Below, piece by piece: positions 1-64,000 of a DNA stretch of 64,000 nucleotides (its first letter is position 1; each line of letters starts with the position of its first letter). The notes beneath the pieces are model-generated. The model did not search any database. It was not told the DNA's origin and saw nothing but the letters and a program-made list of their open reading frames with translations. Source of the DNA: Arabidopsis thaliana (Eukaryota > Streptophyta > Magnoliopsida > Brassicales > Brassicaceae). The stretch lies in contig NC_003074.8 in assembly GCF_000001735.4 (NCBI RefSeq), positions 19,041,261 to 19,105,260 on the forward strand, given 5' to 3'. Position numbers and translations under genes: made by a program.

Positions 1-89
1 ATGAATAATGTGTTATGTACACTGGCACAAATATCTTGCCAAGTAGTGAGTGAGTGTTTGTTGTTTTTTGAATGTGGGTTTTGTTGCAG

Positions 90-1177
90 TATGCAGAGAG
101 CATAAAGATGGATCATGAGAAGAAAGTGGAGCAAGTGAGGAGGCTTGAGATGAAGAGAGCTGAGTATGTCAAGACTGAGAAGGCTAAGAAAGACGTCGAG
201 AAGTTAGAATCTCAGCTCTCAGTATCTTCACAAGCCATCCAAAGCGCCTCTAACGAGATCATCAAGCTCAGAGAGACCGAGCTTTACCCTCAGCTTGTCG
301 AGCTTGTTAAAGGGTTTGTTTTGTGCATTCCCATTGCTTCATTAACCTAAAGTATCTTATGTTGGTCAATGTGAACAAGGTTCTTGTATGAATGTAATGT
401 AGGCTAATGTGTATGTGGAGGAGTATGTACGAGAGCCACCAGGTTCAAACCCATATTGTGCAGCAGCTTAAGTACCTTAACACCATCCCCTCCACTGAAC
501 CAACATCTGAGCTTCACCGACAATCAACTCTTCAGCTTGAGCTCGAGGTCCAACAATGGCATCACTCTTTCTGCAACTTGGTCAAGGCCCAACGTGACTA
601 CATACAATCTCTCACGGGCTGGCTCAGGTTAAGTCTGTTCCAGTTCAGCAAGAATCCACTTGTTAGGAGTAGCTACGAGTCAAAGATCTACAGCTTCTGC
701 GAGGAATGGCATTTAGCTATTGACAGGATCCCTGATAAAGTAGCATCTGAAGGGATCAAAAGCTTTCTGACAGCAGTCCATGGAATTGTGGCTCAACAAG
801 CCGACGAGCATAAGCAAAAGAAGAGAACAGAATCCATGTTAAAAGATTTCGAGAAGAAATCGGCTTCGCTGAGAGCGCTTGAGAGCAAGTATAGTCCATA
901 CTCGGTACCTGAGAGTAGGAAAAAGAACCCGGTGATAGAGAAGAGAGTAAAGGTTGAGATGCTAAAAGGAAAAGCAGAAGAAGAGAAAAGTAAGCATGAG
1001 AAGTCAGTGAGTGTGACTAGAGCCATGACTCTAAATAACTTGCAGATGGGTTTCCCTCATGTCTTTCAGGCAATGGTTGGGTTTTCAAGTGTGTGTATGC
1101 AAGCCTTTGAGTCTGTGTACAACCAAGCTAAGAGCATCGGTGAGGATCAAGAGGAGGTTAAGAGGTTGCTTCCTTAA
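90..1177 (+). CDS. APSR1: DUF630/DUF632 protein, C-terminal part (APSR1-like)
   Basis: The last two exons of a larger gene cut by the window edge: 90-313 and 403-1177 (332 residues plus stop). Bases 1-89 are intron ending TTGTTGCAG. The exon 1/2 junction (GG|G then CTA ATG TGT) keeps frame. The protein is charged and helical, with likely coiled coil at the start (HEKKVEQVRRLE), a W/H-rich core (MWRSMYESHQVQ, WHHSFCNLVKAQRDYI) typical of DUF632, and a basic stretch before a conserved C-terminal helix. DUF630/632 proteins are plant-specific; the gene next to ROP1 in A. thaliana (At3g51290) is described as a regulator of root meristem size. Family assignment is firm; the symbol comes from remembered gene order. 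N-terminal DUF630 lies outside the window. Confidence 0.88.
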
Positions 1178-1936
1178 AGAGAGAAAGACAAATTGTTTTA
1201 CCATTTGCTCTCTGTTTTTGCTTGATCCAAGCTAATCTTTTGGTTGAATGTTAGGTTGAGTTTATGCTGTTTTCGAAATGAAATTGGTTAAATGACTTTT
1301 CATTGAATCACTGCTTGAAACTTCATCAATTCAACTACTTCTTAGCCAAGTCAAATCATTGGAAGGTGACCTACCAAGGTATTATTAACATTGGAGAAGT
1401 GTTAGTTAGTTAGTTAGTGAGGTAGTTAAGGGGATTGCTTAAAGAAGTAAGCAAGTTTAATGATAATCAAACACTCGTGATGTGTACGTAACAGAAGAAA
1501 AGAGAGATGATTCGTTTGAGCGGCAGAAAAAGACAAGTGCCTAATTTGATTTCCCATAAATAAACACACAATCGATTGGTAATTTTGATTAGTTGGGAGC
1601 TATTAAAAGAGGAAATCCACAATAATCGGAAATAGAAAGACAAGTTTGGTTAGCGGAACGTTTCAACGCCATTTTTCCCGGCCAAAGCTAACTCTAACTA
1701 ACTCTTTGTTTTTTTTCGGTTTTTGTGCCATCTTCCAGTTTTCATTTTTTTTGTTTCCCCTCTATCTTTTTGGGTAATAGGGTTTCTAATCTCTGGGACA
1801 AACTCCAATCGTTTCGAATCCGCAATGCCCAGATGGTCGATCAATAGAAATATCAAGAGTCTCCAATTCCAAAGGCTAAATCTTTGAGATCTTTTTTTTT
1901 ATAAATTTCCCTGAAATTAATAAACTTTGAGGGGAA
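1178..1936. other. Intergenic: APSR1-like 3' flank and ROP1 upstream region
   Basis: No coding signal. Holds the 3' UTR of the upstream gene and the ROP1 promoter and leader. A pyrimidine-rich stretch at about 1705-1800 precedes the ROP1 ATG, as is common for plant leaders. Confidence 0.6.
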
Positions 1937-2955
1937 ATGAGCGCTTCGAGGTTCGTAAAGTGCGTGACGGTTGGTGATGGAGCTGTCGGAAAAACTTGTT
2001 TGTTGATTTCTTACACAAGCAACACTTTCCCTACGGTTATGTCCCAATTATTCTTTCATGTTTCTTGTTTCATTACCACAACAACAACATATCTCATGTT
2101 TCTTGTTTCTTTTGTGGATATACAGGATTATGTGCCTACCGTTTTCGATAATTTCAGTGCCAATGTTGTGGTTAATGGAAGCACTGTGAATCTTGGATTG
2201 TGGGACACTGCAGGTTTTTCATTTTCCTATATATCTTGGTGTTTGAAATTTGGAATATGGTTTTTGGATCTGAAGATTTTGAAAATTTGGGTATGAATAA
2301 ACAGGGCAAGAGGATTACAATAGATTAAGACCACTGAGTTACCGTGGAGCAGATGTTTTCATTTTGGCCTTCTCTCTTATCAGTAAAGCCAGTTATGAAA
2401 ACGTCTCCAAAAAGGTTTTAAAAATCCATCAATCTTGTTTCATATTATTGAGTTTTCGTCACATTTTTTGAACTCTTGTCACAAATTGTGTTTGCAGTGG
2501 ATCCCGGAGTTGAAACATTACGCGCCTGGTGTCCCCATCGTCCTTGTTGGAACAAAGCTTGGTGAGTTTTCCATTGTTTTTTCCTGATCTCGCTCCTTTT
2601 ACTTTATTAGTTGTGACTGAGTTTGTGTTTTTGCTCTCCAGATCTTCGAGATGATAAACAGTTCTTTATCGACCATCCTGGTGCTGTTCCGATTACTACT
2701 GCTCAGGGAGAGGAGCTGAGGAAGCAAATAGGAGCACCTACTTACATCGAATGCAGTTCCAAAACTCAAGAGGTACGTAGATTAGTATATATACCCTTGT
2801 TGCAGATTTCTAATGTTAATGTTAATGCTAATGTTGATGATGTGAGAGTGCAGAATGTGAAGGCGGTGTTTGACGCAGCCATCCGAGTGGTGTTGCAACC
2901 GCCAAAGCAGAAGAAGAAGAAGAGCAAAGCGCAGAAGGCATGCTCCATTCTATGA
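1937..2955 (+). CDS. ROP1: Rho-of-plants small GTPase ROP1
   Basis: Six exons: 1937-2035, 2126-2213, 2305-2414, 2498-2561, 2642-2772, 2854-2955, giving 197 residues. Visible motifs: P-loop GDGAVGKT (residues 12-19), switch [10 protein letters not shown], switch [14 protein letters not shown], NKxD-equivalent TKLDLRDD, polybasic tail [11 protein letters not shown] and C-terminal CSIL, a CaaL box for geranylgeranylation (type I ROP). ROPs are molecular switches at the plasma membrane that steer actin, exocytosis and Ca2+ during polar growth; ROP1 is the pollen-tube member. Start chosen because [15 protein letters not shown] is the invariant ROP N-terminus. Near-identical paralogues (ROP3, ROP5) exist, so the exact number rests on neighbouring genes. 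Confidence 0.95.
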
Positions 2956-3373
2956 TGATTGGAAATCTCTGTTTTTATGTATTTGGTTTTGGTATATTAA
3001 TCTTCTAACAATGAATGAATCAATGTGTTAATGGACAGACACCCAAGTTTGACTGGTCCTTTTTGTTCTTAATATTAATGGAGTTTGTCGGAATCAACGT
3101 TTCTTTTGCTTCTACGATTCAGTCCTATGCATAATTCCACACAAACACCACATGTTTTGAATCAGTTTTCATTCCCACCATTTCTTCAGCTGACCATATT
3201 TTGTATGTTACTGTTTTAAACTTTGCAAACATGTTTATTGGTAGAGAGTGTAACTAGGAAATGAAAAGTAATGATACAAGTTTTATTTCTCAAGATTACT
3301 CTTCATGCTTCTGCAACAAGACGAGAAGCCATTGATTATTGATGATTTGCCTAACAGAATGCAAGAAATAAAT
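2956..3373. other. Convergent 3' ends of ROP1 and VPS35C
   Basis: A 418-bp gap between two stop codons on opposite strands. It must contain both 3' UTRs; I see no ORF or repeat. Confidence 0.6.
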
Positions 3374-6300
3374 TCATTCAAACCATTCCATTTTGATTTT
3401 CTCGTATTTCTCATTCATGCCACCATCTTCTTGCTGTCTCTGAAACTCGATGTAACGTAGAGTACTATTTATGAATGGCTCTGCGCCTGACTCAACCTTC
3501 TTTGTCTCGCTTTTGATTAATTCAGCTAAGCTCTTGATTGTATCGCCTGTTACTTGTTGGTTTCCTTTCTCCAGGAAGTAGAGATACCTGCATTTGACTC
3601 GTAAAACCATTAAGAGAAAGCAGTGACAACTGGGAAAGTACTCGATTGCAAGCATTTTGCAGCGTAGGTAGTAGGTACTAAATAGATGCAACTTAAAGAG
3701 AAACTTACTTGTTCAGCAGTTCGACATATAGAGACACCGACCCAGTGCTACTGGTACCACGGGATGCGTTGGCCATTTGTTGAACAGCATCTGCAATCCT
3801 TTGTGCCCTCTTCAGGCAAAGCACAACCCTGGTATCCCAAAAACCCCCAACAAACTCTCAATATGCCTCAATTTTTCTCCCCTTATTAGTTGCGTACAGC
3901 TACCAATCTTAACTTTGAGATTTAGTATGTTAAGAGTATACATTCATATGTGTACATACCTCTCTCCATCTTTCAGGTTCTCGCATTCGTCAGCCCAGAA
4001 GAGATGCGCACATTCATAAACAGCTCTACACTGATCTGGCTTCCTTAGGAGTCTTGCAGAATACTACAACAACATAATTTAGCCTTGTTAGTATTCAGTG
4101 TAGCACACACTTACTCAACTGGTTTGTCAGGAAAGATACCCCTGTCGCCTTGTGAGTCAGAGTATCTCTGTTCTCAACATTAAATACACGCATCCTCTGG
4201 AGTGTCCCTATTATTAAACGTAGTGCTGTTACTTGTGCCTTTGAATCCTAAAACACCCAAAATTTATAGCCACGTCAAGGTCTTTCTTGCAGAAAGTTGC
4301 ATGTAGCCTCCTAAGAAATTCACTTACTGAAATTTCTTCTTCATACAGAAGATATGCCTTTGTGAAGAACTCATAAGCAACTGTTTCTAACTCACAGTTA
4401 TTTGCTGCCTAAAGATTCAATAAAAGAAAATTTCAGCTCATGCACTATATCTTTTGTTGGTTTTGATAGTGGATACACCAAAGTCCAAATGATCATATAC
4501 CTGAGCACACTGCAAGTAGAGGCGCAATGCCAAATCAGGTGCGGAAACATCAGATAGAACTTCCACCGTCTGTAAAAATTGAGATTCAAAATCGACTGGC
4601 ATCATAGAAATTCTGGCAAAACGAAATACAATGTTTCACTGGGACAAAGCCAATGATGTTTGCAAGGCAACTAAACTGTCCTCACTATTTTCTAACAACA
4701 AGATGTATGTACACTTGCCTCGCTTAACAGCTGTAGAATTCTCTTCGGTGTTGCTGATGCATCATCTCCAAATGGGTTTTCATCTCCACCTCGCAGTCGC
4801 CGAATTAACTGCACAAGCATATCAATACAATGTGCGGAGTTCCAAATTCAAACACAATGTCTACCAAATCCATAACAAAACTGGAAACGACACAACAGTC
4901 CCAAATTTTAAATTGAAAAACTTTTCCAAGTTGGATATGGGGTGAAAAAGTGATCAGTAAAAAATACAAACCTTGAGCGCGGAAAAGACAAGGGGTGGTA
5001 TAGTTAAAGGCAAACGCTTAGGTCCTCCAGCCACGATGTGCTTCCTTACAGTGAAAATAATCTGTAGTTGGGTAAACGAATTAAGAATCGTACACAGGCC
5101 ACATTGATAGTAACGCCTCTAATTATAATACACACCTTAGACATTTCTTCTGGATCATCAATGTAGAGCTTGTTAACAAGCCGTGCAACAAGGTTCTGCT
5201 CTTCCTGGAAATCTTCTTCATCAATCTAGAACCCAACATAGTTTCCCGTTTGAAAGCGTAAGTTATCTAAAGAAAAACAACTCTTTCGAGTGACAAGAAT
5301 ACTTTGAACACAAATGCAATAAGAATTGACGAACAAGGGTAGGGTTCTAGAACCTCATCATCAATTGTTCCGTCAAAATCCTTCATGAGACCCTTTGCCA
5401 GTTCAAACAATGCATCGACCTGTAACAAACAATAAAAGGAAACTCCACATCAATAGAGAATGCTAAAAGAAGAAACTAAATCGAGGAAGGAAACGGACAC
5501 CTCATCAGCAGTAGCAATGTGAGTATTATTTTTAAAAACGCTCTGAACTAGAATGATTGCCATTGCTTTGTTTGTCTCACGGTCAAGGTATTCCATTACT
5601 AGAGGATAGTTGGTAAGCTTCAAGATAGTTACTACATTATTATACTTTTCCAATGGAGCGCTAAGAAATGCGACGATCTGTTTTGCTGCCTTGTCATCAC
5701 AAAGCTTTCCTGTGGCAGATAGTTGAGTAACACATGATCCCTAAAGGAAAAAAGAGAGACAACAATGTCTATTAGCAACAACCAGAACTACTTAAAGCAT
5801 TAAAAAAAAGTACTACAGATGAATAAACTTAACACGCTTATACATCCTCAGAAAGCGTTATACCAAAACTTGGTCCACATAGTCCAGACGATCGGAATAG
5901 ACATGGAGAGTGAATTTTAGAAGAAACAAATACAATGTTACAGATGCTGCGGCCGGCAAGTCCGCCTGTGCTTCTACAACCTGAATCATAATAGATGTGG
6001 ACTCGATCAGCTGTTTATAAATACAATAGATTATCAATGTGATACAATCAGAGGAAAGTAGGGCAACAAAAATTACACAAAAATATCACAACACAATGGG
6101 GATTAAGCTAGATTTTTCAGCTGTTTCTAATACTAGCACCCCTAATAAATAAACTTACATTCAAGTGTCAATTTAAGTTATCACTTTTGACTTCATGTGT
6201 AGATGCAAGATTTACCTTCCCAATGGCATAATTTAACTTTGAAAAGGCTTCTACTTGCAGGAAATTAGGCAATGCTTCCACACTGGATGCAGCATAGTTC

Positions 6301-8061
6301 GAAAGCCTTTCCATTAGACCCGAAAGAACCGTCTTGATATCAACAGACGGCTGGAACAAAAAATGACAAAAAGAAAAATAGGAGAAACATGTTCTGATGG
6401 GATGAGGTTTATAAGCAGTCTAATTTTTTAAAAAGAAAAATGCATATAAAAAAGAAGTGGTCGGTTACATAAAAAAGTACCTGAAGTTGTGGACAAGCTC
6501 CCAATAATACATCGAGAGTTTGAAGGTGAAAATCATCAGGAAAGACTTGAATAATGCAATCCATAAGGTAGCACTGTGCAAGTTCATCCTTACAGTTGAC
6601 AACCTTTTAAGACATAGTGAGACAATAGTTGACAACATGTAGACGGAAGGTTGGATGCTGAAACTATCTAAACGGAGAGAAAAACCAGACCTGCTCCAGT
6701 ATTCTAGGAAGAACAGTATCTCTGTAGATTCCAAGGTCAACACCTTCTAACTGACTCAGTACATGAAGGTTCTTACCAACCTAATCAAGCAGTAAAGAGA
6801 AGAAAAAAGTGTCTTTCAGAAAATAATAAGAACCATAGCTCGCAAATTTCTAGATGAGAAGAATCAGGTACAAGTTAATGCTATTACAAGATCACGTAGT
6901 TCATTCCTTTCTTTCTCACGTTTTTCTTTCTCCCGACTAGGTCCCTGGATACAAGAAAGTCTCAACTCAGGTTCAGCTCAGTAGGAAAAAATCACAAAGA
7001 GTAAAATAGCAGCATGACCAGACATTGGACTCTCACAGTACGCAAACATATTCAATACATACATGCTGGATATGAGAGCAGTATATCATTAGCATTTCCA
7101 ACCAACCTGATGTTGCATTCGAACCCATAATTTGTTCATCTCGGTAAAATTTTGAAGCACGAACTCTAAAGCATTCATGTGTGCATCACCATCTCTGGAG
7201 AGAAAAGCAAAACACTTGCCTCTTAACATGTGTTTCATAGCTTAAACAAAATCATCTAACAGCAGGTCGTGTGGCCTTACCCTTCCAAGTCAGAACCAAT
7301 GCTGGGTAACTTATCCCTAGTAACTTGAGCAAGATAACTTCTCAAGAAAAGACCACGCAAGGGATGTTGAACAGCTCGACACATTTCAACAAGATCCTTA
7401 AGTATATCCGTAGCAGTAACATCCTTGGATTTGATATATACAGATCCTATGGTACATAAAAGATACCTGAAACTCAATTGATGAGTATCTACAAAGTTAA
7501 AATCAGAGTGTGCAAATGACAACGTATTCTGAACAACAAGAACAAAAGAAACTTACAATCTTGGCAAAATGTTACCGGCATGCTGAACTAACTCGTAGAG
7601 CTCTGCGATGGAGCAACCACGTCCCGTCTCTTCCTTGAAGAATATCTCCAAAGTCCCCAATTCATTAAAAACTCGCATATCTGAACAAATCAGATCGCAG
7701 TAAGGAAATGAAAATCACACACAAGAGCTACGAATAGAGGAAGAGCGGGTAACGAACGAGTCGACTCACAGAGTTCATAGTATTTATGAGGAGAAAGCTT
7801 GGAAGTACGAAGCTCGCTGAGCATTTGAGCAGAAAACTTTAGAGCGTCTTTGAGATTGTTGGAGTCCTGCGAGGATAAATTGGAGATTCGTTAGAAAACA
7901 ATGCAGGATTTAGGGTTCTAAGATCCCGAATGGAAAATTGATTGATGAAGAAGAGAGGAGAGGGGAAGGAGTGGTACGATAGCGCGCTGCATATAGAAAG
8001 CATTTTGCTTAACGGCGGCGATTGCGGCGGCAAGCCACTTCTCATCGTCGTCGGCGATCAT
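3374..8061 (-). CDS. VPS35C: Retromer subunit VPS35, isoform C
   Basis: Twenty-one exons on the minus strand: 8061-7978, 7866-7770, 7680-7557, 7466-7281, 7194-7107, 6944-6888, 6780-6691, 6603-6481, 6350-6216, 5980-5864, 5740-5501, 5419-5354, 5225-5136, 5061-4972, 4808-4719, 4569-4501, 4408-4328, 4247-4140, 4063-3960, 3828-3709, 3587-3374. Phases close to a 790-residue protein. N-terminal [14 protein letters not shown] and the [14 protein letters not shown] segment are the signature VPS35 region that contacts VPS26; the rest is an alpha-solenoid that contacts VPS29. Retromer sorts vacuolar cargo receptors from prevacuolar compartments. The intron after exon 15 starts GCAAGTG (4718 downward), a GC-AG intron. 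Isoform letter inferred from position beside ROP1. Confidence 0.93.
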
Positions 8062-8592
8062 TCTATGTTCCTCACTACTTTACTCTACAGAGAGAAGTCT
8101 CAATTTTGACCGAATTTTCTGAGATCTTCGCGAATTGAAACTCTCCTCATTTAAATTTGTTCTTTCTTCATTATCAGCTTTAACTTTAAATTAGATGGTG
8201 ACATAACTCATTTCATAGTCATTAGGCTACATTAGTCTTATCTCTCACAACTTCAATTTTGACTTTTGAGTAAGCTGGTAATTTAAATTACGTAAATAGA
8301 TCACATGATTTAGAATTTGATTTACCCTTTTTCCTCACATTGATTGTGTAAAAGCCTTTCTCAAATTAAAGAATTGACAAATCTGACCCCAAAAAGAACA
8401 AAAATGAAACAGGATCAAGTACATTTTGAGAGACTATTAACTTCTCTTCTTTCCATTCTAAACAAGGATTTTACTACTCTTTGTCTGCAAAAACAGACCA
8501 AACTCATGGACACAGCTTCCATTTATGACTTTTCATACCCTGGATCTGGTAAAAGAGCAACCGTATGCTTTTAACTTGGGGATTTAACTTTA
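8062..8592. other. Intergenic: VPS35C promoter and PPR 3' flank
   Basis: AT-rich spacer between the VPS35C start and the PPR stop, both genes on the minus strand. Short ORFs here lack homology I recognise. Confidence 0.55.
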
Positions 8593-10185
8593 TTATGACG
8601 GTGAATCACTGTAGCATTTTTCTAAACTAGTCTCAGTGAACACCTTTTCTGCTTCTTTGCATCCTAGTCTAAGGCCATGGACTATCTCCTTCAAGTCCAC
8701 AAGGCCACACCCGGGTATTCGTCCTATTTTCCTCTCCTTCACCATCTCTCTCACTCTATTAACATCCTCCCACCGTCCCGTAACACTGTAAATATTCATC
8801 AGCAAATGGTAATACTTGTAGTTCAAAGGATCTGTCTCTATCAGGGACTTGGCAATGCTCTCCCCTAGAGTCGGGTTTCCTGTAAAACGCGACGAGCTGA
8901 GCAAGTTTGCCCACTTTGTAGATTCTGGTGTCACATCTTCATCTGGCAGATTCTTCAGAGCTTCCTCTGCTTCTTCAGGGAACCCGGCGCTGGAGTAAAG
9001 ATTAGCCATGCACCATTGGTGTCCAAAGTTGGGTTTGATCTGGAACTCATCAACCATCAGAGAATAGTAACTTTGTCCTTGAGAAACAAGCCCAGCTCTA
9101 GCACAACCGCAGAGAACACCAACAAATGTCACTTCATCGGGTCTAAGCATACCATTGATCATGGCTTCAAATAACTCGAGCCCACCTTCAGGACGCCCGT
9201 GAAGACAATGTGCCAATATCATCACATTCCAAGTAACTTTGTTTCTAATAGATAGACTATCGAATATCCTACGTGCTAAACCTACTTCCTTGCACTTTCC
9301 ATACATGTCAATAAGAGCTGTATCAATAACTACACTCGAATTCAGAAAGGTTCTTATCAAAGAAGCATGAACCGACCTACCTTCCTTCAATCTAGCTGAT
9401 CTACCACAAGCATTCAACAACAAAACCAACGTACTCTCATTTCCTTGGAACCCTGCTCTGACCATCTCACGGAACAAACTAATGGAAACTCCAGGATTAT
9501 TCGCACCCAAATAAGCACTAATCATGATATTCCAAGAAATAATGTTTTTGTCAGGCATTTCATCGAACAACTTGTGTGCAGCCAAAACATCACCATTCCT
9601 CACCATCCCAGCTATTATAGAGTTCCAGGACACAATATCTCTCTTAGGAATTTCAACAAACAGCTTCTTTGCAAGATCCAAAGCACCACAACAAGTATAC
9701 ATATGCATTAACGAATTTTGAACAGGCAAAACTTGATCGCATCCATGCTTAATGGCTTGCCCATGACACATTTTACCAGAATCAACGCAACAAGTCTTCT
9801 CAATACAACTAATCAACGAAACGAAGGTGTATGAATCAGGAACAAAACCAAATCTTAGTATATCGAAGTAAAACCCCAACGCTTGTTTCGGAGAAGACGA
9901 GACCAAATAAGCCTTAAAGACGGGATTTGCGCAGTAAAGCTTGCCAATGCTGCGGTATATCGAAACGGTGTAGCTAGAATCACCAAAACGCGAAGAAGAC
10001 TTCAACAATCTGATAGCCCAAGATGAATCCCAGAAGTTACCGGAGGTGATTAGCCTCGCGTGGACTTGGAAGAGGTGTGTAATAGAGTTGGAATCTTCGA
10101 CAAGTTTGAAACCCTTAAGCAGACCCGTTCCGGGGACGATGAATCTGGATGTGACGAATTGGCGAATAGAGGAAGCTTTTGCCAT
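8593..10185 (-). CDS. PLS-class pentatricopeptide repeat protein
   Basis: Intronless 530-residue ORF, as usual for plant PPR genes. Repeats are visible from about residue 75 onward with alternating long and short forms, e.g. DIVSWNSIIAGMVRNGD, NIISWNIMISAYLGAN, VVIDTALIDMYGKC and NKVTWNVMILAHCLHG, followed by an E-type tail (WANLLSSSRFTGN, YYHLLMNIYSVTGRWEDVNRV). No DYW deaminase domain is present, so it is an E-class PLS protein. Such proteins bind organellar RNA one base per repeat, mostly for C-to-U editing or splicing. The N-terminus MAKASSIRQFVTSRF is basic and free of acids, fitting an organelle transit peptide. Corresponds by position to At3g51320; target RNA unknown. Confidence 0.88.
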   Translation of the reverse strand: MAKASSIRQFVTSRFIVPGTGLLKGFKLVEDSNSITHLFQVHARLITSGNFWDSSWAIRLLKSSSRFGDSSYTVSIYRSIGKLYCANPVFKAYLVSSSPKQALGFYFDILRFGFVPDSYTFVSLISCIEKTCCVDSGKMCHGQAIKHGCDQVLPVQNSLMHMYTCCGALDLAKKLFVEIPKRDIVSWNSIIAGMVRNGDVLAAHKLFDEMPDKNIISWNIMISAYLGANNPGVSISLFREMVRAGFQGNESTLVLLLNACGRSARLKEGRSVHASLIRTFLNSSVVIDTALIDMYGKCKEVGLARRIFDSLSIRNKVTWNVMILAHCLHGRPEGGLELFEAMINGMLRPDEVTFVGVLCGCARAGLVSQGQSYYSLMVDEFQIKPNFGHQWCMANLYSSAGFPEEAEEALKNLPDEDVTPESTKWANLLSSSRFTGNPTLGESIAKSLIETDPLNYKYYHLLMNIYSVTGRWEDVNRVREMVKERKIGRIPGCGLVDLKEIVHGLRLGCKEAEKVFTETSLEKCYSDSPS

Positions 10186-10998
10186 TCATCTCCAGCTTGA
10201 ATGCTAAGATTTGAGTCAGGGTTGGATTCAGAAATCGCCATTAACCAACGATCATAGCTATGTCAAGGTCTCAAGGAATGATTACAGCTCAGGAGAAGGT
10301 GTTGCGGCGAAGGAGAAGAATCGCTCAGTGTAAAAACCTTAAGAGAAACCTTCTCTGAGAGAAGGAGACTTCCAGTTTTGTTGGATCAAGTCAAAACATA
10401 ATTAAATAGAGGTTTCCATAATAACAACAAATTTCAGGACCATTTTGCAATTTTAGGAAAAAAAGAAGATAAAAACACTTTTTAAAAGTGGTGTGAATGG
10501 GATAAGGCACCTCACGAGTACCTAATTTTAGTTTAGATGGCGTTTCAAATGAAAATTTATAAGAGACAGACATTTACCAATTCATTACAAGCAAAAACTA
10601 TCTTTAAAAGCAGAATTTAAGATAAGCTGAATTATCTAGAGAGTCTTTCTTATCTTGATATTTCTTCTGTTGGAATCATCTATATATCCGAATCAGATCG
10701 AGTCTTTAATTGATTTTAGATTGTTATCTGCTTGAATTAAGGGAAAAAAAGAAAAAGAAAGAGGAGAAGAAGAGAAGGTGAGAAGTAAGGATCTGGTGTT
10801 GGTGTGTGAACATAAAGAAAGAGAGAGAGGTGTGTTTAACGTACATTGTAATCCATAAAAGAGAAAAGCCTTGCAAATCACGCAACAGTGACCAACCCCC
10901 TTTTTTTGTTTGTCTATCCAACACACACGCCTCTTATTACACTCTGTTAAATTGATAAACACAATACCAAGTGCAAGAGAATCCAAAAGAAGAGGAAG
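10186..10998. promoter_or_regulatory. Bidirectional promoter between PPR and RING genes
   Basis: Divergent start codons 813 bp apart. The RING side carries a purine-rich leader at about 10740-10775 and a poly-T run near 10900. No element can be assigned with confidence. Confidence 0.45.
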
Positions 10999-11271
10999 AT
11001 GAAGGTTCTGGAGAAGTGGTTGGCCTTGCTGTACCCGAGAGTGCAGGGAGGAGAAGGAAGAGAGGAAGAGTGTTGTAGTGTTTGTTTGATGAGAATGGAG
11101 GCAAAAGATGTCATCAAGTCTCTACCTTGTTCCCATGAGTTTCATAGTCTCTGCGTCGATACGTGGTTCAATGTCAGCCGTAAGATTTGCTGTCCTCTTT
11201 GCCGTTTTTCACCCACTACCATCCTTCTTACCGATGAACTTCTCCTCTGGTTTTCTTCTTTTCATTTCTGA
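10999..11271 (+). CDS. Small RING-H2 finger protein
   Basis: Single exon, 90 residues. The RING-H2 (C3H2C3) ligands are all visible: C26-x2-C29, C44-x-H46-x2-H49-x2-C52, C65-x2-C68, within SLPCSHEFHSLCVDTWF, whose order matches classical E3 ligase RINGs. About 25 residues precede the domain and about 20 hydrophobic residues follow it, so there is room for little except the RING. It probably acts as an E3 ubiquitin ligase or as a partner that occupies E2s. Matches At3g51325 by position. Start chosen at the first ATG after the purine-rich leader. Confidence 0.82.
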   Translation: MKVLEKWLALLYPRVQGGEGREEECCSVCLMRMEAKDVIKSLPCSHEFHSLCVDTWFNVSRKICCPLCRFSPTTILLTDELLLWFSSFHF

Positions 11272-12219
11272 TTCCCATTGTCTCTGTATTCCTGCTTTTC
11301 TGGGGATCAAACATCTTTCTCCTTGTATAATACTATAAAATCTCTTGTAGTACTAGTTTTCCATTCAAGGAGGAATGTCTAAGGAGTTTGATTCCTCTCT
11401 GGAAAAAAAAAAGATAATAAGAGAGAAAGACTGTAATTAAGTTGTTGATGCACCAATGGCCTCCTCTCACAACAGCCAAAAAAAACAAATACCTTCCGAG
11501 GGGGACAGAGAAACAACTTGCGTAAAGATATGAACGGGTTTTACAAAATGGTAAAGAAATACTTAAGCTTTGAGATTAAGAGTTTCGAGCCAATTCACTA
11601 CCAAAATGTGGAGCTTGACGAACAAGTATGTAGGTAAAAGATTATTGATCTGCATCCTTTTTGCCTTTTACCCACATATTTGTTCTTCAAACTCCAAAAC
11701 TTGTTAGTGAATTGGCGCAAATCTTTAACTCAGTGCTAAAAGATTTCTAACAATCTAGTGAAATATATGTTCATATAGCGACTCGTCTTGCTCACTCCTT
11801 TTTACGTTTATGTACCATCTGGTCGGAGCCCGCTCACGTCTCCACTTCGTCGTCGCTTGAAGAGTTCGCCGAAGTTATCTTCCAACGATTGGGGTAGCTC
11901 TTTTTGGAGTTTTCAAGAAGACAGAGGATGGTGTATGGACAATGTAATCAACTCCACCATTTATAAGTAATCAAATGGCAACAAAATAATTAAGGATGGT
12001 AATTTGTGATTGGCCTAAATTTTCTGAGGTCAGAACACATATTCTGAGGAGACGAAACATCTTTGACAAATATCCAAAACATTTTTTATAATACAAACAC
12101 ACATTATATTATAAGAAGATAAGATTGCCACCTCTCATACCAATGGATATATATTGTTTTGCTCAGATTATAATTTTTATGAACATAAAATGGGTAAACT
12201 CAAACCAACACAAAATGAA
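11272..12219. other. Intergenic between RING gene and first aspartyl protease
   Basis: Contains the RING gene 3' UTR, the inverted repeat at 11589-11716, and the protease 3' flank (about 12050-12219), which is also found after the next two proteases. A GC-richer patch at 11790-11940 has a 60-codon ORF (SGRSPLTSPLRRRLKSSPK) with no recognised relative. Confidence 0.5.
11589..11716. ncRNA. MicroRNA-like inverted repeat (unassigned)
   Basis: Arms 11589-11640 and 11665-11716 are inverted copies of 52 nt each with no gaps and 44 of 52 positions identical by eye, joined by a 24-nt loop. Both ends share GCCAATTCAC and the loop-proximal ends share GGTAAAAG. This length, loop and mismatch pattern resemble a young plant MIR gene or a MITE-type foldback. 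I do not recognise a mature miRNA in it. Transcription is not shown, so strand is left open. Confidence 0.45.
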
Positions 12220-14892
12220 TCAGAGGAAGGCCAAAAGAGGTAGGAGAAGTAGGAGTTGAGATGCGAGAGGGACTAGATTGGCTGCAGTGCCTGTGCCAGA
12301 GTTTCTGGTAGAGTTACGAGGGTCTATTTGGGGAGGTGTAGCTGCAGCAGGAGGAGGAAGAAGACTAGGTAACGGAGTGGAGGCACTTGGTGAAGGAGCT
12401 TCAGTCTCTGGTGGTGGAGGAGTCGTTGATTCCAAGCTTTCATCTTCAAAACCTGCCATAACAAAAAACACTTCATCACCAACGCTTTGTTCCTAAGTAT
12501 ATACAGTCACTTCCGACCTGGTCACTTACAATCAGACCGTTTCCAACCCAAAATCATCCTCTCCCGGTCGAATACAATGCGGTAGCCAGACATGAAGTTC
12601 TCTGCAACCAACCAAATGAAAATGCATTCAGCCTATGCTCTTTTTTTTGTCTGCGTCAATTCTATATATTGAATATCTACAGTGTAAATCTCAGTATTGT
12701 GATACTTACGTCCGATAATGTTAATCTTGAAATCCACGCTCTTCAGAATACCCAAGCAGTACATGGCGCTATTGTCCTGTTATTCAGGTTGAAAAGAAAA
12801 TAGACAAAAAATAAGGCAAATGTAATTATCAAGACGCTAGTTCACGAAACTATGTGAAACTGGAAGAAAGAAAAACAAAACACCCATGTCTTGCCTCATT
12901 CCACACTATGAAAAGCGGATTTCTCAGAAACATTTGGGATCCTCCTTCAAAAGTCATCGCTACTCTGGGGAATAAAATGGTTGTTTTGTTTGGACTGCAT
13001 GTGAAGAGAAAGAACATCAGAATTCAAATGTGTATCAGAGACTTCTTTGAAAATCCAACACATCTCTAGTTAAATGAGAAGAAGCATATGACAAGAGCGC
13101 ACACATGACCTTAAGTCGTAACAGAACTCAAATGGAAGCTCAGGATCAATCGGACGTCGCTTGTCAGTGACATGATCGTCAAACTGCAAAAGTATAAGTT
13201 TGATGGTCATGTGATGTAAAAAAACACAAGCTTGGAGGAATGACACAAGCTTTTGATAGCACAAAGTTTCTTGAAGAATGAAAACTTCACTCAGATATGG
13301 TATTAGTACAATGAATTCTGTCAGGCAGTATTAGAATAGATGACTAGTCTGATCTATGGCACTTACAGCTTTGGTAATAAGACCATATTCTGGTTCTAGT
13401 AAATGTGTAAATGATGTTCCAGTGTCGAAGAGAGCTAGCAGCTGAACCCCAACAGCATCTCCCCCTACAGATACTTCGGTCACACTCACAGCATATGTCG
13501 GACTATTTTCATTTGGTATAAACAAGATCACAGGAGACAGAAACAGAATCAGTATAGATAATACATCAAATTGAAAACTTTTATTCGCTGTCAGATCAAA
13601 TTGGACTTTACTATGTACCTTGGTTCGGTAGGAAGTAGTGGCGTCTCCATCTGGTCTGTGTATCCTTTGTCACCGAAGCTGATTCTTCCGACAACGTCAA
13701 TGATATTCCCGAAACACATTGAGAAAGAGTTTGCAGTGATTTTTGCTTTTGCCAGTATGCTCGGAACAGAGTAATCTTTCAAACCTAGCCCGAGAAGACC
13801 ATTAACAGCCGCACTACTCTGGAGAAAACCTGTCTGATTCTTACCGCAACTGCAACGCAAACACATGTTAGTTCCAAGAGAGGCAACTTTTTTAACATTT
13901 TTAGTTTTGAAACTAAGTTCAATATAATCGTTACTCTGTTTTGCTATGCATTTCAACATATAGAACACGAAATGAACATAATTTTAGAGGTTTAAATAGC
14001 GGCAACGTGATTTTTGTTAAGAAAAACAAAGTCATTACTTACCCAAGCGTGATATTAGCTTTAACAGGCTCTAAACCCTCGTCCTCTGTGACCAAATGCA
14101 ATACATCCTCAAACAATGTCCCGGTGGTAAAGGTGTCCTTAGAAAGGTACTGGATCTGATAAGGGCAACTACTTGCAGGAGAAGAACACCGGCTCGACCC
14201 AAAACAACGGTCATCACTGCATCTAATGCTTGAACTTGTAGAAGATGTGTTGGGGCTGTATAGATTGAGTGGTCGACTCTATGTCAAAGAAGAAAAAGAG
14301 TTAAGGAATAAATAGTTTGAAGAAGATATATATCTGAATGCTTTCGACAGGAGAAAAAGGCACCTGTGAAAGTCCAACTTCTTTCAAGTCACGGATACAA
14401 GTGGAACCGCAATTGCAAGGCAACCAAAACAAATCGCTTCCGGTGTCCAGAGCCACCAGGAACCAAGTGGCCGGTGTTCCCACAGAGACATTGGCGTAGT
14501 GCAAGCTGAAGTCACATGGATATACCAATCAGATTCAATAAGCAATAAAGCATGAAACGAATTGTTATGTATAAGGATGAGAAGAGGCATTACAATCCCA
14601 GAAGGTCGATTGAAATCGTGCGATTTCCCCGCATGAAAGTAATAGGGGTTTCTTCGTTGTTGGAGGCAAGACCTCGACCTCTGATCAACCGATCACGCTG
14701 TGCCAAAACCTTGAAGTACTCCAAACTTCCCTTTTCCGGCACTAGATCGTCAAGTCCAAGACTTTGCTTGACCCTATCAGAGAACATATGGTGAACTTCA
14801 AAGCTAAACTTCCCAGAAGCCTCACATCTCTCCAATCCCCAACACACAACTAACAGAGACAATAACACAAACACTTGGCGTGCAACGACCAT
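12220..14892 (-). CDS. GPI-anchored A1 aspartyl protease, array member 1
   Basis: Ten exons: 14892-14594, 14505-14364, 14278-14043, 13849-13619, 13502-13367, 13183-13110, 12994-12895, 12776-12710, 12601-12530, 12452-12220; 529 residues. Signal peptide VFVLLSLLVVCWGLERCEA; catalytic DTGS with Asp about 120 (ALDTGSDLFWLPCNC) and second DTGT with Asp about 329 (LFDTGTSFTHL). The tail is Pro/Ser/Thr-rich (TTPPPPETEAPSPS) and ends in a hydrophobic GPI-attachment signal (LASQLLLLLPLLAFL). Such pepsin-like proteases act in the apoplast or at the outer plasma membrane. Start taken at MVVARQVF, conserved among the paralogues, though an in-frame ATG lies 13 codons upstream. Intron 7 begins GC. Matches At3g51330. 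Confidence 0.92.
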
Positions 14893-15752
14893 GACTTCAA
14901 TCTCGGAGCTTTTCCGAGAAAACAAAAACACCTCCGGGATAAAAAGACGTTTAATTTCTCAGATAAAGACATAATCCTCGAAGAATAACGTATATGTAAG
15001 GAAATTGAAGAATTGGAAAAGTCAACAGATTGACTCGTTCGCATTGTTCCAGAGAAGCTGATTTGATTATTGGCCCTAATAATATTTAAGCTAATACTAG
15101 TTTAATCGGAGTAGTAGCCATTATTTTGCGTCTTCGTCTTCTTCCCTGAAGCTGAAAGGTTGACAAAGGCAGAGTTTTTTTATCCGGAGGGAGACGACTT
15201 TTTAAATCAGCCGTTATTATAAGTCTGTTAGTCATCTCTTTCTTTTTGCATAAAAGCCCCTCTACGCTTCTTATTTCGTACTTAACTCCTTTTATAGTTT
15301 ATACTATTTATATTCAACGAACAATTTATTTTCCTTTTTTTGGTGAAATAATTTCCTAGTCAAATCAATCATTCGCTCATAATTGTTGCTGATTTAATTA
15401 TGCCGCATTAGAGTATCTCAATACTAAACTCAAATTCGAATTATATGCAACAAGTTGAGAAAAAGATTAGCTCTTTTAGAAAAGTCAACATACGATGAGG
15501 GCATTATGAATTAAGTGAATCACAAATAGACAATTTGAATCATTGCTTTACGGATACATGTCCTCCTTTGCTTCAATCACTTTTGACACATCCGAAACAT
15601 TTTACATAACAAAAACATACATTGTAACAAGGGAGATAAAATAAGATTCAACAATCTCAAACCAATGAACATTGTGTTTTGCTCATCAAACGATGTTTAT
15701 TATTAAATGAACACAAAAATGGTTAAACCAACACAAAACGAACTTTTGTGAT
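14893..15752. promoter_or_regulatory. Promoter of protease 1 and 3' flank of protease 2
   Basis: The part at about 15050-15370 is shared with 18660-18980 and 22130-22460, i.e. the promoter was duplicated with each gene. Conserved pieces include AATCGGAGTAGTAGCCATTA, GAAAGGTTGAC.AAGGCAGAGT and AGCCGTTAT. Two TTGAC cores (W-box type) lie in the block. The 15570-15752 part is the duplicated 3' flank. Confidence 0.6.
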
Positions 15753-16149
15753 TCAGAGGAAAGCCAAAAGTGGTAGGAGAAATAGGAGTTGAGCTGCAAG
15801 AGGGCTGAGATTGGCTGCACCGCCTGTGCCAGAGTTTCTGGTGGAGTTACGAGGATCGATTGTGGGCGGTGTAGCAGAAGCAGCAGGTGGTGGAGTGGAT
15901 ACACTTGGTGGAGGAGCTTCGATCTCTGGTGGTGGAGGAGACTCAGATGCTAAGCTTTCATCTTCAAAACCTGCATTGACACAAAACCACATCATTACTA
16001 ATGCTTGGTTCCTAAGTATATACAGTCACTTCCTGATTTAGGAACTTACAATTAGACTGCTTCCAACCCAAAATCATCCTCTCCCGATCAAATACAATGC
16101 GGTGGCCCGACATCAAGTTCTCTGCATTCCACACATACTCTCATTATAT

Positions 16150-16193
<44 letters not shown>

Positions 16194-18528
16194 TTGTGCA
16201 TCAGAATTGGTTGTTGAGATACTTACGTCCGATGATATTGAGATTTATGCTCTTCAGAATACCCAAGCAGTACATCTTAGTACCCTCCTGTTACCAGTGT
16301 TCAAAACCAAAAACAAAAAGAAAATGTAAATAGATACGTTAATACAGGAAAAGAAAAAGAAAAATTAAAGACCATGTCATGCCTTAGACGTTGCTGTAAG
16401 AAACGGATTCCTGAGAGTCATTTTGGATCCTCCAACGAAAATCATCTCTACAGGGGTTGTAACATTTGGACTGCATATGACGAGGACGAGCATCAGAATT
16501 CAGATGTTCTTCTCTATAAAATGTTTCCCATCTTTCTTACTTTTTACGTGTTCTGGCGTGCGTTAAAAGAATGTGCTATTAATATAGGCAAAAGCATATA
16601 TAACTACACTGATAAGAGTGGAAGCATGACCTTAAGTCGTAACAGAACTCAAACGGAAAATCAGGATCAACTGGGCGTCGCTTGTCCTCCATAAGATCGT
16701 CAAACTGCAAAAGTAAAAGATGTACGTCATATGATGTAACAAACAAAGCTTGGAGGAATGGCTTTCTTCTGAGAAATCTTCATTTCAATTTTCAATGCCC
16801 ACTGCAAAAATTACAGATATATCTAATGGTTTAACAGCACAATAGTTTCTCCGAGGAAGAATAGTTTACACATATCTCGCTTTTTTACATGAATTTGGTC
16901 AGGCAGCATTATAATACATGGTATAGTCTAATCTAAACACTTACAGCTTTGGTAAAAACACCATATGCTGACTCCAGTAAGAGTGTAAATGATGAGCCAG
17001 TGTCGAATAGTGCAAACAGGGGAACATCAACAGGAACACCCCCTACTGATACTCCCGTCACATTCACACCATATGCCGTACTAGTTTTCATTTTAGGTCA
17101 AAAATGTGAAAAGGAAAACATAATGGGAGATAGAAGCAGAATTGGTGTAGTAGATATACACAAATTATAAAACTTTGGCGCCGCTAATCTGGAAATGACT
17201 TCTTACCTTGTTTCAAGAGAGACTAATGGAGTCTCCTCCTGGTCTGTGTAGCCTTTGTCTCCGAAACTGATTCTTCCAACAACGCTAATGATACGCCCGA
17301 AACACATTGAAAAGGAGTTTGCGGTGATATTCGCTTTTGCCAGAAGGCTCGGAACAGAATATTCTTTCATACTAAGCCCGAGAACACCATTCACAGCAAT
17401 ATCTGTCTGGAACGCACCTGTCTGGTTCTGACCGCAACTGCACCACAAACACGGATTCAGTTCTTTAGCATCTCCTTGGTCATTTCTCTAAACAGAGGAC
17501 AGTTGATGGAACCGTACATGAGTTCTAAGAGAGGCAAAAGACCTAAACTTTTTACATGTCCGGAATCTCACTTCATTCAATAGGTTACTCCAGGAATGAA
17601 CCCTTTATTCTTAAAGGTGCATAGAAGAAAGACAGAGGAAAAGAGTCATTACTTACCCAAGCGTTACATTAGCATTGACAGGCTTTAAATCCTCATCCTC
17701 TGTGACTAGATGCAATACATCCTGTAACAATGTCCCTGTCGTGACTGTGTTGCTAGATAAGGCAATCTGATAAGGACAAATACTTTCAGGAGAAGAACAC
17801 TTTCCCGATCCAAAACAACGTTTGTCACTGCATCGAATGCTTGAACTCGTAGTCGATGCATTGGGAGTGTATAGATTAAGTGGTACACTCTGTCTCAAAG
17901 AAGAGAAAACGACAAGAGATAAGGAACAAATAGTCTGAAAAAAATGTTCAACTGCTTGGAGAAGGGAAAGGTACCTCGGAAAATCTAGCATCTTTCAAGT
18001 CATGGATACAAGTAGTACCGCAATTGCAAGGCAACCAGAACAAATCGCTGCCGGTGTCCAGAGCCACCAGAAACCAAGTCGCCGGTGTTCCCAAAGATAC
18101 ATTGGCGTAATGCAGACTGAAACCATATTCAAGAGGCGATGGAGTCAAGCATCATACACTACCAAATTGTGTTTGCGTTAAAGAAGAAAACGAAATGTTG
18201 TGAATCAAAAGGAAAAGAGGAATTACAATCCCAAAAAATTGAGTGCAAGCGTGAGGTTGCTTCCAATGGAAGTGAGAGGAGTTTCTTCATTGTTGGAGGC
18301 AAGACCTCGACCTCTGATGAAGCGATCACGGTGGGCCAAAACCTTGAAGTACTCCAAACTTCCGTTTTCTGGCACTAGATCGTCAAACCCAAGAGTTTGC
18401 TTGACTACGTCAGAGAACATGTGGTGAACTTCGAAGCTAAACTTCCCAGAAGCCTCACATCTCTCCAAACCCCAAAAGATCAAAACTAACATAGACAATA
18501 ACACAAACACTTGGCGTGCAACGTTCAT
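15753..18528 (-). CDS. GPI-anchored A1 aspartyl protease, array member 2
   Basis: Ten exons: 18528-18227, 18116-17975, 17889-17657, 17437-17207, 17080-16945, 16704-16631, 16470-16383, 16287-16227, 16121-16050, 15970-15753; 518 residues, all phases intact. Same layout as its neighbours: signal peptide, DTGS (Asp about 121, ALDTGSDLFWLPCNCGTTC), second DTGS (Asp about 329, LFDTGSSFTLL), Pro-rich tail and GPI signal. Exon 7 is 12 nt shorter than in members 1 and 3 and exon 8 is 6 nt shorter, both in frame, in loops after the second catalytic motif. Intron 8 carries a (TA)n microsatellite; intron 7 begins GC (AAG|GCATGA). Matches At3g51340. Confidence 0.92.
16152..16190. repeat. (AT)n microsatellite
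   Basis: 39 bp of uninterrupted AT dinucleotides within intron 8 of protease 2; absent from the same intron of members 1 and 3, so it grew after duplication. Confidence 0.97.
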
Positions 18529-19224
18529 AACTTCAATCTCGAGGCTTTTCCGATAAAATAATACAACTTCCAGAGTAAAACTCTGTTTAATTTCTCAGAT
18601 AAACGATGTACACTGGTACGAATGCCGTATTTGTAAGGAGATTGAGGAAATGAAAAGGTCAACAGCTTGACTTGTTCGCATTGTTCCAGACATGCTGATT
18701 TGAATGTTCGAGCTAAGAGTTGTTTAATCGGAGTAGTAGCCATTACTTTGGATCCTCTTCTTTTTCCCAAGAACCTAAAAGGTTGACGAAGGCAGAGTCT
18801 CTTATCCGGAGGGAGTTGACTTCTGACATTAGCCGTTATTAATAAGTCTGTTAGTCAACTCTTTTTTTTTCGGAAAAACCCCTTTATTCTTCGTATATTT
18901 CACTTAACTCCCTGTATTCTCTTCTGTTCAACGAACAATTTCTTTACTTTTCTATTTCGTGAAATAATTTCCTATTTAAGTGAGATAACTTCTGACATTA
19001 GCCGTTATAATAAGTCTGTCAGATTATCACGAAGTTTATACACTTTATGTAATTGATGATTGCTCCATGCACTTTGACATATCCAAAACACTTTATGTAA
19101 CAAAAACAGGGGAGACAAGATTACCACTCTCAAACCAATGAAAATTGTTTTGCACATCAAACGAAGTTTGTTACTGAATGAACACAAAATGGTCAAACCA
19201 AGGAAAACATATGGCTTCTGTGAT
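18529..19224. promoter_or_regulatory. Promoter of protease 2 and 3' flank of protease 3
   Basis: Second copy of the array promoter block (about 18660-18980). A short internal duplication is present: ACTTCTGACATTAGCCGTTA occurs near 18817 and again near 18988. 19070-19224 is the duplicated 3' flank. Confidence 0.6.
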
Positions 19225-21988
19225 TCACAGGAAGGCCAAAAGAGGTAGGAGAAGTAGGAGTTGAGATGCGAGAGGGATGAGATTGGCTGCACCGCCTGTA
19301 CCAGGGTTTCCAGTGGAGTTACGAGGGTTGATTGGGGGCGGTGTAGCGGAAACAGTAGGAGGAAGAGAACGAGGTGGTGGAGCGGATACACTTGGTGCAG
19401 GAGCTTCGACCTCTGGTGGTGGAGGAGTTGTAGATTCCAAGCTTTCATCTTCAAAACCTGCCATTAACACAAAACACTTTCATTACCAATGCTTTCTTCC
19501 TAGGTATATATAATCAGTTAATCACTTCCTGGTCTGGTCACTCACAAAGAGACTGCTTCCAACCCAAAATCATCCTCTCCCGATCGAATACAATGCGGTA
19601 GCCAGCCACAAAGTTCTCTGCGAGCCACAAATATTCCCATTAGTATTTTGCATATATATACAGAATTTTGTGTATCAGTGTGGAGATACTTACGTCCTAT
19701 GACGTTAATCTTGAGACCTACGCTCTTCAGAACACCCAAGCAGTACATCACATTACCCTCCTGTTACATAACCAAAAACAAATATGTAAATACATAAGCT
19801 AGTAAATCAAAGAAAGAAAAATTAAACACCATGTCTTGCCTGAGTCCGTGCAGTGAAAAACGGATTGTTGAGGATGATTTTGGATCCTCCTATAAAAGTC
19901 ATCTCTACTAAGGGGAACTGTATGGTTGTAGCGTTTGGGCTGCATGTGAAGATGAAGAACATCAGAATTCAAATGTGGTACCGATCAGTCCATTTTACAA
20001 AGTCAATGATTACTTCATATTCTTCTATAAAGTCAATGTTTCCTCAGGCTTTTCTTACTTATTAGATGTTCTAGCGTGCGTTAAAATTCGAACACATTTT
20101 ACTAAAGTGGGCAAAATCATCTAATAACTACACTGATAAGAGTGCGGGCGTGACCTCAAGTCGTAACAGAACTCAAACGGAAGCTCGGGATCAACTGGGC
20201 GTCGCCTGTCCTCAACAAGTTCGTCAAACTGCAAAAGTTATGGAGAATGAACGTCATGCCGATGTAGCAATACCCACTGCAAAAGTTACAGATCTATCTA
20301 ATGGTTTAACAGCACAACATTTTCAGAAGAAGAAAAGTTTATACATACAGATTTGGTAAGAACGCCATATGCTGGCTCCCGCAAGTGTGTAAATGATGAG
20401 CCAGTGTCGAATTTTGCAAACAGGCGAATGTCAACAGGATCTCCCGCCACTGATACTCCCGAAATGTTCACACCATAAGCGGTACTAGTTTATTCATTTT
20501 GGATCAAAATTGTCAAAAAGAAAACAATGGGAGAAAGAAATGGAATCGGTGTAGAAACTATGTTGACTTTGTACCTTGGTGCAACAGAAATGAATGGAGT
20601 CTCCTCCTGGTCTGTGTAGCCTCTGTCTCCAAAACTGATTCTTCCGACATTGCCAATGACACGCCCGAAGCACATTGAGAAGGAGTTTGCAGTGATATTG
20701 GCTTTTGCCAGAAGGCTTGGAACAGAGTAACCTTTAATACCAAGCCCAAGAACACCATTCACAGAATTGTTTCTCTGGAACAGACCTGTCTGCTTCTGAC
20801 CGCAACTGCACGACAAACACGGATTCAGTTATTTGGCCTTTGAGGTCATTTCTCAAACAGAGGACAGTTGATGGAGCCATACATGAGTGCTAAGAGAGGC
20901 AAAAGACCTACACATTTTACATCTCCAGATTTCACACTATATCTAATCTTACTGTATATTATCGGTTATGCTACGCACACCTCGGCGTTAACAGGACACG
21001 GACAGTATTTAAGCGGCACAATAGCGTACATGAAGGTTTTTTGTAAAGAAAAGACAGAGGTGAAGAATCATTTACTTACCCAAGCGTGACATTAGCTTTG
21101 ACAGGTGTTAAATTTTCATCCTCTGTAGCCAGATGTAATACATCCTGTAACAATGTCCCTTTGGTGCCTGTGCTGTTAGAGTAGGAAATCTGATAAGGGC
21201 AAATACTTGAAGGAGAAGAACACTTTTTAGATCCAAAACAACGCTTGTCGCTGCAACGAATGCTTGAACTTGTAGTCGACGCGTTGGGAGTGTATAGATT
21301 GAGTGGTACACTCTGTCTCAAAGAAGAGCAAACGACAAAGAGTTAAACAAAAATAGTTTGAAGAAACCGTTTAGCTGCTTTCAAAAGAGGGGAAAGTAAC
21401 CTGTGGAACTCCAATGTCTTCCAAGTCACGGATACAAGTAGTACCGCAATTGCAAGGCAACCAAAACAAATCACTGCCTGTGTCCAGAGCCACCAGGAAC
21501 GAAGAAGGTGGTGTTCCCACAGAGACATTGGCGTAGTACAGACTGAAACCAAACCACATGGAGATACAAATCATATTTCAACAACGAATGGATTCAAGCA
21601 TCTCATTCATACATATCGCTTTTACTATCACCAACTAGCAATAAACAAGAAAACGAATAGTTGTGAATCAAGATGAGAAGATGCCTTACGATCCCAGAAG
21701 CTTGACTGAAACCGTGAGGTTTCCCCCATCGAAAGTGATCGGGGTTTCATCGTTGTTAGAGGCAAGACCTCGACCTCTAATCAAGCGATCGCGATGAGCC
21801 AAAACCTTGAAGTACTCCAAACTTCCCTGTTCCGGAACTAGATCGCCAAGACCAAGACTTTGCTTGACGGAATCAGAGAAAATGTGGTGGACTTCGAAGC
21901 CAAACTTCCCAGTAGCCTCACATCTCTCAAATCCCCAACACACCACTAACACAGACAATAACACAAACACTTGGCGTGCAACGTCCAT
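19225..21988 (-). CDS. GPI-anchored A1 aspartyl protease, array member 3
   Basis: Ten exons: 21988-21690, 21542-21401, 21312-21080, 20805-20575, 20484-20349, 20228-20155, 19939-19840, 19760-19694, 19617-19546, 19457-19225; 528 residues. Signal peptide after MDVARQVFVLLSVLVV, first DTGS (ALDTGSDLFWLPCNC), second DTGS (Asp about 328, KFDTGSSFTHL), Pro/Ser tail (TTPPPPEVEAPAPS) and GPI signal. Intron 7 starts GCAAGA, as in member 1. The long open frame at 19005-19454 on the same strand is the tail exon read in the wrong frame. Start set by alignment with paralogues. Matches At3g51350. Confidence 0.92.
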
Positions 21989-23033
21989 GACTTTACTCTC
22001 AAAGGTTTTTCTCGTAGAAAAGAAAAACACTTCCGGAGTAAAACTCCGTTTACTTTCTCAGATAACGATACACACCATGACGAATCCCGTATATGTACAG
22101 AAATTTGAGGAAAGTAAAAAGGTCAAAAGCTTGACTCGGTCGCATTGTACCAGACATGCTGAGAGAAGCTGATTTGATTCTCTTCGAACTAATACTAGTT
22201 TAATCGGAGTAGTAGCCATTATTTTGTATCTTCGTCTTGTTTCCCTGAAGGAGAAAGGTTGACGAAGACAGAGTTCTCTTTTGCGGTGGGAGACTTTTTG
22301 AAATTAGCCATTCCTTTTTATAAGTGTCTTCGTCAACTCTTTTATTTTTGTTGAAATGCCCCTCTACACTTCGTATTTTGCACTTCATTCCTGTTATTTT
22401 CTCTTTTTTGTCTTATTTTATTTAACGAACAATATCTTTTTCTATTGTTGTTGATATCATATAATTCCCTAGTTACTCATAATAGACAACATTGTTGATG
22501 TTTTCTCTTACAGTTGACCTTCTAATCATGCCGCAATAGAGTATCAATAGTACATGTATACCTAATCTTATATTAAAAGGTTATACGAGCTTTTTATTAT
22601 CATACTAAAATTCGACTTGTATACAAAAAATTTAGAAAAATAGAAGTTCCTTCAGAGAAATCAACAGACGAGGAGGGCATTATGCATTATAACTTTATAA
22701 ATCAAAGATAGACAAGTTGAATTAGTTTCCTTTTCTCCATTTTGTTTAAAGTCTTGGCTTATACAATATTATATAGGTTAAGTCATTCCATCGATTTATT
22801 TTTGGATATTTTAAATTTTGGGAGACGACCCAAACTTTTTGACCCATGCGTGCTCCTATATAAGGTAAGATATTGTATTTAAAAATGTCCCACTTGGATG
22901 AATGGGACGAACATGGCAAGAAGATGAGAAACAAAGAATGATGGGGTGGATAGAATAATATGTGAAACTCAGAGGGTAGAAACGAGAATAAGATTAGCTC
23001 TTTGCACATTAGATGTAATTAAATTAGTCACTA
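21989..23033. promoter_or_regulatory. Promoter of protease 3; spacer to protease 4
   Basis: Third copy of the array promoter block at about 22130-22460. The rest (22460-23033) is AT-rich and shows no relation to the other array spacers, marking the edge of the recent duplication. Confidence 0.55.
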
Positions 23034-25330
23034 TCACAAAGATACAAAAGAAATGAAGCAAATGATGAAAAGTGAAGAAGCCGCAGCCAGAGGGTTCAAA
23101 CGACTGGAAAGGTTGATGGTTCTTGGAGACGACGTTGGTGCCATCGATGGCGGTTTTGCTAAAGCGGTAGGTCCTGTGAAACCGTTAGTATCATTACCTG
23201 AAAATGTCCACAAGAAATTAGTTATTAACATGAGTAATTTTTGTTTTTGGAGAAGAGTTTAGTTCAAGTAGGACGTACAATTAGATTTTTTCCATCCTAA
23301 GATCCTTCTCTCACGATCGTGGACGATTCTGTAGTTGGTCATGAAATTTTCTAACATAAAGAAAAATTTTCATCTGATTTAGGAATTGGTTAAAATGTAC
23401 AAGAAGAAATTGTGTTGATTGTGGGAAAAAAAGAACAAAAACGAACGTCCGATGATGCTGAAGTCAGCATTAACTTGCTTTAAGACAGCCAAACAATAGA
23501 CTTGAAAACTACCCTGTTAATGCAATGGAGATTAATATATTTAGATATAGTAAATATGATAAAATGATGATATGAGAAGATATGTGTATACATCGGAAGT
23601 GTCGAAGACAAGTATGGGGCTGAAAACATCATAAGCAGCTCCTCCTTTCATCTCAAAGCTAACTGAAGGAAGCTTATCTTCATCTGAACTGCAAACAGCT
23701 ACACACACATGCATCAATAATTTTTTAACTACAAACATTTATCATATGTATATCTAAAGATAAGCCTACGAACGTTGATGTGATAATGTAGCAAAACTCA
23801 AAAGGGCTATCCACACTTTTCGAAAGTCGTCTGTCTGGTACAGAGAGATGAAACTGCATAACACAACACACAGACGGGTCGGTTTGTAATGTTACATGCC
23901 TCGAGGTTTTAGGTAATGGAATGAACTAAATGCAAAAGTACGTAAAGCGCACGTTTGTTGTTAGAGCAGTGTAGTAAGGCTCGATCAGCCATGTAACCGC
24001 GGTTCCAGAGTCAAATGTCGCGGTGAATTCTGTATCCACCGTAACTTTTCCTACCTTGAATTTGGTGATGCTCACATCGTAAAACATCCTGTGTTTAGAT
24101 CATGCATGTTCGTTACATATGAATATACTTATTGGGACAAATAAAAGAAAAAGGTGTAAGGAGGGTTTACGGTGAGATGGTGCCACTCAATGGAGTCTCA
24201 AGCTGGTCTGAGCTACCTTTGTCTCCGAAACTGATTGTTCCTTTCCCATTAGGACCAAAACACATTGAGAAAGAGTCTGACGCGACACCGGCTTTAACCA
24301 ACATGTTTGGAACCGCTATGTCGGCTATTGCAAGTCCCATTATACCATTTACAGCCACTTCTTTGAACAACCCTAGTTGGGACTCACTACATCTGCCACC
24401 ATTTAAGTACTTTTCATATATGAAGTAAGAAGAGACCTAAAATACTATATGAAAGACATATTAATCAGTGCATTGCCAATTTTAGAAAGAATTACAAACC
24501 CGAATGTGATCCGAGCATCTCTAGCTTCTCCTTCTTCAGTGCTCATGTGGATCACATCCTCCACCAACACACCTGTACTTTTGCTTCCCGGAGAGAGATA
24601 TCGGATTCTGTAAGGACAATCGCTGACCGGAGAAATGCATCTGTTTCTTAATGCACAGAGTGTGCTATTGCACGTAACCTTTGAGCTTGATTTTGATTTG
24701 CTGGGGTTGTAGATGTTGAGTTTTATTCTCTACGTATACATGTGTGTCTTAAAAGATGATCAAGTTTTGATGTCATAACAAATAACATTCCAAGATTGTA
24801 TAAAATTACCTCGCCTTGGTCAGTCTCCATACTCCGTACACAAGTGGAATTGCAATTGCAAGGTAACCAAAACAAATCACTGCCTGTGTCTAATGCCACC
24901 AAGAACCATTGAGCCGGTGTCCCTATCGTCACATTCGCATAATGTAGACTGATCATTAAGAATAAAGAAACATATAATCAAAGGTCTATATAGTACTTAC
25001 TAAATGGAAATACAGAGGAGGTGCCAAATTTTTATCATACAAACTGATTTCTTCGGTGGAGTTGCCTTGAGCGAAAGAAATAGTTGTCTGATTGTTGTTG
25101 TTGGAGGTTAGCTGGCGACCTCGATCACGATGAACCAAGGCCTTGTAGTAGTCTAGGCTGCCCATTTCAGGCAAACCATGGCCACCTAGAACGGTTTTGA
25201 CTTGCTCTGAGAATCTATGGTGAATTTCAAAGGAAAGTGATCCTGAAACAGAAGAAGCCAATCCCAAACTCATAGCACAGAGGAATCCAAACTGAAACAT
25301 CCATCTCAACTTCCAATTACTCCAAATCAT
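23034..25330 (-). CDS. Diverged GPI-anchored A1 aspartyl protease (array member 4)
   Basis: Ten exons: 25330-25041, 24948-24810, 24729-24500, 24392-24171, 24088-23953, 23853-23774, 23688-23592, 23513-23447, 23350-23279, 23197-23034; 498 residues. Exon order and phases match members 1-3, so it descends from the same gene, but the sequence is far more diverged. First motif DTGS (Asp about 117), second motif DSG (Asp about 320, TFDSGTAVTWL) where the others have DTG; DSG is allowed in this family. The tail after GWKKSN is short, Ser/Pro-rich and ends in a hydrophobic GPI-type signal (ASSLFIICFISFVSL). Intron 7 here begins GTATAC. Matches At3g51360. Confidence 0.9.
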
Positions 25331-26403
25331 TCTTTGATCTTCCTATCTTTCTCTATGAATCTAAAGTTAAAGAAGAAAAACAAAGAATAGGTGTGTTGAT
25401 TCTTGCTAGTTGAGTTTCCTTTTACTACACGAAACTTGTTTGTTTTGTTTTGTGTGTGGAATATGAGGGAGAAGGTCAACGTTTTGTCTGGTGCTTGGTC
25501 TTTGTCAACGGATTTTTAAAGATCGTTATTAAAGGAATATGTTGCCAACGAAATTATCGTATTTAATTCAATTTTTGAACATCAACTCTCATATTTAATT
25601 ATTCATAGAAACCTTATCATAATATTTCTTGTTCTTTTATCTTTATAAACAAAACCCCACAAGTATATGATCTAACCTCGAATCATTGTGTTTCTGTGGC
25701 TGTTTATATATAAATTTGGTGGAAATGTGACTAGAGACGTGGAGGGATGTTTGTTATCGGTTTGGTGCAGCCCGGTGTACATTAGGCAATTGGTAACAAT
25801 ATTGTTTAAATCTGTACGGAAAACAATGGGGTGAATTTGTCATAATATAGAGATAAGAGAGATCGAATTGCAAATATGATACAATTATTTGAAAATAGAA
25901 ACGTTGACTATTGATAAGTTTTTGTACACGTGTCATGTATATATGGGACCCAGATCAAATTCTTCTTCTTAATCCAGCCAGCTTTGAATTTTGATATTTG
26001 ATGAATCTCAATTAATTGTATGAGAAAAAAAAAGTTTCTCTCTTTAAATTAGTAGATCTTAGACTGAATCATAAACTTTTGATCTCTAATCTCAACAGAT
26101 ATGAAAATAATCACTTGATTCCATCATTTGCTTTTCTCTTAACTTTTTTTTTTCCGGAAAATAAGTTTTAATTTTAAACTATAGTAACAAAAATGATAGA
26201 AAGTACGTAGAACTCTGGAACTTACACATACTACGAACAACTACATTAGATAAAAGGAAACACAAGTCATGTACAAGATGTGAAGATTAGACGAATATCT
26301 TGGAGAAAAACTTTTAAAAATAAAAAATGTTTGAAAAGCAATTACTATGCATTCATATATATGTATAGACGAGGTACGTAGCTAGTCTAAGAAGATGTGA
26401 TGA
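25331..26403. other. AT-rich intergenic, protease 4 promoter side
   Basis: No gene, repeat or conserved array block seen. Includes the protease 4 promoter and the 3' flank of the small gene that follows. Confidence 0.5.
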
Positions 26404-27215
26404 TCAAGCCTTCGTTCTTGAGAAATTGGGGAGAAGATGGAGGCAGTGAATGAAATGAAGGTCGTGTACAAGAGGATTTCCGGTTCTCCTTGGTGGAGAC
26501 CCTACGTACCACATTGACTCTATGGTTCCACCTTCTATCGGCTGCACCTACGACCACGATGAACATTTATATTTAAATAACACCCAAGATCGATTCATGC
26601 ATGCAAGTTTGAAAAAATATTTTAAGAAATTAATTAAAACAAGTTTATGTTTTAGTATTCTCACAAAAAAGTTAAGTTTTGATATATCATTTTACATTTT
26701 TACCAATTTTCATATATAAATTAGATAATTTCATAGAAAATAGATGAAAAGGACTATTGTTTTGAAAAGGAAGAAATCTACAAATTAAATGTCTAATAGA
26801 AATGATGAAAGAAGCAAGAATGACGACGACCTTATCGATAATGCTGAGAACGTCGCTTCTTCCCTCCTTACTTTGTTGGCTGATTAAGGCACACACATGT
26901 ATGATGAATGAATCATCATGATTAATTTCAAGAAACAAGAAGAAAATGATATATAGTTTCGATTGTTATAAAAAAAACTTTTGTGTTTACGTTTACAAAC
27001 AAAAAGAATCATGTTCTTAACTTTTTGGAAAGCACAAACACAAATTACACCAAATGTATAAAAAACACAAACAAACAATCTAGCTAGACCATGTAATGTT
27101 ACCAGGTGGAGGAGTGTAAGGAACACGAGAGAGGTTTGATGAAATCAGGAAGAGAATGACACACACGGCGTGGCTTAGGGCAAAGAGGCTGCTTCACTTC
27201 CGAATGATGTTGCAT
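26404..27215 (-). CDS. Small three-exon gene, 99-residue unknown protein
   Basis: Exons 27215-27103, 26879-26831 and 26541-26404 join in frame (113+49+138 = 300 nt). Donors are CTG|GTAACA and AAG|GTCGTC, acceptors ATCAG and TGCAG. The product starts MQHHSEVKQPLCPKPRRV, has a middle SKEGRSDVLSIIDK, and ends with PPRRTGNPLVHDLHFIH and SRTKA. It is basic, with no signal peptide or membrane segment. On the minus strand a TATATATAG box at about 27330-27321 lies some 110 nt upstream of the ATG, fitting a promoter. I do not recognise the family. Evidence for coding: three unrelated pieces connect through good splice sites with no stop, and the residue mix looks constrained. Alternative: chance, which I consider unlikely. 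Confidence 0.7.
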
Positions 27216-28793
27216 CTTTTCTATATTCCCTTAATCCGATCCAAAAGAACAATGTAGTTATTTAAATGTTGATCCTTTGTTAACTGGAGTCTGAAATGTA
27301 GTAATTAATTAGTTTGAAATCTATATATACAATATGTATCGTTCGTTTAAGAAGAAACTGAAGGATTGTGTAGTGATGAGTGAAGCCAAAGTTTGGTTAT
27401 TCTCAGACAAAACATTACTTAGAAAGACGTGATCAATTTACATGTGGTGTCTTTATTTCGTGGTGAAGAGTGAAAGTAGGGTTGGTGTTCTTGACTACTC
27501 CCCCTCGTTTTTTGCCCTTGGTTATAAGGCCGAGTAGACATATCTAAAGGCCCAATTTGTGATAAGTAGAGAGAAGGCCCGTTTTGTTTTCAAGAGCCAG
27601 AGAGCAAATGGGAGGAAAGTGAGGAAAAGGGAAGGCACATGGGAGAGAAGTGAAGGGGAAAAGAAGAGCAGGTCAGGTGCAGGTGGAGTTGGATGTGGAA
27701 GTTGCACACGTATGTCTGTCTTCTTTCGCCAGCTAACCTTTCTCTCTAATCTCATTTCATCACGTGTCCCTCTCCCTTATCACTCACACATTTTATCTAT
27801 ATCTTTTTTTTTTTGGTTTTTTAACTATCAATCTTTTTCTTCTACATATATCTACCAATACAAACACTTGTCTATATCTGCAACACTTTTTTTTTACCTC
27901 TCCAAGTTATAAGGAATCGTCGAATTCGGAGTTGTGGGTTTAATTGATAACAGAATTAGTTATTTGGTATAAATTGTAAGTTATTACAAAGATAAAGGAC
28001 CGTTTGGGTAAATAAAAAGAGGAAAGAAAAGTCAATTAGAGGAGAAAAGAAGGGTTAGGTTTAGAAAATCTGATCCAGTAAGTAATTTGAGAGATTGGAT
28101 TGTCTGGTTAGAAGCAGTGGAGCCCTTTCCTTTCTCTCTTCTCTCTTTTCTCCTTTGCCTTCTTCCTCTCCGAGAGAAGGTCGACGCTACTTCTTCTTCT
28201 TCCTTCTTTCTTCTGGATCTGATTCGGATCCATCACTCTCTCTTTCTCTACATCAATTTGTTTTCTCAGATCTTCATCTTTTTTTCGTATACCTGTATTT
28301 GTCGACCTTTTCTCTCAATCACTAAACCCTCAAATCCTTTTTTTGGATTATAAGATTGCTTCTCTGATTGTAATTGCTTTGATGTGTATCAGTTGACTTG
28401 TGAAAAGTCTGCGAGTGACTTCTTCCTGTTTACACATCAGCTACTCCAGAATCTCTCAGGTACTAATTTTCTCAGAGTTTGAAAAAGTTTGGATTTTGAT
28501 CTGATCCTTGTTGAATAAACTATTCCCTCTTGCTTATCTGATCCATTAACCAATTGGGTTTGCAGTTTTTTTAGTTTAAAGTTGGGTTTTTGATATCATT
28601 TTTGCTCAGCCAAGTCGAGAGTTTTCAGATTCTATTAAGCTTATAAAATTGTTGTTTTGTTCAGATCCTTACTTTTAATTCTGTTTTGAATTGCAGATTC
28701 TTAAAAGCTTAAATCTTTTTTCGACTTTGATTGTTTCTGTGCATCGCTTTGACGGATGTGGAGGAAAAAAGGGGTGTCTTGATGAAATGAGGG
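27216..28793. promoter_or_regulatory. Divergent region: small-gene promoter and PP2C promoter/leader
   Basis: Holds the small gene's TATA region and, on the plus strand, a pyrimidine-rich PP2C leader. A 5' UTR intron for the PP2C is likely from about 28460 (CTCAG|GTACTAAT) to 28696 (GAATTGCAG). ORFs at 27522-27912 and 28087-28353 are low-complexity and not supported. Confidence 0.5.
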
Positions 28794-30715
28794 ATGTTAT
28801 CAACGTTAATGAAACTCTTGAGTGCTTGTCTGTGGCCGTCTTCTTCCTCGGGCAAGTCCTCTGATTCAACTGGAAAACAAGATGGATTGCTTTGGTACAA
28901 AGACTTTGGTCAGCACCTCGTTGGTGAATTCTCCATGGCTGTTGTTCAAGCCAACAACTTGCTTGAGGATCAGAGCCAAGTTGAGTCTGGGCCTTTGAGT
29001 ACTCTTGACTCTGGTCCTTATGGAACTTTTATTGGAATCTATGATGGCCATGGCGGGCCTGAGACGTCGCGATTTGTTAATGATCACCTTTTTCAGCATC
29101 TAAAGAGTGAGGAAACTGAATGATATATGCATACCAGGTTACAAACCAACCGTGCGGAAACTAAAATCTTGTTTGAATTTTCAGGATTTGCTGCAGAGCA
29201 GGCCTCTATGTCGGTGGATGTAATTAAAAAGGCGTATGAGGCGACAGAAGAAGGTTTTTTAGGGGTTGTGACAAAGCAGTGGCCAACTAAGCCACAGATT
29301 GCAGCGGTTGGGTCTTGCTGCTTGGTGGGTGTTATATGCGGAGGGATGCTTTACATAGCTAATGTTGGGGATTCCCGTGCAGTTCTTGGAAGGGCTATGA
29401 AGGCGACAGGTGAGGTTATTGCCCTTCAGCTCTCTGCTGAACATAATGTGAGTATAGAGTCTGTTAGACAGGAGATGCACTCCTTGCACCCAGATGACTC
29501 GCATATTGTCATGTTAAAGCACAATGTGTGGCGTGTTAAGGGCCTTATTCAGGTATGTTTCTCAATCTGAATGATATTTAATTAGATTTTATGGTTAAAT
29601 GACGGCTTTAATTCAGGTACATGAGTATCTTAGTGAATCACTCGTTGAATTGATATATAGTTGTCTTGTAAGGCAAAACCGGAGCTAATTTGAATTAAAT
29701 GGCCTTGGAACTTCTTGCTGGTTTCATGAAGCCAAAATGCTAAACTTCGAATCAAAAAAGCAGTGTTTTTTTCTTACTTTTAAGATGTCAAGATCAACCA
29801 AGAAATTTGTCAATGTTTTATCTGTTTGGCGATAAGGTCTCTGCATTAAATTAGACTTTACATTCAAAAGGCTAGATTTGTCGTAACCTTGACTTTGACA
29901 TTGCCAATACCAAACCCACCAACCCGAGAAAGTCAGAGCTCTGGTTGAAGTTGAAATAGGTATTATCTAAAAGCCAGTGTATGTATGCCCCTCCTACACA
30001 AAGATACAGATATTATATAATTGACTCAACAGTTGAATCCATATTTTATCCCTATCACTGCATGTAGACAGTAGACACTAGGTGCAAACGCTAGATATGT
30101 CAAGATAATCCTGGAGATTGAAATTGAAAAGGCTAAGATATGTTTGTTCCTTTGCAGATATCTAGATCCATAGGCGACGTGTATCTTAAAAAGGCAGAGT
30201 TCAACAAGGAACCATTGTACACAAAGTATAGAATCCGTGAACCGTTCAAAAGACCTATCTTGAGTGGGGAACCAACGATAACGGAGCATGAGATCCAACC
30301 ACAAGATAAGTTTCTAATATTCGCTTCTGATGGACTATGGGAACAGATGAGCAACCAAGAAGCTGTTGACATCGTTCAGAACCACCCACGAAACGTGCGT
30401 TAGACCCATTTCTTCCTTTTTTTTTCACTTTCAGTAAAAACCAATTACAAAACCAAAGATTGACTCTATCCTTTGTTGTGGAAATGAATGCAGGGGATTG
30501 CACGGAGACTGGTGAAGATGGCACTGCAAGAGGCGGCAAAGAAACGAGAGATGAGATATTCTGATCTAAAGAAGATAGAGAGAGGTGTGAGGAGACATTT
30601 CCACGATGACATAACTGTGGTCATAATCTTCCTTGATACCAATCAGGTGAGCTCTGTGAAAGGACCCCCACTCTCTATCCGAGGCGGTGGTATGACATTC
30701 CCCAAGAAAATCTAA
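28794..30715 (+). CDS. Clade D protein phosphatase 2C (PP2C.D6-like)
   Basis: Four coding exons: 28794-29106, 29185-29552, 30158-30394, 30494-30715; 379 residues. PP2C metal-binding motifs are present: [12 protein letters not shown] (near residue 84), [37 protein letters not shown] and [12 protein letters not shown]. Exon 1 encodes [15 protein letters not shown], a short hydrophobic start typical of clade D. Clade D phosphatases dephosphorylate plasma-membrane H+-ATPases and are inhibited by SAUR proteins, limiting cell expansion (established for the clade, inferred here). Intron 2 is 605 bp, the longest in the gene. Corresponds to At3g51370. Confidence 0.93.
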
Positions 30716-32172
30716 GATACTCCACTTTTAGGCTCCATCTTTTGTAGTTATATAAAAAAAAAAGTCACTGTTGTTGGTATAAGAATGTATAATTTTAACG
30801 TGAAAGCCACACAATACTGATGTTTGGAACTCATTCCAGTAATTATTAATTTTTATTTATTCAGCAAACTTTGTGTAACGATGTAATTTGTTGTTGATGA
30901 TGAATGAATATGAATGTAGGCCTTCTTCTTCTGTCATGTATTTGTATTGCATTCATAATACAGAGGTGCTTGATATTGCTTTTTATTCTATATATGTGAA
31001 TGAAGCCAAGAATCAGTTAATACTAAAGCTCAAGTGTGCAATATACATCACAATACCTTTGTCCTTGTTTCAGGTCTACTTTTACATCATAGAACTTGCT
31101 CCTATAGATAATACAATGCATGGTATTGACGTAAGAACTCTTAGCTTTTCATATTAGTAGCTTATAATGTTCCTTAAATGCGACATTGATATTAAGCTAC
31201 TACTCAATAACTCAATGGTAACGAATCATAAGTCTGAACTATTCGAAAACAGTAATCCTGAAAAGAAAGAATGAAGCGTGTTGATAAGTAATGATATGAT
31301 TTGATATTGCAAGTCAAGAAAATATAATTGGGTAGAGAAAGAAAGAGAGATAATGTGTGTTCTGCATAAAATTTATGGCAATGGTGGACCGGAGAGGTTA
31401 ATGTAGTAAGAAAGCATGAGAGAAGTAAATAGGGGTTGCAAAAGTTTTTGCCATCCCACCAGTCCTAACCAGACAAAAAAGAAAGGTGTTGGTTTTAAAC
31501 AAGCTCTGGTGTTACAATGTGACATTAAAACACGAATCTTTTCTCTTGAGAATCATCAATAGAGAGAGAGAGTGAGTGGTCATATTAGGGTTCATAACTT
31601 GCTTGAGGTTTTGTAAAAAGCAGAGAAAGAGAGAGAGAGGGGCCTAGAAAGAAAGAAAGAAAAGCAGTAAGAGACTATTAAATGTTGCAGGCAGGTCCAG
31701 CCAGTGTCCCCTCTCTTCTGCGAGATTCCCTCAAAATTTATTACAAAGCATCTTCATCGATGTTCTTTTAATTCTTCCTCAAAATCTTTTCTCTTTTTTT
31801 GGTTATATATATTTGAATTTTGATTTATGAACCTCCTCAAGAAGGAAAGACAGAGGAGGAGACAAAGAAGTATAGGTTCACATTGCATAGCCAGTTTAGT
31901 TTTGAAGGATGGATATATGAAAAAAATATGAAGAGAGAGAAGAGAGAAGAAGAGGAGGATTAAAGAGGGTGAGGCCAGCTTTTGTGCTTTGGTAGTAGAT
32001 GAGGTTTAAATGCTCCATACCTTCCATTTCCTTCTCTCTTACCCTAATTTAATTCTTCCTCTCCTTTATAACTCCCCACAGACATTCTCACTTCTCCTCC
32101 TCACACTTCACATCAACACTTCTTTCTTGTTTTTTCATTTTACAATGTTTCCTTTGATATCCGCACTTTAAG
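30716..32172. promoter_or_regulatory. Intergenic with MIR171a promoter
   Basis: The first 200 bp are PP2C 3' UTR. The part before the hairpin holds GAGA-rich tracts (31561-31670, 31920-31960) and a TATA-like CTTTATAA at about 32064-32071, suggesting a pri-miRNA start near 32095. Confidence 0.5.
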
Positions 32173-32300
32173 CATGAGAGAGTCCCTTTGATATTGGCCT
32201 GGTTCACTCAGATCTTACCTGACCACACACGTAGATATACATTATTCTCTCTAGATTATCTGATTGAGCCGCGCCAATATCTCAGTACTCTCTCGTCTCT
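32173..32300 (+). ncRNA. MIR171A: MIR171a precursor hairpin
   Basis: Mature miR171a (3p) lies at 32261-32281, beginning TGATTGAGCC and ending CCAATATC. The star strand (5p) is at 32192-32212, beginning TATTGGCCTGG and offset by the usual 2-nt overhang. The arms continue to pair below the duplex (GAGAGAGT at the left, ACTCTCTC at the right) and the loop is about 48 nt. miR171 directs cleavage of HAM/SCL6 GRAS-domain transcription factor mRNAs, which control meristem maintenance and chlorophyll accumulation. The position between a PP2C and IQD20 agrees with the A. thaliana MIR171A locus. Confidence 0.97.
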
Positions 32301-32775
32301 ATTTTGGACTTTGTGGTCTTGTAGATCGATTTGTATGTGTGTGTTGAAATGGAGACAAGTACTTGTAACTTCTTTGTTGTTATATTGTTTACCTATAGGC
32401 TGATGTCATAAACTCTTTTGATCTTGTTTCTAACTTCCAGATTCTTGAAAAATCAAGTCGTGTGTGTGTCTCCATGGAAGCCTTTTCCATTTCTTCTTTT
32501 CCAAGGTATCCCCTTAATCAGCTTCCTTGCCAAGTATAAATCTGTTGTAGGGTTTTGCTTCAAATAATCTATATGGATCCTTTTAGAATGCATATTGTGT
32601 TGATACCAATTTTGAGACAGAATGTGTCAGCGAAACTGATCTTGTTTATTAGTACAAATGCAGGATGTTAGAGAGTTAGCTAATAACATATACAACAAAA
32701 TCACAAAACCGGTGAAGCAATGTAAAATGTCACAATCACAAGATGTTTTTTTCAAAAACAGGGGAAAAAGCAGAG
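32301..32775. other. MIR171a transcript downstream region
   Basis: Probably the 3' part of the pri-miRNA and the 3' UTR of the opposing IQD20 gene. No ORF or repeat worth noting. Confidence 0.45.
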
Positions 32776-33166
32776 TTAATGAGAGAGAAGCTGACGAGCA
32801 CGAACCCTAACCTGCAAGCGAGCAAGAGCATGCATACAATGTAAAGCAATTCGTGCTTGTCTCCTCACAAGCACTCCTCTAGCCACCGCCTGTAACTTCA
32901 CCAGACTCTTCAATGCTTTAAACGCTCTTCTTGCCTGCAAAACACTTTAATGGTTTTACCAATTTTGTTTTTTCAGGTTTTCAAAATCTACAGAGATAGA
33001 AAATGTAAATTACCAGGTGCCCTCTGAAAAAGGCTTGGATTTTAACGGCGGCAATCTCTTCTCGAGTTGTTTCTGGAGCTGAAGAGCGAATGATTGTGAT
33101 TCTGCTTTGAGATCGTCGGAGAAGTTTCCTTCTTACAACACCAAACAAACGTTTGGAGTTGGCCAT
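32776..33166 (-). CDS. IQD20: Short IQ67-domain protein IQD20
   Basis: Two exons: 33166-33014 and 32934-32776; 103 residues. The IQ67 core is visible: [13 protein letters not shown] closes exon 1, followed by [20 protein letters not shown] and [18 protein letters not shown], i.e. IQ-type and 1-5-10 calmodulin-binding motifs. The intron splits the first IQ motif at the position conserved across the IQD family. Most IQD proteins are 300-600 residues; this one is nearly only the calmodulin-binding core plus a basic start ([19 protein letters not shown]), which may target nucleus or microtubules. Corresponds to At3g51380. Confidence 0.92.
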
Positions 33167-34252
33167 GTTTATGGGTGGATCTTGTCTTCTTTTGGTTTTG
33201 GTTTTGGTTTTAAAAGAGGACGTCTAAGGAAACGTAAAATGTGAATAAAAAGTGAAGACGGTGGCTTTAAGGGATATATGGAACATGATGTGCTCTCCTC
33301 ATTTCTAACTAACGAACGTGCTCGCATGCTCCTCTCTTTACACTTGGTTTCGTTTTGTTTATTAGTAGTTTTCAAGACACACGAGTCTTTGGTCTTTTTT
33401 ACATTTAGTTATTGAATTATAGTTATGTTATGCCTAACTCAATAAAAAGAAGCTTATTGAGATTTTGAAAAGGTTATTATAAAGGGTGATTGTTGCATTT
33501 CAATGCTCAAAATTACCATGTTATGATATATCTTATAATCACATGTGAAATCTACACTATTTTTAAAATTTATGATTTAGACAATTTTTTCGAAAATGTC
33601 ACTCTATTTTTCAACAAGAAAATAAAATTAGGTCATTGGTATTGTGGTTTGTAATATACTAATGACCCCCACTACAATCCTACCGACAAAGCGTCCACTC
33701 TTTGTAATGAAGTTCTTTGATCATTTCTCTATTCAATCTTGACACTATGAATGTAATCGCGCAGCGGAAGAATGGTTCATCATACTCTTACACTGTTACA
33801 CAGGTCCAGCCCTGAACTAAAGTGTTTGTGTTTTTGTATCGGATATGATTAGCAATTGTGCATCAAGTTAGTTACGGTCTCTTCTCAAATCCAGTAAACC
33901 AAAAAATATATAAAAAAATCATACTCTATAATAAACTTACATCAAATGTCCTTTTTTTAACGTTTATGTTGGGAGTACGTAGTGAGATTTTTCAGATATG
34001 ATAAATGTTTATGTTTGAAGTTCTATTTTGAGTATCATCATTTTACACGTCTCCTATCTTTTCTTCAATCAATAAAGCCTTTGAGCCCACAACTTCGTAA
34101 TACCGTTAAACCCAATTGTTATTGGGCATGAAAACAAGGCCCAACTCAAGTCTATCTCCCCCACTTGTTCATCTTCTATTGTCTTGTTGCGAGTTTGCGA
34201 CTTAAACAGTAATTAAATTACTAATTACGCAATAATGGCGGATTAATCGAAC

Positions 34253-34321
<69 letters not shown>

Positions 34322-34457
34322 CATCTCCATAAACTATCTTCAAAGATTAAATTTTGAAGATCTTCTTTTTGGCTTATTACCCGATTCTGTCACTGTCTCT
34401 TCTTCTTCTCCAATCCCAATGTTTGCTTGAGAGAAAGAGAGAGAGTCAAACCAAAAC
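33167..34457. promoter_or_regulatory. Divergent promoter between IQD20 and PAT10
   Basis: AT-rich spacer between oppositely directed genes. The PAT10 side carries the CT microsatellite listed separately; nothing else recognised. Confidence 0.5.
34256..34318. repeat. (CT)n microsatellite upstream of PAT10
   Basis: 63 bp of perfect CT dinucleotides ending 139 bp before the PAT10 ATG, so in its core promoter or 5' UTR. CT/GA tracts at plant transcription starts can bind BBR/BPC factors, so length changes here may alter expression (inference). Confidence 0.97.
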
Positions 34458-36706
34458 ATGGGCGTTTGTTGCCCTTTCCTTCAACCCTGGGATCGAGCTC
34501 GTGATCAATGTCTCCTCAACCTCCCTTGTCTCTCCGATCCTGGTACCAATTTCCTCTCTTTTTACCCTAATCTATCTCACGATCCGGTGTTTCATTAGGT
34601 TCTTATGATTCTGTATCTAATTGCTATCTTCTTCATCTACCCAGTTCGAAGATCTTCTCTACTTCTGAAATTGGCACTAGTAGCTCTCCACCTCGTCTTT
34701 ATCGGCTTTCTCTTCCTTTTCGATGCTGAATTTATTGAGAAAACTAAACGAGATCCATGGTTATTACTCCTTATCTCTCTCTGCTTATTCAATTACTGTA
34801 TCCTTGAGCTTAATGTTGATTACTCTGTGATTCTTTCTCTGATAGGTATATGGGCTGTTATATCTTACTGTTTTCTGCAACGCTTCTGCAGTATTTTGTA
34901 ACTTCTGGCTCTTCACCTGGGTATATCTACCTATCTATGCCTAAATGTGTGTTTCATTTTGATTCTGAAACCTAAAAAATGGGTGCTTGACCTTCTTCCT
35001 TGTCTTTTAGGTATGTTGTTGATGCAATGAGGGATGTTTGCGAGGCTAGTGCAATGTATAGAAACCCATCTACGACCTCAATGTAAGAATTGTTCTTTCG
35101 TTCTTGTAGTGGCAAAAACTCTATGAAGTTTGATGAAAAAAGTGTGATTGACACTAGAATAGATTATAATATAGGGGAGGGATAGGAAAGTAAGAATCTT
35201 TTGATCGTTTGGTTAGTGAGAGACGCCTTTTGGATATAGGAGAGTTAGGAGAGCTCTACAACAGTTTTCCAAGGTAGTTAGGGTTCTTGATTGTAATTCA
35301 GTGATAAGAAATACAGTTTGATTACTTGATTCTTATCGAAGTGATGGAAGTGAGTTCTACGTTACTGTGTCTCACTGTTGTGTTTATACTTTTATTATTA
35401 TTTAAGCGAAGACAACATGCTTCCAGAAAAAGTGAGAGCGTTGTTGTTAATGTCGAAGGAGGATCAGCCTCATGTCCCAGAAGGCCTCCAACGCCCTGGG
35501 GGAAGTTGGTTCTGGACTTGTACCCTCCAGGGACATCCATTAGGTACATATAAACTTCAATCAAGGTTTTGTATTGTGTGAATCCTGAAGAATCAGCTTA
35601 TAACTTGTAATTGTTAGTAGAAAGGAGTGTTCTGAATTGTTTTGTTTATGACTTGCAGAAATTTGACATGCGGCTATTGTCATGTGGAGCAGGTAACATT
35701 TGAATCTTGTATGATTCAATTGGACACTCTAATTGTTCTTTCGGATTTCACCTTTACCTGTTTGTTCAAGTTCCCACTCTCTAAAACTTTCTCTCGAAAC
35801 ACGTAATGCTTTGCAGCCTCCACGAACCAAACATTGTCATGATTGTGATCGATGTGTTCTTCAGTTTGATCATCACTGTGTTTGGTTAGGAACATGTATA
35901 GGCCAGAAAAACCATAGTAAATTCTGGTAAGCCTGCAAAAGCTGAAGTCGTTCTGTTTTATTGTCCAATAACTCGGTACTGTTATGCAACAGACTTTTTC
36001 TTTTTTAGATCCCAGTAAAGAGTTTCTGTGATACCAGGTGGTACATCTGTGAAGAGACAACTCTATGCATCTGGACGCTCATCATGTACGTTGACTACCT
36101 GAGTAATGTAGCAAAACCTTGGTATGATACTTTCTTATCTCCTCATGTATTGGCCAATTTCTTCTCCGGCCCTTTAGCAGCTCCAACTTGTTAAAACACG
36201 AATTTCAAATGGAAATGTGAACAGGTGGAAGAATGCAATTATCATACTGCTGCTTGTCATATTGGCGATCTCTTTGATTTTTGTGCTGCTTCTATTGATT
36301 TTTCACAGGTTGGTGTTCACATTTTGTGTTATTTTTCACAATCTCATATCTTTTTTCTTTGTCTAACTGCTTCTGTTTCTATTTCAACTGATTTCTTGCA
36401 GCTACCTAATTTTGACAAATCAAAGCACTTATGAACTTGTGAGACGAAGACGTATTCCATACATGAGGTAATTCAATTTCTATCACCTAGTAATAATATC
36501 AGGTTTGTTTGCATGATACTAAAGCTATTGGGGTTTGCAGGAATATTCCGGGACGAGTGCATCCGTTTAGCAGAGGAATTCGGAGGAACCTATACAACGT
36601 CTGTTGCGGAAACTATAATCTAGACTCACTTCCCACAGCGTTTGAACTCGAGGATAGATCAAGACCCTACACCTGCATCGATATGTTGAAATGTCGCTGC
36701 TGCTAA
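34458..36706 (+). CDS. PAT10: DHHC-type protein S-acyltransferase PAT10
   Basis: Eleven exons: 34458-34542, 34645-34759, 34846-34920, 35011-35082, 35427-35543, 35659-35692, 35817-35926, 36038-36121, 36225-36308, 36402-36467, 36541-36706; about 335 residues. Two N-terminal membrane segments (e.g. ALVALHLVFIGFLFLF), a cysteine-rich domain with CHDCDRCVLQFDHHC (DHHC near residues 184-187), then two more membrane segments (IIILLLVILAISLIFVLLLL). The catalytic Cys of DHHC takes palmitate and passes it to substrate proteins. PAT10 is known as a Golgi/tonoplast enzyme needed for vacuolar function and CBL calcium-sensor lipidation. Exon 5 start was set at 35427 because only that acceptor keeps the VVVNVEGGSASCPRRPP frame; other acceptors could add a few residues. 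Confidence 0.92.
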
Positions 36707-36825
36707 GTTTTTCATTTATAGTTTTATACATGCAATTGTTTCAGTGTCCAAAAATATGTGAAGGTAACATGTTTCCTCTAAAATTTGGATGATATTGTAT
36801 ACATACAAGGATTCCAATTAATGAG

Positions 36826-37659
36826 TTATATATGCAAAGAGAGTATGTTCAATAAAGAAACTCTAGCTTGGATCATACGTCTGTACAATCTTTCGAGCGA
36901 CTCCTCCAGATCTTCAACCGCTACATCTACTTTATCCAAGTTGGTGATCATAGACTTGATCCGATCCTTCTTTATCTCTTCTGCCATGCTGAATCTTCGC
37001 AGTTCTTCGTCCATCATCTGGAATTCGTTTCTGTGTCCAGTCCTAACTTGACCACTTGTACTAGTAACGTTCTTGATCACCAGTTTGGTGACCAGGGCCC
37101 ATTTGGAAGGCCTGGGCTTAGGTACAGCTGTGGATAGGGACAACAAGACTGTCCTAAAGGTTTGACATGTTTGGGAACAAACTTGTTGGAGCAGTGTGAT
37201 CAAGGGATGAGAGGACTCAGATGAGGATAGGCCGGTTTGTTTGAGCAACAAGAGTAGCTTAGCAATGTCCTTATGAACCGCTTTCCTAGAGCGGATAAAA
37301 GCTTTGACGTGACACCGAATGGTAGAATCTCCACTGTGTCTCCTCCGTCTGAAAGCAGAACGGAGGTCGCGGAGGCAATCCTTGATGCGGCAAGTGATGT
37401 CTCTTAGCTTGGAACACAAGTCAAGGTGTAAAAGGGAGAGATCAAGAAGGTGAGTGAAGAAAGAGTGATGAGGGACTAGAAGTGAAGAAGGTGAATCGTT
37501 GAAAAGATGAGAGACAGAGTCGTAGAGATTTGAGAGAAGTGAGAGACTATTGTTATCATCTGCACGAAGCTTATTAAGGAGTTGCTGAATTTGGTTGAGA
37601 CCATGTGGGTGTAGCCGAGCTGGTAAGCTACTAGATCGGACGTGGTATGAGGCAGCCAT
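36826..37659 (-). CDS. DUF241 (BPS1-like) protein
   Basis: Intronless, 277 residues. Begins MAASYHVRSSSLPARLHPH, the usual DUF241 opening, then QQLLNKLRAD and a long helical, Leu-rich body with the family's SxxSLSNLYDSVSHLF-type segment and CRIKDCLRDLRSAFRRR. C-terminal VAVEDLEESLERLYRRMIQ followed by RVSLLNILS is also typical. DUF241 proteins are plant-specific with no established biochemistry. Tail-to-tail with PAT10, whose stop is 120 bp away. The second DUF241 gene at 40097 is a diverged tandem relative. Corresponds to At3g51400. Confidence 0.9.
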   Translation of the reverse strand: MAASYHVRSSSLPARLHPHGLNQIQQLLNKLRADDNNSLSLLSNLYDSVSHLFNDSPSSLLVPHHSFFTHLLDLSLLHLDLCSKLRDITCRIKDCLRDLRSAFRRRRHSGDSTIRCHVKAFIRSRKAVHKDIAKLLLLLKQTGLSSSESSHPLITLLQQVCSQTCQTFRTVLLSLSTAVPKPRPSKWALVTKLVIKNVTSTSGQVRTGHRNEFQMMDEELRRFSMAEEIKKDRIKSMITNLDKVDVAVEDLEESLERLYRRMIQARVSLLNILSLHI

Positions 37660-40096
37660 TGATGATGATGTTTTGAGATAGAGCTAGAAAGTTTTAGCTA
37701 AAATGAAGTTGAATAAGAATATATATAGAGGGAGCTAGAGAGAGAGAGGTCAAGAAATAGGAAATAGGGTTGTGAAAGTAAAAGCCACGTGAAGGGGATA
37801 ATGTTCTTTGTTCCATCAAAGCCAACTTCATGTCCTTTTCTTTATGCACTTCATTATGATCTCGACATATATCATTAGTTCGCTCAATATGTACCTAATT
37901 TCATGTCTTTGTTTTCTTAATCCTTTGTTAAATCATAATTTGATGTACGTACCCACTAATTAGATCTTAAATTAGGCAAGCAAGAATCAAAACAAAGATA
38001 TTTTGTCAAGCCCTTCCTCAACTTTGGGTATATTGATGCATGGTTATGAATGGTTCTAATTACTTAATTAGTGAGCATATCTTTATCTCATATTTGTGTG
38101 ATCAAATGAAGATTTAGCATCATCTAAAACAAAAACACCAAATAATTGAAACTGAAAATGATTGATCTAGCTGAAGCTGGTGGTTGGATAACACTAAATA
38201 TGGGACCGTGTGCACGAGTGTCTTGTTGAAAACTTCCAAAGGAAACGATCAAATAGTAATTAATAATCAATCAATCACAATCGCACCGCTTTCCTTTTCT
38301 TAACTAATATGAATTCATGAACTTGACTTGTCTCTATCAAAGTACAGCCTGCAACTATAATATCTCTCATCTCTAATTAGATTACATAGTCCAATATCTA
38401 ACTTCAAAATATCTACCCTAACTATTAGGCATTTGATAATAATATCTTCTCGTGACTTGGATATGTAACTTTTTCCTTTTTTGATTTCCTTAGATATGTA
38501 ACTTAATTGGTCTACAAGAAGATATTTCATTTGAGATATTTTGTTCGATCACATTCCCATGCATGTCTGAAAAGTTTAAACACCAACTTGGTTCTTCTAC
38601 GTACAGTATAAAACTAAACTCTATACACACTCTCCAACTAACTTTTGTTTTCTTTAAATATTTATCCAATAATAACCACCAATCCAAGCAAAAAAATATG
38701 TAGAAGAAGTTGAAACTATACATAGAAAAAGGCTAGTATATATTGTAAGTTGTTCATTTGTTTGAAGTAACATCGATCGGGGGTTTTGGAAACCGACAAC
38801 CCTAAGGTTTAGGTATTGCGAGTTTACGACGATAGACAAGAAAAAAGTTGGGCCATGTGAAGTCACGTTACTCTTGGAATGGACCCTCAATTACGTAAAA
38901 ATAGCAACTATTAACATTACAATTGTTTCTCATTATTGTTTGTTTGGGTTTTTGTCATTTTGTGTAATAATTGTGCCACCCAATTGCCATAATTAGTGAG
39001 CCATTGCTCCCATCACCTCACCTCTCTATTGCCGCCTCCATTACCTTGTATATCTCTACTGTCTCTTCCTTTCTTCATCTCTCACTTCAATAAAATATCA
39101 TGCATGATATTGTTGTAGAGAATTAAAGAGGTATGAAGAAGCCTTATGCTTTTGTTTCATGCTCCCATGTTTTCTCTTCTATTATATATGATTTTTGGTG
39201 ACACAAAAGAAAAAACTAACTTTTGATATATAGATGGCCATTATATTCTTATTAGGAAAGGTGATTCAAAGCCATGCATTCCTAATAAATGGGAAGTAAC
39301 ATGCACAAATTAACTACCGTTTTGTATTTATAAAATTGATTTTTAATTATAATTTCAGCTTTTAATCCTATAATTTGATTTCTTAGTTATAGAGAAATGA
39401 ACTTCAATAAGATCATAAAATGATATGTATAATGAAACATAATTTTGTATTGAAATGTGTTAGTTGCTTATATTTATTATTAGTATTTTTCAAATTGTTT
39501 ATAACTTATACATGCATCCTTTTAGTTGAAAACAATAATGTAAACCAGGCTGCAAAAGTTGATTTATTTATGATTTTCGATTTTTCGTAATAAAACTTGT
39601 TAGATTTATTTTTGTCTTATATGATTACTTAAGTACAATATAAAATTGAAATAGGGTCGGCCTCGTAGCAACCTTGAACAGTTGGCTGTATCAATGTGTG
39701 GGGACAAGAGGAATCAAAGATCCACTCCTCTCTCCTTTTTAAATATTCATTAAGAGATTAACAATTTACTAAATCATTGGATCATCCGAAATTAAAGATC
39801 TTGATGATGATGACTTGATCATTGGTGGTATCAAAACTCAATTAGAAAAATAATAATGTGCACGAGGGATGGGACTTTTACCAATGCTAGGCTGACATGT
39901 AAGAGTACGGACACAAATCTTACAAAGTTCTTATTGTACCTTCCCTAACTTTGCTCTGTTGAGATAAGTTTCTTTGGTAATTAAGAAGTGTTTGAATTAT
40001 GTAGCTATAATTTGCTGATTTATATTAAATTCTTCACTACAAGAATCTGTATCTATAACTATAATATGTTTTGTGTACAATTAGAGACTAACTAAA
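37660..40096. other. 2.4-kb AT-rich gene-free interval
   Basis: No credible coding segment on either strand; scattered ORFs under 80 codons are AT-driven. Includes the DUF241 promoter and an 18-bp perfect palindrome at 39094-39111. No transposon ends recognised. Confidence 0.55.
39094..39111. promoter_or_regulatory. Perfect 18-bp palindrome containing an RY motif
   Basis: AATATCATGCATGATATT reads the same on both strands and contains CATGCATG, the RY element bound by B3-domain factors. Lies about 980 bp past the stop of one DUF241 gene and 1.4 kb upstream of the other's start codon. Function inferred only. Confidence 0.45.
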
Positions 40097-40864
40097 CTAA
40101 GAGTGTGTTGTAAGAATGTTAAGCAAATAAACTCTATATTGGACAAGTGACTTGAAAAGAGAATCAAGTGCAGTCTCAAGTTCCTCTGTTCTTTCCTCTA
40201 ATCTCTCTAACATCTTCTTAATTTCCTTGGAGTTATCCCCATCTGAACGTAGAACTGCATCCAAGTTCTGCAACTCGCTCATTATCGACGATGACGATCG
40301 GTGACCACCACTGATCAGCCTGGAGACGAATTTGAGAGAACATGTCTTTGTCTTCATTGTTGATGTTGTGGACAGGAACATGAAAAGAGAGCGGAAGATG
40401 GAGACAGAGAGCTCGGTTGTCTCAGAGTCATCCAACTTCTTCTTGAGGCCAAGAAGAAGCTTGTTAGTCTCTTTCTTGATCTTCTTCCTAAAGGAAAAGT
40501 ACTCTTTGATCTGAACTTCCATGGATTTGTCTTTTCTTCTCAATGCAGACTGAAGATTAAGGAGATGCTCTCTGAGAGTGAGAACTAGGTTTCTCGCTGC
40601 GTCGCAAGAGTCTAGTAACGTGGCTGACACGTCAAGAGAATGTTCAGCTTGAGCTGTGGGAAGAGAGTGATTGAGTTGGTGAAGGGAATGGTAAAGCTCA
40701 GAGAGGTTGAGTAACGAGGCGTGAAGAGATTGAGAATCAGATGAGTTTTGGAAGAGATGAATCTGAGAGAGAGCAGCTTGAAACTTAGCAGAAGGATGGT
40801 GGATTCTTGATGGAAGACTTATAGATCTAACTGGCATTTGGAGTTTGGTTTCTGGAAATGCCAT
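40097..40864 (-). CDS. DUF241 (BPS1-like) protein, second copy
   Basis: Intronless. Start taken at 40864 (MAFPETKLQMPVRSISLPSR), giving 255 residues; an upstream in-frame ATG at 40945 would add 27 residues that do not resemble the family. The body has the DUF241 pattern: RIHHPSAKFQAALSQIHLF, LLNLSELYHSLHQLNHSL, LREHLLNLQSALRRKDKSM and the C-terminal ERTEELETALDSLFKSLVQY then RVYLLNILT, matching the ending of the copy at 36826-37659. The two share layout but modest identity, so the duplication is old. Corresponds to At3g51410. Confidence 0.88.
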   Translation of the reverse strand: MAFPETKLQMPVRSISLPSRIHHPSAKFQAALSQIHLFQNSSDSQSLHASLLNLSELYHSLHQLNHSLPTAQAEHSLDVSATLLDSCDAARNLVLTLREHLLNLQSALRRKDKSMEVQIKEYFSFRKKIKKETNKLLLGLKKKLDDSETTELSVSIFRSLFMFLSTTSTMKTKTCSLKFVSRLISGGHRSSSSIMSELQNLDAVLRSDGDNSKEIKKMLERLEERTEELETALDSLFKSLVQYRVYLLNILTTHS

Positions 40865-41405
40865 GTTTCTTAATTCTGCTGAAGAAAAAGAAAGAAGAGA
40901 GGTTTGGTATATATATGATGAAGCCAAGGCATGTGCAGGAAACATGGGATATTATATTTGTTAAAAATAAACAGTGATTGTTTAGTCAAGCCACGATGCA
41001 CATGGAGGTGGTGAAGGAAGCTTTGAATGCTCTGTTTTATGCTCTGTTTTTGAACGTGAAACCAATTTTAGAGGACCAAAGATAGATAGAGCCATTACTA
41101 GATGTTGCCTTTGTGATTCCCATTTAGTTAGCCGGAGAGAGTGGGCTTGTCAGAGTAAGGAGACATGGAAACATTTGTCGCAGACCATTTTCAGATTTCA
41201 ACTCTTTCTTGTTTCATCCAATTGTCAATTTTTTTTTTCTTCCTATTAACTTATTCACCATTGGTTCCCAAGACGGTCGTGAAGAGAAAAAAGATGTCAC
41301 AACACTACAAAGTTGTTGTAAAACAAAAAAAATAAATACTATATACACGAAAGATGTTACAAAAAAAGTATTATTTTGCATTTTCAATGCAATAATTAAA
41401 ATGAA

Positions 41406-41466
41406 TTCCAAGTTTATTCTTTTTTTTTTTTTTTTTTTTTTTGGTGCACCTTCCAAGTTTATTCTT
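41406..41466 (-). mobile_element. Poly(A)-only retroposon insertion with 16-bp target duplication
   Basis: TTCCAAGTTTATTCTT occurs at 41406-41421 and again at 41451-41466. Between them is only a run of T followed by TTGGTGCACC. Read on the minus strand this is GGTGCACC plus about 22 A, i.e. a tail bounded by a target-site duplication, as left by a LINE- or SINE-type event that copied almost nothing but the tail. Confidence 0.7.
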
Positions 41467-41633
41467 ATAAACTGATTCTTATTATGTAAAAAGTAGAGAA
41501 AATGCAGAGAGTTACATGGAAAAAAATTCAATGTAGTCTTAATTTGTGAGATTTTTTTTTTATAGAATGACACTTAGTATAAAATCGGGAAATATTATAT
41601 TAAGAATAATCCTAATCAGGATTATACAACTGT

Positions 41634-42540
41634 ACCTACTTTAAATAATGTTGATTAGAATTTAGGAGGGCGGTTCAATGTTTTGTGCCCTAATAATAGA
41701 ACGTTGTATTATAAGTTTTTGATTGAGTGCTTCAAGGCTGTCATTGGATTCATGATCAATTGGAAACATTGTTAAGTGAGAGGGACAAACTTATGAATTA
41801 AGATATTGGCCCTTTGTCTCCGTTACAAGAGCTATGCTTATATGATAAAATTTGTTTATTAAAGAAAGAAGGGATCATTGTAGATCGCATATAAATGATA
41901 TGATGCAAAATTACGGGACGATGTAATGTACGGGGAATCTTAAAAGTGGTACGTTTCAGACAGAAGATCTTCATGGAATTTGATACATTGAACCTCTTCT
42001 CAAAGTGTTAATCAACTCATCTTTATCTGTCAGAACCCAAACTTAAAACTCAGTCGAAATGTATTCTCAAAATATAGTTAATAGGCAACAAACTTCGACT
42101 ATCAATAATAACCACATAATTTGGTCGGAAACTAGAAGACGTCGCAACATTATCAAACTTAAACTATGTAGAAAATTTCCAAAACTATAAGCTACTTTAA
42201 TGTTGATTAAAATGTAGGAGCTAGGGCTAGTAGCTGTTCAATGGGTTGTCCCCTGATTCACCATATCCATTTTAGTATAAGTTTTTCTTTAATTTGATTG
42301 AGTGATTCAAGACTGCCATTGGATTCATATTGATCATTATCAATTGGACGCATTGTTGAATTAGAGAGACAAGATTATGAATCAAGATCATGGCTTGTCC
42401 CCGTTTAAAAATGGTTTAAACTATATGATAAGTTTATTTAGAAAGAAAAAAAGATCATGTACGGGGAATCTTAGAGAAGTGGTACGTTACAGACAAAAGA
42501 TCTTCACAAAATTTGATACATTGAACCTCATCTCAACGTC
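41634..42540. repeat. Diverged tandem direct duplication
   Basis: Copy A 41634-42009 and copy B 42191-42540 share ordered blocks: TACTTTAA..TGTTGATTA.AAT, TTGATTGAGTG.TTCAAG.CTG, CATTGGATTCAT, GTACGGGGAATCTTA, AAGTGGTACGTT.CAGACA and TTTGATACATTGAACCTC. Indels separate the blocks. Neither copy codes for protein. It may be duplicated regulatory DNA upstream of SSL4. Confidence 0.75.
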
Positions 42541-42603
42541 AATCTACAACTACGCCTTCAATAGTAACAGAAACAAAACACAAAAAGTCCATAAGTTAAA
42601 CAC

Positions 42604-42685
42604 TGGGCCTGACAATTTAGGCCCATATACTGAAGGAAAACGAGTCTATAAATAATTGGGCCTAATGAAATATAAAAGCCCACGA
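42604..42685 (+). promoter_or_regulatory. SSL4 promoter motifs (TGGGCC / AGCCCA pair)
   Basis: TGGGCC at 42604 and again at 42657, followed by AAAAGCCCACGA. The same paired arrangement recurs before SSL5, SSL6 and SSL7. TGGGC(C/T) is the plant site II element bound by TCP factors. Confidence 0.6.
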
Positions 42686-42821
42686 TACTAGATTATCGAA
42701 TGGTGGTCCCTATTAGTTACGTAACGTACGAAGATTTATCTACAAGTTTGAATCACTCCAAAAATTTAAAATTCAGTGTTCACCATTTTTTATTTTTCTC
42801 CACAAACCCAATCTTTCTACA

Positions 42822-44191
42822 ATGGTTCTCTTCTTCTCCACTCGTTTTCTCTTCTTCTCCATCTTCTTCCCTTGCCTCATCTCTATCACTCTCTACCAAC
42901 TCGACTCATTCGAGCCAGCTTCACTTCCCGCGGACTCACTCATCACCTCTCCCACTTCAATCCCGCCACTTCTCAACGACAGATTTCTCACCGGAGCTGA
43001 GTTTATCGGCGTCGGTCTTCTCAATAACCCCGAGGATATCGCCTACCATAAGGACTCTAATCTCATCTATACTGGTTGTGTTGATGGATGGGTGAAACGA
43101 GTCAGTGTTCACGACTCAGCTAATGACTCAATCGTAGAGGATTGGGTCAATACCGGTGGTAGACCTCTCGGTATCGCTTTTGGACTTCACGGCGAAGTCA
43201 TTGTCGCCGACGCAAACAAGGTTTAGACGATTCTTTATTTTTTGAAATCGAATTTTGAAAATCTTATCTTAGGTTTGATATTGTTGGTGTGTGTAGGGAT
43301 TGTTGAGTATAAGCGATGGCGGGAAGAAGACGGAATTGTTGACGGATGAAGCAGACGGTGTTAGATTTAAGCTGACGGATGCAGTTACCGTTGCTGATAA
43401 CGGCGTTTTGTATTTCACAGATGCTTCTTCGAAATACGATTTCTATCAATTTATCTTTGATTTCTTGGAAGGCAAACCACACGGTCGTGTCATGAGCTTT
43501 GATCCTACCACACGTGCCACACGTGTTCTTCTCAAAGACCTCTACTTCGCTAATGGCATATCAATGTCCCCTGATCAAACACATTTCGTCTTCTGCGAAA
43601 CCATCATGTATGTGCATTACATTTGTTATGTTTCTAACTCAAAACCAATTGGTAATTAGTTTTTATTTATAGATTTTGTATATTACTTTAGGAGAAGATG
43701 CAGTAAGTATTATATTAGTGAGGAGCGTGTTGAGGTATTTATTCAGGGCTTACCAGGTTATCCAGATAACATTCGGTACGACGGAGATGGACATTACTGG
43801 ATTGCATTGATTTCGGTATTTATACTATAATTGAAATCTTTTCATTAAAGTTTATGATGAGATTATTATATCATCTTTAATCTTTTATTTGATCATTGTG
43901 TTGTGAAAACAGGAAGTAACAACGTCATGGAAACTCTCGATGAAATACCTTTTCTTGAGGAAACTCATATACATGGCGGCTAAGTATGGCGTGGAACTAC
44001 TGTCTATAAAGAATGCAGCCGTTTTGCAAGTGGATTTGGATGGGAATCCTATCGCAATGTACCATGATCATCCATTCTCTCACATAACAAGCGGAGTCAA
44101 GATTGGGAACCATCTCTATTTTGGGAGCCTCTTGCATTCCTACATTACTAGACTCGATCTTTTAAAGTATCCCGCACAAAAGAAGCTTTAA
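42822..44191 (+). CDS. SSL4: Strictosidine synthase-like protein SSL4
   Basis: Four exons: 42822-43220, 43297-43607, 43692-43815, 43913-44191; 370 residues. An uncleaved N-terminal hydrophobic segment ([21 protein letters not shown]) precedes a six-bladed beta-propeller. Blade signatures visible: [89 protein letters not shown] and [14 protein letters not shown]. The family resembles strictosidine synthase, but plants outside alkaloid-producing lineages lack that pathway, so the enzyme role is unknown; relatives respond to defence signals. It is the least conserved of the four copies, e.g. EVTTSWK in place of G(V/A)(T/S)TLW(R/K/N). Confidence 0.93.
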
Positions 44192-44233
44192 ACATCAAGT
44201 TTAGGAGTATTCACTGTCACAAAATGTAAAGTC

Positions 44234-45017
44234 TTCGTCCCTGGCACATCATCATGTCCTTTTGTCTTCGTCCCTGGCACATCATGTACGGTTGTTGTAA
44301 GGTCGAGTTTTGGTGTTAAGGTGTTGTTAGTTTATAATCTTTGTGAATATGGTTAGCTTCTTGGTGCATTGCAAGGTTAGGTGAGGTGAATAGAGGTGGC
44401 GAATAGGTTTTAGTGGTTTCACTTTTCGTTGAGCTAGTGTATTAGTCCATGTTTGCTCGTTCGTTTTGCGTTAGTTTTCGGAGAAGCTATAAGCTTCTAT
44501 CTGGAGGTTTTGTGGACGGTGTTGTTCTCGGAAAACTAAAGTATAGCAGAAGATTGCAAAATACTTCGATGGTTTATTGATATGAATTGCATGCCTTTAA
44601 ATAGCCATGACTACAAAGACTACGTCGTTCACAACTAAACAATGAGAAACTTGCGGAAGTAAGCTAAAGACTAGGACCACTATAACAACTACTACTCGAC
44701 TCTTAAAGACCATGAGTTTATTCAAACATGAGAACAACTTAACGACTTATTCAAAACCCAACAGACGGAGAGTAATGCTTGTGACAACTCAGATGAGGAT
44801 TCCAGTGCTTCGGTATTGCGGCAACAGCGTACTTTTCCGAGCTTCGCGGATTCGGTGTTTCTCCTCCTAACTTGGTCTTGATCACTCAGCCGCGATCTTT
44901 TGTACTTAGAGTTATAGTGTTGTTCTTTAATTTTCTGTAGATTGCTTCTCTCTCCTTCTATTCTTCTTTGTCAAAAATAAAAATGGTATAAAACTTCATC
45001 TTTTACCCAAAAAAAAT
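44234..45017 (+). mobile_element. Retroposon-like (LINE-type) insert with A-rich tail
   Basis: The 12-bp direct repeat AAATGTAAAGTC occurs at 44222-44233 and 45018-45029. The segment between ends in an A-rich tail (CCCAAAAAAAATAA). This is what a 5'-truncated non-LTR retroposon looks like. No reverse transcriptase is encoded, so the class is inferred from the tail and flanking repeat alone. Caveat: bases just after the left repeat (TCGTCCCT) also resemble the SSL5 3' flank, so the left boundary is uncertain. Confidence 0.45.
44520..44763 (-). mobile_element. Solo LTR, Copia-type, fossil
   Basis: A 244-bp element bounded by TGTTG...CAACA and by a 5-bp target duplication GACGG (44515-44519 and 44764-44768). 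On the minus strand it has a TATA-like CTATTTAAAGG and a downstream AATAAA, as in an LTR. No internal region or partner LTR is present, so it is the product of LTR-LTR recombination. It lies inside the retroposon-like insert and is therefore the younger of the two. Superfamily inferred from termini and 5-bp duplication. Confidence 0.75.
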
Positions 45018-45073
45018 AAATGTAAAGTCGTGTACAGTGAATATTACTCTGTTTTCAACTCCAGAAAACATAA

Positions 45074-45106
45074 TTGGGCCTATTGGGAATATAATTAAAG
45101 CCCACG
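45074..45106 (+). promoter_or_regulatory. SSL5 promoter motif pair
   Basis: TTGGGCC then TATTGGGAATATAATTAAAG and CCCACGAG, about 185-215 bp before the ATG. Nearly the same string precedes SSL6. Confidence 0.6.
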
Positions 45107-45287
45107 AGATTCGACTAGCGAGAGTTGTTGTTGGTTACGTAATTTAGCGCACTACGGAACAAAGAAGACCAAATTTATACGAGTCAACACTCAACAGCGA
45201 TTTGATCTGCGATTTGATCATCAACAACAATCACTCCAAATTTTGTCTGCTCACCATTTTTCCACAAAGCCAATTCTCTTGTATCCA

Positions 45288-46649
45288 ATGCCTATGTTCT
45301 ACTCCTCTCGTTTTCTCTTCTTCTTCACCATCGTCCCCTTACTCGTCTCTATCGCTCTCTACCAACTCGACACATTTGACCCAGCTCCGGTTCCTTCCGA
45401 GGCATACGCCTCCTCTACTACTTCAATCCCGCCGCTTATCAGCGACAAATATCTCACCGGAGCTGAGTTTATTGGCGTCGGTCTTCTCGATAAACCCGAA
45501 GATATCGCCTATCATCAAGACTCTAATCTCATATATACTGGCTGCATAGATGGATGGGTGAAACGAGTCAGTGTCCACGACTCAGCTAATGACTCAGTCG
45601 TTGAGGATTGGGTCAATACCGGTGGTAGACCGCTCGGAATCGCTTTCGGAGTCCACGGCGAAGTCATTGTGGCAGACGCATACAAGGTTTGGATTCGTGA
45701 ACTTTTTAGAAATCGAATTTTGAAAATCTCGATCTTAGGTTGATTAGTGTGTGTGTCGGTAGGGACTGTTGAACATAAGTGGTGACGGGAAGAAGACGGA
45801 ATTATTGACGGATCAAGCGGAAGGCGTTAAATTTAAGCTGACTGATGTAGTCGCCGTTGCAGATAACGGCGTTTTGTATTTCACTGATGCTTCTTACAAG
45901 TACACTCTGCATCAAGTCAAGTTTGACATTTTGGAAGGTAAACCACATGGCCGTCTCATGAGCTTTGATCCCACCACACGTGTTACACGTGTACTTCTCA
46001 AAGACCTTTACTTCGCTAATGGCGTCTCCATGTCTCCTGATCAAACGCATCTCATCTTCTGTGAAACTCCCATGTAAGTCCACTGACTCTGTTGGATTTT
46101 ACTAATATCCGACTCATACCAGTTAGCAATGTGTTAATTCATCGATATACTATATCTAGGAGACGATGCAGCAAGTATTACATTAATGAAGAGCGTGTAG
46201 AGGTGTTTATTCAAGGCTTACCAGGTTATCCAGATAACATTCGGTACGACGGAGATGGCCATTACTGGATTGCTATGGTTTCGGTATGTAAACCAGTTGA
46301 AATATTTTCTTTAAGGTTTATGATGATGAGCTTTTGTATAGTTTTGCTCATAGTGTTGTGAAAACAGGGAGCATCAACGTTGTGGAGGCTCTCGATGAAA
46401 TACCCTTTCTTGAGGAAAATCACAGCCATAGCGGCTAAGTATGGCGTGGAACTTATGTTCATGAAGAATGCAGGTGTTCTGCAGGTGGATTTGGATGGGA
46501 ATCCCATCGCTTACTACCATGATCAGAGACTCTCTCACATTACCACCGGTATCAAGATTGGGAACTATCTCTATTGTGGAAATATCTTGCATTCGTACAT
46601 TATCCGACTCGATCTCCTGAAGTATCCTGCACAGAAGAAGAAGCTTTGA
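45288..46649 (+). CDS. SSL5: Strictosidine synthase-like protein SSL5 (YLS2)
   Basis: Four exons: 45288-45686, 45763-46073, 46160-46283, 46368-46649; 371 residues. Start at [13 protein letters not shown] matches the openings of SSL6 and SSL7; an in-frame ATG at 45243 would add 15 residues. Same propeller signatures as SSL4 and a membrane-anchor N-terminus. Exon lengths (399, 311, 124, 282) are identical to SSL6 and SSL7. The A. thaliana gene here is known as YLS2, a senescence-associated (yellow-leaf-specific) transcript. Likely an endomembrane or secreted hydrolase-like propeller; substrate unknown. Confidence 0.94.
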
Positions 46650-46889
46650 AACATCAAAGTTTATACAAGCACTAAAAATTTCCACTTTAGGAGTATGCAC
46701 TTTCACAAAAATGTAAACGTATCGTCCCTTAGAATAAATGTATGATAATGTCTCTTAAGGAGTACATAGTAGCCTGAAACAATGAATACAAAACCAATCA
46801 ACCATACAAGCCATTCCAATGTGTCATAAAACTTAACAAAGTTTAGTGCGCATGTTCTTTATATATTAATGATTAGAAGACGTCCCCTG

Positions 46890-47655
46890 ACTACGGTTAC
46901 GGTTATTACGTTTACGGTTTATTAACCACCGGTTACGGTTATAAATTTTTGTTAATCTTAACCTTAACCGTTACATGTACGGTTAAAACGGTTACGGTTA
47001 AATACGGTTACGGTTAAATACGGTTATGGTTAAATACGATTACGGTTATTTGATAATTATGATATAGTTAATATACGAAGTAAAATATTATATTTTTTAA
47101 CCTTCATAATAAAAAAATAAATAAATAGTAATATATCAAATAATATTTATTTTACGCGATTATGTGCTTCAAATATCTATAGTGAATCATCTATCTATTT
47201 TCTTAAGTAAATCAACGAATAAACAAATTAATGGTCATAATTATAATAATTTAATTACATTTTCGAAACAAAAATAATTCTAAAGAGAAGATGTTGTGAA
47301 CATTAAAAAACAATTTTAAGAGTATAAATAATAATAATATGAACTACTTATAATTTAATTTATGGTCAAAAGAGTAGTGGAGTAACTTCGATTGTAGTAG
47401 TGACATATTAAACGATTTAAGGTGATGTTTTAGTAAAATAATTATTCATTTAAAATTATACACAATTACAACTATATTTTAAAAGTTTTAACTATACGGT
47501 TAACCGACGGTTTTGATACGGTTACGGTTAATTAACGGTTACAGTTAGTATATTTTTTTAACCGTAACTAATCTATTTTCACGGTTAACGGTTACGGTCA
47601 GGTTACGGTCAGTTAATTAACGGTCCGGTTACGATCCGAAATACGGTTACGATTA
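46890..47655. mobile_element. Unclassified ACGGTTA-repeat element, possibly non-autonomous DNA transposon
   Basis: Two arms rich in degenerate ACGGTTA units (46892-47052 and 47488-47652) flank a very AT-rich core with no coding capacity. Most units point the same way, with a few inverted (TTAACCGTAAC). Subterminal short repeats around an AT-rich core are typical of non-autonomous hAT-type elements, but I found no convincing terminal inverted repeats or target duplication. Absent from the other SSL spacers. Confidence 0.5.
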
Positions 47656-47693
47656 GATTTTGGTCATGCGCCTTGAGCTCCTCTAGAAAAATA

Positions 47694-47727
47694 TTGGGCC
47701 TACTGGGAATATGGTTAAAGCCCATAA
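47694..47727 (+). promoter_or_regulatory. SSL6 promoter motif pair
   Basis: TTGGGCC, TACTGGGAATATGGTTAAAG and CCCATAAG: the SSL5 arrangement with the same spacing, about 130-160 bp before the ATG. Confidence 0.6.
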
Positions 47728-47853
47728 GATTCCGTAACATAACGTACTACGGAAAAGAAGAAGTCAACGATTTGATCTGTGATTGTTTTTCTCTCAATCA
47801 ACTTCAAAATTTGTTGATTCACCATTTTTTTCCACAGAACCAATCCTTCTACA

Positions 47854-49277
47854 ATGCCTGTATTCCTCTCTTCTCGTTTTCTCTTCTTCTGCATCATCGT
47901 CCCCTTACTCATCTCTATCACTCTCTACCAACTCGACACGTTTGACCCAGCTCATCATCCCGCTGACTCACTCATCTCCTCTACTGCTTCAATCCCGCCT
48001 CTAATAAACGAAAGATTTCTCACCGGAGCTGAGTTTATCGGAGTCGGTCTTCTCAATAGCCCCGAAGACATCGCCTACCATGAAGACTCTGGTTTCATCT
48101 ACACTGGTTGCGTTGATGGATGGGTCAAACGAGTCAAGGTCGCCGAGTCGGTTAATGACTCACTCGTTGAAGATTTGGTCAACACCGGTGGTAGACCGCT
48201 CGGAATCGCTTTCGGAATCCACGGCGAAGTCATCGTCGCTGACGCTTACAAGGTTTGGGTTCGTGACTTTTTTGAAATCGAAGTTTGAAAATTTTCAATT
48301 AATAGGTTGGTTTCTGTCTGGGTAGGGACTGTTGAATATAAGCGGTGACGGGAAGAAGACGGAATTGTTAACGGAAGAAGCGGACGGCGTTAGATTTAAG
48401 CTACCGGATGCAGTTACTGTTGCAGATAACGGCGTTTTGTATTTCACTGATGGTTCTTATAAGTACAATCTCCATCAGTTTAGTTTTGATATCTTGGAAG
48501 GCAAACCACACGGTCGTCTCATGAGCTTTGATCCCACCACAAAAGTGACACGTGTACTTCTCAGAGATCTCTACTTTGCTAATGGTGTCTCTCTGTCTCC
48601 TGATCAAACCCATCTCGTCTTCTGCGAAACCCCCATGTCTCTCTCACATTTCATCTCTGTTTCTTTTATTTTCCATCTGTGTTCATTGAATCCTCATGAT
48701 CTCAAGTTGTTATTTTGTTGTTCTCAGAAGAAGATGTAGTAAGTATTACATCAATGGAGGGCGCGTGGAGTTATTTATTCAAGGCTTACCAGGCTATCCA
48801 GATAACATCCGGTATGATGGAGATGGACATTACTGGATTGCAATGCCTTCGGTAACTATAAAAATTGAAACCCTTCTTAGAGTTTATTGAGTTGGTTTAG
48901 GTCTCGGTCATATTCAGTATGTGTGTCATCTTTTATATCATCTTTTATTGATCACTATTGTATCATCTTTTATTGATCACTATAGTTGAAAACAGGGAGT
49001 AACAACGTTGTGGAAGCTTTCAATGAAATACCCATTCTTGAGGAAAATCACAGCTATGGCGGCTAAGTACGGCTATGAACCTATGTTTATGGAGAATGCA
49101 GGAGTTTTGCAGGTGGATTTGGATGGGAACCCCATCGCATACTACCATGATCAGGCGCTCTCTCACATAACCACCGGTGTCAAGATTGGGAACTATCTCT
49201 ATTGTGGAAGTCTCTGGCATTCACACATTCTCCGACTTGATCTCCTAAAATACCCTGCACAAAACAAGAAGCTTTGA
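47854..49277 (+). CDS. SSL6: Strictosidine synthase-like protein SSL6
   Basis: Four exons: 47854-48252, 48326-48636, 48728-48851, 48996-49277; 371 residues. Starts [19 protein letters not shown] (membrane anchor). Blade signatures as in the other copies: [64 protein letters not shown]. At the exon 2/3 junction the codon is AT|A (Ile) where the others read ATG. The coding sequence is intact, with no frameshift. Most similar to SSL5 and SSL7 by eye. Confidence 0.94.
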
Positions 49278-49752
49278 AACTTCATGTTTATAAAAAAAAA
49301 AGACTTTTACATTTTAGGAGTATTCACTGTCACAAAATGTAAACTCATTGTCCTGAGAATGAATCATGATGTTTCTCTATCTCTAAGGATATTAGTAACC
49401 TGAAACAATGAATACCAAACGAAAAAAATACAATGAAGACAAACCAAATCATACTTAAGATGCACAATTCCTAAACAAAGCAGATATTTTTCTTTGTTTA
49501 GAACTCAAGGCAACCCATTGTCCATACAATATTGGCCCTACTGGTAACATAGTAAAACCCCACGAGATTTCGACTAATAGTTGGTTACAACTTACAAGGG
49601 ACTAGAGTCAAAGATTATTATGAGTCAACGATGATTTGCGATTTCATCATTAAATACACGTGTTTAATTTAGTTGTTTTTCTCTTCAATCACAAGTTCAC
49701 AACTACAAAATTGGCATGTTCACCATTTTTCCACAAACTCAAATTTGCTCCA
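49278..49752 (+). promoter_or_regulatory. SSL7 promoter region
   Basis: Contains SSL6 3' UTR and a degenerate form of the SSL motif pair at 49532-49566: TTGGCCC (not TTGGGCC), TACTGGTAACATAGTAAAA, CCCCACGAG. Confidence 0.5.
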
Positions 49753-51133
49753 ATGCCTGTACTTTTCTCCTCTCGTTCTCTCATACTCTCCATTATTGTC
49801 CCCTTACTTATATCTATCGCTCTCTACAAACTCGACACATTCGACCCCGCTATTGTTCCTTCCGATGCATTCACATCCTCTGCTACTTCACTCCCGCCGC
49901 TTATAAACGACGAATTTCTCACCGGAGCTGAGTTTATCGGTGTCGGTCTTCTCAATATACCCGAAGATATCGCCTACCATAAGGAATCTAATCTCATCTA
50001 CACTGGTTGTGTTGATGGATGGGTGAAACGAGTCAAGGTCGCCGACTCGGTTAATGACTCAGTCGTTGAGGATTGGGTCAATACTGGTGGTAGACCGCTC
50101 GGAATCGCGTTCGGAATCCACGGCGAAGTCATTGTCGCAGACGTACACAAGGTTGGGGTTTTGAAATCGAATTTTGAAAAATCACAATCTTAGGTTTGAC
50201 TTTGTTGTTATGTATAGGGACTGTTGAATATAAGCGGTGACGGAAAGAAGACGGAATTGTTGACGGACGAAGCGGACGGTGTGAAGTTTAAGCTGACGGA
50301 TGCAGTTACCGTTGCAGATAACGGCGTTTTGTATTTCACAGATGCTTCTTACAAGTACACTCTCAATCAATTGAGTTTAGACATGTTAGAAGGGAAACCT
50401 TTTGGACGACTCTTGAGCTTTGATCCCACCACACGTGTTACAAAAGTACTTCTCAAAGACCTCTACTTCGCTAATGGCATCACCATCTCTCCTGATCAAA
50501 CTCATCTCATCTTCTGTGAAACTCCAATGTATGTGCATTGGATCAGTTAAATTTTTTATAAATTTCCGACTCAGTTTGATTTGGCAATAAGTTAATTTAT
50601 CTATATCTGTTATATACTACTTTAGGAAAAGGTGCAGCAAGTATTACATCAGTGAGGAGCGTGTGGAGGTATTCACTCAAAGCTTACCAGGTTATCCAGA
50701 TAACATTCGTTACGATGGAGATGGACATTACTGGATTGCATTGCCTTCGGTAACGTTACAAATTGAATTTCTTTTCTTTTCTTTGAGGTCATGTTATTAA
50801 CTCATTACATGCTAATAAAGGATCATCTTTGTGTTGTGGTTGTGCAAACAGGGAGTCACGACATTGTGGAATATCTCGTTGAAATACCCTTTCTTGAGGA
50901 AACTCACAGCAATGGTGGCTAAGTACGGCGTGGATCTTATGTTTATGGAGAATGCAGGCGTTTTACAGGTGGATTTGGATGGAAATCCCATCGCGTACTA
51001 CCATGATCCAAAACTCTCTCACATAGCCACATGTGACAAGATTGGGAAATATCTCTATTGTGGAAGTCTCTCGCAATCACATATCCTCCGACTTGATCTC
51101 CTGAAATATCCTGCACAGAACAAGAAACTTTGA
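49753..51133 (+). CDS. SSL7: Strictosidine synthase-like protein SSL7
   Basis: Four exons: 49753-50151, 50218-50528, 50626-50749, 50852-51133; 371 residues. Start [19 protein letters not shown] by comparison with its paralogues; an in-frame ATG at 49660 would add 31 residues. Propeller signatures are present, with small changes near the C-terminus ([20 protein letters not shown] instead of [20 protein letters not shown]) and [12 protein letters not shown] instead of [12 protein letters not shown]. Last member of the array. Confidence 0.94.
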
Positions 51134-51239
51134 AATATTATGTTTTCACAAATAAGGAAAGTTTCCATTTTAGGAAGGAGCATTCACTGTCACAAAAAAT
51201 GTAAACTCATTTCCTGAGAATGAATGATGATTGTATCTC

Positions 51240-51510
51240 TTTTTTTTTTTTTTTTTTGTCTCTCTCGTAGATTTGTATCATTGATTCCAAAAGCATATAC
51301 TATCTAGCATGATGTGAGTGTTATTGTTCCTTTAATTAGACTCGATACATTCCTTTAATTAGACTTGGTCATAATTAAAGGAATAATAACACTCTGTGAT
51401 ATATGAAAAGCATATAAATGGTATTAAGTAAGAATCGAACCTGTGACCTTTAAGAAGTTAAGCTGGCTTGGAAAGGTGTATGAGGTGGTCGTCCACTAAT
51501 TAGATTCAGA
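51240..51510 (-). mobile_element. SINE-like element with poly(A) tail
   Basis: Read on the minus strand: an A-box-like TTAGTGGACGA near 51500, a good pol III B box GGTTCGATTC at about 51428-51437, an AT-rich body, and an 18-nt poly(A) tail at 51257-51240. Head, body, tail order and about 260-270 bp length suit a tRNA-derived plant SINE. No clear target-site duplication found, so ends are approximate. Confidence 0.45.
51309..51400. repeat. Imperfect inverted repeat (foldback)
   Basis: GTGAGTGTTATTGTTCCTTT (from about 51315) is inverted as AAAGGAATAATAACACTC (about 51378-51396), arms about 28 nt with few mismatches around a short loop that itself repeats CCTTTAATTAGACT. Confidence 0.7.
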
Positions 51511-51746
51511 GAGTCAGGACTTGATCCAACGATTAACGCAAAATCATTTGCACGTTCTACGCAACTCCATAATTTCAATTCCTCTCGACGTTTCACGGCG
51601 AAGCTTCAGATCTACTTTTCCCCAGCTCAGGTGATCTTTTCCATCTTCCATCATCTTCGTTCGCTGTTAGAGATTATCTTCTTCTTCGTCTTCGTCTTTT
51701 CCTTTACGATTTCTGAATCTTCTTTTGTCTCTTGTTTGATTTTAGT

Positions 51747-54700
51747 ATGGAGACGGTTGATTCTCGGAACAAATTGCATTCCCGGTTACGTTTATGGGAA
51801 TTCCCCGATCAGTACATCATCGAGCCAGCTGATGGCTCAGGCTCTTCATGTTTGGATATTAGTCGTGTTGATGCTTCCATGAAGCTCATCGGTTGGTTTT
51901 TTCTGTTCACAACATTTTGTTTGATTCCGTTTACTGGCAAATGCTTGTTATCTCAATCCTCTTCCCTTGCGTATACTGTGCTCAGATCAAGTCCCAGAAA
52001 GCAATTCCGTGCGTGTCCCTAAAATCCGTTCCATTTTTGGTGTGGTTGGGATGTTGAAGCTCCTTGCAGGTTAGTAACAATTATCATGTGGAACAATACT
52101 GTATATAGATAGAGCCTTGTGTATGCTGCAGGTGTTTCTGCTCTATTTCCATTTTAGATCTGAGACATATTCGAGAGTTTTGATTAGATTGCGTATTTAT
52201 TTACTTAAGGATCATACTTGGTGGTTGTAACTGAGAGTGAACGTGTTGGATCGTTTCTGGGGCATCCTATATTCAAAGTTACAACGCTTAAGGTTCTTCC
52301 TTGTGATCATTCACTTAAAAACTCGCCTGAAGAACAGGTAAATTCTGTGGTGTCCAGTTTTCTGTGGAATATATTGGTAGTAATGATGGATCTCAAAATC
52401 TCAAAGAATTGTGTATTATTTCCGGCAGAAAAAGATGGAGACCGAGTTCTCCAAGCTCTTAAGTGTAGCAGAAAAGACAACTGGTCTCTATTTCTCATAT
52501 GAAGTTAACTTAACATTGAGGTAAAATGGTTTATTTCTTTCCTTGTGATGTTTTATGTTTACTCATTGATGTTGAAAATTATGTTGTATTACTGTACTAA
52601 GGCATGTACAAACCAATTTAGCTATAATAGCTGACATTAGTCTGAATTTCAGTAGTTATTTCCTTTTAGTTTGATCTTTATTTTTGCGATTTCAGCTCAC
52701 AACGCTTGCATGAAATGGGTGATGAGTCTAAGTCACTTCCTCTGTGGAGACAGGTGACCATATAACTACTTCTGGGAAGTTTATTAAACTTCCTTGGAAG
52801 CGTTCATTAGTTTTTCCTTGTTGCAAACTGAAAATAACTTCTGCTGGTGGTTCGTTCTTTTTTTACAGGCTGAACCGAGGTTTCTTTGGAACAATTACAT
52901 GTTGGAAGTTCTCATCGATAATAAGGTGTGTATCTTTGAGGTCCTTTAAATATATCACATCCCCTTGTTCTGTACTTGCAGAATTTCTTACCCTTTCTTT
53001 CTTATGTTGTCTTAAATTTGCAGCTTGATCAGTTCTTGCTTCCAGTAATTCAAGGGAATATCCTTTGTTATCAGTTGTTTCACTTCCTTTTCTTCTATTT
53101 TCGCTTCATGGTTACGTTTATTTGTAAAATAAATCTTTCCTTAACCCTGATTCACGCTTTAATAGCTTTGAAACAGCCATTGGAAGAGATATTGTTGACA
53201 TTACTCTGATTGCTAGGAGATGCACTAGGAGAAACGGTACTTGTCTCTATGTGCTTTTTTTTACCCATTATTCTTCGATTTCAAGTTACTCAATCTTTTT
53301 TATTGCATTAAAGCCTAGTGTGAATCTGTAAGTAGGTCAGTCATTTGTTTGACTGTTAGAATCTTTCTACTAGACATAGCAAGAAATTCAGATATTGACA
53401 GCACTTGATGGGACTTGTTTTTAAAATAGGAAAGCATGATGTTTGGCACCTTAACTTCAGTTGAAACTTAATTCTTTTAGATAGATAAGAGAGATATATG
53501 TCCTTGCCTGCTGGAAATTTAAATGCTGAGTATTGTGTTGTGAATGTGTCTTCTCCCTTATCCTGGATCGTTTTACAAGGTACACGTATGTGGAGAAGAG
53601 GAGCGGATCTTGATGGCTATGTTGCTAATTTTGTGGAGACTGAGCAAATTGTACAGATGAATGGGTATACGTCATCATTTGTTCAGGTAGCTTTTCTTAC
53701 ATGCTTGCATATTGTGAATTCCCTTAATGCTGCAAATCTTTGGTCATTTTATAATTACCTTTTTTTTTCATACAACTTTTCTCGAGACTGAGTTATCCAC
53801 GATTAAACTCTTAATGTTATTTTGCTTCCTACATTTGCAGGTCAGAGGATCCATGCCTTTTATGTGGGAGCAGGTTGTAGATCTGACTTACAAGCCCAAG
53901 TTTGAAATTGTCCAACCTGAAGAAGCTGTGAGTACTAATTTCTGACTAATTACCTACTCTTTTAGTAATTTATCTATTTCTTTCAAGTAAATTGCATAGG
54001 GTGCTTTTCTTGTAGAAACGGATAGCTGAGCGTCACTTTTTGGACCTTAGGAAAAAATATGGATCAGTTTTGGCAGTTGATCTCGTTAACAAGGTACAAA
54101 TTCTTTCAAATTGACATGAATACTTGTGTAGTTATGTGACTCAAGATGTTGTACAGGTCATGTTTGTGAGCTCACCTTGGTCTTTAAATTAATTGCATTG
54201 CATAAATCTACTCCAACTTTTTATTCCTTAATTTCTCTAATCAGCAAGGCGGTGAGGGGCGCTTATGCGAGAAGTATGCTACTGTTATGCAACACATTAC
54301 TGGGGATGATATAAGGTAGTCAATCTGTTCGTCTAATGTGTTTCTTAGACAACTTGCTTATTGTTTTGCAACTCATTAAAGGAGGTTCCTTATCCTGTAG
54401 GTACCTGCACTTTGATTTCCATCAAATTTGTGGGCATATTCATTTTGAGCGCTTATCAATTCTGTACGAGCAGATCGAGGGTTTTCTCGAAAAGAATGGG
54501 TATGATTCTTTGTACATTTCTATTTATGTAATCTTGAAATCTGAATAATTATAAATAAAAAATGGCACGTCATTTTGCATTCTCTGAAATACGCAGGTAC
54601 TTTCTGTTGAATGAAAAGGGTGAGAAAATGAAGGAGCAGCTTGGTGTTGTCCGATCAAACTGCATAGATTGCTTAGACCGTACAAATGTTACCCAGGTTA

Positions 54701-55882
54701 GCCATAAGAAAACTATGATGCAGCTAATATCATATTGGCCTTTGCTCATCCATGCTGCATACTTCCTGCCAAATGCAGAGCATGATAGGTCGAAAGATGT
54801 TAGAAGTTCAACTCAAAAGGATTGGAGTTTTTGGCGCTGAAGAAACCATAAGCTCACATCTGAATTTTGACGAACACTATAAAATATGTCAGTCTCTTAC
54901 CTTTGTAGGAAATCTATTGTAGAACTTAGATGTAAAATTCCGAATTTATTCATGTTGCTTATGTGCTTTCGCCTTTCAGTATGGGCTAATCATGGTGATG
55001 AAATCAGCATTCAGTACTCTGGTACTCCTGCACTTAAAGGAGATTTCGTTAGGTACTTTTGCCATATGTTTAATCTTGGGTCTGAATAAGTCCTGGCTAT
55101 AAAGCAATATAAGGGAGTGTTTTGTAGATTACTCTACATTGCAATCTAATGCGTCTCTAACCGGCTCAATTGTAGGTATGGGCATCGGACTGCCCATGGT
55201 GTCCTTAAAGATGGTTGGAGCTCCCTCAGACGCTATTACCTGAATAACTTTGCTGATGGAACTAAGCAGGTCAGTGAATTTTCATTCTCAGTAACTCTAG
55301 TTGTATCATCTAATAATGTTCAGTTGCAACTGTGTGCGACTACTTTTGGTGTCACTTACCCCTGTAACTGGAATGTGTCCTGACGCAAGTTAATATGGCT
55401 ATGTGCAATAGGATGCAATTGATCTCTTGCAAGGGCACTACATAGTTGCTGTGAGCCGAGACATGGCTCCTGTACCTCAAAAGGGAGGCCTTGAGGCTGT
55501 AGCCGTAAGCATTTATCAATTAAGATTAGAACTAATTTCCACTATATTAGCATACAAAGAATTCTAGTCTTATAACAATGTAAATTTCATGTCTCAGAAC
55601 TTCCCAGTGGCATTGTTCGTGGTTCTGATGAGTTTCTGGTTTGCAACAATGTCTCTAAAACAAAGTAAGTATGGTATTTCTTTTGCTGGATAGTTAAGAT
55701 TTTCTTTCAAACTTAATCTGAAACTGTGTAAAATTTGCTGAGCAGCTGGGAGTGATTATAAGCATAAGCACTTGTTCTTCTCATTGTTGTGGACGGGAAT
55801 TTGCGTGGGCATGGCTGCACTGGTGAGGGCCAATGGCAGGATCTTCTGTAACCGACCTCGTCTGCACAAGCCCAGAGGCTGA
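51747..55882 (+). CDS. RHD4: SAC-domain phosphoinositide phosphatase RHD4
   Basis: Twenty exons: 51747-51891, 51986-52069, 52210-52337, 52429-52520, 52696-52753, 52869-52925, 53024-53057, 53156-53236, 53580-53686, 53841-53927, 54016-54093, 54245-54315, 54401-54499, 54597-54696, 54779-54887, 54980-55052, 55176-55269, 55412-55504, 55598-55664, 55746-55882; 597 residues. SAC catalytic motif [15 protein letters not shown] (CX5R, Cys about 396). Two C-terminal membrane spans ([33 protein letters not shown]) make it a Sac1-type tail-anchored enzyme. It dephosphorylates PI(4)P on membranes of growing root-hair tips. The intron between exons 7 and 8 is a U12-type AT-AC intron (53058-53155). Matches At3g51460. 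Confidence 0.95.
53058..53155 (+). other. U12-type AT-AC intron in RHD4
   Basis: Begins ATATCCTTT, the minor-spliceosome donor consensus; has branch site TTCCTTAAC at 53137-53145, about 11 nt before the AC acceptor (TTCAC|GCTTT). Joining GGG A|GC TTT AAT restores [13 protein letters not shown]. No GT-AG alternative keeps the frame. Confidence 0.93.
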
Positions 55883-56663
55883 TTCATTTCGTGAGATCAA
55901 TTAATTAAAGACATGGAACTCAAGTCGGAGACAAAAGTTTTCTCCCTTCGATTGTTTTATTTTATTGTATCAAAATTGGACCTTGTGACACCATCTAGAG
56001 GCAATTGTCTCAGGTTTGGATCCCTCATGATTTAATACTCCCACAGCCATCAAATGACTCGATACAGTTACACATCTTTCTTCATGTTCATTCTATGATT
56101 ACTCGGTCCGACAAATGGCTTTCTAAATCCCTACTTCTTGTTGAGTGATTCCATTGTAGAATTCATCATGAGGCATGATAGACCAATGGCAGACAAAGGA
56201 AGTGCATGTTCTAGGTTGTTTAGCCATAACCTATGCGCATCTTTGTTATTCAGGCTCAGTCCCTAGATGGTCAATCGTTATATTAGTGTTAGGATCCATT
56301 ATTTTGTGGCAGATGCACATCTACCCTCTGTTAAATCTTTTCTACGGTTGTTTCTGAGAGATTGTGCTCCATTGTTGCTTGATCATTTTTTGGATATTTG
56401 GTAAGGATTCAAACAAACCAAAAAGAGGCCTCACAAGTTCAAGAAGCAGTTCAATGAGGCATTTTTAAATTATGAAACCAAATATTAATCATTTAAATAT
56501 GGTTAAGATCTACAGTACAAAAAATGGAATCAATCAAAACTTGGAAAAACCAGAGAAAAAAGCACACAACCTTGAATATCTCTCTGACTTTCCTATCAAA
56601 AGAGGAAACAAAAAAAGAATAAAGTAACTCTTCTTACCTTTTTCCAACTTGCTCTCAGTTCCT
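55883..56663. other. Convergent 3' flanks of RHD4 and PP2C
   Basis: Both genes end into this interval. Short ORF at 56175-56357 is not supported. No repeat seen. Confidence 0.5.
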
Positions 56664-57984
56664 TCACAACTCGTTCAAAACACCTTTGAGGAGATCCAAT
56701 CCCTCTGCAGAGATGCTCCTCCTCTTATGCGACTTGGGAATCTCAATCCGAGGAGGCGCTTCGGGCGAGAAACAGACAACCACTACAGTAAGATTGTCAC
56801 AGCTGTTTCGTTGAAGAGCCTCCTTAACCAAAGCTTGAGAGCATCTCTCAGGATCATTATGCTGCATCAGCTCCCTCCTCACCATCGTCACTGCACACTG
56901 GCTACTCATCACATCCCAGAGTCCATCACAGCCCATTATAAGATACTCATCCTCTTCCGTCAGCACAATCTCTTCCAGCTCAGGCTCGCAGCTGAGCGGG
57001 CAGAGTGAACCTTTAGTTCCCTTAATGTGCCAATCTCCTAAGGCTCGAGCCACAGATAGCTGCCCGTTAAGGTAACCATCGTAGATCACACCTCCAAGCT
57101 TCTCAATACGTAGCCGCTCGGAAGTACAGTTAGGTTTGTGGTCCTTTGATAACTCAATGGCTCTGCCTCGTTTCCCAAGCACCGCTCTGGAGTCACCAGC
57201 GTTTGCAATCAACATAGTCTTGTCCAAAATGAGAGCAGTGAGTGCAGTAGTGCCAGAGGATCTATCAAGAGAAGAAGCATCAGCCAAAGCATGATCAGTC
57301 TTCACAAAAGCACTCCTTGTTGCCTTCTTTGTGCTGGTTGGGAAATGTTTGTCTTCCATTACAAGCTTCATAATGTTCTTTTTTGTGAATGATGCAGCAT
57401 CAACACCTCCGTGTCCATCAAACACCTTCATAAACAAACAATCATTTTAAAAAAGAGAACTTTTTTGAAATATTCGATGAAGCAAATCTTATATACCCCA
57501 TAGAAAGCTCCAGTGGATGATCCAATATACTCAGTGAGATCATCAACACAAATGAATTCATCTTCCATTGATTGTTTTGGTCCTTTATCAGACCAACTTC
57601 CAGATCTAAACACAGGCTGGAATGTTGAATTTACTCCTTCCGGAGATTTTGCACCAAATCTCTCATCTCCTTCCTGCAAACAAATCATTTTCACATTGTA
57701 AGTTTCAAACTTTGGATTGTTTTTGAGTCACGAGATCCGATCTAAGCTACATTATCTTATCTGTTCGTGACCGTGCAATTACAATCACAAGCATTTGAAT
57801 TTAAAAAAAAAAAAAAGCAAAGAAGAGATGAACCAACGTAATCGGTCAACCAGGCAGTGCTGTTGCAATGGCGCATTGCAGAGATGTTTCTTGGAGGTTT
57901 CCCAGAGGAACTGAGATTCGTCATTTTGTCATCTGCGACTTCCAATGTGTTGATCATCGGAGAAACTTCAGTCACCGGTGCCAT
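56664..57984 (-). CDS. Protein phosphatase 2C
   Basis: Three exons: 57984-57838, 57673-57497, 57425-56664; 361 residues. Motifs: [63 protein letters not shown] and [11 protein letters not shown], a complete PP2C metal-binding set. The N-terminal 49 residues are Ser-rich and not conserved. Most similar in layout to clade F/G plant PP2Cs, distinct from the clade D gene at 28794. No phosphatase-specific substrate can be inferred. It shares an upstream region with the decayed GLR copy. Corresponds to At3g51470. Confidence 0.93.
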
Positions 57985-59995
57985 TTCCAGATTCCGATCA
58001 AAAGCTTTCTTTTTTTGTCAGAGTCATCTCTTTTAAATTATAAAAATAGCTTCTTTCTTCTTCTTCCTCCTTATTTTACTCACCAATCAGCTCTCTGGAT
58101 GCCACGTGTGCTTCCAATCTCCATATTTTTTTTTTAGTTTGAATATAAAAGAGAATTAAATCTTTTATTAGTTTCCCATTAGCGAAAGATGAAGATTGTG
58201 TCTGGGTTTTACTCTCAAGCAAACCCATTTCTTTTTGGTGGTGTCGTCGGAGTCTTTGTATCATTTTACTTAGAGAACCCTAATGGTACATTTTTTCATT
58301 TCTGCTCCGATTTTTGTTGGTTTGTTTGTTGCTATCTACTTTACAGAAAATGACAACATTTTTGTGAATTTCGGTCTCTATAGTGCTACAATTAGCCATT
58401 AAACAATTGCAAAAGCTCGCATTTGTAGGGGTATTAGATAGCAAAAAAAGTGTTGACTTGAGATGTTTGTTTATGCGCACTAACTCGATTGTGTAAAAGC
58501 TGAGTTTTTTTTCAAGTATCTATCATCTGAGTGGTCTTTTTGGTATTTGAAGGAGCTTCTGATTTTGATGTGGAAGTAATCATATGAGATTGATAGTAAG
58601 TTGGGGAGATATGAATTGATGGTTCCACTGAGACACAAGGATATGAGTGAGTGAGAGTTGAATCTGTGAACGAGTTATGGACTGTATGCTTATGACACTG
58701 TATGGCTGCTTGCTTACGCCATTGATGATTTTGAGAGCATCTTACAGGTTGACAGAATCGGCTTAACCGCTAGGATAAAGTTTACTAGAGACAGGAACCT
58801 TGTAAATCCAGCTTTTGATTTGCTTAATGTCATTGGCACTGGTTACAGGACCATTGGTTACTGGTATAATAATTTAGGCTTGTCTGTGACGCCGACTGAC
58901 GAGCTGGAGAACACATCCTTTTCGGGACAGAAGCTTCATAGTGTTGTCTGGCCATGACAGAATTTGAACAATGGAAGGCATTTGAGGAGTGGAGTTCCAA
59001 ATCGTTCCGAAGAGGTTGTCTCAGTCAAAAGCAACGGGATGATCTCTGGCTTCTGTGTTGATGTTTTCATTGCTGCTCTCAACTTATTACCTTATGCAGT
59101 CCCGTTTGAGCTTTTAGCTTTTGGGAGTGGTCATGACAATCCAAGCAACTCTGAGCTAGTGCGCTTGATAAGGACTGGGGTGAGTACATAAGCACTCTTT
59201 TAGAACTTGTTTTGATGATCCCTCTGTTAGCATAACTCAATAATAAGTATACCTCTTTGTTGATCAAAACTCTGTTTGTAAAATAGTAAATCATTTCGAT
59301 TAATGAATATTTAAAGTTTAATATTTTATTAGTTTCTCTTCTTCTTTTTGTCACTTTCATCTTCCTCAGTCCTCACGCTTGTACATATTATACAGTAGAC
59401 AAAAGCTTGAACGAAATATGAAGGTTGTGTCTGGCTTTTTGATCAACCTTTGAATCAATTTCCAAAACCCTTAAGGTATACACTTTTTTTTATCTCGGTC
59501 TCTATGGAAAAGCTTTGATTTTGTGAATCTGGGTTTCTTTCTTTCTACATTTAGCCAATTATCACTTTTTAGGGTATAGAAAGCCAAAAAAGGTGTTCAC
59601 TTGAGAGTTTCTTTTTGCGCACTAACTTGATTGCGTGAAAGCTGAGATTTTTCATCTGAGTGGTATGTTTAGTATTTGAAGGAGCTTCTCACTGTGATGT
59701 GGAAGTAATCATATGAGATTAGAAGTGGGTTGGGGGAAATATGAAGGATTTGAGTGAGTGAGAGTTGAATCTGTGAGTACCATTACATAAAGAAGATCTC
59801 CACTTTACACCTACTATAATGGGCACTCAATTACTTCCTCCACCATTGCCTCATGCTTAGTGAGAGAAAGTGACAGGTCAAGCATCTTTCTTCCCTCAAA
59901 CATTCTATATCTGCTCGTAATGGTGGCTAAATTCAGTGACTTGACCTTCCTCTCTTTTTTACTTTGTGAAACAGGAATCTCCTGAAATTGAGAAG
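57985..59995. other. PP2C / GLR3.6 divergent region with tandem duplication
   Basis: The PP2C promoter, a decayed GLR copy (58189-59230) and the functional GLR3.6 upstream region (59418-59995). Leader blocks of the two GLR copies align (e.g. GGAGCTTCT, TGTGGAAGTAATCATATGAG at 58569 and 59698). Confidence 0.7.
58189..59230 (+). pseudogene. Truncated tandem duplicate of GLR3.6
   Basis: Upstream part 58189-58670 matches 59418-59775. It then jumps straight into exon 2 sequence: 58675-59179 matches 61202-61853 and continues into the intron (GTGAGTACATAAGCACTCTT) to about 59230. So about 1.4 kb (exon 1, intron 1 and the first half of exon 2) is missing, plus roughly 115 bp (functional 61258-61373) and smaller gaps, one of which removes the segment after GTTGTCTGGCCA and brings in a TGA. 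Exons 3-6 are absent. Identity in the matching exon part is high (over 90% by eye), so the duplication is fairly recent. A 75-codon frame at 58964-59191 is a remnant, not a gene. Confidence 0.88.
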
Positions 59996-63421
<3,426 letters not shown>

Positions 63422-63757
63422 AGTATTTCCAGCAAATTAGTTGCACCAAAGAGACCTCATAATGGCTCTAGTATGTACATATCCCTCTTTGTTGTTACAC
63501 TGTTTGTATTTAATCTCCTGGTGATTTGACTTGTACAACAAAAAAATAAAAATTTGGTTAATGTCTAGATCTCATCTCATGGTTACAAATGTGAAGAACT
63601 CCCAATTTGCAGCTACAACACCAAGAATCCAGGAAAGCTTTATACAGCCTGAAGAAGCATGCTAGAAGACCAAACAAATGGTATGGATTTGTTATTATTA
63701 ATGTTCTCAACTTCAAATACAGCAGGAATGTTGAAAAAGACAGCAGAGAATAGAAAG
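63422..63757. other. Convergent 3' flanks of GLR3.6 and sugar transporter
   Basis: Tail-to-tail 3' UTRs; no ORF or repeat of note. Confidence 0.5.
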
Positions 63758-64000
63758 TCATCCATCAGAGAGAAATGAAGCTGCAGCGTCTTGCTGTTTT
63801 GCACCGACGGAGAAGAACTCAGAGATAACTTCAAGGGGCATTCCCTTTGTCTCTGGTACCTTGAGGTACACAAAAACCCACGCGACAGCACAGACGATTG
63901 CATAAATGCCAAAGACTCCTGCGATGCCAATGGATTTGAGCATGACTGGGAGAGTGTAAGTGACGATTATGTCACAGATCCAGAAAGTGAGGGCACATAT
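63758..64000 (-). CDS. TMT3: Tonoplast monosaccharide transporter, C-terminal exon (TST3/TMT3)
   Basis: Last 80 codons plus stop of a gene that continues past the window. Contains a membrane span (ICALTFWICDIIVTYTLPVM), another (GVFGIYAIVCAVAWVFVYLK), then the sugar-porter signature VPETKGMPLEVISEFF and a short tail ending SFLSDG. The PETKG motif after the last helix of the major facilitator sugar-porter family is diagnostic. TST proteins import sugars into the vacuole in exchange for protons. The isoform is inferred from position after GLR3.6 (At3g51490). Confidence 0.88.
   Translation of the reverse strand: MCALTFWICDIIVTYTLPVMLKSIGIAGVFGIYAIVCAVAWVFVYLKVPETKGMPLEVISEFFSVGAKQQDAAASFLSDG

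Follow-up and report, generated by a model that had tools for sequence, protein, structure and literature searches.

The question raised by this locus was whether the interval between an array of protease-like ORFs and a PP2C gene of Arabidopsis holds a small spliced protein-coding gene on its minus strand, as a preliminary description had proposed. The window, which is the whole stretch of DNA analysed (64 kb, C3:19041261-19105260), belongs to a genome of 119.66 Mb in seven contigs. According to the ORF list, minus-strand protease-like ORFs reach 25330 and plus-strand PP2C ORFs begin at 28794, in agreement with the earlier statement that the candidate lies alone between them. In Pfam searches, TAXi_N was matched by one protease ORF of the window and PF00481 by the spliced PP2C model (model ends not checked), and the protease-like ORF nearest to the candidate (24986-25330) gave no Pfam match when searched singly. 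This ORF lies ~1.1 kb from the candidate on the same strand, with the candidate on its upstream side.

The three minus-strand pieces first described (27215-27103, 26879-26831 and 26541-26404) were found to join in frame as claimed (113 + 49 + 138 = 300 nt), giving 99 codons and a stop with an ATG start and no internal stops, and the introns of that version were 223 and 289 nt long and GT-AG at both. Coding exon 1 (27103..27215, minus strand, as are all parts of the model; 113 nt; GC 0.50; coding score +5.4 bits) carries the ATG at 27215, ends in the donor CTG/GTAACA and passes two bases of a codon to the next exon. Intron 1 (26880..27102, 223 nt, GT-AG) is T-rich on the minus strand (GC 0.27, T 0.44, A 0.28). 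Coding exon 2 (26831..26879, 49 nt, GC 0.45, coding score +2.9 bits) ends in the weak donor AAG/GTCGTC and is followed by intron 2 (26548..26830; GC 0.24, T 0.43, A 0.32), which is 283 nt long with acceptor 26547 and 289 nt long with acceptor 26541. Coding exon 3 (26404..26547, GC 0.48) encodes the SPPRRTGNPLVHDLHF stretch and ends in the stop TGA; its preferred start is 26547 and its alternative start 26541, in frame and 6 nt away. The frame is open across canonical introns, as would be expected of a missed small spliced Arabidopsis gene. The TATA box reported upstream of the start, TATATATAG, was located on the minus strand at 27329-27321 (~106 nt upstream of the ATG), and with the usual TATA spacing transcription would start near 27297. 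The frame is opened by the first ATG after the TATA box, the next ATG farther upstream being at 27415, and the start codon has an A at -3.

The region 26250-27450 was subjected, on both strands, to an exact search for the best model of one to four exons, in which codons, donors and acceptors were scored. Codon scores were obtained from 2,773 training codons from the window together with a general background table (correlation 0.89), the splice weights were likewise background values, and the stretches with which the coding and background models are compared had also served to train them. Among three-exon models of both strands, the top score (15.97) went to one with exons 1 and 2 of the preliminary description and an exon 3 that begins at 26547. 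A three-exon minus-strand gene remains the best-supported reading of the locus. With acceptor 26547 the total score was 15.97, versus 14.68 with 26541, and the coding sequence gains Val-Gln to give 101 aa. A four-exon variant scored slightly above the three-exon model (16.34); it uses the strong donor 26510 within exon 3, so that the SPPRRTGNPLVHDLHF stretch is lost. The best plus-strand model in the region scored 11.2. As a positive control, the window's ROP GTPase was rebuilt from six exons by the same program (introns in control runs being allowed to 700 nt instead of 450), and all 197 residues of the rebuilt protein aligned to RACB end to end, gap-free, with 402 bits.

The splice sites had been called good, which holds for some of them: acceptor 2 comprises the region's two best-scoring acceptor sites and donor 1 is third in rank, but acceptor 1 ranks 8th of 47 and donor 2 (score -1.4) only 15th of 69 GT sites. 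The two strongest donor-like sites of 26250-27450 fall inside proposed exons, at 26872 (exon 2, AAA/GTAAGG) and 26510 (exon 3, GTG/GTACGT), and these minus-strand sites could yield alternative splicing.

Base composition was compared between the parts of the model and the rest of the window. The exon values of 0.45-0.50 GC are comparable to those of 10 ROP and PP2C exons of the window (0.40-0.53), while the introns lie at 0.27 and 0.24 and the flanks at 0.27-0.30. A two-state segmentation blind to reading frame returned GC islands at 27213-27083, corresponding to exon 1, and at 26558-26368, corresponding to exon 3, with island edges 2-36 nt from the ends of these exons; exon 2 went uncalled, but its GC rise shows in a 50-nt profile. 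GC as high over the same length was found at 0.95% of intergenic positions for exon 1, 1.5% for exon 3 and 8.3% for exon 2. The excess of T over A was +0.22 in intron 1 and +0.15 in intron 2, levels reached by 6.1% and 9.9% of intergenic stretches, respectively. A skew of at least +0.11 was present in 8 of 11 introns of the program's ROP, PP2C and SSL-like models, of which only the 5 ROP introns are verified against a known protein; the other 3, all from PP2C, were without T excess. The composition is coding-like and bounded by splice sites, with exon 2 uncalled and the significance of the structure as a whole moderate.

The coding score amounted to 12-13 bits in total, spread over the three exons, each of which was positive in the frame used. 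Per codon the candidate scored 0.12. Overlapping stretches taken from the training ORFs (n = 57) averaged 0.16 (sd 0.06), and overlapping intergenic stretches from which stops had been removed (n = 307) averaged -0.16 (sd 0.12), with 0.12 reached by 4 of the latter. In exon 2, one reverse-strand frame outscored the frame used (0.38 vs 0.18), and in exon 3 the frame used was hardly above another frame of the same strand (0.11 vs 0.09). These values bear on the reading that a spliced transcript is made from the locus and is non-coding, or incidentally translated, or an alternative first part of the downstream same-strand protease gene. Such a transcript would run on the strand of the protease array towards the ORF at 24986-25330, ~1.1 kb downstream, and promoter and splice features alone do not show coding; the positive score over all three exons, the opening of the frame at the first ATG after the TATA box, its closure by the stop at 26404 and the fall in GC after that stop speak against this reading, which we regard as quite unlikely.

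Another reading is that of a chance assembly, in which patches of high GC within AT-rich intergenic DNA have compatible open frames and GT/AG sites by coincidence and there is no gene. When models of up to three exons were sought on the minus strand, a score of at least 15.97 was reached in 0/500 dinucleotide shuffles of the whole region, in 11/500 local shuffles with 120-nt tiles, in 21/500 with 60-nt tiles, and in 20/500 shuffles within each exon, intron and flank. When a length of at least 300 nt, a threshold picked after the result was known, was required in addition, the numbers were 0, 1, 5 and 1 of 500 for whole-region, 120-nt, 60-nt and within-segment shuffles, respectively. With both strands and up to four exons, for which the observed score was 16.34, 1/500 whole-region, 28/500 120-nt and 34/500 60-nt shuffles scored as well. 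Among sliding windows over the 64 kb, 212 of 420 scored at least as high as the candidate, as expected where genes lie, and so did 4 of 20 windows taken as intergenic from the ORF list; three of these 4 overlap a GLR fragment described below and one lies upstream of PP2C. In this last area (27250-28750, plus strand) a short model of 171 nt scored 19.0 and a four-exon model 20.0, both above the candidate. The plus-strand model is probably spurious or lies within the PP2C leader, and it counsels caution on splice-aware prediction.

The structure score is therefore suggestive and not proof, because local shuffles reach it and the model upstream of PP2C outscores it. Taken jointly, GC pattern and gene structure stand out as unusual, but once the GC pattern is taken as given, the structure by itself reaches significance only at the level of a few percent, and the significance is lower still when the 64 kb surveyed are considered. 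A stronger sign than the structure score is the match of the GC islands to exon boundaries. A chance origin would be in keeping with the local-shuffle counts, with the spurious-looking model upstream of PP2C and with the weakness of donor 2, but it sits poorly with the near absence of comparable scores among whole-region shuffles, with the rarity in intergenic DNA of the GC level of exons 1 and 3, with the proximity of the island edges to the splice sites and with introns that are T-rich like many plant introns, and we consider it unlikely. The candidate is probably an ordinary small protein-coding gene.

For the predicted protein, the preliminary description had given 99 residues and a basic character. 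The 99-residue join is exact and the product is mildly basic, but a protein of 101 residues, made through acceptor 26547, is more likely. The 101-residue protein has a mass of 11.4 kDa and a pI of 8.97, with 12 Lys and Arg versus 8 Asp and Glu, and contains 12 Ser, 10 Pro, 10 Leu, 8 His and 5 Cys. No signal-peptide-like or membrane-spanning stretch was found by hydropathy (highest 19-residue value 0.63, starting at residue 79), and the profile thus lacks the N-terminal hydrophobic signal peptide by which secreted small peptides are recognized.

We infer that the candidate gene is transcribed, spliced and translated. Minus-strand transcription would proceed from the TATA promoter in the gap shared with the PP2C gene, the two genes standing head-to-head, and two splicing events would yield the 101-residue protein, or 99 residues if the second of the two adjacent acceptors were used. 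Given its mildly basic character and its abundance of Ser, Pro, Leu and His, the most likely mode of action of the protein would be that of a small soluble adaptor, cytosolic or nuclear, which might bind a partner by way of short motifs, above all the exon 3 stretch around SPPRRTGNPLVHDLHF. If the gene is real, this soluble, motif-driven role is a tentative guess from composition. The neighbouring PP2C is presumably one of the PP2C.D phosphatases. Inhibition of PP2C.D phosphatases by SAUR growth proteins has been reported (PMC6016943).

Aubourg et al. 2007 (PMC2174955) described small Arabidopsis genes that TAIR annotation had overlooked and that EuGene models and CATMA arrays brought to light. 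Hybridization was seen for 465 of the 649 candidate probes lying between TAIR genes, and RT-PCR supported 88% of these 465; the novel genes averaged 137 aa in size and 0.67 in intron number (PMC2174955). Like these, the candidate is a short coding sequence between annotated genes that came from splice-aware prediction; unlike them, with their hybridization evidence, it is predicted from sequence, and it has two introns where their mean is 0.67 (PMC2174955). It fits, by this comparison, a documented kind, the missed small Arabidopsis genes. The small-ORF peptides of ARA-PEPs likewise are small proteins outside long annotated ORFs, but the SIPs have a median length of 35 aa, whereas the candidate would have 99-101 aa in three exons, and the words 'introns' and 'spliced' are absent from the main text of that source (PMC5240266). 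If transcribed and conserved, the candidate would be one more small Arabidopsis gene, beside a PP2C gene; the general view would be unchanged by it alone, because 465 novel, mostly small genes came from one study (PMC2174955).

The candidate gene may already be annotated. Locus names beginning At3g5136 were taken to be the right number range for it, and a literature text search for At3g51366 or for words with that beginning found no mention; among the matches listed for locus names, only At3g51370 appeared. The motif letters of the candidate protein were likewise not mentioned in the literature text search. Literature matches to the locus coordinates were medical papers, in which the numbers are evidently reference numbers, and were rejected.

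Relatives of the candidate were sought in its own genome and in several collections. The whole-genome DNA search matched only the candidate itself, and the whole-genome protein searches matched only its own exons, a weak third match covering exon 2. Four degenerate motif patterns returned the candidate locus and nine matches judged to be chance. As possible paralogues, one of these matches (L018, presumably antisense to an ERF gene) was rejected with WYIGSPP and a stop just beyond, another (L007/L023) with PRSTGNP and then a stop, and seven others (five + two) on the matched letters only. The own-genome searches score best candidates only, so that a diverged copy could be missed; on their results the candidate gene is apparently single-copy. 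Around the two most closely related PP2C genes (C5, C4), the flanking sequence retrieved gave nothing above noise (best E ~2.6). The family had been described as unknown, and this holds for Pfam-A, where 0 families were found at E <= 10 with both protein versions (the HMMER filters dropping most matches above ~0.1), and for PDB, where the candidate protein had no match. Rfam gave no match and viral contigs no match to the peptide patterns. In bacterial and archaeal genomes, 28 stretches fitted one of six short peptide patterns and none was a relative. A repeat search returned one weak direct pair and one weak inverted pair.

The only plant genome searched was the candidate's own, and the lack of matches therefore says nothing on conservation among plants, including that of the motif near the C-terminus, which the preliminary description took to look conserved. 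It is our impression, unverified, that uncharacterized eudicot proteins with similar motifs exist. The gene could be the only Arabidopsis representative of a plant family not yet described, with SPPRRTGNPLVHDLHF as a conserved exon 3 motif and with an N-terminal basic Pro/Cys patch, and could have escaped annotation owing to exons that are individually too short for calling; we hold this to be doubtful.

The same searches bear on the reading of the locus as a pseudogene fragment, the decayed remnant of a duplicated gene. Remnant formation does occur here, since the window holds a GLR remnant at 58675-59228, but searches of its own genome with DNA, protein and motif patterns (best candidates only scored) and of the fetched PP2C flanks brought up no second copy of the candidate, and its frame and splice sites are intact, which makes a decayed origin highly improbable. 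We prefer the intact small gene to this reading.

The remnant belongs to a gene whose ORF sequences we take to be glutamate-receptor-like (GLR). On the plus strand, the segment 58731-59228 shares 85.5% identity with 61372-61902 of the downstream GLR gene, and the segment 58675-58731 matches 61202-61258 with 91% identity; the fragment 58675-59228 is probably a partial duplicate. A spliced model around it gave no Pfam match. The fragment is flanked by same-orientation copies at 58429-58669 and 59572-59776 (~205-241 nt, 75% identity over 242 columns), and these two copies may mark a tandem duplication.
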